From a virus, in IMG/VR virus record IMGVR_UViG_3300025466_000180, positions 1-23,510 of that record: a stretch of DNA of 23,510 nucleotides; one strand, given 5' to 3'. Position numbers and translations under genes: made by a program. Below, piece by piece: positions 1 through 23,510 of this stretch (positions are counted from its first letter, which is position 1; each line of letters opens with the position of its first letter). The notes beneath the pieces are model-generated. The model had not been told where the DNA came from. It saw nothing but the letters and a program-made list of their open reading frames with translations, and ran no database searches.

Positions 1-78
1 TCAGTATTATGTTTATTATCGCAAGCATTCAATTGGTAAAATTATTTTTCGAACCGTTTGCGGAATGATACTGGAAGC
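1..78 (+). other. Upstream gene tail, frame unresolved
   Basis: The window opens inside or just after an unknown gene. Two frames are possible on the + strand: one from base 2 that runs to a TAG at 119-121 (39 residues, basic and hydrophobic, but overlapping the promoter at 102-129), and one from base 3 that stops with TGA at 66-68 and leaves the promoter in free intergenic DNA. The second fits the layout of the other promoters better, but neither can be proved without the sequence to the left. Confidence 0.3.
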
Positions 79-129
79 GTTGTATTCTAACAACAGGGGC
101 CTTGTGGTATCCTGTGGTTAGTGTATAAT
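79..129 (+). promoter_or_regulatory. Sigma70-like promoter P1 with upstream inverted repeat
   Basis: The -35 TTGTGG (102-107) and -10 TATAAT (124-129) are 16 bp apart, followed by GGT. An inverted repeat GTTGT-N6-ACAAC (79-94) ends 7 bp before the -35. The same arrangement recurs at 6647-6697, 8000-8060 and 12107-12166. Transcription should start near 136 and serve the gene at 158. Confidence 0.7.
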
Positions 130-157
130 GGTTGAATAAATTGAGTAAAGGAAATAT

Positions 158-442
158 ATGTTGAAATTTGAAGGTATTGCAAGTGTTGGTGATATTATCA
201 GAGCGTATGATTTTAAACCAATGGCAGGTCGTGACGATGCATTTATTGAAGGTGTGGTTGAAAAGGCCAATTGTAATGAATCGGGTTTTAATTCTTACAA
301 GGTAACGGTAACAGTTGATAAGTTTAAAAAATATGAAACTAAACCTAATCCTCGTAATCGTGTAGGACAGATTGTATTTGTTCCACACCAAACCAGTTTT
401 ATGGAGTTTGATTTTAGAGTAGTGAATTTAAGTAAAGTATAA
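158..442 (+). CDS. Hypothetical phage protein, first gene after P1
   Basis: 94 residues, family not recognised. The ATG follows a good ribosome-binding site, AAAGGA at 147-152. The product is soluble, mixed-charge and probably beta-rich in its C-terminal half, with no visible membrane segment or metal motif. It is the only gene between promoter P1 and the hairpin terminator at 451-487, so it could be transcribed at a higher level than the genes behind it. That placement is typical of a strongly expressed early phage protein, but no function can be assigned. Confidence 0.8.
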   Translation: MLKFEGIASVGDIIRAYDFKPMAGRDDAFIEGVVEKANCNESGFNSYKVTVTVDKFKKYETKPNPRNRVGQIVFVPHQTSFMEFDFRVVNLSKV

Positions 443-450
443 TTGGTTGA

Positions 451-487
451 ATGAGGCAATCTGTCGGATGTAAGGCCTCATCTTTTT
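451..487 (+). terminator. Rho-independent terminator or attenuator
   Basis: A perfect 7-bp inverted repeat, ATGAGGC (451-457) and GCCTCAT (475-481), with a 17-nt loop is followed by a C and five T residues (483-487). The T-run abuts the ribosome-binding region of the next gene (ATG 498), and no promoter is visible between them, so partial read-through (attenuation) is likely. Confidence 0.65.
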
Positions 488-497
488 GAAAGAATAT

Positions 498-809
498 ATG
501 GATTATCGTTTAAAAGAAATTACAATGTGTCAGGCATTAGAAGATTATCAGACACCAACCGGTTTTCGGTCAAGTTTTAAAGGTGTACCGTTTGGTCGTT
601 ATGCTGAGGTATTACCATACATTGATTTCACCAAGTATTATGTAATGTTTCGTGGTCCTCGTCCTAACTTTGGTCAGAGTTCTACCCGTAAGCGTGATGC
701 TAAAGCATTTGATGTGTATATGCGTGATGCTCGTACCACCAATGAGTTGAGAATTGAGCGTGAAGCATTTCAGCGTGGCGTTCAATGGGCAAATAATAGG
801 AGTCATTGA
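498..809 (+). CDS. Conserved phage hypothetical protein (FRGPRPNFGQS type)
   Basis: 103 residues. The ATG at 498 is preferred to an in-frame TTG at 486 because GAAAG (488-492) gives a usable ribosome-binding site. The central segment RGPRPNFGQS, followed by a basic stretch and an AxAFxVYMRD motif, resembles a small protein I recall from many tailed phages, of unknown function. The protein is basic, with no membrane segment, so nucleic-acid contact is possible but unproven. It lies just after the terminator at 451-487. Confidence 0.75.
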   Translation: MDYRLKEITMCQALEDYQTPTGFRSSFKGVPFGRYAEVLPYIDFTKYYVMFRGPRPNFGQSSTRKRDAKAFDVYMRDARTTNELRIEREAFQRGVQWANNRSH

Positions 810-811
810 TT

Positions 812-1123
812 ATGTGTGCAATGAAGGAAAATGGAACAATTAACCTCGATGATTTTATATTAACTGAGGTTGGTTCATTAAATTTTGGTATTGATGGTTG
901 GGATAGTTATTACAATGTCCATAATCATACAGGTGGTTTAAGTCATAATGATTTACATAATCTAGCAAGAGAGTATTTCTGGCAAGATACGACAGCAGAG
1001 GCAGGTAGTTATTTTTGTAAATCTGTATCTGTGTATATTAACACATTGTATGATAAGGATGCTCCTTTCGAGGAACTACCATTTGAATATATTTTAGTGG
1101 TTCATCACCGCTATGATGTTTAG
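812..1123 (+). CDS. Hypothetical phage protein
   Basis: 103 residues, acidic, with a HNHTGGLSHNDLHNL segment near residues 38-52. Family not recognised. ATG 812 is chosen because TAGGAG (797-802) sits 9 bp upstream. The preceding gene stops at 807-809, so there is no overlap. The His-rich stretch might suggest metal binding, but no standard motif is complete. Confidence 0.75.
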   Translation: MCAMKENGTINLDDFILTEVGSLNFGIDGWDSYYNVHNHTGGLSHNDLHNLAREYFWQDTTAEAGSYFCKSVSVYINTLYDKDAPFEELPFEYILVVHHRYDV

Positions 1124-1131
1124 GAGCTTTT

Positions 1132-1437
1132 ATGGAAGATAATAAAGCAGATTTAGAATTTGGTTTAACATTATATTTGGATCATCTACGAAAAGATTAT
1201 GGTTCTAATGGTTATGTTAATAAAGAGTTTTCATATGAAGTTGGTCGTAAGTATGTCCATGTGATTATGAGTGATAACCAAAGAAGTTCACATTCTTGGA
1301 TTATGTTGAAAGATGATAAGAAGTTCCGTAAAGGAGATATATTAAAATCGGCAACATGGCGTGGTCCTGCTCGTAACTTTAAGCGTGGTAATGTATTAAC
1401 TGGTGATTATAAAACTATAAGGTGGTGTGGAGTATGA
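1132..1437 (+). CDS. Conserved phage hypothetical protein (WRGPARNFKRGN type)
   Basis: 101 residues with a strong TAGGAG ribosome-binding site (1121-1126). The N-terminal half is mixed helix/strand. The C-terminal third carries WRGPARNFKRGN followed by an aromatic end, which I recall as a widespread uncharacterised phage motif. It shares the RGPxxNF core with the protein at 498-809, although the rest differs. The stop overlaps the next start (ATGA). Confidence 0.75.
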   Translation: MEDNKADLEFGLTLYLDHLRKDYGSNGYVNKEFSYEVGRKYVHVIMSDNQRSSHSWIMLKDDKKFRKGDILKSATWRGPARNFKRGNVLTGDYKTIRWCGV

Positions 1438-1559
1438 ATACATGGGATTTTGTAATTAAAGAATTAAAATCGTTGCAACAAGGTTTTGCTGATGAACAAC
1501 CTATTGTGGAATTATATGTTGAACAAATACTATTAAAAGGTTATAAAATTATTAAATGA
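1434..1559 (+). CDS. Small hypothetical protein
   Basis: 41 residues, probably helical, with no recognisable domain. It fills the gap between two neighbours exactly, overlapping the upstream stop (ATGA at 1434) and the downstream start (ATG 1556), which is the coupling pattern of this region and the main reason to call it. Confidence 0.6.
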   Translation: MNTWDFVIKELKSLQQGFADEQPIVELYVEQILLKGYKIIK

Positions 1560-1747
1560 GTAAACAAATCGACAGATTGATTAAAGAGTTAGTTGAAGAA
1601 GATATGCTTATTGTTAAGAAAATGAAAAAGGTGGAGTTAATTGAATTAACTAAAGTATTGATGGTAGATAATATGCGTGAGCTGCATGATGAATCTATTG
1701 TAGAGATGTATGAAGAAAAATTTGAAACACATTTAGCGAGGTATTAA
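1556..1747 (+). CDS. Small charged helical protein
   Basis: 63 residues, almost wholly Lys/Glu/Leu/Met, predicted long amphipathic helices, no known domain. It starts with an ATGA overlap on the previous stop, so it is probably translated by coupling. It could be a small host-interaction or anti-host factor, but this is only positional inference. Confidence 0.65.
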   Translation: MSKQIDRLIKELVEEDMLIVKKMKKVELIELTKVLMVDNMRELHDESIVEMYEEKFETHLARY

Positions 1748-1749
1748 TT

Positions 1750-2211
1750 ATGGGCACCAGAAGTTTAACATTCGTATATGAGAAATACGGCCAGATACAA
1801 AAACCAGTAGTTAATATGTACCGACAGTTTGACGGTTATCCATCAGGTCATGGTGCAGAGTTGGCAGAGTTTTTGAATGGTGGTCGTTTAGTGAATGGCT
1901 TGATTGCAACCAAAACAGTTGATGAAGCAGTTTATAATGGTATGGGTTGTTTAGCGGCATCGATGGTTGCTCATTTTAAGCAAACACCTGGTGGTTTCTA
2001 TATTCATCCTGTTGATATTACCGATTGCGGCCAAGATTATGAATATCATATCTTTAGTGAGAATGGTTTATTGAGTGGTGAAGTATTCCGTATTGAAGTG
2101 TATAATTGTGGTTGCAATATGTTTGGCATGAGTGGTGATACGCATGATATTATCTTCAAAGGTAATTTAAAAGAGTTTACTGAATTCTGTAAAGAAAAGG
2201 AAGTAGCATGA
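1750..2211 (+). CDS. MGTRS-type conserved protein, paralogue 1
   Basis: 153 residues beginning MGTRSLTFVYE, the hallmark of an uncharacterised family seen in phages and bacteria. Conserved segments include MYRQFDGYPSGHG (near residues 23-35), NGMGCLAA and FYIHPVDITDCGQDYEY, with an invariant-looking VYNCGCN near the end. A GAGG site (1738-1741) precedes the ATG. A close paralogue lies at 12202-12909, differing by a short insertion here (residues 50-57 and 100-108) and by an extra C-terminal domain there. Biochemical role unknown. Confidence 0.85.
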   Translation: MGTRSLTFVYEKYGQIQKPVVNMYRQFDGYPSGHGAELAEFLNGGRLVNGLIATKTVDEAVYNGMGCLAASMVAHFKQTPGGFYIHPVDITDCGQDYEYHIFSENGLLSGEVFRIEVYNCGCNMFGMSGDTHDIIFKGNLKEFTEFCKEKEVA

Positions 2212-2387
2212 GTTACGATTCAGATTTTGAAAGTGTATACATGGTTGAGTTTGATTCTGGCAGAACCATTCATGTGCAATTCTTTGATGTTGAAGAAGTA
2301 AAAGAGTATTGTGCAGATAACCATGCTGGTGAAAAAATCAAAACAATCTATAAAGAAGTTTATTATAAAGAATATGATGAAGCTTGA
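2208..2387 (+). CDS. Small acidic hypothetical protein
   Basis: 59 residues, acidic and Tyr-rich, no recognised domain. It begins with ATGA overlapping the upstream stop and ends inside the start region of the next gene, so it belongs to the same translationally coupled chain. Confidence 0.65.
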   Translation: MSYDSDFESVYMVEFDSGRTIHVQFFDVEEVKEYCADNHAGEKIKTIYKEVYYKEYDEA

Positions 2388-2571
2388 AATTAGTTATGAA
2401 GTTGCTGATGGTATCACATTGGCTAATCTACAAGAATGTAGAAAGTATCACAAAGAAGAATTAAAGAAAAAAAGGAAAAATCCAAAGTATTGGATTCATT
2501 CTGAAGATGTGGTATTGTATGGTAAGTATATTGCTGCATTGGATATATTGATTGATTATTATGGGGGTTAA
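2377..2571 (+). CDS. Conserved small phage protein (KLEISYEVADGIT type)
   Basis: 64 residues from ATG 2377 (another ATG lies one codon upstream at 2374). The N-terminus KLEISYEVADGITLANL and the C-terminal ALDILIDYYGG match a small protein that I recall from many tailed phages. It is a helical, highly charged protein of unknown role. It overlaps the preceding gene by 11 bp. Confidence 0.75.
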   Translation: MKLEISYEVADGITLANLQECRKYHKEELKKKRKNPKYWIHSEDVVLYGKYIAALDILIDYYGG

Positions 2572-2572
2572 A

Positions 2573-2767
2573 ATGAAAGCATTTCCTAGTTTAGAATGGA
2601 TAAGTTCTGATGGTAAACAGAGTGGTGAAGGCATGGACTTGCGTGATTACTTTGCTGGTCAAGCATTAACAACAATGAATTTTCATATAAAGCCAGTTGA
2701 TGATACGGATTTCACAGCAGAACATTGTTATAAAATGGCAGATGCAATGATGAGAGCAAGAAAATGA
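2573..2767 (+). CDS. Conserved small phage protein (MDLRDYFAGQAL type)
   Basis: 64 residues. The ATG follows GGGGG (2563-2567). The core GMDLRDYFAGQAL and the C-terminal YKMADAMMRARK recall a small family common in phages and prophages, in which the last helix is typically ADAMLxAR. Function unknown. The next gene starts within its stop codon (ATGA at 2764). Confidence 0.75.
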   Translation: MKAFPSLEWISSDGKQSGEGMDLRDYFAGQALTTMNFHIKPVDDTDFTAEHCYKMADAMMRARK

Positions 2768-2970
2768 ACGCAAATGAACTAGCAGAAGGAATACTTGCAA
2801 TAGAAGAAAGAATATTCTTAACAAAGAAAGAACATCAATTATTTCAAAATTCAGCCGCCATGCTACGCCAGCAACAAGCTGAAATAGAAGCGTTGAATAG
2901 AGAGTTATTGCGCTATAAATCAAATGGAGAAATGGGTTATGCAAATGAATTTTATAAACTGGGTATTTGA
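2764..2970 (+). CDS. MNANELA-type coiled-coil protein, paralogue 1
   Basis: 68 residues starting MNANELAEG with a MLRQQQAEIEALNREL coiled-coil segment near residues 38-53. The same start and MLRQQQAEI motif recur in the gene at 5998-6309, so the two are paralogues. Similar N-termini are found in phage and plasmid hypotheticals. Probably a small oligomerising protein, role unknown. Confidence 0.75.
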   Translation: MNANELAEGILAIEERIFLTKKEHQLFQNSAAMLRQQQAEIEALNRELLRYKSNGEMGYANEFYKLGI

Positions 2971-3034
2971 TGGCAGTTTTAAATGGTGGTTACTTGGTGT
3001 GGTTATTTTTTACATCATAGCTAGATATAGTTAA
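2945..3034 (+). CDS. Tiny single-pass membrane protein
   Basis: 29 residues with an aromatic N-terminus (FINWVFDGSFKWW) and a hydrophobic segment LLGVVIFYIIA, ending ARYS. It overlaps the preceding gene by 26 bp in another frame and ends 16 bp before the next ATG. The absence of a strong ribosome-binding site lowers confidence, but the length-filling position and clean transmembrane pattern support it. Confidence 0.5.
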   Translation: MNFINWVFDGSFKWWLLGVVIFYIIARYS

Positions 3035-3050
3035 GAAAGGCACAAGAAAA

Positions 3051-3371
3051 ATGAGTGTATATACACCAGACCTTTGGGTCATTGTTGAAGTTGATAGTAA
3101 AGAACACGGCAAACTGCGTAAAGTATTGGGTAGTTGGTATGGCCGTGGATTTGGTGGAGATGAATGGCGTTTTAGTTCAGGTATTACCAAGATTGAAGAA
3201 AAACTGGATGACAAGTATCCCCACTATTTGATCCACAATGAATCGGGTTCGGTGTATACTTGTTATGCCAATTGTGTTGGTTGGAGTTCTTACACAAGCG
3301 ATGTTTATAATGACCTGAAGAAACAGATGGAAGAACAGGGATTAGGAACTATGGAGAGAGTAACATTATGA
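3051..3371 (+). CDS. Conserved phage hypothetical protein (YTPDLWVI type)
   Basis: 106 residues. The N-terminus YTPDLWVIVEVDS, the Gly/Trp-rich GSWYGRGFGGDEWRFSSG (near residues 28-45) and a late YTCYANCVGWSSYTS form a pattern that I recall from uncharacterised phage proteins. The ATG is preceded by AAAGG (3036-3040) within a repeated initiation cassette that also occurs at 7227-7244 and 7373-7390. Confidence 0.75.
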   Translation: MSVYTPDLWVIVEVDSKEHGKLRKVLGSWYGRGFGGDEWRFSSGITKIEEKLDDKYPHYLIHNESGSVYTCYANCVGWSSYTSDVYNDLKKQMEEQGLGTMERVTL

Positions 3372-3565
3372 ATGATAAGTTTAAAGAACTCTCTGCATTG
3401 GCACAAGAAAAACTAATTGACCCTATCACCGGCGAAGAATACTATTCATTTAGTAGAATGAAATTCGCTGAGTTGATTGTGCGAGAATGTGGTGCGGTAG
3501 CGTTGAATATTGGATGCGGTGATATTGAAGATGAATTGCTTAAACATTTTGGAGTTGAAGAATGA
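3368..3565 (+). CDS. KFAELIVREC/HFGVEE family protein 1
   Basis: 65 residues. It contains KFAELIVRECGAV and ends HFGVEE, features of a very common but uncharacterised small phage family that is usually present in several copies. Close relatives here are 5009-5311, and more distantly 3562-3750. The last 18 bp (3545-3562) code for HFGVEE and also provide GGAG and the ATG for the next gene. Confidence 0.8.
   Translation: MNDKFKELSALAQEKLIDPITGEEYYSFSRMKFAELIVRECGAVALNIGCGDIEDELLKHFGVEE
3545..3562 (+). repeat. HFGVEE junction cassette, copy 1
   Basis: An 18-bp sequence CATTTTGGAGTTGAAGAA, present exactly at 3545-3562, 5210-5227 and 5291-5308, with variants at 3733-3747 and around 3970-3982. It encodes HFGVEE and at the same time carries GGAG at the right distance from the next ATG. 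Confidence 0.8.
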
Positions 3566-3750
3566 ATGATTGTAGAGGACTATGGAGATTGTTGGAAGAA
3601 TCCTACATGGAAGGGTATGATATGTATACCAAAGAAGATTTGATTGATTTTGCTGCATTGGTTGTTAAACGATGTGCGGCAGTTGCCATGGTGGCCACCG
3701 ATGATAATTTTCCGGTTGATAATCTGTTCGAACATTTTGGAATTGAATGA
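3562..3750 (+). CDS. YTKEDLI/HFGIE family protein 2
   Basis: 62 residues. The N-terminal half (LLEESYMEGYDMYTKEDLI) pairs with the gene at 6302-6544. The C-terminal half (DFAALVVKRCAAVAM... and final EHFGIE) pairs with 3368-3565. It therefore looks like a member, or mosaic, of the same paralogous set. Its start is inside the upstream HFGVEE cassette and its own tail is a variant cassette. Confidence 0.75.
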   Translation: MNDCRGLWRLLEESYMEGYDMYTKEDLIDFAALVVKRCAAVAMVATDDNFPVDNLFEHFGIE

Positions 3751-3986
3751 GAACTGAACTTAAAATAAAACGATTGCTTAATAAGCATACCACCTATCGC
3801 CGACACGATCCAATATTACCGCGTCTTGTAGGTGAACCTGTTGTTATGGAAACGGTGTATTGTTTCAAGGAAAGTGACTTGAAGAAGTTTGTTATCGGAC
3901 TCGTTGATATACACAATAAAGCACGGGCACAAGGATTAGACCCGCAACCTCGATATTATGAGCAATATATCGGAGTTGAAGAATGA
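3747..3986 (+). CDS. Hypothetical protein ending in a GVEE cassette
   Basis: 79 residues, basic at the N-terminus (KIKRLLNKHTTYRRHDP), helical in the centre, ending YIGVEE. Body not recognised. The shared GVEE tail seems to come from the repeated junction DNA (GGAG at 3972-3975 plus the ATG of the next gene at 3983) rather than from common ancestry of the whole protein. Confidence 0.7.
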   Translation: MRTELKIKRLLNKHTTYRRHDPILPRLVGEPVVMETVYCFKESDLKKFVIGLVDIHNKARAQGLDPQPRYYEQYIGVEE

Positions 3987-4225
3987 ACGAGAAGATAAGA
4001 AGTGTTAAACCTGCCAAAGGTTTAAAAGGTTTCATCATGCATGGCGTTGATATGGATGGTGGCACCTTCTATTTCTTCCGTGTGTATAATGAGGACTTTA
4101 CCTTTGTTGATTATGATATTACACACCATGATTTAGAAGTGGAGATATTAGAGGCTGATGCTATGTTGTATCGTAGTGAGTTTGGTAATTGTATTGATTA
4201 TCCACCTATTGATGAAAGCAAATAA
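3983..4225 (+). CDS. Conserved small phage protein (LKGFIMHGVD type)
   Basis: 80 residues. LKGFIMHGVD, then FFRVYNEDFTFVDYDITHHDLEVEIL and a late GNCIDYPP, match a recurrent uncharacterised phage family that I recall. It is predicted to be a beta-rich soluble protein. It is initiated from a GGAGTTGAAGAATG cassette and ends one base before the next ATG. Confidence 0.75.
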   Translation: MNEKIRSVKPAKGLKGFIMHGVDMDGGTFYFFRVYNEDFTFVDYDITHHDLEVEILEADAMLYRSEFGNCIDYPPIDESK

Positions 4226-4615
4226 ATGACAGTAAGATATTCTACAAATTGGATGGGTGTTATCAATATGCAATGGTATATTGACCGTGGTTTAACCAAA
4301 AGAGTAACACGAACACTTACCGAAGATTCTAAATTAACTGGCAGAAAAGCTGGTGAATCATTTGAGTATAATGAGATTACTCAATCATATTCATGTGGTC
4401 GTATTGATTGCCATGGTGATGAATATGGTGAAAGTTTAGGACCATATGGTGCAGAGATTAGTATACCCCCAATGACTGAGCAAGATTGGGGTAGGTTTAG
4501 TAGATGGTTGGATACCTTTGAAACTGATGCAATGTGGAAATTCAAAGATATTGTTGAATTGTATGAAAGAGAAAATCCAAAAATAACTTGGGCGGAAGGA
4601 TATGATGATTATTAA
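4226..4615 (+). CDS. Conserved phage protein (RYSTNWMG type)
   Basis: 129 residues. RYSTNWMGVI, WYIDRGL, a CGRIDCHGDEYGESLGPYG segment, IPPMTEQDWGRFSRWLDTFET and a final YERENPKITWAE are characteristic of an uncharacterised family that I recall from many tailed phages. There is no visible enzyme motif. The ribosome-binding site is weak, so coupling to the upstream gene is likely. It overlaps the next gene. Confidence 0.8.
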   Translation: MTVRYSTNWMGVINMQWYIDRGLTKRVTRTLTEDSKLTGRKAGESFEYNEITQSYSCGRIDCHGDEYGESLGPYGAEISIPPMTEQDWGRFSRWLDTFETDAMWKFKDIVELYERENPKITWAEGYDDY

Positions 4616-4859
4616 ATTAAAACAGATTCGTGAATTAATGTCGGGTGGTTATCACCAGCAATCAATTCGCATTAACTCCAATCACATTCAGTATTACCAT
4701 GAAGATATATTACAAATACCTTGTGAGCCGGATATTCCGGTTACTCGCATAGTAACTTTATCGTTTGATGATATTTTGGTAACACAAACATTAGAAGAAA
4801 TTGATTTGATTTTGAATGAAGATATGCGAGTGCAAAGATATGAACAACCTGTTCTTTAA
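4605..4859 (+). CDS. Hypothetical phage protein
   Basis: 84 residues, not recognised. ATG 4605 is preferred over 4602 because GGAAGGA (4594-4600) is then 4 bp away. The sequence suggests alternating strands and helices, with no membrane segment or cysteine motif. Both ends overlap neighbouring genes. Confidence 0.65.
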   Translation: MIIKLKQIRELMSGGYHQQSIRINSNHIQYYHEDILQIPCEPDIPVTRIVTLSFDDILVTQTLEEIDLILNEDMRVQRYEQPVL

Positions 4860-5016
4860 TTCCAGTGATACTATCATTGTAACCAAAACACCGAGTGTGG
4901 AGTTTAATGATTATGTACCACGATGGTTTATTCAACAATTTATAAAGTATATGGGTAAAGGCCATATTAAAGTTAAAGATTATCAAGGTAATGAATTGAA
5001 AGTATATTATGAATGA
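4840..5016 (+). CDS. Hypothetical phage protein
   Basis: 58 residues from ATG 4840. A longer version from 4816 would overlap the upstream gene by 44 bp. It contains VPRWFIQQFIKYMGKGHIKVKDY, suggestive of a basic helix-strand unit. Not recognised. The next gene starts inside its last codons. Confidence 0.6.
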   Translation: MNNLFFNSSDTIIVTKTPSVEFNDYVPRWFIQQFIKYMGKGHIKVKDYQGNELKVYYE

Positions 5017-5311
5017 GAAGATTAAACAATTACTGTTAGATGCAGGTGGTCAGTACAGTTCTGGTAATCAAAACGATTGGCCAAGTTGGGTTTTAGGTGA
5101 TGTCGGTGTAACCAAGTTCGCTGAGTTGATTGTGAAGGAATGTGCTGAAGTGGTAAAAAATCAATATAGTGAAGATTGGGGTAAGTGGTCAAACAGAATG
5201 ATTCTAGAACATTTTGGAGTTGAAGAATTGCAACAAACAATAGACTTTGAAACACAGGATCCGGAAACAGCAAAAGGCACCAAAGTAAAACATTTTGGAG
5301 TTGAAGAATGA
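5009..5311 (+). CDS. KFAELIVKEC/HFGVEE family protein 3, with duplicated tail
   Basis: 100 residues. MNEKIKQLLLDAGGQY, KFAELIVKECAEVV and ILEHFGVEE define the same family as 3368-3565. Unusually, the protein continues for 27 residues after HFGVEE and ends with a second HFGVEE. The two tails are encoded by an exact 18-bp direct repeat (5210-5227 and 5291-5308). Only the second carries the downstream ATG. This looks like recombination at the junction cassette that extended the protein. Confidence 0.8.
   Translation: MNEKIKQLLLDAGGQYSSGNQNDWPSWVLGDVGVTKFAELIVKECAEVVKNQYSEDWGKWSNRMILEHFGVEELQQTIDFETQDPETAKGTKVKHFGVEE
5210..5227 (+). repeat. HFGVEE junction cassette, copy 2 (internal)
   Basis: An exact copy of the 18-bp cassette, but here followed by TTG rather than TGA, so the reading frame continues to the next copy at 5291. 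It marks the old end of the gene. Confidence 0.75.
5291..5308 (+). repeat. HFGVEE junction cassette, copy 3
   Basis: An exact 18-bp copy that ends the gene at 5311 and supplies GGAG (5297-5300) and the first base of ATG 5308 for the next gene. Confidence 0.8.
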
Positions 5312-5538
5312 TTCAGATGCGATGGTTAAAAAAACAAGTGGTTACGACCGAACATTTAACTGATCCAAGAGGTACCACACATTTACAAACTGTGGAAATT
5401 TTACAGTATCGTGAACTGCGTAAAGTGATGAATAAGAAGTTGATGGCAGAACTTGGTAGCAGTTACAGAGAAGAAAAGTGGACAGATTGGAAAGATGTAC
5501 CAACAGAAATTGAGGACATTAGAGGAAAAACATTATGA
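5308..5538 (+). CDS. Small hypothetical protein
   Basis: 76 residues, basic, with no recognisable domain. It starts in the HFGVEE cassette (GGAG 5297-5300) and its stop overlaps the next ATG. Predicted mostly helical in the second half (YRELRKVMNKKLMAELG). Confidence 0.65.
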   Translation: MIQMRWLKKQVVTTEHLTDPRGTTHLQTVEILQYRELRKVMNKKLMAELGSSYREEKWTDWKDVPTEIEDIRGKTL

Positions 5539-5723
5539 ACACAATTTATCCAACAACCACGATTGAATCACAAGGCCTTCAATACGCTTCCATAATTGAT
5601 ATGGGAGATAAGGTGAGAATTCAATTGTATCCCAACCAAGTGAATAAAACAATGTTTATTAATATTGATAAACGAGTGGTATCTGAATTGATTAGAGCTT
5701 TAGAGAAAGTGGAGCAATGGTAA
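5535..5723 (+). CDS. Small hypothetical protein
   Basis: 62 residues, predicted beta strands followed by a helix (VVSELIRALEKVEQW). Not recognised. It is translationally coupled by overlaps at both ends. Confidence 0.65.
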   Translation: MNTIYPTTTIESQGLQYASIIDMGDKVRIQLYPNQVNKTMFINIDKRVVSELIRALEKVEQW

Positions 5724-6001
5724 ACACAAAACCAATTTTAGGTGATAGTCGCCTGAATGTTACTGATAATCTAGGAAAGTATGAAGTGTTTAATGGTGAA
5801 ACATGGGTAATCATGGAGAATTATGATACCATTGAATCATTACGAGCACAGAATAATAAGTTACAAACAGATTTAGATATTGCATTGAGTTATATGAAGC
5901 AATATGAATTACAAATTACACAATTAAAAGTGGCATATGAACAAGAGCAATACCGTAGTAAACAATGGCAAGAACGATTTGAATCGGGGAGATTAACATG
6001 A
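5717..6001 (+). CDS. Coiled-coil hypothetical protein
   Basis: 94 residues. The first 35 resemble a small strand-rich cap (YEVFNGETWVIM). Residues 40-90 form a long coiled coil (SLRAQNNKLQTDLDIAL and onward). Such short phage coiled coils often act as adaptors, but no specific role is visible. It precedes another coiled-coil gene at 5998. Confidence 0.65.
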   Translation: MVNTKPILGDSRLNVTDNLGKYEVFNGETWVIMENYDTIESLRAQNNKLQTDLDIALSYMKQYELQITQLKVAYEQEQYRSKQWQERFESGRLT

Positions 6002-6309
6002 ACGCAAATGAACTAGCTGATGAATTAGATATTCATGTGTCAATGGGACAGAGTAAGTTTTTTAAAGAGTGTGCCGAAATGCTACGCCAGCAACAAGCTG
6101 AAATAACTAACTTAATGGAATTGGTAGATATTCAAAAAGCTGTATCGAGAGATGTAGATATTGATTTTCTAAACCTAACCATTAGCCAGCAACAAGCTGA
6201 AATAAAAGATTTGAAACAACAGGTGTCATTTTTAGAGGACTGGCGGGATACATGGTCGCCTACTATTAAACAACTAATGAATATTAATGTAAAGGTTAAA
6301 GATGAATGA
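5998..6309 (+). CDS. MNANELA-type coiled-coil protein, paralogue 2
   Basis: 103 residues starting MNANELADEL, with MLRQQQAEI (near 27-35) and a second QQQAEIKDLKQQVSFLE. The first part is a paralogue of 2764-2970, and the start-region DNA is nearly identical. The internal QQQAEI repeat suggests growth of the coiled coil by duplication. Function unknown. Confidence 0.75.
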   Translation: MNANELADELDIHVSMGQSKFFKECAEMLRQQQAEITNLMELVDIQKAVSRDVDIDFLNLTISQQQAEIKDLKQQVSFLEDWRDTWSPTIKQLMNINVKVKDE

Positions 6310-6544
6310 TTATGAAAATTTAGAGAAGTTGCTTGAAAAATCCAAAATGGATGATTACATGATGTATACCAAAGAAGATTTGATTGAGTTTGCACAATTG
6401 GCGATTGAAGAGGCCATTTATTGTGTGGACATCCCAATGTCAGAGAGAAACACCATCCGTGTAATGATGGGAATGTTTGACCAGATGGAATCACCAAAGG
6501 CCAGAAATATTGGATTGGTTACCACTAGAGATTGGACAAAATGA
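6302..6544 (+). CDS. YTKEDLI family protein 4
   Basis: 80 residues. LEKLLEKSKMDDYMMYTKEDLIEFAQL pairs with the N-terminal half of 3562-3750, and the DNA around YTKEDLI is almost identical. The C-terminal half is unrelated and lacks the HFGVEE tail. Its stop is followed directly by the first phased repeat at 6550. Confidence 0.75.
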   Translation: MNDYENLEKLLEKSKMDDYMMYTKEDLIEFAQLAIEEAIYCVDIPMSERNTIRVMMGMFDQMESPKARNIGLVTTRDWTK

Positions 6545-6549
6545 GTGTG

Positions 6550-6642
6550 TGTCAACAAAAGTGTTAATAACCACCTATATTTGCTCGGAATGTCAACGGA
6601 ATTACATATTATGACTGGTTTTGTCAACGGAAGTGTAAATAG
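6550..6642 (+). repeat. Phased 21-bp direct repeats, cluster A
   Basis: Three copies related to TGTCAACRRAAGTGTWAAT begin at 6550, 6591 and 6622. The middle copy is degenerate after its first 11 bases. The spacings of 41 and 31 bp are near whole helical turns. Cluster B (7899-7991) repeats the same three-copy, 41/31 layout. Together with the inverted repeat and promoter just downstream it looks like a regulator-binding array. Confidence 0.75.
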
Positions 6643-6646
6643 AAAT

Positions 6647-6697
6647 GTTGTGCCAAAACAACAGCACCATTGACATTGGTACCAACACCTGTATAAT
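6647..6697 (+). promoter_or_regulatory. Promoter P2 with upstream inverted repeat
   Basis: An inverted repeat GTTGT-N6-ACAAC (6647-6662), a 7-bp gap, a consensus -35 TTGACA (6670-6675), a 16-bp spacer and -10 TATAAT (6692-6697) followed by GGT. It drives the SWIM-finger gene at 6719 and probably the four genes after it. Confidence 0.75.
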
Positions 6698-6718
6698 GGT
6701 AGAATTAATGGAGAAAAT

Positions 6719-7111
6719 ATGAGTATATCAGCGTATAAAGAAATTACAGAATGGGATAATTCAGAGTTTGTGGTACCGAATCATACTTACCTATTTGATG
6801 GCAAGTCCAATATTCTGGCATATGCCAAGGCGAGCAATGATGAGTTGGTAATATTACATAAGCCATTGGCAATGGATACCCGTAGGCGTAAGTTTATCAA
6901 GGTCAAACATGAATCATTGGACTCATATGGCGCAACGGTGGTGATTGATGTGCCTAACCTTGAGAGTACGCCTCATTGGTCAGTCAAGAGTGATTCAGGC
7001 AAGACCTATACGGTGACCTTGGAGAGCGGTAGATATACTTGCAACTGTATTGGATTTGCATATAGGGGAGCTTGTAAGCACTCAAAACAGATTAAGGAAG
7101 AAAATGAATGA
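6719..7111 (+). CDS. SWIM zinc-finger protein
   Basis: 130 residues. The C-terminal third contains a complete SWIM-type zinc motif: C108-x-C110, eight residues, C119-K-H121, preceded by strands (KTYTVTLESGRYTC). SWIM fingers bind zinc and mediate DNA or protein contacts. Small SWIM proteins are common in phages. The N-terminal 100 residues are strand-rich and not recognised. It is the first gene behind promoter P2 and the phased repeats, so it is a candidate regulator, possibly of its own promoter. That last point is inference. Confidence 0.85.
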   Translation: MSISAYKEITEWDNSEFVVPNHTYLFDGKSNILAYAKASNDELVILHKPLAMDTRRRKFIKVKHESLDSYGATVVIDVPNLESTPHWSVKSDSGKTYTVTLESGRYTCNCIGFAYRGACKHSKQIKEENE

Positions 7112-7244
7112 AGAAGAATGGGTAACAATACCAAAATCACAAATTGATATGTTGGTATTGAAAGCCAATATTGAGTTAATTCAAAAAGTGGACCGTTTGG
7201 TGAATTTGATTGAATCTGAAATTGAGAAGGCACAAGAGAAATGA
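7104..7244 (+). CDS. Small helical protein ending KAQEK
   Basis: 46 residues, single long amphipathic helix (KSQIDMLVLKANIELIQKVDRLVNLI). ATG 7104 overlaps the upstream stop and is preferred to in-frame upstream alternatives that lie within the SWIM gene. The last codons (KAQEK) lie in an 18-bp junction cassette (7227-7244) that supplies AAGG and the ATG of the next gene. Confidence 0.65.
   Translation: MNEEEWVTIPKSQIDMLVLKANIELIQKVDRLVNLIESEIEKAQEK
7227..7244 (+). repeat. KAQEK junction cassette
   Basis: An 18-bp AAGGCACAAGAGAAATGA, repeated exactly at 7373-7390 and with one mismatch at 3037-3054. It holds AAGG and an ATGA overlap. In the first two places it encodes KAQEK plus the stop. 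At 3037 it is non-coding leader. Confidence 0.75.
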
Positions 7245-7390
7245 GTTTATTTAAAGCAATGATTATTGTATTTTTAATATCAATTAGTATTTTTATTTAT
7301 TCCGTTAATAGAATTGTTTATGAAATTGAAACAACTGGTCTTAAAACTGTTGTTGAGCAAGTATGGTACGGAAAGGCACAAGAGAAATGA
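7241..7390 (+). CDS. Small single-pass membrane protein ending KAQEK
   Basis: 49 residues. Residues 5-23 (KAMIIVFLISISIFIYSV) form one transmembrane helix with a short N-terminus, followed by a charged tail. It ends in the same KAQEK as its neighbour because the same 18-bp cassette recurs exactly at 7373-7390. Function unknown. Possible inner-membrane effector. Confidence 0.65.
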   Translation: MSLFKAMIIVFLISISIFIYSVNRIVYEIETTGLKTVVEQVWYGKAQEK

Positions 7391-7668
7391 ATTTTGAAAG
7401 AGCTAACACCACCGATTTACTTGAAACAGTATTAAACCGAACTAGAGGCCGATATCTTTCCAAAGAAGATGCCGAACTGGTAGAATTACTCATGTGTTAT
7501 AGAGATAATAGTAGAATGGAAAAAACCCTTACTGATAAGGAGTTAATCATATTCTTAATGGATGAAATTGATAAAGCATCGGACTGGTTAGTAGAAGGAC
7601 AAACCCATATGGCAATAGGAGTATTAGGTGGATGCCATGCAGAAATAAGAAAGCACCTGAGTAAATGA
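7387..7668 (+). CDS. Hypothetical phage protein
   Basis: 93 residues from ATG 7387, which overlaps the preceding stop and is preceded by the repeated AAGGCACAAGAGAAATGA cassette. It is helical, with YLSKEDAELVELLM and DKELIIFLMDEIDKASDWL. No recognised domain. Confidence 0.7.
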   Translation: MNFERANTTDLLETVLNRTRGRYLSKEDAELVELLMCYRDNSRMEKTLTDKELIIFLMDEIDKASDWLVEGQTHMAIGVLGGCHAEIRKHLSK

Positions 7669-7895
7669 TGAATATTTACATTGGTAGTTATTGGGTACCA
7701 TTCCCATCCTCTGAATATGGTGGCACATGGACGGTTATTGCTGAGAATGAAGCACAATGCGTAGAACTACTTAAAGAGCGTGGTGCTTGGGATGACCGAT
7801 ACGAAGATAAGATTGCTGGTGTGGTCGCTGATTCCAAGCGCTTTGGTTTGACTGGCGACCCAGTACCAATGGTCTTGGACACCTTCTATACCTGA
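7665..7895 (+). CDS. Hypothetical phage protein
   Basis: 76 residues (another ATG follows immediately at 7668). An N-terminal strand-rich GSYWVPFPSSEYGGTW, a helix with ENEAQCVELL and a C-terminal SKRFGLTGDPVPMVLDTF. Not recognised. It is the last gene of the P2 unit. The second phased repeat cluster begins 3 bp after its stop. Confidence 0.7.
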   Translation: MMNIYIGSYWVPFPSSEYGGTWTVIAENEAQCVELLKERGAWDDRYEDKIAGVVADSKRFGLTGDPVPMVLDTFYT

Positions 7896-7898
7896 GGG

Positions 7899-7991
7899 TG
7901 TCAACAAAAGTGTTAATAGTGGCGCCAAAACGCTCAAAATGTCAACGGAAGTGTAAATAGTCACTGGTTTTGTCAACAAAAGTGTAGATAG
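7899..7991 (+). repeat. Phased 21-bp direct repeats, cluster B
   Basis: Three well-conserved copies of TGTCAACRRAAGTGTWRAT start at 7899, 7940 and 7971, again spaced 41 and 31 bp. The ACTGGTTTTGTCAAC run into the third copy is also shared with cluster A. The duplication of both copy number and spacing argues for a functional multi-site operator or enhancer. Confidence 0.8.
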
Positions 7992-7999
7992 TGGTGTGT

Positions 8000-8060
8000 G
8001 TTGTACCAAAACAACAGTCTGCAAAATAGTGCTTGTGGTATTCCATGGTACCTGTATAAT
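8000..8060 (+). promoter_or_regulatory. Promoter P3 with upstream inverted repeat
   Basis: An inverted repeat GTTGT-N6-ACAAC (8000-8015), a 17-bp gap (10 bp, about one helical turn, more than in P1 and P2), -35 TTGTGG (8033-8038), a 16-bp spacer and -10 TATAAT (8055-8060) followed by GGT. It serves genes from 8091. Confidence 0.75.
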
Positions 8061-8090
8061 GGTCGTATCAGTTGAGAACAAGGAGATTAT

Positions 8091-8306
8091 ATGAAGTTGC
8101 CGTATAAAGATATTATGATTGGTTCTGAATCAGAAATGATTACCAACCCATTTAGTGGTGAGCAGTGTTTGCTGACACCTGAAGCAGTAGCAGTTTATGA
8201 TACATTAAAAGGTTGTGAGATTTTCGGTGATTATGCCGGACTACGAGCAGGCTTGAATTGGTTCAGGGAGTTTTTCCCTGCTGAGTATATGGTTTTATTG
8301 GATTAA
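8091..8306 (+). CDS. Conserved small phage protein (LTPEAVAVYD type)
   Basis: 71 residues with a strong AAGGAG site (8080-8085). LTPEAVAVYDTLKGCEIFGDY, then LRAGLNWFREFFPAEYMVLLD, match a small helical family that I recall as widespread in tailed phages. Function unknown. It is the first gene of the P3 unit that also carries the AAA+ ATPase. Confidence 0.8.
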   Translation: MKLPYKDIMIGSESEMITNPFSGEQCLLTPEAVAVYDTLKGCEIFGDYAGLRAGLNWFREFFPAEYMVLLD

Positions 8307-8307
8307 T

Positions 8308-8481
8308 ATGATAGATCAAGAAATTGATTATAGTGAATATTTTGAATATCTCGATGAGTTAAGATTATCTGGTGTAACCAATATGTTTGGTGCATCACCA
8401 TATATTCAAGAGGAATTTGGACTCACTAAGAGTGAATCAGTAAATATTTTAAAATTGTGGATGACATCATTTAAAGGATGA
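8308..8481 (+). CDS. Conserved small phage protein (YFEYLDELRLSGVTNMFGA type)
   Basis: 57 residues. The segment EYLDELRLSGVTNMFGA and a C-terminal WMTSF match a tiny helical family that I recall from many phages. Uncharacterised. It starts one base after the previous stop and ends 2 bp before the ATPase start, so the three genes are likely co-translated. Confidence 0.75.
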   Translation: MIDQEIDYSEYFEYLDELRLSGVTNMFGASPYIQEEFGLTKSESVNILKLWMTSFKG

Positions 8482-8483
8482 TT

Positions 8484-9668
8484 ATGAATAAAAATGCTAA
8501 GCAGTTTGTTGTTGCGTGTGAACAACGATTTGGTAAAAATGCCGTTGTTACTCGTGATGGCATTACCCAAGTATGTAATGAATCTGGTGCACCGTATCCA
8601 TTTTGGTTAGTTACCAAGGCTGAATATCGTTATGACCGTGGTCAGTATAGAGTACCAGCAAGTGGTGAAAAGATTGTAAAGTTAAATGATGCTGATTGTA
8701 AAGTTAAAGAACCAGAAGCAGAAATGGCCTATGCACAACCAGCACAAGTGTTGGAGTTCCGCCAACCAAGATTGGTAGATGAATCTGAACCTGCTGTGCC
8801 ATCGAAATGGCCCGATTATGTACCATTTGGTTTCTTCAAAGATATGAAGAACATTATTAGTTCTAAACAATTCTATCCTGTATTCATTACCGGATTATCA
8901 GGCAACGGCAAGACCTTAATGGTTGAGCAAGTATGTGCTGAATTAGGTCGTGAATGTATCCGAGTGAATATCTCGGTTGAAACTGATGAGTCTGATTTAC
9001 TCGGTGGTCCTACATTGGTTAATGGTAATGTGGTTAATCGTGATGGTCCTGTATTAGTTGCCATGAAGCGTGGCGCAGTTCTATTGATTGACGAAGTGGA
9101 CCGTGGTTCTAATAAGTTGATGTGTTTGCAGGGTATTATGGAAGGCAAACCTCACTATAATAAGAAATCTGGTGAAATGGTATATCCAAAAGATGGCTTT
9201 AATATCATCGCTACGGCCAACACCAAAGGTCGTGGTAGTGATGAGGGCAAGTATCTATCACAGATTTTAGATGATGCGTTCCTAGAGCGGTTTCCAATCA
9301 CGGTAGAACAGGAATTCCCTGATGCTAAGACTGAGAAAAAGATCCTAACTCCATTAATTGCAGATAAGGATTTTGTTGAGAATCTTTGCCAATGGGCTGA
9401 TGTGGTTCGTAAATCTTATGAAGAAGGTGCTACTGATGAGATTATCTCCACTCGTAGGTTGGTACATATTGCCAAAGCATTTACTATCTTCAAAGATAAG
9501 ATGAAAGCAATTACATTATGTGTCAATCGTTTTGACGAAGAAACTAAAATGGCTTTCTTAGATTTGTATTCTAAAGTGGATGCCTCCGTGGAATCTCCTG
9601 CTAATACAAGCACCACTGCAGTGGTAACCGAAGTACCTGCTGATATGAAAGCCAGCTGGCAACCATAA
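8484..9668 (+). CDS. CobS/MoxR-like AAA+ ATPase
   Basis: 394 residues. ATG 8484 is chosen over ATG 8478 because AAAGG (8473-8477) would abut the latter. Residues 1-110 form a phage-specific N-terminal region. Residues 111-300 are an AAA+ domain (AAA_5, dynein-related/MoxR type): Walker A GLSGNGKT at 137-144, Walker B VLLIDEVD at 199-206, sensor-1 IIATANT at 241-247 and the arginine-finger segment LDDAFLERF at 262-270. All catalytic residues look intact. Related cyanophage genes are annotated as the cobaltochelatase subunit CobS, but MoxR-type ATPases usually work with a von Willebrand-factor-A partner, and none is visible here. A remodelling role for this phage protein is as likely as cobalamin synthesis. 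Confidence 0.88.
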   Translation: MNKNAKQFVVACEQRFGKNAVVTRDGITQVCNESGAPYPFWLVTKAEYRYDRGQYRVPASGEKIVKLNDADCKVKEPEAEMAYAQPAQVLEFRQPRLVDESEPAVPSKWPDYVPFGFFKDMKNIISSKQFYPVFITGLSGNGKTLMVEQVCAELGRECIRVNISVETDESDLLGGPTLVNGNVVNRDGPVLVAMKRGAVLLIDEVDRGSNKLMCLQGIMEGKPHYNKKSGEMVYPKDGFNIIATANTKGRGSDEGKYLSQILDDAFLERFPITVEQEFPDAKTEKKILTPLIADKDFVENLCQWADVVRKSYEEGATDEIISTRRLVHIAKAFTIFKDKMKAITLCVNRFDEETKMAFLDLYSKVDASVESPANTSTTAVVTEVPADMKASWQP

Positions 9669-9689
9669 TGGTAAACAACCAAGTATAGG

Positions 9690-9718
9690 TTGCCATTCAA
9701 TTGGCATACCTGTATAAT
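9690..9718 (+). promoter_or_regulatory. Promoter P5
   Basis: -35 TTGCCA (9690-9695), a 17-bp spacer and -10 TATAAT (9713-9718) in the shared ACCTGTATAATGG context. A different inverted repeat, TGCCA-N6-TGGCA (9691-9706), overlaps the -35 and could be an operator. It drives the gene at 9774. Confidence 0.65.
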
Positions 9719-9773
9719 GGTTGGTGTAGCGGTATCAGAAGTTTAATTATGTTTAATTTGAAAAGGATTTAAA

Positions 9774-10121
9774 ATGGCATTAACAGTGCGCAAAGGTAAA
9801 GTAAACCGTCATGAGAAAATTACTATTGTATTGCTTTCAGGCAAACCAGTTTCACCACAAGAAATTGCTGAGTGTTTCAAAGGTACTGACCAAGAGAAAG
9901 TATTGTATCGTTTGAGTACCAATATCTACAACATTCGTAAAGATGGTGGTATTGTGAAGGTTCTTAAATCTGGTCGTAAGGTAACTGGTTATCAATTGGT
10001 TAACTTCACAGAGTTCAACAAAGATGGTCGTTATATTGGTGCAGCAGTAAAATCGCCGAGTGGTGTTGCCAAGCAATCCACAGACGAATCATTTACACAA
10101 GCCGTAACAGTACCAGTTTAA
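9774..10121 (+). CDS. Basic winged-helix-like protein
   Basis: 115 residues with a good AAAAGGA site (9761-9767) behind its own promoter. Residues 10-85 show a helix-turn-helix-like pattern (HEKITIVLLSGKPVSPQEIA ... VLYRLSTNIYNIRKDGG) followed by strands with LKSGRKVTGYQL that resemble a wing. The net charge is strongly positive. A DNA-binding or nucleoid-type role is plausible, but the family is not one I can name. The C-terminal 25 residues look disordered. Having a promoter of its own suggests high or separately timed expression. Confidence 0.7.
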   Translation: MALTVRKGKVNRHEKITIVLLSGKPVSPQEIAECFKGTDQEKVLYRLSTNIYNIRKDGGIVKVLKSGRKVTGYQLVNFTEFNKDGRYIGAAVKSPSGVAKQSTDESFTQAVTVPV

Positions 10122-10175
10122 TCTAAGTCACCGCATGCTCGTTGTGAAACGCCAGTAAGTCGAGGACACCATCAT

Positions 10176-10910
10176 ATGTTAAAATATAAATGTGAACATT
10201 GCAAAGGAACTTTGTTAGCTAAAGACTTTTATCCAGCATCTATAAAATATGGCTACATGTCATGCAGAGGATGTACCGATGAAAAGCGAAAAGCCCACAA
10301 AGAAGGTTTATCACCAAATTATAAAGTATATACAGAGCAACAAAATATAATTACTCCAAAATATGGCCATATGCCTAAAGATTTGGCTAGTGATGAGGAA
10401 ATGGGCCAAGTGTATATTATTGGTGTTACCACCGAAGATGAAGAAGATTGTTTTGATGAACCAGTTAAGATTGGTTATACTGTTAGTTCAGTTAAAAATC
10501 GTTTATCGCAATTAAATAGTTCACATTGGAAAAGTTTAAAAATTATATACGAATCTGATTGGGTGTATTATCCAAAAATGTTGGAAAAGTATTTACATAC
10601 AAAATATAAAAAACAAAGGATTGGTAAAGAATGGTTTAAATTGGAATGGAATGACTTAGATGAAATACAAGATGATTGTGAAAGTTTAACTTCATTAAAA
10701 TATGATATAGCTAAAGAATTTTTGTTTCTGAAAGAAAATGGATCTTCCAACTTAGATAGAATTAAATTGTTGAGTAGATTGTATCCAAATATTCTAAATG
10801 CAAATTGGTATCATTCGGATGATTGTGCTGAGCGCAACGATGATTGGAACAAATATTGGAATGAAGATGATATGAGATACTATTATGAAAACTGTTATCT
10901 CAAAAGGTAA
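10176..10910 (+). CDS. Zinc-ribbon plus T5orf172 (GIY-YIG-type) protein
   Basis: 244 residues. An N-terminal zinc ribbon has C6-x2-C9 and C30-x2-C33. Residues 78-156 match the T5orf172/MUG113 branch of the GIY-YIG nuclease fold: VYIIG (79-83), KIGYT (98-102), R109 in a VKNRLSQL helix, E137 and H141 in EKYLHTKY, and a terminal GKEWFKL. The C-terminal 85 residues are unrecognised, acidic and Tyr/Trp-rich. Similar phage genes may be homing-type endonucleases or DNA-processing enzymes. It sits between short coupled genes but has free DNA upstream (10122-10175), little overlap, and more Lys/Asn/AT-rich codons than its neighbours, which is consistent with later insertion. The initiation site (GAGG at about 10162, spacing 10) is only moderate. 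Confidence 0.82.
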   Translation: MLKYKCEHCKGTLLAKDFYPASIKYGYMSCRGCTDEKRKAHKEGLSPNYKVYTEQQNIITPKYGHMPKDLASDEEMGQVYIIGVTTEDEEDCFDEPVKIGYTVSSVKNRLSQLNSSHWKSLKIIYESDWVYYPKMLEKYLHTKYKKQRIGKEWFKLEWNDLDEIQDDCESLTSLKYDIAKEFLFLKENGSSNLDRIKLLSRLYPNILNANWYHSDDCAERNDDWNKYWNEDDMRYYYENCYLKR

Positions 10911-10913
10911 AAT

Positions 10914-11012
10914 ATGAAATATCTTATATTAGGTTTTATTATTATTGTTGCATATGCAATTATTACCAGCCTTTACATGAAAAATAAAATGAAAGATGAT
11001 GATGGAGCTTGA
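10914..11012 (+). CDS. Tiny single-pass membrane protein
   Basis: 32 residues. The N-terminal 22 are nearly all hydrophobic (LILGFIIIVAYAIITSLYM), followed by a Lys/Asp tail. It starts 3 bp after the nuclease gene's stop and overlaps the next gene by 11 bp. It could be a membrane anchor or a holin-like or inhibitory small protein. No family was recognised. Confidence 0.6.
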   Translation: MKYLILGFIIIVAYAIITSLYMKNKMKDDDGA

Positions 11013-11172
11013 AGTTGAAGTTATTAAAGAATATAAGGACGGTTCTGCTGATGCCACTATTCATTTCGACAAGGAAGGCCTTGAATTGCTTATGCAATGG
11101 GGCATGATTGCTATGTTGAAAGAGGCCATTAAAAATGAATCGTTTAACCCAAAGAAAAAGGCAAAGAAATGA
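11002..11172 (+). CDS. Conserved small phage protein (YKDGSADATIHFD type)
   Basis: 56 residues from ATG 11002. Two more in-frame ATGs precede it at 10996 and 10999. The pattern MELEVEVIKEYKDGSADATI, followed by a helix with LLMQWGMIAMLKEAI, matches a small family frequent in phages. Uncharacterised. Ends with an ATGA overlap on the next gene. Confidence 0.65.
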   Translation: MELEVEVIKEYKDGSADATIHFDKEGLELLMQWGMIAMLKEAIKNESFNPKKKAKK

Positions 11173-11348
11173 ATGAATTTCAGAGAGTTGAAATAAAGTT
11201 TACTGCAACACTCATGACCAACTTTGGTTTTGAATTAGATCGTGATGAAATTTGGAATGCCTTAAATGATGCATTAGATGGACAGAATACAGGACAGTTC
11301 CTAGTAGGTTCAACCGAATTAACTACGAGTGGAGATATTGATGAGTGA
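11169..11348 (+). CDS. Small hypothetical protein
   Basis: 59 residues, acidic, strand-helix-strand in prediction (VEIKFTATLMTNFGFELDRD, then IWNALNDALDG). Not recognised. ATGA overlap at its start and an 8-bp overlap with the next gene. Confidence 0.65.
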   Translation: MNEFQRVEIKFTATLMTNFGFELDRDEIWNALNDALDGQNTGQFLVGSTELTTSGDIDE

Positions 11349-11727
11349 TTATTTTGATTATGAACAACAGATTCTAAAATGTTGGAATGTTACCGATGAT
11401 ATTAAAGAAGTGTCTGAAGCAATTACAGAGTTAGACCTTTTAAGTATTGATGACACAACCAATGCTTTGAATGGTTTAGCTGCAATGTATGAATTGAAAT
11501 TTAATAAGTTATGGGCATTGTACGAGGGACCCATCATGGATATTGTCCGTGAGAATAAGATGCTGAATGAAGAATTGGCTGCAATGATTCAACAACAACA
11601 TAATGGTTGTGATGAGTATGGTTGTGGTGGCAAAACATCCAATCAGGGTGCTGGTCGTCCATCGTTATTTGGTATTGAAACAGAAAATTTCAAACCAGTA
11701 CCAATTATTAAAGGCTCGAAGAAATGA
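11341..11727 (+). CDS. Hypothetical phage protein
   Basis: 128 residues from ATG 11341, chosen because GGAG (11331-11334) is 6 bp upstream. A GTG at 11329 would also be in frame. Residues 1-95 are helical and acidic. Then CDEYGCGGKTSNQGAGRPS forms a flexible Gly-rich linker with two cysteines that is too short for a zinc finger. Family unknown. Confidence 0.7.
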   Translation: MSDYFDYEQQILKCWNVTDDIKEVSEAITELDLLSIDDTTNALNGLAAMYELKFNKLWALYEGPIMDIVRENKMLNEELAAMIQQQHNGCDEYGCGGKTSNQGAGRPSLFGIETENFKPVPIIKGSKK

Positions 11728-11897
11728 CACAGGAAGAACTCGCAGCAGTCTTAGATTTGGATGTTGATGATTTAACTGGTCATTCTTTAATTCAAAAAGT
11801 TCGTGAACAAGCTAAAGCCATTCATGACTTAGAGCAACAAATTGAAATGTTAATTGAAATGCTTGCAAAAGCTAATAATATGAGAAAAAGAAAATAA
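11724..11897 (+). CDS. Small coiled-coil protein
   Basis: 57 residues, probably one long helix (LIQKVREQAKAIHDLEQQIE and onward) with a basic end MRKRK. Overlaps the upstream stop (ATGA) and shares the last base of its stop with the next ATG (TAATG). Confidence 0.65.
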   Translation: MTQEELAAVLDLDVDDLTGHSLIQKVREQAKAIHDLEQQIEMLIEMLAKANNMRKRK

Positions 11898-12115
11898 TGA
11901 AATATATTGCCAAGCCATCACTATTCAATAATAACGGCCTCAAAGAATTTACCAATGGCCTTGATGCTGTACTGTATCTTAATAAGGTGCTGAACGATGA
12001 TTTGGTTGATCCTGCTCTCGACTATGTGTTCATTGCACCTAAGGCGTCTCCTAAGCAGTTGAAACATGCAATCGAGGAGTATACTGGCATTGGAAAGCTC
12101 CAGATTGTTGCTTAA
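11897..12115 (+). CDS. Hypothetical phage protein
   Basis: 72 residues. It contains KEFTNGLDAVLYLNKVLNDD and IAPKASPKQLKHAIEEYTGI, an alternating helix/strand pattern. Not recognised. It is the last gene before promoter P4, whose upstream inverted repeat (12107-12122) overlaps its stop codon. Confidence 0.7.
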   Translation: MKYIAKPSLFNNNGLKEFTNGLDAVLYLNKVLNDDLVDPALDYVFIAPKASPKQLKHAIEEYTGIGKLQIVA

Positions 12116-12166
12116 AAACAACGTTTTGAAAATAACGCTTGTGGTTCTCCGTGGTACCTGTATAAT
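12107..12166 (+). promoter_or_regulatory. Promoter P4 with upstream inverted repeat
   Basis: An imperfect inverted repeat GTTG-N8-CAAC (12107-12122), a 16-bp gap, -35 TTGTGG (12139-12144), a 16-bp spacer and -10 TATAAT (12161-12166) followed by GGT. The spacer is nearly identical to that of P3. It serves the gene at 12202. Confidence 0.72.
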
Positions 12167-12201
12167 GGTTGTATTGAATCGATTAAGAGAGAGAATATAT
12201 T

Positions 12202-12909
12202 ATGGGAACACGGTCACTTACATTTGTATACGAAAAATATGGCCAAGTACAGAAGCCAGTAGTTAATATGTACCGCCAGTTTGATGGATATCCTGAAGGT
12301 CATGGTGCTGAGTTGGCAGAATTCCTCAGTTCAGGTACAATGGTTAATGGACTGGGTGTTGGTAGTAAAACATTACAGTTTAACGGCATGGGTTGTTTGG
12401 CAGCGCAGATGGTTGCTCACTTTAAACAAACACCGGGGGGTTTCTATATTCATCCAGTTGATGTTACCGATTGTGGCCAAGATTATGAATACCACATCTA
12501 TGATAGTGGTAAAGGTTTATATGTTGAAGTATATAATTGTGGATGTAATTTCTTTGGTGTGAGTGGTGATACTCACGAGAATATCTTCAAAGGCAATTTA
12601 AAAGAGTTTACTAAGTTTTGTGGAAAAGAATCGGAAGAAATTAATTTTCAATCCATTGACGAAGTAAAATCTTTGTTACAAGAAAACATTGCAACGGTAA
12701 CATTTATCAAAAATGATGGTTCGGAAAGAACCATGAAATGTACCTTGAACAAAGAATTAATTCCACAAAAGGTGCATGAAACAAAACGAATCAATGAGCA
12801 AGTTCGTGCAGTATCTAATGAGGTATTACCTGTGTACGATTTGATTGCTGAAGGTTGGAGAAGTTTTCGTTTAGATTCAATCATTAAAGTAGAAAAGGAA
12901 ACAGTATAA
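12202..12909 (+). CDS. MGTRS-type protein fused to a WYL_2/Sm-like domain, paralogue 2
   Basis: 235 residues. Residues 1-142 are a close paralogue of the protein at 1750-2211 (same MGTRSLTFVYEKYGQ start, YRQFDGYPEGHG, NGMGCLAA, FYIHPVDVTDCGQDYEY and EVYNCGCN). Residues 150-232 add VTFIKNDGSERTMKCTLN and VYDLIAEGWRSFRLDSI, the signature of the phage WYL_2 (Sm-like SH3 beta-barrel) family, elsewhere a stand-alone protein as far as I recall. The fusion suggests that the two domains act in one process. That process is unknown, though SH3/Sm folds often bind nucleic acid or protein. It is the first gene of the P4 unit. Confidence 0.85.
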   Translation: MGTRSLTFVYEKYGQVQKPVVNMYRQFDGYPEGHGAELAEFLSSGTMVNGLGVGSKTLQFNGMGCLAAQMVAHFKQTPGGFYIHPVDVTDCGQDYEYHIYDSGKGLYVEVYNCGCNFFGVSGDTHENIFKGNLKEFTKFCGKESEEINFQSIDEVKSLLQENIATVTFIKNDGSERTMKCTLNKELIPQKVHETKRINEQVRAVSNEVLPVYDLIAEGWRSFRLDSIIKVEKETV

Positions 12910-13052
12910 TGGATCACATTTCACGACAAGATATTATGTTAATGTTATCGGTTAAAGGTTACTTTTCTACCGATAGTTTGGTTAAGATGTCCGATGAAGA
13001 ATTGGATAATTTGTATATTGAATATGTGGTATTGGAAGAACAATATGCCTGA
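12909..13052 (+). CDS. Small hypothetical protein
   Basis: 47 residues, acidic and helical. TAATG overlap with the preceding stop and 8-bp overlap with the next gene support it. Not recognised. Confidence 0.65.
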   Translation: MDHISRQDIMLMLSVKGYFSTDSLVKMSDEELDNLYIEYVVLEEQYA

Positions 13053-13251
13053 GAATAAAACCTATACAGTAAACATTGGCGGTAATCCTGTTAAAACATT
13101 CACTACTAAGGAAGAAGCATCCAAGTTTATGGTAGATTTTATGCAAGTACAAGAATTGCATCAGTTTTCGCTTGCTTATGTTGATGAAGCTGTGTTAAAA
13201 TCCGATTTGTTTGAAGCGAATTTGGTATTAAAATATATTATGGAGAAATGA
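13045..13251 (+). CDS. Hypothetical phage protein
   Basis: 68 residues from ATG 13045, which has GGAAG about 6-7 bp upstream. A longer in-frame start would overlap the previous gene widely. The N-terminus TYTVNIGGNPVKTFTTKEEA looks like a strand pair and helix. Not recognised. Confidence 0.65.
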   Translation: MPENKTYTVNIGGNPVKTFTTKEEASKFMVDFMQVQELHQFSLAYVDEAVLKSDLFEANLVLKYIMEK

Positions 13252-13484
13252 TGGCAACGATTGAATCTGATGGTATGTTGGAAGAATTAGCATACGATAT
13301 TGATAAAGCCCTATTTAAATGGTTGAGTGCCTATGAAATGCCACCATTAAATCTGACAGCGGTTATATTATCACGATTGACTTGGTTATCAAAACAAGGT
13401 GAGTATGAACAAGATTTTCTTAAATTGTTAGAAGCACCACAAAAAATATTAAACGAACAAGAACATAAGGGAGTATTACACTAA
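13251..13484 (+). CDS. Hypothetical phage protein
   Basis: 77 residues from ATG 13251 (GGAG at 13242-13245). ATG 13248 is a less well-spaced alternative. Helical, with DIDKALFKWLSAYEMPPLNL. Not recognised. The stop overlaps the phosphoesterase start (TAATG). Confidence 0.65.
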   Translation: MATIESDGMLEELAYDIDKALFKWLSAYEMPPLNLTAVILSRLTWLSKQGEYEQDFLKLLEAPQKILNEQEHKGVLH

Positions 13485-14380
13485 TGAAAATTGCTTTAGC
13501 TTCAGATATACACCTTGAGTTTGGTGATATTATTTTAAAGAATGAACAACAGGCCGATGTTTTGATCCTGAGTGGTGATATCTGCACAGCTAAAGTATTC
13601 AAACACAAACCAAAAGATCGTGGGTTGGTTAGAGATTTCTTTAAGAGAGTTTCTTTTCAGTTTCCACAAACCGTATATGTAATGGGTAATCATGAACATT
13701 ATGATTTTGATATTCGTGATACCTATGATAGGTTAAAGTTTGAGTTATTGCCTTTTCCTAATATTCATTTATTGGAGAAGGAATGTTTTGAATTGGATGA
13801 TATTACCTTTGTTGGTGGTACATTGTGGACCGATATGAATAAAGATGATTCATTGACTAGATGGCATTGTGGCCAAAGGATGAATGACTTTCAATTGATT
13901 AACAATAGCAATAGAATGACACATCACACTAATAGAGTTTATGCCAAGAATCCTGATGGTTCAGGTATGCACTTGAAAGACGCTGAAGGTAATCTAGTTG
14001 TTGAGAGAGTTGACCACTATGAGAAGGCATCTAGGTTCTCGGTAGAAGATTCCATTCAAGATCACGATAAGATGGTAGATTACATCAAGCTTGCGGTTGG
14101 TGATAGAGGTAAAAAGTTTGTAGTTGTAACACATCATGCACCAACACATGAGAGTATCGCTGAATATTATAAAGGTGATACATTGATGAATGGTGCTTTT
14201 GCATCCGACTTATCTGAATTGATTATGGATCGACCACAGATTAAATTGTGGACTCATGGTCATATGCACAACCAATCTGATTATATGATTGGTGATACAA
14301 GAGTGGTTTGTAATCCTCGTGGTTATGTTAAGTATGAACAACGAGCAAAAGAATTTCAAATACAATATTTGGAGGTATGA
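13484..14380 (+). CDS. Calcineurin-like metallophosphoesterase
   Basis: 298 residues with the complete five-motif signature: D8-x-H10 (LASDIHLEF), G31-D32 (LSGDIC), GNHE at 68-71, H217-H218 (VVTHHAPT) and GHMH at 259-262. These residues bind the two catalytic metal ions in this superfamily, which cleaves phosphomonoesters, phosphodiesters or cyclic nucleotides. The substrate cannot be read from the sequence. It has no SbcD/Mre11 partner or DNA-binding cap that I can see. It lies shortly before a DEDD exonuclease, so nucleic-acid or nucleotide turnover during infection is a reasonable guess. Confidence 0.9.
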   Translation: MKIALASDIHLEFGDIILKNEQQADVLILSGDICTAKVFKHKPKDRGLVRDFFKRVSFQFPQTVYVMGNHEHYDFDIRDTYDRLKFELLPFPNIHLLEKECFELDDITFVGGTLWTDMNKDDSLTRWHCGQRMNDFQLINNSNRMTHHTNRVYAKNPDGSGMHLKDAEGNLVVERVDHYEKASRFSVEDSIQDHDKMVDYIKLAVGDRGKKFVVVTHHAPTHESIAEYYKGDTLMNGAFASDLSELIMDRPQIKLWTHGHMHNQSDYMIGDTRVVCNPRGYVKYEQRAKEFQIQYLEV

Positions 14381-14580
14381 TGGTAACAAGACATATTAGC
14401 CAAGAAGATTATGATATTCTTCAAGAAGCAAAAGAAATAAAAATGAAAACACAAGGTCCTATGTCACATGAAGAATGGATACATTACCTTTTTAAAACCG
14501 TAGATAAACAGTCAGTAGAAATTACTAAGTTGAATAATCAAATTAGAATATTGTTAGCTAAATTGTCAGAAAAATCATGA
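14380..14580 (+). CDS. Small helical protein
   Basis: 66 residues. A GGAGG site (14371-14375) gives the best spacing to ATG 14380, rather than ATG 14377. The N-terminus VTRHISQEDYDILQEAK suggests a ribbon-helix-helix-like strand and helix, followed by a coiled coil at the C-terminus (EITKLNNQIRILLAKL). It could be a small DNA-binding dimer, but this is weak. Confidence 0.65.
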   Translation: MVTRHISQEDYDILQEAKEIKMKTQGPMSHEEWIHYLFKTVDKQSVEITKLNNQIRILLAKLSEKS

Positions 14581-14732
14581 TCGCATTAAATCGTAAACAG
14601 TTAAAAAAATTGAATAAATTGGTAGAACATTTTACCGAGGTGGAATGGTTTACTGTCGAACAGAATGGATTAGGCATGCAGGTGAAGTTTAATCTATTTG
14701 GTGATGAGAAGAAACGAAATGAACAGAAATGA
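14577..14732 (+). CDS. Small basic hypothetical protein
   Basis: 51 residues, basic, helix then strands (VEWFTVEQNGLGMQVKFNLF). Overlaps the previous stop (ATGA) and the start of the exonuclease gene. Its last codons hold the GAGAAG ribosome-binding site of that gene. Confidence 0.65.
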   Translation: MIALNRKQLKKLNKLVEHFTEVEWFTVEQNGLGMQVKFNLFGDEKKRNEQK

Positions 14733-15321
14733 TGTATACTTAGCACTTGATTTGGAACTTAACAATGCCGAAGATGGATCTACACCCAACCCACCGATTA
14801 TTCAGGTGGGTGTGGCTATTGGTAACTATGCTAATTACATCAACAATAATTTCATTACTCACAAGTGGTATTTTGATCCACATGAACCTATCTTTCCATT
14901 TATCACCAATCTAACCGGCATTACTGATATAGATGTGGTTACCAAGTCGGTAACTCACCAGCAGTTTGCCATAGAGTTTGCTGATATGATGAAACTATAT
15001 AAACCATTCGTTAATCCTGTTACTTGGGGTGGTGGAGATTCAGTTGAGTTGAAGAAGGAAATGTTAGATAGAAATATTACTTTTCCATTCTTTGGTCATC
15101 GTTGGATCGATGTTAAGACCTGGTATGTATTGAGATTGCTGGCAAATGGTAAACGTCCGGTCGGTGGCTTGAGGTCTGCAATGAATACCTTTAAAATGAA
15201 GTTTGATGGAGAACCTCATCGTGCTGATGTGGATGCTCTGAATACATTGAAATTGTTTTTCTGTATTCTAGAAAGGCAAGAAAAGATTCAAACTATGATA
15301 GAACAGGTGAAAGAATTATGA
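14719..15321 (+). CDS. DnaQ-like DEDDh 3'-5' exonuclease
   Basis: 200 residues. ATG 14719 is chosen because GAGAAG lies 7 bp upstream and the catalytic motif then starts near residue 11. Motif I is D11-x-E13 (LALDLELNN), motif II probably D107 in WGGGDSVELKKEM, and motif III H167-RAD-V-D172 (HRADVDAL), giving the four acidic residues and histidine of the RNase T/DnaQ superfamily. Such enzymes trim DNA or RNA 3' ends. Phage versions are often annotated as exonucleases of replication or repair. No polymerase is in the window. Confidence 0.87.
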   Translation: MNRNDVYLALDLELNNAEDGSTPNPPIIQVGVAIGNYANYINNNFITHKWYFDPHEPIFPFITNLTGITDIDVVTKSVTHQQFAIEFADMMKLYKPFVNPVTWGGGDSVELKKEMLDRNITFPFFGHRWIDVKTWYVLRLLANGKRPVGGLRSAMNTFKMKFDGEPHRADVDALNTLKLFFCILERQEKIQTMIEQVKEL

Positions 15322-15491
15322 TAGAATTATTATGTGCTTTTGTTTTTGGTATGACTTGGGGTTATTGTTTCAGACCAAATAGTCCAGAAGTAAATTTACA
15401 GTTATCAAATCGGGTTTCTGATTTGGAAAAAGAAATATTATACTATAAAGATTTATGTAAGTGGCATGTTGAACAAAAGGATAAAAAATGA
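15318..15491 (+). CDS. Small membrane-anchored coiled-coil protein
   Basis: 57 residues. Residues 1-17 (MIELLCAFVFGMTWGYCF) form a short hydrophobic anchor. Residues 27-57 are a charged helix. This topology resembles small phage lysis (Rz-like) or membrane-effector proteins, but there is no further support for that. ATGA overlaps at both ends. Confidence 0.6.
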   Translation: MIELLCAFVFGMTWGYCFRPNSPEVNLQLSNRVSDLEKEILYYKDLCKWHVEQKDKK

Positions 15492-15715
15492 GTACTAATA
15501 ATGTGAGTAGTTCATCAAGTAGTGGAAGTAGTGGTATTGGATTTTCTGGCCTACTAACCGTTTTATTTGTTGCCTTAAAATTGACCGGATATATCGATTG
15601 GTCTTGGTGGTGGGTAACATCACCTTTATGGATTGGGTTAGCTGTAGTCGTTTTATTTTTAGTGATTGCTGCAGCAATTGCTGTCATCATTGCAAGTTTT
15701 CTGGGTAGAAAATAA
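15488..15715 (+). CDS. Small two-helix membrane protein (Fragile-X-F-like)
   Basis: 75 residues. A Ser/Gly-rich N-terminus (residues 2-19) is followed by two transmembrane helices around LLTVLFVALKLTG and LWIGLAVVVLFLVIAAAIAV, separated by DWSWWWVTSP. The LKLTGxIDWSWWWVxxPLWI pattern is widespread in phage proteins annotated as transmembrane Fragile-X-F-type. Function unknown. A membrane role during infection or lysis is possible. Confidence 0.8.
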   Translation: MSTNNVSSSSSSGSSGIGFSGLLTVLFVALKLTGYIDWSWWWVTSPLWIGLAVVVLFLVIAAAIAVIIASFLGRK

Positions 15716-16341
15716 TGAAAGTATGGTTAAGTGGTTACAGAAATAGCTGGCTTTCTCCGTATACTATTTTAGGAAAGATATTCTTCTGGCGTGAGATTGA
15801 TTATGATGAACCATTGATTGAGAAGTTATCTAGTATACTCGAACCATTCTGTAAAGCCTATCAGAAGGTACATGAGGTTGTTTATCCTCGTTTTGATTAT
15901 GTGAAGATTGATCGATATGATACTTGGTCAATGGATCATACCTTAGCTCACATTATTCTACCGATGCTCAAACAATTGAAGAAAGATAAACACGGCGCAC
16001 CATTTACGAATGATAAAGACGTACCAAAAGCAATAAGAAGTACATCAGCTAAACCCAAAGAAAATGAGTGGGACACCGATGAGTTTCATTTTGAAAGATG
16101 GGATTATATTCTTGATGAAATGATTTGGGCTTTTGAACAGAAAATTACTGATGATGATGAAGGTAAATTCTTTGATCACTCTGCGTATGATGATGATAAG
16201 AAGTCACATAAATGGCTAGATGATATGACTGCAGGTAAAAGTAAATTGAAAGTGGATTTGGTTGGATTAAAAGCACATCAAAAGCGTAGAGAGAATGGAT
16301 TTAGATTATTTGGAGCCTATTATCAGGCACTTTGGGATTAA
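15715..16341 (+). CDS. Conserved phage hypothetical protein (DTWSMDHTLA type)
   Basis: 208 residues. The N-terminus (SPYTILGKIFFWREIDYDEP), the central VKIDRYDTWSMDHTLAHI and LPMLKQLKKDKHGAP, and the FHFERWDYILDEMIWAFEQ segment match a family that I recall as conserved across T4-like and other tailed phages. Its function is undetermined. No catalytic motif is obvious. The acidic region near 145-165 is likely disordered. Confidence 0.85.
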   Translation: MKVWLSGYRNSWLSPYTILGKIFFWREIDYDEPLIEKLSSILEPFCKAYQKVHEVVYPRFDYVKIDRYDTWSMDHTLAHIILPMLKQLKKDKHGAPFTNDKDVPKAIRSTSAKPKENEWDTDEFHFERWDYILDEMIWAFEQKITDDDEGKFFDHSAYDDDKKSHKWLDDMTAGKSKLKVDLVGLKAHQKRRENGFRLFGAYYQALWD

Positions 16342-16343
16342 TT

Positions 16344-16598
16344 ATGAGTTATACAGTTACAACCATTACAGTATCACCTGAAGAATATCAGGCACGATTA
16401 ACAAATATGTCACATTGTACCATTGAGTATCTGTGTGAACAAGGATATCTTTCACAGAAGGAAGCCGAGGAACTATTGGAACATGTTGTTGTAGTGGCAG
16501 TTAATAACAACAGCTTGTTTGGTAAACTCAGAGAACGCCTCTTTGGGGGAAAAGAAGATAAAAACTTTAGTAAATATATTGTTACCCAAATATCATGA
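16344..16598 (+). CDS. Hypothetical phage protein
   Basis: 84 residues from ATG 16344, with GGGA (16334-16337) upstream. Strand-rich start (YTVTTITVSPEEYQ), a helix-loop-helix with LCEQGYLSQKEAEELLEHVV, and a basic C-terminus. Not recognised. Confidence 0.7.
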   Translation: MSYTVTTITVSPEEYQARLTNMSHCTIEYLCEQGYLSQKEAEELLEHVVVVAVNNNSLFGKLRERLFGGKEDKNFSKYIVTQIS

Positions 16599-16834
16599 TA
16601 CCCTATATTGATTATTATAATGCCAGAAAATCATTGGCTATGGCCGAGGAAACCATCAGAATGATGAATGATCCAGACAATTATATGTTAGAGGCACAAA
16701 GGGATATGCGACAATTGGAAGTGGAACATTTCCGTGAACAATCTGTTAAGTTTACCATTGGACTATTGACTGTAACTGTATTTTGTGTTATACTCTATGT
16801 TCTTTATTCGAAAGGTATATTGAATGTTTTCTAA
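16595..16834 (+). CDS. C-terminally anchored membrane protein
   Basis: 79 residues. Residues 8-50 are a charged helix (MAEETIRMMNDPDN, then RQLEVEHFREQ). Residues 52-71 (FTIGLLTVTVFCVILYVLY) form a transmembrane helix. The DNA encoding the helix also contains a near-consensus promoter (16766-16794) for the next gene. Function unknown. Confidence 0.7.
   Translation: MIPYIDYYNARKSLAMAEETIRMMNDPDNYMLEAQRDMRQLEVEHFREQSVKFTIGLLTVTVFCVILYVLYSKGILNVF
16766..16794 (+). promoter_or_regulatory. Intragenic promoter (TTGACT-N17-TATACT)
   Basis: -35 TTGACT (16766-16771), a 17-bp spacer and an extended -10 TGtTATACT (TG at 16786-16787, hexamer 16789-16794). The predicted start near 16801 is about 23 bp before ATG 16824. 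The GTGTTATA core is shared with promoters at 17352-17381 and 19372-19400. Confidence 0.5.
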
Positions 16835-17066
16835 ATCAATTGAGTTTTTAAAGAAGCACTTTGTTATTATTATTGGTGGTTTGATTATTGCTTTTTTTGC
16901 TTATAATCAATATGTTAATTTTATTAACCCACCAGATTTGGGAGTATTTAAGGGTTCTATTCAGAACCATTTATTATGGTCCAATAAAGGGGAATGTTAT
17001 TTTGTAAGGCCTTATAGTGGAAGTACCGTATATTTAATTAAAGTGGAAGATTGTGATAAGAAATGA
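16824..17066 (+). CDS. Small N-terminally anchored membrane protein
   Basis: 80 residues. A short basic N-terminus is followed by a transmembrane helix at about 12-28 (HFVIIIGGLIIAFFAYNQY), then a periplasm-type domain with two cysteines (NKGECYFV and VEDCDKK) that could form a disulfide. The AAAGG site at 16811-16815 is 8 bp upstream. Possibly transcribed from the intragenic promoter. Function unknown. Confidence 0.7.
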   Translation: MFSKSIEFLKKHFVIIIGGLIIAFFAYNQYVNFINPPDLGVFKGSIQNHLLWSNKGECYFVRPYSGSTVYLIKVEDCDKK

Positions 17067-17236
17067 AAACAAATAAAGATTTTAGCCTAAGTAAAGAGTC
17101 AAAGCGTATTCTTGCAACGTTATCCACATCAAAACGTGGCCATTGGAAGGGTATGATGATACAAGCAGAAATTGCTGAAAAAAACGCCAAATTGGCAAAA
17201 ATTCGTGAACCTAAAGGAGAAGTAAAACAACCTTAG
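17063..17236 (+). CDS. Small basic hypothetical protein
   Basis: 57 residues, strongly basic (SLSKESKRILATLSTSKRGHWK), with a coiled middle. Not recognised. ATGA overlap at its start. It closes the block of small coupled genes before the 220-bp gap. Confidence 0.6.
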   Translation: MKTNKDFSLSKESKRILATLSTSKRGHWKGMMIQAEIAEKNAKLAKIREPKGEVKQP

Positions 17237-17351
17237 AGGTACTTCCATCCTAATAAATTATTTCTACAATATTTTTGTAATTGAGGTATTTTAATATTTA
17301 AAATGAGGGCAGCATCTTTAGCACAGTTGTAAAAATTTGTTGTATATATAC
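17237..17351 (+). other. AT-rich intergenic DNA before a promoter
   Basis: No open frame of useful size, no tRNA-like fold and no convincing terminator. A weak 5-bp inverted repeat around TACAA-N5-TTGTA (near 17269-17283) lacks GC content. It forms the upstream half of the longest gene-free stretch in the window. Confidence 0.4.
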
Positions 17352-17381
17352 TTGACATAAGCTGTGTTCTTGTGTTATAGT
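17352..17381 (+). promoter_or_regulatory. Consensus sigma70 promoter with extended -10
   Basis: -35 TTGACA (17352-17357) and an extended -10 TGtTATAGT (TG at 17373-17374, hexamer 17376-17381), spacing 18 bp. Transcription would start near 17388, leaving a leader of about 69 nt before ATG 17457. It marks the beginning of the larger-gene block. Confidence 0.75.
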
Positions 17382-17456
17382 GTTAAACATAGAGTGGGTA
17401 GATGTTATCGCATCGTGACCTGCATTTATTTATATAATTTTAATAAAGGAAATAAA

Positions 17457-17768
17457 ATGTCACTTTTTGTCGAGGTATTTGATTTGGAAAAGAATTGTAA
17501 TGTTATTATCAATCTGGATTCATTATTGGAAATTGCTCCTAAACAGAAGTTAGTTGGTAACCGAGTTGCTGATGATGGTTGCGATTTGTTCTTTGCTGAC
17601 GGTGCCGCTGTTGGTGGTAAACGTACAATGAAGGTTCGTGATTCTTATTCTATGTTTAAGCAATTTGCTATGCAAACTGTATCAGCTGATGACGTTGCCA
17701 AAGTTAATGGCCGTGTTTCTTCTGGTGTTACCAAAGAAAAAGCACCAATTACAATCCCAACTTTGTGA
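17457..17768 (+). CDS. Conserved phage hypothetical protein
   Basis: 103 residues. ATG 17457 follows AAAGGA (17445-17450). A longer in-frame reading from 17364 would cover the promoter region and is rejected. SLFVEVFDLEKNCNVIINL and LEIAPKQKLVG, then KVRDSYSMFKQFAMQ, suggest a small beta-barrel followed by a helix. I recall similar proteins in aquatic phages, with unknown function. Confidence 0.75.
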   Translation: MSLFVEVFDLEKNCNVIINLDSLLEIAPKQKLVGNRVADDGCDLFFADGAAVGGKRTMKVRDSYSMFKQFAMQTVSADDVAKVNGRVSSGVTKEKAPITIPTL

Positions 17769-18025
17769 GTCGTTTTAAATTAATCTGTGAAGATGAGGCC
17801 ATTCCTTTTGGGTCTGGCCCATCTAAAACTGTCCGTGAGTTTGAAACTGAAGATTTGTATGAAATTTTAACAAATGCAACACAGTTTCTACTTGGATGCG
17901 GATATCTTTCCGATGAAACAATTCTAAGTTTAGGTAGAGAAGTTAATTTTGATAACCTTGATGCAGATGAATTGGATGAGTTCACAGAGAATCTATTTAC
18001 TGGAACTCCGATCCCAAAAGAATAA
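17765..18025 (+). CDS. Acidic hypothetical protein with GTG start
   Basis: 86 residues, acidic, with REFETEDLYEILTNATQFLL and a C-terminal DNLDADELDEFTENLF. The start is a GTG embedded in the upstream stop (GTGA at 17765), with no ribosome-binding site, so translation should depend on coupling. Function unknown. Confidence 0.7.
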   Translation: MSRFKLICEDEAIPFGSGPSKTVREFETEDLYEILTNATQFLLGCGYLSDETILSLGREVNFDNLDADELDEFTENLFTGTPIPKE

Positions 18026-18061
18026 ATAAAGGGATAATCTTTAACCTTTCATAGGAATCCC

Positions 18062-19375
18062 ATGTTTATACTTGTAATTGACCCATCAGGTCTCACATTA
18101 GATTGGTGTTTACGCTGTGTTGCAGCTGGACATACAGTAAAACTTTATACCAAAGGTTCAAGAGCTTCCCATATTGGCCAAGGATTGATCGATAAGGTTA
18201 CTAATTGGAAACAATACGTCAAAGTTGCTGATCTAATCTTTAGTTCTGATAATCTTGAGTTTATGGATGATATCCAAGATTTAATCAAACAAGGTTATCC
18301 AGTATTCGGACCAGGTAAAAATGCCGCTAAATTAGAATTAGACCGTATGTACGGTCAAGATGTTATCAAGGCATTTGGTGGTCCAATCATTCCTTCACAC
18401 GAATTTAAAAATTATGATCAAGCTATTAAGTTCGTTAAAGAGAACCCAAAGCGTTATGTTTGTAAACCTTGCGGTGAAGAAGAAGATAAATCTCTTTCAT
18501 ACGTTGCTAAAGATGAAGCCGACTTAATTGGTTTCTTGACAAAACGTAAAGAAAAAGGTAAGGGTTCTCCTTACTTCATTCTCCAAGAATTCAAAGCCGG
18601 TACCGAAATTGCTTGTACTGGTATATTCGGTCCTGCCGGTTGGATGCCTTTCTGGTGTGAAGGTTGGGAATTCAAGAAACAGATGAATGGTGACCTTGGT
18701 GTGAATACAGGTGAAATGGGTACTGTTACTCGTTACACTAAAGAATCCAAGATTGCTGACATTCTTATGAAACCAATGGAAAAAGAATTACACAAGATTG
18801 GTTACGTTGGTATGCTCGACATGAACTGTATCATTGATGAAAAAGATGGTACGCCTTGGCCTATGGAGTGGACCGCACGTCCAGGTTATCCAATGTGGAA
18901 TATTATGCAACCACTTATGATAAATGAAGATCCTGCCGAATGGATGCTTGACTGTATCAAAGGCAAGAATACTCTTGAAGTTGAATTTGAAACCTGTGTT
19001 GGTGTTGTTATGGCTAATTCAGACTTCCCATTCAACAAAAAAGATGAGGAAGAATACCTAGACTTCCCAGTACTCACGGACGATATTGACCATAAGCATC
19101 TACATCCTTGTGAAATGAAACTCTCCAAGACCGTTAAAATGATCGATGGTGAACTCTGTGAGAATGTACCAGAACTTGGTACTGCAGGTACATACATTGT
19201 AGTATTGACTGGTTGTGGAAATACAATCTCCGAAGCTAAAGATGAAGCATATGCCAATGTTAAGAAAGTTAAACTTGGTAATGATCCACAATATCGTACT
19301 GATATCGGTGAAAAATGTGAAAAAGGTTTGGCAAAGTTGAAGAAATTTGGATATTGTAAGGATTGGAAGTATTGA
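18062..19375 (+). CDS. PurD-like ATP-grasp protein
   Basis: 437 residues with AGGA (18053-18056) 5 bp upstream. It has the domain order of GAR synthetase (PurD): an N-terminal alpha/beta domain (1-80), an ATP-grasp fold (about 82-280) with GPGKNAAKLE near 83-92, LQEFKAGTE, the diagnostic GDLGVNTGEMGTVTR (210-224) and YVGMLDMN, and a GARS-C-like end with GTAGTYIVVLTGCGNTISEA. Two deviations matter. The canonical GGREHA loop that contacts phosphoribosylamine is replaced by DPSGLTLD, and the metal-site EFNxRFGDPE is changed to EWTARPGYP. It should still bind ATP and join a carboxylate to an amine or similar, but true purine synthesis is doubtful. A phage-specific ligase is as likely. Confidence 0.82.
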   Translation: MFILVIDPSGLTLDWCLRCVAAGHTVKLYTKGSRASHIGQGLIDKVTNWKQYVKVADLIFSSDNLEFMDDIQDLIKQGYPVFGPGKNAAKLELDRMYGQDVIKAFGGPIIPSHEFKNYDQAIKFVKENPKRYVCKPCGEEEDKSLSYVAKDEADLIGFLTKRKEKGKGSPYFILQEFKAGTEIACTGIFGPAGWMPFWCEGWEFKKQMNGDLGVNTGEMGTVTRYTKESKIADILMKPMEKELHKIGYVGMLDMNCIIDEKDGTPWPMEWTARPGYPMWNIMQPLMINEDPAEWMLDCIKGKNTLEVEFETCVGVVMANSDFPFNKKDEEEYLDFPVLTDDIDHKHLHPCEMKLSKTVKMIDGELCENVPELGTAGTYIVVLTGCGNTISEAKDEAYANVKKVKLGNDPQYRTDIGEKCEKGLAKLKKFGYCKDWKY

Positions 19376-19400
19376 TTTATTAACTTGATTGTGTTATACT
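19372..19400 (+). promoter_or_regulatory. Promoter giving a probable leaderless mRNA
   Basis: -35 TTGATT (19372-19377), overlapping the stop codon of the preceding gene, a 17-bp spacer, and an extended -10 TGtTATACT (hexamer 19395-19400). Transcription starting about 7 bp downstream falls on the ATG at 19407, and no ribosome-binding site exists in front of that ATG. Confidence 0.6.
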
Positions 19401-19406
19401 ATTATT

Positions 19407-19970
19407 ATGAATATATTTTACCTTGCAAACGATCCAAAATTGTGTGCCGAAATGCACGTTGATAAACATTCGATAAAAATGATACTTGAATATGCTCAAT
19501 TACTTTCTACTGCTCATCGTATTATTGACGGTAATCAATCTGTTGGCCTCAGTAAAACTGGTCGAAAACAAACTCGATATGTTCTTCCTGATAACCGTGA
19601 ATCTATCCTTTATTCTGCTACTCATGCTAATCACCCTTCAGCCGTCTGGGTAAGAAAATCTGCAATGAATTATCATTGGTTACACAAACTATTGGTCGCT
19701 CTATGTAAAGAATATACCTATCGTTATGGTAAGGTACATAAGTGTGAGAGAGATGGATTAGTTAATGTGTTACAAATTACACCAACAAACATTAATTACA
19801 CTTCAAATTTTACTGAACCAACTCCTGCCATGCCACCGGAATTAATAGTCCCCGGCGACTCCATTACTTCCTATCGTAATTACTATATAAATAATAAAAC
19901 ACACCTTGCCAGCTGGAAGGGTAAAGTAAATTCTCGTAAACAACCGGAGTGGTACCATGCCATCGTATGA
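19407..19970 (+). CDS. Conserved phage protein (MNIFYLANDPKLCAEMHVDKH type)
   Basis: 187 residues. The N-terminus FYLANDPKLCAEMHVDKHSI with KMILEYAQLLSTAHR, then HANHPSAVWVRKSAMNYHWL and an NHxxH-like set of histidines, define a family that I recall from many phages, especially aquatic ones. Its biochemical role is not established to my knowledge. Conserved His/Asp/Glu residues hint at an enzyme, and a DNA-repair glycosylase has crossed my mind but cannot be supported. There is no ribosome-binding site (see the promoter at 19372-19400). Confidence 0.78.
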   Translation: MNIFYLANDPKLCAEMHVDKHSIKMILEYAQLLSTAHRIIDGNQSVGLSKTGRKQTRYVLPDNRESILYSATHANHPSAVWVRKSAMNYHWLHKLLVALCKEYTYRYGKVHKCERDGLVNVLQITPTNINYTSNFTEPTPAMPPELIVPGDSITSYRNYYINNKTHLASWKGKVNSRKQPEWYHAIV

Positions 19971-20238
19971 TTTTGTAAATAAAGAAACAGGTGAACGTGA
20001 AGAACACCGTATGTCCTATACTGTGCTAGATCAATTCAAGTTAGACAATCCACATTTAGAAATGCACATTTTTGCCGAGAACTTTCCAGTTTATTCTGAT
20101 GGTACTCGGTTATCTGTTCCGGGAATGGGTAAAGCAGATTCAACATTTGAGAAGTATGTAATTGGCCGAATGAAAGAACAAGTCGGTCAGAATACAATCA
20201 AAGCGGGGCATAAACATAAAGCCCCAAGAGAGTGGTAA
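19957..20238 (+). CDS. Conserved phage protein (YDFVNKETGE type)
   Basis: 93 residues with GGAG (19946-19949). The first part (PSYDFVNKETGEREEHRMSY, then DQFKLDNPHLEMHI) resembles small proteins that I recall in T4-like cyanophages and relatives. It looks like an FmdB-type start without the zinc cysteines. The C-terminus is basic (HKHKAPREW). It overlaps the preceding gene by 14 bp. Confidence 0.75.
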   Translation: MPSYDFVNKETGEREEHRMSYTVLDQFKLDNPHLEMHIFAENFPVYSDGTRLSVPGMGKADSTFEKYVIGRMKEQVGQNTIKAGHKHKAPREW

Positions 20239-20268
20239 TACAATAACAATAACAACTCAAGGATCCAC

Positions 20269-21039
20269 ATGGTAGCTAGAAAGAAGATTGTACCAGAAGT
20301 TCAATATAATCCACATGAGAAAGAATCAAAAGATCCAAGACAGTTACAACATACACATGCTTTAAAAGTTAGAATTGATGATTTAAAAACGTTTCAACCG
20401 TTAACAGAAAATCAAAAGAAATTCTTTGATGCTTATAAACAAGGTGATTACTTTGTTGCATTACATGGTGTAGCGGGTACAGGTAAAACATTCTGTGCTT
20501 TGTATAAAGCATTAGAAGAAGTATTGGATAAATCTAATCCTTTTAATAAGATTATCATTGTACGTTCTGCCGTACAGTCAAGAGATATTGGCCATTTACC
20601 TGGTGATGTTAATGAGAAGATGGAAATCTTTCAGCAACCTTACCAACAAATTTGTCATACTTTATTTGATAGAAAAGATGCTTATCAAAGGTTGGCTGAA
20701 CAAGGTTATATTGAGTTTATTTCTACCTCATTTATTCGTGGTATGTCATTTGATGATGCCATTATTATTGTTGATGAAATGCAAAACTTGACATTTGAGG
20801 AAATTGATACAGTTATGACCCGTGTTGGTTACCGTTCAAAGATTTTGTGGTGTGGTGATTATCGCCAGACAGATTTAAATAAACGTAAGAATGATATGAG
20901 TGGTATTTTAAAGTTCTTTGATATTGCTATGCACATGAACGCATTTACCAAGATCGAATTTACTGCTGATGATATTGTTCGTAGTAGCTTAGTTAAAGAA
21001 TATATTTTAGCCAAATTGAAAATTGAAGATAAACAATAG
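20269..21039 (+). CDS. phoH: PhoH-like ATPase
   Basis: 256 residues with an AAGGA site (20259-20263). A P-loop NTPase of the PhoH family: Walker A GVAGTGKT at 67-74, the typical RSAVQSRDIGHLPGDVNEKM segment, SFIRGMSFDDA and Walker B IIIVDEMQN at 165-173, then the sensor-like WCGDYRQTDL. Length and motifs match phage PhoH proteins, a frequent marine-phage auxiliary gene. Its role is debated: a link to phosphate stress has been proposed, and relatives act on RNA. It is separated from the radical SAM gene by only 11 bp, so the two are probably co-transcribed. Confidence 0.93.
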   Translation: MVARKKIVPEVQYNPHEKESKDPRQLQHTHALKVRIDDLKTFQPLTENQKKFFDAYKQGDYFVALHGVAGTGKTFCALYKALEEVLDKSNPFNKIIIVRSAVQSRDIGHLPGDVNEKMEIFQQPYQQICHTLFDRKDAYQRLAEQGYIEFISTSFIRGMSFDDAIIIVDEMQNLTFEEIDTVMTRVGYRSKILWCGDYRQTDLNKRKNDMSGILKFFDIAMHMNAFTKIEFTADDIVRSSLVKEYILAKLKIEDKQ

Positions 21040-21050
21040 AGAGAATACAA

Positions 21051-22493
21051 ATGATTTTTGAGATACATAGTGAGCGCAGTGCTGAAGATAAAAAAATCTT
21101 CTATTATGATAATGAAACCAACTTCTTAAAAAGTGAAGATGGAATTGTATATGAATTTCCCGAAGGTTCGATTCATGACCATCAATTGACCGAATATAAA
21201 TCATTCGATAAGGATCGTCCTCTAAAGAAATCTAGGGAAGTTCAGCTTCTCAAAATTCAAATGGGTTTAAGTTGTAATTACTCTTGTGATTATTGTTCAC
21301 AGAAATTTGTTGAACGAGCACCAGAAACTTCTAAGAAAGATATTGATGCTTTCATGGAGATGTTGAATAATCTAGAGTTCTCTGCTGAAAAAGGATTAAA
21401 GATTGAGTTTTGGGGTGGCGAACCTTTAGTGTATTGGAAGACTATGAAGCCTTTGGCTGAAGCCATTGTAGATAAGTTCCAACATTGGGATCGTCTACCA
21501 CAATTCTCTATGATTACCAATGGTTCTATACTCACCGATGAAATTTGTGATTGGTTAATGAAGTATAATTTTTCCGTATCAATCTCACATGATGGTCCTG
21601 GACAATCAGTCCGTGGTCCTGATCCATTTGATGATCCAGTAAAGAAAAAAACTATTCTTGGTTTCTATCGTATGATGAGTCGGTTGAAAAAAGGTATTTC
21701 TTTTAACCCAATGATGAATAGTAAAAACAAATCTCGTAAAGAAATCTTTGAATGGTTTGTAAATTTAACGGGTGATGTTAATGTTAAGCTGGGTGAGGGT
21801 GGTATTGTAGACGCTTATGATGAAGATGGTATCACAAACTCTTTACAATCATTACAGGAACATTTTGAATATCGCAGAACAGCTTTTTCTGATTTATATG
21901 CTACTAATGGTAAAATGGGATTTGTTGGAATTCAAGGTAAAATTGATGGGTTCTTACAATCAGTATTATCACATTCAAACTCAAAGTATCTAGGTCAGAA
22001 GTGTGGAATGGATGATGAGCATGTATTAGCGGTAGACCTTAGAGGTAATGTAATGACTTGTCAAAATGTCAGCTCATTAGAAACATCCAAGAATGGTGAA
22101 TCTCATTTGGGTGGTAACCTTAATGATTTTGATGCCGTTGAAATCAAAACTTCTACACATTGGAGCAATCGTAAAGAATGTGGTTCTTGTCCAGTGTTGC
22201 ATCTATGTAAAGGTGCTTGTATGTTTTTAGACAAGAAGTTTTGGGATATTTCTTGTGCCAATTCATATTCGGATAACATTTCCTTGTTCGCTATTGCATT
22301 AGAGAAGATGACTGGTTACATTCCAACCCTCATTAAAAATGATGCTTTACCGACTGAGCGCCAAGATATTTGGGGTACAATTTATGAACATAAAGAGAAA
22401 ACTGTAAGAAAGATCATTCCAATCAAAGTGATTAGTGAACTCTCTGGCAATATTGAAGGTGTTGAGGTCTACGGACAATCGTGGGTAAAATGA
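21051..22493 (+). CDS. Radical SAM/SPASM peptide-maturase-like enzyme
   Basis: 480 residues. Residues 1-65 are an N-terminal region of unknown fold that could recognise a substrate. The radical SAM core starts with C75-x3-C79-x2-C82 (CNYSCDYC), the ligands of the catalytic 4Fe-4S cluster, followed by the SAM-contacting GGEP at 122-125 and further barrel motifs (MITNGSILTD, SISHDGP). The C-terminal domain has a full SPASM signature, C318-x13-G-x4-C337, then C377-x2-C380-x5-C386-x3-C390, then C402, predicted to hold two auxiliary clusters. SPASM enzymes install thioether, C-C or related cross-links in ribosomal peptides or act as anaerobic sulfatase maturases. The last 75 residues are family-specific. 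The neighbour 37 bp downstream encodes an extremely Cys-rich protein, the natural candidate substrate. No RiPP transporter or protease is present, which fits a protein that stays with the phage. Confidence 0.9.
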   Translation: MIFEIHSERSAEDKKIFYYDNETNFLKSEDGIVYEFPEGSIHDHQLTEYKSFDKDRPLKKSREVQLLKIQMGLSCNYSCDYCSQKFVERAPETSKKDIDAFMEMLNNLEFSAEKGLKIEFWGGEPLVYWKTMKPLAEAIVDKFQHWDRLPQFSMITNGSILTDEICDWLMKYNFSVSISHDGPGQSVRGPDPFDDPVKKKTILGFYRMMSRLKKGISFNPMMNSKNKSRKEIFEWFVNLTGDVNVKLGEGGIVDAYDEDGITNSLQSLQEHFEYRRTAFSDLYATNGKMGFVGIQGKIDGFLQSVLSHSNSKYLGQKCGMDDEHVLAVDLRGNVMTCQNVSSLETSKNGESHLGGNLNDFDAVEIKTSTHWSNRKECGSCPVLHLCKGACMFLDKKFWDISCANSYSDNISLFAIALEKMTGYIPTLIKNDALPTERQDIWGTIYEHKEKTVRKIIPIKVISELSGNIEGVEVYGQSWVK

Positions 22494-22494
22494 A

Positions 22495-22504
22495 CATAAA
22501 TACT
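22495..22504 (+). promoter_or_regulatory. T4-late-promoter-like motif
   Basis: CATAAATACT lies 27 bp before ATG 22531. It differs at one base from the T4 late -10 element TATAAATA with its usual following CT. The downstream gene looks structural, so late expression would fit. No late sigma gene is visible in the window, so this rests on one motif. Confidence 0.35.
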
Positions 22505-22530
22505 GATAACAATAAATTAACGAGTAAACT

Positions 22531-23510
22531 ATGACCATACAATCATCAGGACCAATTGGCATTTCCGATGTAACCGCTGAACTGGGTTTAGGAACAACCT
22601 ATTCGGCTTCATTGAGTTTTCTTAATGGATTTATGAAAAATCCAGCAACACCACCCAACTTAGCTGAATTTTATGGCCAGGCTTATTTTCAAAGTAATGC
22701 ACTAGGTAATTGTAACAACGGAAACTGTGGAACCTCAGGAGGAGGTAACGGAAATTGTACTACCAATTGTAACTGTGGAAATATTCAATGTAACAATTGT
22801 ACTATTGCTGGTCCATCCGATTGTTCAAACTGTGCAAACTGTAATGCTGTCAATTGTGCAAACTGTGATGCTAAAGCGTACTTACAATCAAATTGTAATT
22901 GTGCTTGTTCTTATAACTGTACTACTAATGGTGTAACCTACAACTGTACAACGAACCTAACTTCATATAACTGTAATTGTGCTTGTAACTGTTCTAAGAT
23001 TGTTTGTGCTAAATTGTTTGACCTTGGCATGATGAGTCACAATGTATGGGCAGCAGATCAGGCATATGGTCAGATGTTACGCCAAACAGATAAGAATATC
23101 TATCGTGGCTATATTCGTTGGGCCCGTATTGTTACATCGTGGATGGAAGGCAAGGGTCCTGATTTTATGGTTTGGATTAAAAATAAAGAAGAACGTCAGA
23201 AAGCACAACAGAAAGCCATGATTGATATGGCTAATAAGATTGGTCAACCATGGTCACAACACATGGCGTATCTAATGGGTGCTGTTGAAAAAGATAATAC
23301 AATGGGTCGTATTTTAATGAACATTGGTCGTCCTATTTGTAGGATTGTTGATATGTTACCTAGAGTTGCTAAGACACAACGCAAACATGGTTTGATTACT
23401 GTGGGTACTATTTGGTTCTTTTTGTTCTTTAGTTATTATACAGCATCAATATTGGTTAAATCATTTAATTTCATTAATAAAATTAAAAAAACAAAAATTC
23501 TGAAGGATGC
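22531..23510 (+). CDS. Asn-Cys-repeat phage structural/membrane protein, 3' end cut off
   Basis: The frame is open from ATG 22531 to the window end, at least 326 residues. Residues 1-52 (IQSSGPIGISDVTAELGLG, then PPNLAEFYGQAYF) are the N-terminal module found in many phage tail-associated proteins. Residues 61-159 form a low-complexity domain with 22 cysteines, 17 of them preceded by Asn (CSNCANCNAVNC and similar), plus Thr, Ser and Gly. Residues 160-285 are a helical domain with YRGYIRWARIVTSWMEGKGP and PWSQHMAYLMG, which looks familiar from phage hypotheticals but has no name that I know. Residues 289-309 (TVGTIWFFLFFSYYTASILV) are a likely membrane helix, followed by a basic tail. Candidate substrate of the radical SAM/SPASM enzyme just upstream. 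Metal or cluster binding by the cysteines is the main alternative. Confidence 0.85.
   Translation, partial: MTIQSSGPIGISDVTAELGLGTTYSASLSFLNGFMKNPATPPNLAEFYGQAYFQSNALGNCNNGNCGTSGGGNGNCTTNCNCGNIQCNNCTIAGPSDCSNCANCNAVNCANCDAKAYLQSNCNCACSYNCTTNGVTYNCTTNLTSYNCNCACNCSKIVCAKLFDLGMMSHNVWAADQAYGQMLRQTDKNIYRGYIRWARIVTSWMEGKGPDFMVWIKNKEERQKAQQKAMIDMANKIGQPWSQHMAYLMGAVEKDNTMGRILMNIGRPICRIVDMLPRVAKTQRKHGLITVGTIWFFLFFSYYTASILVKSFNFINKIKKTKILKD

Follow-up and report, generated by a model that had tools for sequence, protein, structure and literature searches.

The radical SAM/SPASM maturase QhpD cross-links Cys to Asp or Glu within a protein subunit and not within a free peptide. The thioether maturase PapB tolerates Cys and Asp lying 0-6 residues apart (PMC9413430). 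A six-membered ring formed by Cys and N-methylornithine is found in enteropeptin, and the acceptor residues of ruminococcin C1 include Ala and Asn (PMC12395415). This class of chemistry is already known; its use on the tips of phage fibers appears to be new. We found no description of a phage radical SAM gene paired with a Cys-tract fiber gene in the open-licence papers searched, and radical SAM is absent from the main text of the paper on the lake phage Lumi, which is related to Achromobacter phage JWF. Here we describe such a pair, starting from a 23,510-base virus record, which in its entirety is called the window below.

A Radical SAM/SPASM Enzyme of No Characterized Maturase Family

The gene at 21051..22493 (plus strand) encodes a 480-aa protein matching PHROG_1802 (E 5e-62), for which we propose a role as a tail-tip maturase. 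It contains CNYSCDYC at residues 75-82 (21273..21296, plus strand), which is the CxxxCxxC motif of the radical SAM [4Fe-4S] cluster, and the SAM-binding motif GGEP at residues 122-125 (21414..21425, plus strand). The SPASM region (22002..22256, plus strand) holds the seven Cys expected to bind auxiliary Fe-S clusters (C318, C337, C377, C380, C386, C390, and C402), spaced as C318-x13-G332-x4-C337, then C377-x2-C380-x5-C386-x3-C390, then C402, so that both the CxxxCxxC plus GGEP pair and the general SPASM pattern C-x(9-15)-G-x4-C ... C-x2-C-x5-C-x3-C ... C are present. The sequence-only reading that preceded this work had described the motif set as complete, and our 35-row alignment (A4) bears this out, the three CxxxCxxC Cys, GGEP, and all seven SPASM Cys being invariant. 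Pfam Radical_SAM (PF04055) matches the enzyme with 37.1 bits (cut-off 29.5), and TIGR04085 is above its cut-off in the relatives from loci L158, L161, and L201.

The AlphaFold2 model of the enzyme has a pLDDT of 92.7, and the closest solved folds found by Foldseek are anSMEcpe, CteB, TigE, ChlB, and SuiB. The model shows only strands in residues 1-60, and a leader-binding fold of the RRE type is not seen there. The PapB thioether maturase family (NF047865) tops the NCBIfam ranking, with 87.5 bits (cut-off 340). Assignment to PapB, SCIFF, QhpD, anSME, or the other NCBIfam maturases was ruled out, every score being far under its cut-off, and the chemistry characterized in those families is therefore not transferable to the window enzyme.

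The Asn-Cys-Rich Partner Protein

The downstream gap of 37 bp (22494-22530) is followed by an open reading frame that starts with ATG at 22531 and runs past the window end (22531..23510, plus strand). It encodes an Asn-Cys-rich (NC) protein, the proposed substrate, of which 326 aa lie in the window. A 100% identical copy of the same phage in other IMG/VR contig sequence (L037/L085) gives a full protein of 327 aa, so the window frame misses just one residue and the stop. Its 23 Cys include 22 within the 99 residues 61-159, and the Cys-rich region (22708..23007, plus strand) holds 17 Asn-Cys pairs. The spacing and both counts agree to the base with the sequence-only reading. The N-terminal part, MTIQSSGPIGISDV...FYG (22531..22686, plus strand), is common to the window-type homologues (alignment A3). 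Near the end of the Cys-rich region lies a C-X-C-X-C-X-C tract, NCNCACNC (22969..22992, plus strand), which sequence comparison identifies as the element common to the wider family, and behind it stands a C-terminal helical domain (KIVCAKL...ADQAYG..., 22996..23510, plus strand), recognized from AlphaFold2, from locus L004, and from viral Foldseek matches.

A chance or low-complexity frame was ruled out. Frame and tract are kept in close to 90 distinct homologues, and the codons of the tract vary between AAT and AAC for Asn and between TGT and TGC for Cys while the encoded residues stay constant, which argues that selection acts on the protein.

For the NC protein, AlphaFold2 gave pLDDT values under 50 in residues 52-115 and 121-155 and no usable fold of the Cys region; across most of residues 161-280, the helical domain, pLDDT is 84-94. 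The last helix is predicted to be hydrophobic, and the window protein could for that reason be a membrane protein rather than a part of the virion tip. The same helical domain, without the Cys tract, ends a Synechococcus phage protein (L004) that adjoins fiber genes, and the viral Foldseek search with the NC protein matched other phage proteins through the C-terminal domain only. Shorter relatives of about 130 aa without the helical domain, as well as relatives bearing an S74 domain, have the window-type N-terminus and Cys region. The phage tail-type N-terminus proposed by the sequence-only reading needs refining: the window protein itself has no meaningful PHROG or Pfam match, and its identification with tail fibers comes from homologues, for example that in L059, and from the wider family.

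Linkage of the Tract Gene and the Radical SAM Gene

Viral contigs were searched independently with the window enzyme and with the NC protein, giving 80 loci each, and in these the two genes occur together in every contig whose ends allow it. In a search independent of either protein, a DNA pattern for NCNCxCNCxC was run against 2.9 million viral contigs and hit at least 120 stretches. Among the matches listed, the tract lies in a frame of at least 60 aa at 104 loci, and 76 of these 104 have a radical SAM relative, always on the strand of the tract frame (76/76) and nearly always downstream of it (73/76). When only listed tract frames followed by 4 kb or more of sequence are counted, the relative is present in 49 of 51, against none of the 16 chance matches (pattern loci among the matches listed that lie outside any frame of at least 60 aa; Fisher p 1e-13).

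The reverse search used radical SAM enzymes from two distant subfamilies as queries. A CxC-tract gene was found at 87 of the 90 distinct enzymes with at least 5 kb upstream. A C-x-C-x-C-x-C frame on the same strand accompanies 74 of the 90, against four for the opposite strand; the remaining 16 comprise 13 with a shorter tail or near variant (e.g., a C-terminal ...NCNCNC), one truncated where the contig stops, and two without a tract. These counts contain near relatives and hence are not independent events, a bias with which the enzyme tree described below deals in part. The sequence-only reading had named the two genes usually occurring apart as the outcome that would speak against it; instead they are linked in nearly all loci, and the neighborhood by which a RiPP system is recognized, a precursor gene beside its maturase, is found here at 49/51 loci among the listed matches and at 87/90 from the enzyme side. 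This linkage is both strong and general, and simple synteny of one phage clade as its cause was ruled out by the pattern search together with the enzyme tree.

The pair extends to named phages and to bacterial genomes. In the Achromobacter phages JWF and 2-1 the fiber gene lies two genes ahead of the radical SAM gene, and its tract ends in NCNCDCNCNCS (JWF) or NCNCDCNCS (2-1) with a Hint domain directly behind in both. In bacterial and metagenome-assembled genomes the tract was found at 51 of 63 radical SAM loci. Among the carriers are cultured Limnohabitans (for example strains Rim28 and II-B4), Thalassobacter, Nereida, Rhodoplanes, and Burkholderia paludis, whose loci we take to be prophages. 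In Polynucleobacter necessarius PPGSP2 (L500) the radical SAM gene is fragmented and a frame 2.2 kb upstream still ends in NCNCDRNCGC. No CxC tract was found near the relatives in the bacterial genomes of Variovorax, Ramlibacter, Sulfuricella, and Sulfuritalea. The Sulfuritalea and Sulfuricella genes (L480, L490) adjoin apparent ABC-exporter genes, as judged by eye from the sequence ends, and perhaps represent a bacterial branch with a different substrate. Campylobacter phages CP220, CPt10, CP21, and others encode distant radical SAM proteins that align with part of the query at about 27% identity.

Partner Proteins and Position of the Tract

The partner proteins range from about 90 to 700 aa and include collagen-repeat fibers, other tail-fiber-type proteins, fibers with an S74 chaperone, and Hint-domain fusions. 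Pfam matches among them are Collagen and Peptidase_S74 (29.1 bits, cut-off 22); one Hom_end_hint match is above its cut-off (34.2 vs. 32.1), the others being below it or assigned from sequence. A PHROG scan of ten partners gave many tail-fiber PHROGs and left two of the ten without a match. Most scanned partners thus carry a tail-fiber domain, whether Collagen, Peptidase_S74, or a tail-fiber PHROG. The window partner, with a tract followed by a confidently predicted helical domain, is among the less typical kinds.

What is constant in the family is C-X-C-X-C, with X mostly Asn, Ala, or Asp (403, 136, and 72 of 682 C-X-C). The focus of the sequence-only reading on the 99-residue Asn-Cys region therefore proved too narrow, since the shared element is this short tract, which is usually C-terminal: 118 of 173 non-redundant tract frames stop within 12 residues past it. 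In other frames of this set the tract is followed by a helical domain of the window kind (KIIC; 29 frames), a Hint-like domain (about 10), or an S74 domain (3). Thirteen of the 173 are unclassified, and part of them are probably chance frames.

On a tree of 104 radical SAM sequences no fewer than six changes are needed for the Hint label. All labels combined need 23, where shuffling gives a mean of 35; the labels were set by simple sequence patterns, and individual ones may be wrong. The six or more Hint changes suggest that the tract is retained while the domain behind it gets swapped. Hint and S74 domains are capable of self-cleavage, and if they cut themselves off the tract would become the C-terminus in those proteins too.

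Several loci vary this arrangement. Three (L339, L344, L366) have three small tandem proteins, each with a CxC tail, ahead of a single radical SAM gene. In three others (L160, L171, L210) the proteins have QTCQGCQKCQ repeats ahead of an NCNCDCNCNC tail, and the radical SAM gene nearby is a more distant one. Besides the main gene, L185, L186, L201, L271, and L473 have a second and shorter radical SAM gene (complete copies encode about 330-340 aa), which directly precedes the main gene in the loci examined.

Oxygenases and Other Neighbors

A gene of the 2OG/Fe(II) oxygenase families lies on the same strand within 5 kb at 122 of 184 distinct loci (about two thirds; tract/radical SAM loci only). 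At window-type loci these are PF13759 oxygenases together with a homologue of Asp/Asn beta-hydroxylase (PF05118, above the Pfam cut-off in representatives); examples downstream of the NC gene are at L426:10640-13191 and L085:7293-9228. Of 125 window-type loci, 107 have the PF05118 homologue no more than 3.5 kb downstream; it tracks the KIIC-domain architecture, not the tract itself. Other subfamilies have a divergent oxygenase family between the fiber and radical SAM genes, which scores 15.1 in Pfam (cut-off 27) and was related to the PF13759 set by profile comparison with a probability of 98.9. At many loci of the L158 type the interval between fiber and radical SAM genes (e.g., L316:4914-5708) contains a conserved family of about 265-280 aa, present in 107 loci; the representative searched had no Pfam match.

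Elsewhere in the window, 18062-19375 encodes a 437-aa protein with a Pfam GARS_A (ATP-grasp) match above cut-off and no PHROG match. The window frames 1750-2211 and 12202-12909 begin near-identically (MGTRSLTFVYEKYGQ...), pointing to a likely gene duplication.

Proposed Maturation of Fiber Tips and Alternative Explanations

These observations suggest that the phages concerned chemically cross-link the tips of their own host-binding fibers. We consider it rather probable that the pair carries out a phage-encoded, RiPP-like maturation of fiber tips, with Cys thioether cross-links as the probable product. The radical SAM/SPASM enzyme would act on a C-X-C-X-C tract that forms the C-terminus of a tail-fiber-type protein or lies close to it, and the enzyme's radical SAM and SPASM clusters would most likely join Cys sulfurs to carbons of neighboring residues, giving thioethers with a loss of 2 Da per link. 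The spacing tolerance of PapB, the enteropeptin ring, and the acceptors of ruminococcin C1 make thioethers within the tract chemically reasonable by analogy. In RiPP terms, the fiber would correspond to the leader and the tract to the core peptide; we write RiPP-like and not RiPP because the partners are proteins of about 90-700 aa, many with fiber domains. The tract is the natural C-terminus in most phages, and where S74 or Hint stands behind it, self-removal of that domain would leave it as the C-terminus. The window phage has the helical C-terminal domain in this place, for which removal and a role in anchoring the protein are both conceivable. The host-contacting fiber would then end in a cross-linked distal tip that is rigid or protected. 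The sequence-only reading had already put forward that the phage uses this enzyme on a structural protein of its own; the near-universal linkage, the unrelated phage backgrounds, and the recurrent tail-fiber-type partner now support this in part, while the tract as substrate, the chemistry, the exposure at the tip, and the function are what we infer.

Several other explanations were considered. Possible, though rather doubtful in our view, is a multi-enzyme maturation in which Asn or Asp residues of the tract are hydroxylated by 2OG/Fe(II) oxygenases or by enzymes resembling Asp/Asn beta-hydroxylase, a change that the radical SAM enzyme would add to or need; it would be an extension of thioether maturation, not its opposite. 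The oxygenase-family genes at 122/184 loci, PF05118 at 107/125 window-type loci, and the profile probability of 98.9 with PF13759 agree with it, but one third of the loci are without an oxygenase gene, PF05118 goes with the KIIC-domain architecture rather than with the tract, and phages often carry 2OG oxygenases for unrelated reasons. It seems unlikely that the tract is the enzyme's substrate for a change other than thioether formation, such as epimerization of X (alternating D/L), oxidation of Cys to formylglycine in the manner of anaerobic sulfatase maturases, or a carbon-carbon link. The several thioether formers among the top family matches (PapB, the QHNDH maturase, SCIFF) argue against this, even if the Cys-oxidizing anSMEcpe is the top Foldseek match, the sequence matches include the peptide epimerase YydG, and the strict i, i+2 alternation with X = Asn/Ala/Asp would fit an extended or D/L-alternating strand. 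For formylglycine in particular, the anSME score is 51.7 against a cut-off of 349 and the tract lacks the sulfatase-type C-x-P-x-R motif.

Two further explanations detach the enzyme from the tract. The tract may form a metal-binding (Fe, Zn, or Cu) or disulfide-bonded fiber tip while the enzyme acts elsewhere or indirectly, and C-X-C repeats are indeed good metal ligands, with a precedent in the metal sites of other phage fiber and spike tips, such as the HxH iron sites of T4 gp37. This leaves unexplained why the enzyme gene tracks the tract across many unrelated fiber architectures, and we hold it to be quite improbable. Still less credible, and in our judgment very improbable, is that the two genes merely travel together in one conserved structural module without acting on each other. 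The wide synteny of the window-type loci, PF05118 and PF13759 genes included, could be read in this way, but the pairing persists where the C-terminal architecture differs, with either gene order (upstream or downstream), and in distant radical SAM subfamilies, and the enzyme is absent from the chance pattern matches.

If the maturation of fiber tips by thioether formation is true, viruses would finish the host-meeting part of their particle by radical chemistry, a new layer of phage biology. It would involve a very short tract carried on many unrelated fiber proteins, in environmental phages as well as in prophage-like loci of cultured bacteria, and a maturase family working on the ends of large proteins, which would be of interest for peptide stapling. 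The wider picture, that phages of many lineages cross-link their receptor-contacting fiber tips with their own radical SAM/SPASM enzymes and often have 2OG oxygenases hydroxylate the Asn or Asp of the tract, is one that we advance tentatively. The tract provides a simple search key for further members.

Comparison with Known Systems

The nearest NCBIfam by score is that of PapB/PapA (NF047865), where a radical SAM/SPASM enzyme likewise has a Cys-rich partner encoded nearby. The phage enzyme differs in its score (87.5 bits vs. 340) and in its partner, which is of the fiber type, not a small precursor, and has no CX3D array; PapB also has an N-terminal RRE where the phage enzyme is modeled as strands only. 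With the QHNDH maturase (TIGR03906, QhpD) it shares a real protein as substrate, here a proposed one, whereas the substrate of QhpD is a subunit of a periplasmic enzyme and the phage enzyme scores 71.7 bits against 453. SCIFF/CteB and the sactipeptide maturases have a similar SPASM fold (CteB 5wgg/5why, E about 1e-12) and a short Cys-rich core, but act on small precursor peptides, and the phage enzyme is far under their family cut-offs. The top Foldseek match is anSMEcpe (TM about 0.53-0.68), and the JWF enzyme bears that annotation in one record; against the anaerobic sulfatase maturases (TIGR03942), however, the phage enzyme scores 51.7 bits (cut-off 349.45), and its partner lacks the sulfatase motif. 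On the fiber side, phage fibers with S74 intramolecular chaperones or Hint domains have the same C-terminal domains that stand directly behind the tract in some members of the family, whereas we know of no described fiber of this kind with a Cys tract or a radical SAM partner. A RiPP has its modified core at the C-terminal end of the precursor; the phage tract, as the putative core, is C-terminal in 118 of the 173 non-redundant frames.

Follow-up and report, generated by a model that had tools for sequence, protein, structure and literature searches.

We analyzed a 23.5 kb virus record (hereafter the window) in which a radical SAM/SPASM (rSAM) gene sits directly upstream of a gene whose product, here called NC protein, contains a module rich in Asn-Cys dipeptides. 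It appears reasonably likely that NC protein is a tail-associated structural protein and that its module is post-translationally modified by the adjacent enzyme, probably by the formation of thioethers. We hold it to be highly probable that the two form an enzyme-substrate pair, and the co-occurrence of this enzyme with an Asn-Cys tag was found to be near-obligate across unrelated carrier proteins. The features concerned are listed in Table 1.

Table 1. Features of the enzyme gene and the NC protein gene in the window
Feature	Position	Strand	Basis or remark
Radical SAM/SPASM maturase gene, 480 aa	21051..22493	+	Pfam, PHROG, NCBIfam, AF2, PDB fold
CxxxCxxC (C75, C79, C82), SAM-binding [4Fe-4S] cluster	21273..21296	+	invariant in 48 aligned sequences
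SPASM domain, seven Cys (C318, C337, C377, C380, C386, C390, C402)	22002..22256	+	invariant in 48 sequences
NC protein, presumed substrate	22531..23508	+	326 codons within window
N-terminal domain, residues 1-57	22531..22701	+	alignment; common to short relatives without C-terminal domain
Asn-Cys module, residues 61-159, presumed modification substrate	22711..23007	+	Cys/Asn counts, AF2, dN/dS
C-terminal helical domain, residues 156-326 here	22996..23508	+	AF2 pLDDT about 90 over most

Judged by its sequence and predicted fold, the upstream gene encodes an intact rSAM/SPASM enzyme. It scored 37.1 bits against Pfam Radical_SAM (cut-off 29.5), with motif and fold in agreement, and matched PHROG 1802 with an E value of 5.3e-62. 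The SPASM cysteines follow the pattern CX9-15GX4C-gap-CX2CX5CX3C-gap-C with the right spacing, and the glycine (G332) was invariant as well among the 48 diverse sequences aligned. Its NCBIfam matches were mostly peptide-modifying radical SAM/SPASM maturases, all listed scores being well below the curated cut-offs; this includes the best match, rSAM_PapB (9.9e-25), and the enzyme falls outside the PapB family (NF047865, 87.5 bits against a cut-off of 340). The AF2 model reached a pLDDT of 91.3, and after re-ranking of Foldseek matches the closest PDB structure was CteB, a SCIFF maturase that forms thioethers (Z 23.8, rmsd 4.7, 358 residues, alignment from residue 1), with further matches to ChlB (Z 20.2), anSME (Z 19.5) and TigE (Z 17.8).

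The segment singled out in the first-pass annotation, 22711-23007, translates in frame to residues 61-159 of a plus-strand ORF that runs open to the window end, one more codon and a stop lying just beyond; the product has 327 aa in locus L086. A recount confirmed the cysteine content given there as about 22% (22 of 99 residues, 22.2%), which compares with 2.3% across the window's longer plus-strand ORFs, while Asn contributes 24 residues and His none. The described regularity was equally borne out, as Asn precedes 17 of the 22 cysteines, 16 of the 21 Cys-to-Cys gaps span 2-5 positions and the repeats SNCNCAC and YNCNCACNC both occur in NC protein. NC dipeptides number 16 in the module, whereas 20,000 shuffles of its own residues gave 5.3 on average and never more than 12. 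Searches of Pfam and PHROG with NC protein at E 0.01 gave no match. The description of the domain as unusual in kind holds up well, and the check for a known disulfide or metal-binding repeat family returned zero Pfam families at this threshold. An NCBIfam match was meaningless, and the sole PDB sequence match of the NC alignment, a cytochrome c555 fusion (E 4.5e-6), covered the border between N-terminal domain and module with no stretch passing alone and was set aside as unspecific. AF2 modeled the module mostly at pLDDT 27-58; such predicted disorder would be expected if the structure needs a modification that AF2 cannot know, low confidence alone being no proof.

An assembly artefact, against which the module had to be checked, was ruled out by a second IMG/VR contig that matches at 100% identity along 8,460 bases including the NC gene and continues past the window end, and NC protein homologues are encoded on tens of other contigs. 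Comparison of the NC units among these relatives, as suggested earlier, revealed about 14-28 cysteines, with some positions invariant or nearly so. Median dN/dS was 0.097 for the module, 0.088 for the C-terminal domain and 0.24 for the N-terminal domain, values that are approximate since dS exceeded 1. On these alignments the module is conserved and, by its substitution ratios, under purifying selection. The expectation that the underlying repeats could expand or contract stood in part: module length and Cys number do vary, but the fixed positions, the low dN/dS and the mixed Asn codons (14 AAC and 10 AAT in the window) speak against instability, and a slippage tract as the main reading was ruled out by dN/dS and the fixed positions. 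The label of a low-complexity tract had to be given up, the module being instead positionally conserved, selected and recurrent on unrelated tail-fibre-type proteins.

The association between enzyme and tag was analyzed from several starting points. When viral contigs were searched with the enzyme only, an NC-rich ORF adjoined it in 77 of 80 loci, and the contigs of the other three end before such an ORF could appear. Searching with NC protein only, an rSAM gene was present in 72 of 73 new loci, the lone exception starting inside the NC gene; the two sets overlap in some contigs. A blind scan of any viral contig with a 24-base pattern for N-C-N-C-x-C-N-C yielded 65 in-ORF matches; for 51 the retrieved piece also contained an rSAM gene, and for 7 others the complete record did. 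Of the remaining seven, three are located no more than about 1.1 kb from where a piece or contig ends, three fall in ORFs that are short or doubtful (L162, L193, L219) and one is a true exception, L164 (9833-11279), in which the Cys-rich N-terminal part of the product contains NCNCNCNC and the 47 kb contig is without a radical SAM match. One of the 15 short or out-of-frame matches had an rSAM gene, and this match lies in an NC gene that the end of the contig truncates. Relatives of the enzyme were also found in bacterial genomes, with tags upstream there too. A strict tag ORF (at least three consecutive XC dipeptides, two being NC) was present at 126 of 153 distinct enzyme loci, defined as enzymes differing by more than 10%, and in none of 9,311 shuffled ORFs; 134 tag ORFs lay on the same strand as the enzyme and one on the opposite strand. 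Several of the 27 loci lacking a strict tag are of the window type with a looser NC protein, while others are short pieces. Speaking against the partnership, some members of the rSAM family, those of Variovorax among them, have no NC partner. For the Campylobacter phage rSAMs (26% identity) none was seen in the genes inspected around that of CP20. We take the NC module to be the enzyme's most likely substrate.

In a quick, unfinished tree search (unrooted), the window type fell within a fully supported clade of 24 representatives, surrounded by fibre-tag types, and the Variovorax/Ramlibacter branch was without tag. At L338, L341, L342 and L352 (about 2300-7300) enzymes of the latter type lie beside a peptide of about 70 aa (L341: ...NCNVEVEPSSIDFLNEGAVFVAGSTSDCGC...), and L341 also encodes, next to the rSAM relative, a protein interpreted as YcaO plus nitroreductase; by their gene content these loci look like an ordinary, undescribed RiPP cluster. 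A different repeat, CQTCQGCQKCQ..., with an NCNCDCNC-type tag at its end and a distant rSAM gene adjoining (25-26% identity), was observed at L165 (2383-2754, minus strand), L188 and L225.

In the same virus, NC protein is followed by genes for a 114 aa protein, a 2OG-FeII_Oxy_5 oxygenase, an unassigned protein and an aspartyl/asparaginyl beta-hydroxylase family member. 2OG-Fe(II) oxygenases were encoded at 83 of the 153 enzyme loci and peaked within 5 kb of the rSAM gene, reaching a density of about 0.2 per kb bin at positions -1 kb and +2 to +5 kb and falling almost to zero at -4 to -6 and +6 kb, a clustering partly due to gene order common to lineages. Other enzymes were noted at single loci, namely a tryptophan halogenase (L060, 8722-9876; Pfam E 9e-93) shortly after the rSAM gene and beside a 2OG oxygenase, and a fatty acid desaturase (L097). 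Elsewhere in the window, two copies of one gene (1750-2211 and 12202-12909) encode products that both start MGTRSLTFVYEKYGQ, one being C-terminally longer, and ORF 18062-19375 encodes a GARS-like ATP-grasp protein (purine synthesis family) without PHROG match at E 0.01.

The carriers of the tag vary considerably. In window-type proteins the NC module lies between a short N-terminal and a helical C-terminal domain, while short NC forms comprise 130-160 aa. Some short relatives end directly after the module (CACACW, CADGGGG or CACGG), and others continue past it into a Peptidase_S74 endosialidase-chaperone domain; at L155 the NC gene and that of an S74 protein overlap by 4 bases and a 1557 aa DUF4815 protein precedes them. 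In Achromobacter phages JWF (cultivated and UV-inducible, PMC3899368) and 2-1, which encode a 45% identical enzyme homologue, a tail-fibre-like protein two genes upstream of the enzyme carries the NC repeat (NCNCDCNCNCSC in JWF) directly before a Hint (autoprocessing) domain. This arrangement was also present at five bacterial loci; NCNC..C directly followed by Hint (CFPAGT...) was seen at L003 (3793-5244), L004 (3685-5127), L285, L317, L349, L350 and L357. The position of Hint after the tag suggests an autoprocessing step by which the modified fibre end could be set free, cyclised or transferred. In numerous further phages and prophage-like loci the tag forms the extreme C-terminus of fibre-type proteins (NCNCNCRC, NCNCDCNCC etc.); these fibre-tag loci belong to Burkholderiales, Rhodobacterales and Rhodospirillales, and some of the carriers contain collagen repeats.

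Tail-fibre-type domains and a position in tail clusters were seen in relatives, whereas for the window protein itself the indications are confined to the occurrence of its C-terminal domain close to fibre genes elsewhere and a weak match of its N-terminal domain. The C-terminal domain recurs at the end of Synechococcus phage SynMITS9220M01 gene 028, after the fiber gene, where Gly-rich, poly-Pro and poly-Arg stretches precede it in place of NC, and structurally resembles a DUF4815 phage protein, while the N-terminal domain is weakly similar (E 5e-3) to a protein encoded right after the tail fibre gene of Vibrio phage BUCT194. PDB matches of the C-terminal domain were middling helical ones (Z 6 and below) of little meaning. 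The cyanophage protein at L002 (4669-6519) has a Gly-rich stretch, a long proline run and poly-Arg ahead of a window-type C-terminal domain. The window protein has a single hydrophobic C-terminal helix (KD 1.64); a strong C-terminal membrane anchor was not supported as a family trait, KD values of at least 1.6 being reached in only 24% of long forms. The case for tail association is strong for the relatives, and the association is probable for the window protein because of the tail-type carriers among them and the occurrence of its C-terminal domain beside fibre genes.

The modification that we infer, with the NC module as substrate, would proceed as follows. The rSAM enzyme probably binds the NC precursor and then would generate a 5'-deoxyadenosyl radical, which would take a hydrogen atom from an acceptor residue, most likely Asn or Asp. 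A Cys sulfur held at the SPASM auxiliary cluster would join this acceptor, resulting in several thioether (ranthionine-like) cross-links, and residues such as Asn or Asp may in addition be hydroxylated by the co-encoded 2OG-Fe(II) oxygenases. A tail or fibre protein would thereby acquire, near its tip or linker, a small covalent knot that withstands reduction and proteases, presumably made in the reducing cytoplasm, where disulfides form poorly. Cys-Asn and Cys-Asp C-beta thioethers are known (PMC8326336, PMC11002830), and we put thioether chemistry on the NC module at an even chance or slightly better. The earlier idea of a cross-link scaffold holds up well.

A radical/thioether mechanism has been discussed for NxxcA, the one known Cys-Asn ranthipeptide, in which Cys23 is joined to Asn20, i.e. 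NxxC (PMC8326336). Among 768 cysteines of 68 non-redundant NC proteins, Asn was found at -1 for 69%, and Asn at -3 was frequent only with Cys at -2. Without Cys at -2, 34 of 292 NC-type cysteines (about 12%) had Asn at -3, and these counts leave NxxC unsupported as a recognition unit. Since Asn is rare at -3 and common at -1, an Asn in NxxC register may not be the acceptor; the recognition unit therefore differs from that of NxxcA, while the chemistry may be alike. A CxxxD/E repeat was not observed either, as the window protein has two CxxxD, one of them outside the module, and D/E occupied +4 for 212 of 2787 cysteines.

Modification of the module by the same enzyme through another reaction (oxidation of Cys to formylglycine as by anSME, Asn epimerisation or heterocycle formation) appears unlikely. 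In its favour are the close fold match to anSME, the annotation of the JWF homologue as a sulfatase maturase, the constancy of Asn immediately ahead of Cys and the location of distant Variovorax relatives beside YcaO and nitroreductase RiPP genes. Against it, CteB fits the enzyme better than anSME, and from residue 1, the sulfatase motif C-x-[PA]-x-R is missing in the window protein and present in only 2 of 212 NC proteins, and thioether substrates typically have a dense Cys array.

Metal loading or a bare redox-sensitive surface had also been proposed for the module; because of the adjacent radical SAM/SPASM gene, enzymatic modification of Cys or Asn, thioether formation first, is far likelier. 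A metallothionein-like scaffold for metal or Fe-S clusters, beside an rSAM neighbour serving another job, is highly improbable: so many cysteines (22 of 99 residues) could bind metal, but the pairing with the enzyme persists across unrelated carrier proteins, the module matches no Pfam family at E 0.01 and is free of His, and we know of no counterpart to the Asn-before-Cys rule in metallothioneins. Delivery of NC protein by the phage as a modified RiPP-type peptide, antibacterial or membrane-active and not structural, is the least probable, for even though the short forms end in Cys-rich tags, the window protein has its one hydrophobic helix and tag release via Hint and S74 domains is conceivable, the tags are carried by fibre-type proteins with collagen or chaperone domains, such helices are confined to a minority of long forms and no export or immunity gene was recognised adjacent to the NC gene.

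The recurrence of this enzyme and substrate pair on tail-fibre-type proteins of many phages and prophages suggests a chemical remodelling, by the phages, of some of the machinery with which they contact the host. Whether many tailed phages and prophages put RiPP-type radical cross-links and hydroxylation on a portable Asn-Cys tag of tail fibre or receptor-binding proteins is, in our judgment, evenly balanced. If true, a virion protein would be a substrate of RiPP-type radical chemistry, with Asn-Cys repeats as a new substrate rule, and a large set of unexplained phage rSAM genes (PHROG 1802) would be explained. It would also suggest a disulfide-free way of hardening some tail parts, and the tag together with its enzyme would offer a portable means of making covalently knotted protein termini. 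The open-access literature searched did not describe the NC protein/rSAM pairing or thioether-modified tail fibres, an absence that is weak evidence. As far as this search reached, there is no earlier account of the virion-type substrate, the Asn-Cys rule, the added oxygenases or a portable tag that either ends the protein or is followed by Hint or S74.

The kind of enzyme, in contrast, is already known. PHROG 1802 (radical SAM domain-containing protein) includes it but names no function or substrate. Anaerobic sulfatase-maturating enzymes are alike in fold, but the enzyme here scores 51.7 against their NCBIfam cut-off of 349 and the sulfatase substrate motif is missing. QhpD, which acts on QhpC, is an rSAM/SPASM enzyme that cross-links Cys inside a structural subunit of quinohemoprotein amine dehydrogenase; its model TIGR03906 matches the enzyme here with an E value of 4.6e-20, but with a score of 71.7 against a cut-off of 453, and NC protein is not the subunit on which QhpD acts. 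With the ranthipeptide maturases (CteB/SCIFF, PapB/freyrasin, NxxcB) our system shares a full-SPASM rSAM enzyme beside a Cys-rich ribosomal substrate. In contrast to their short peptides with CxxxD or NxxC, the substrate here is a tail-type protein of 130-600 aa with Asn-Cys dipeptide repeats, and the enzyme, far under the NCBIfam cut-offs for these maturases, occurs in phages and prophages with 2OG oxygenases co-encoded.
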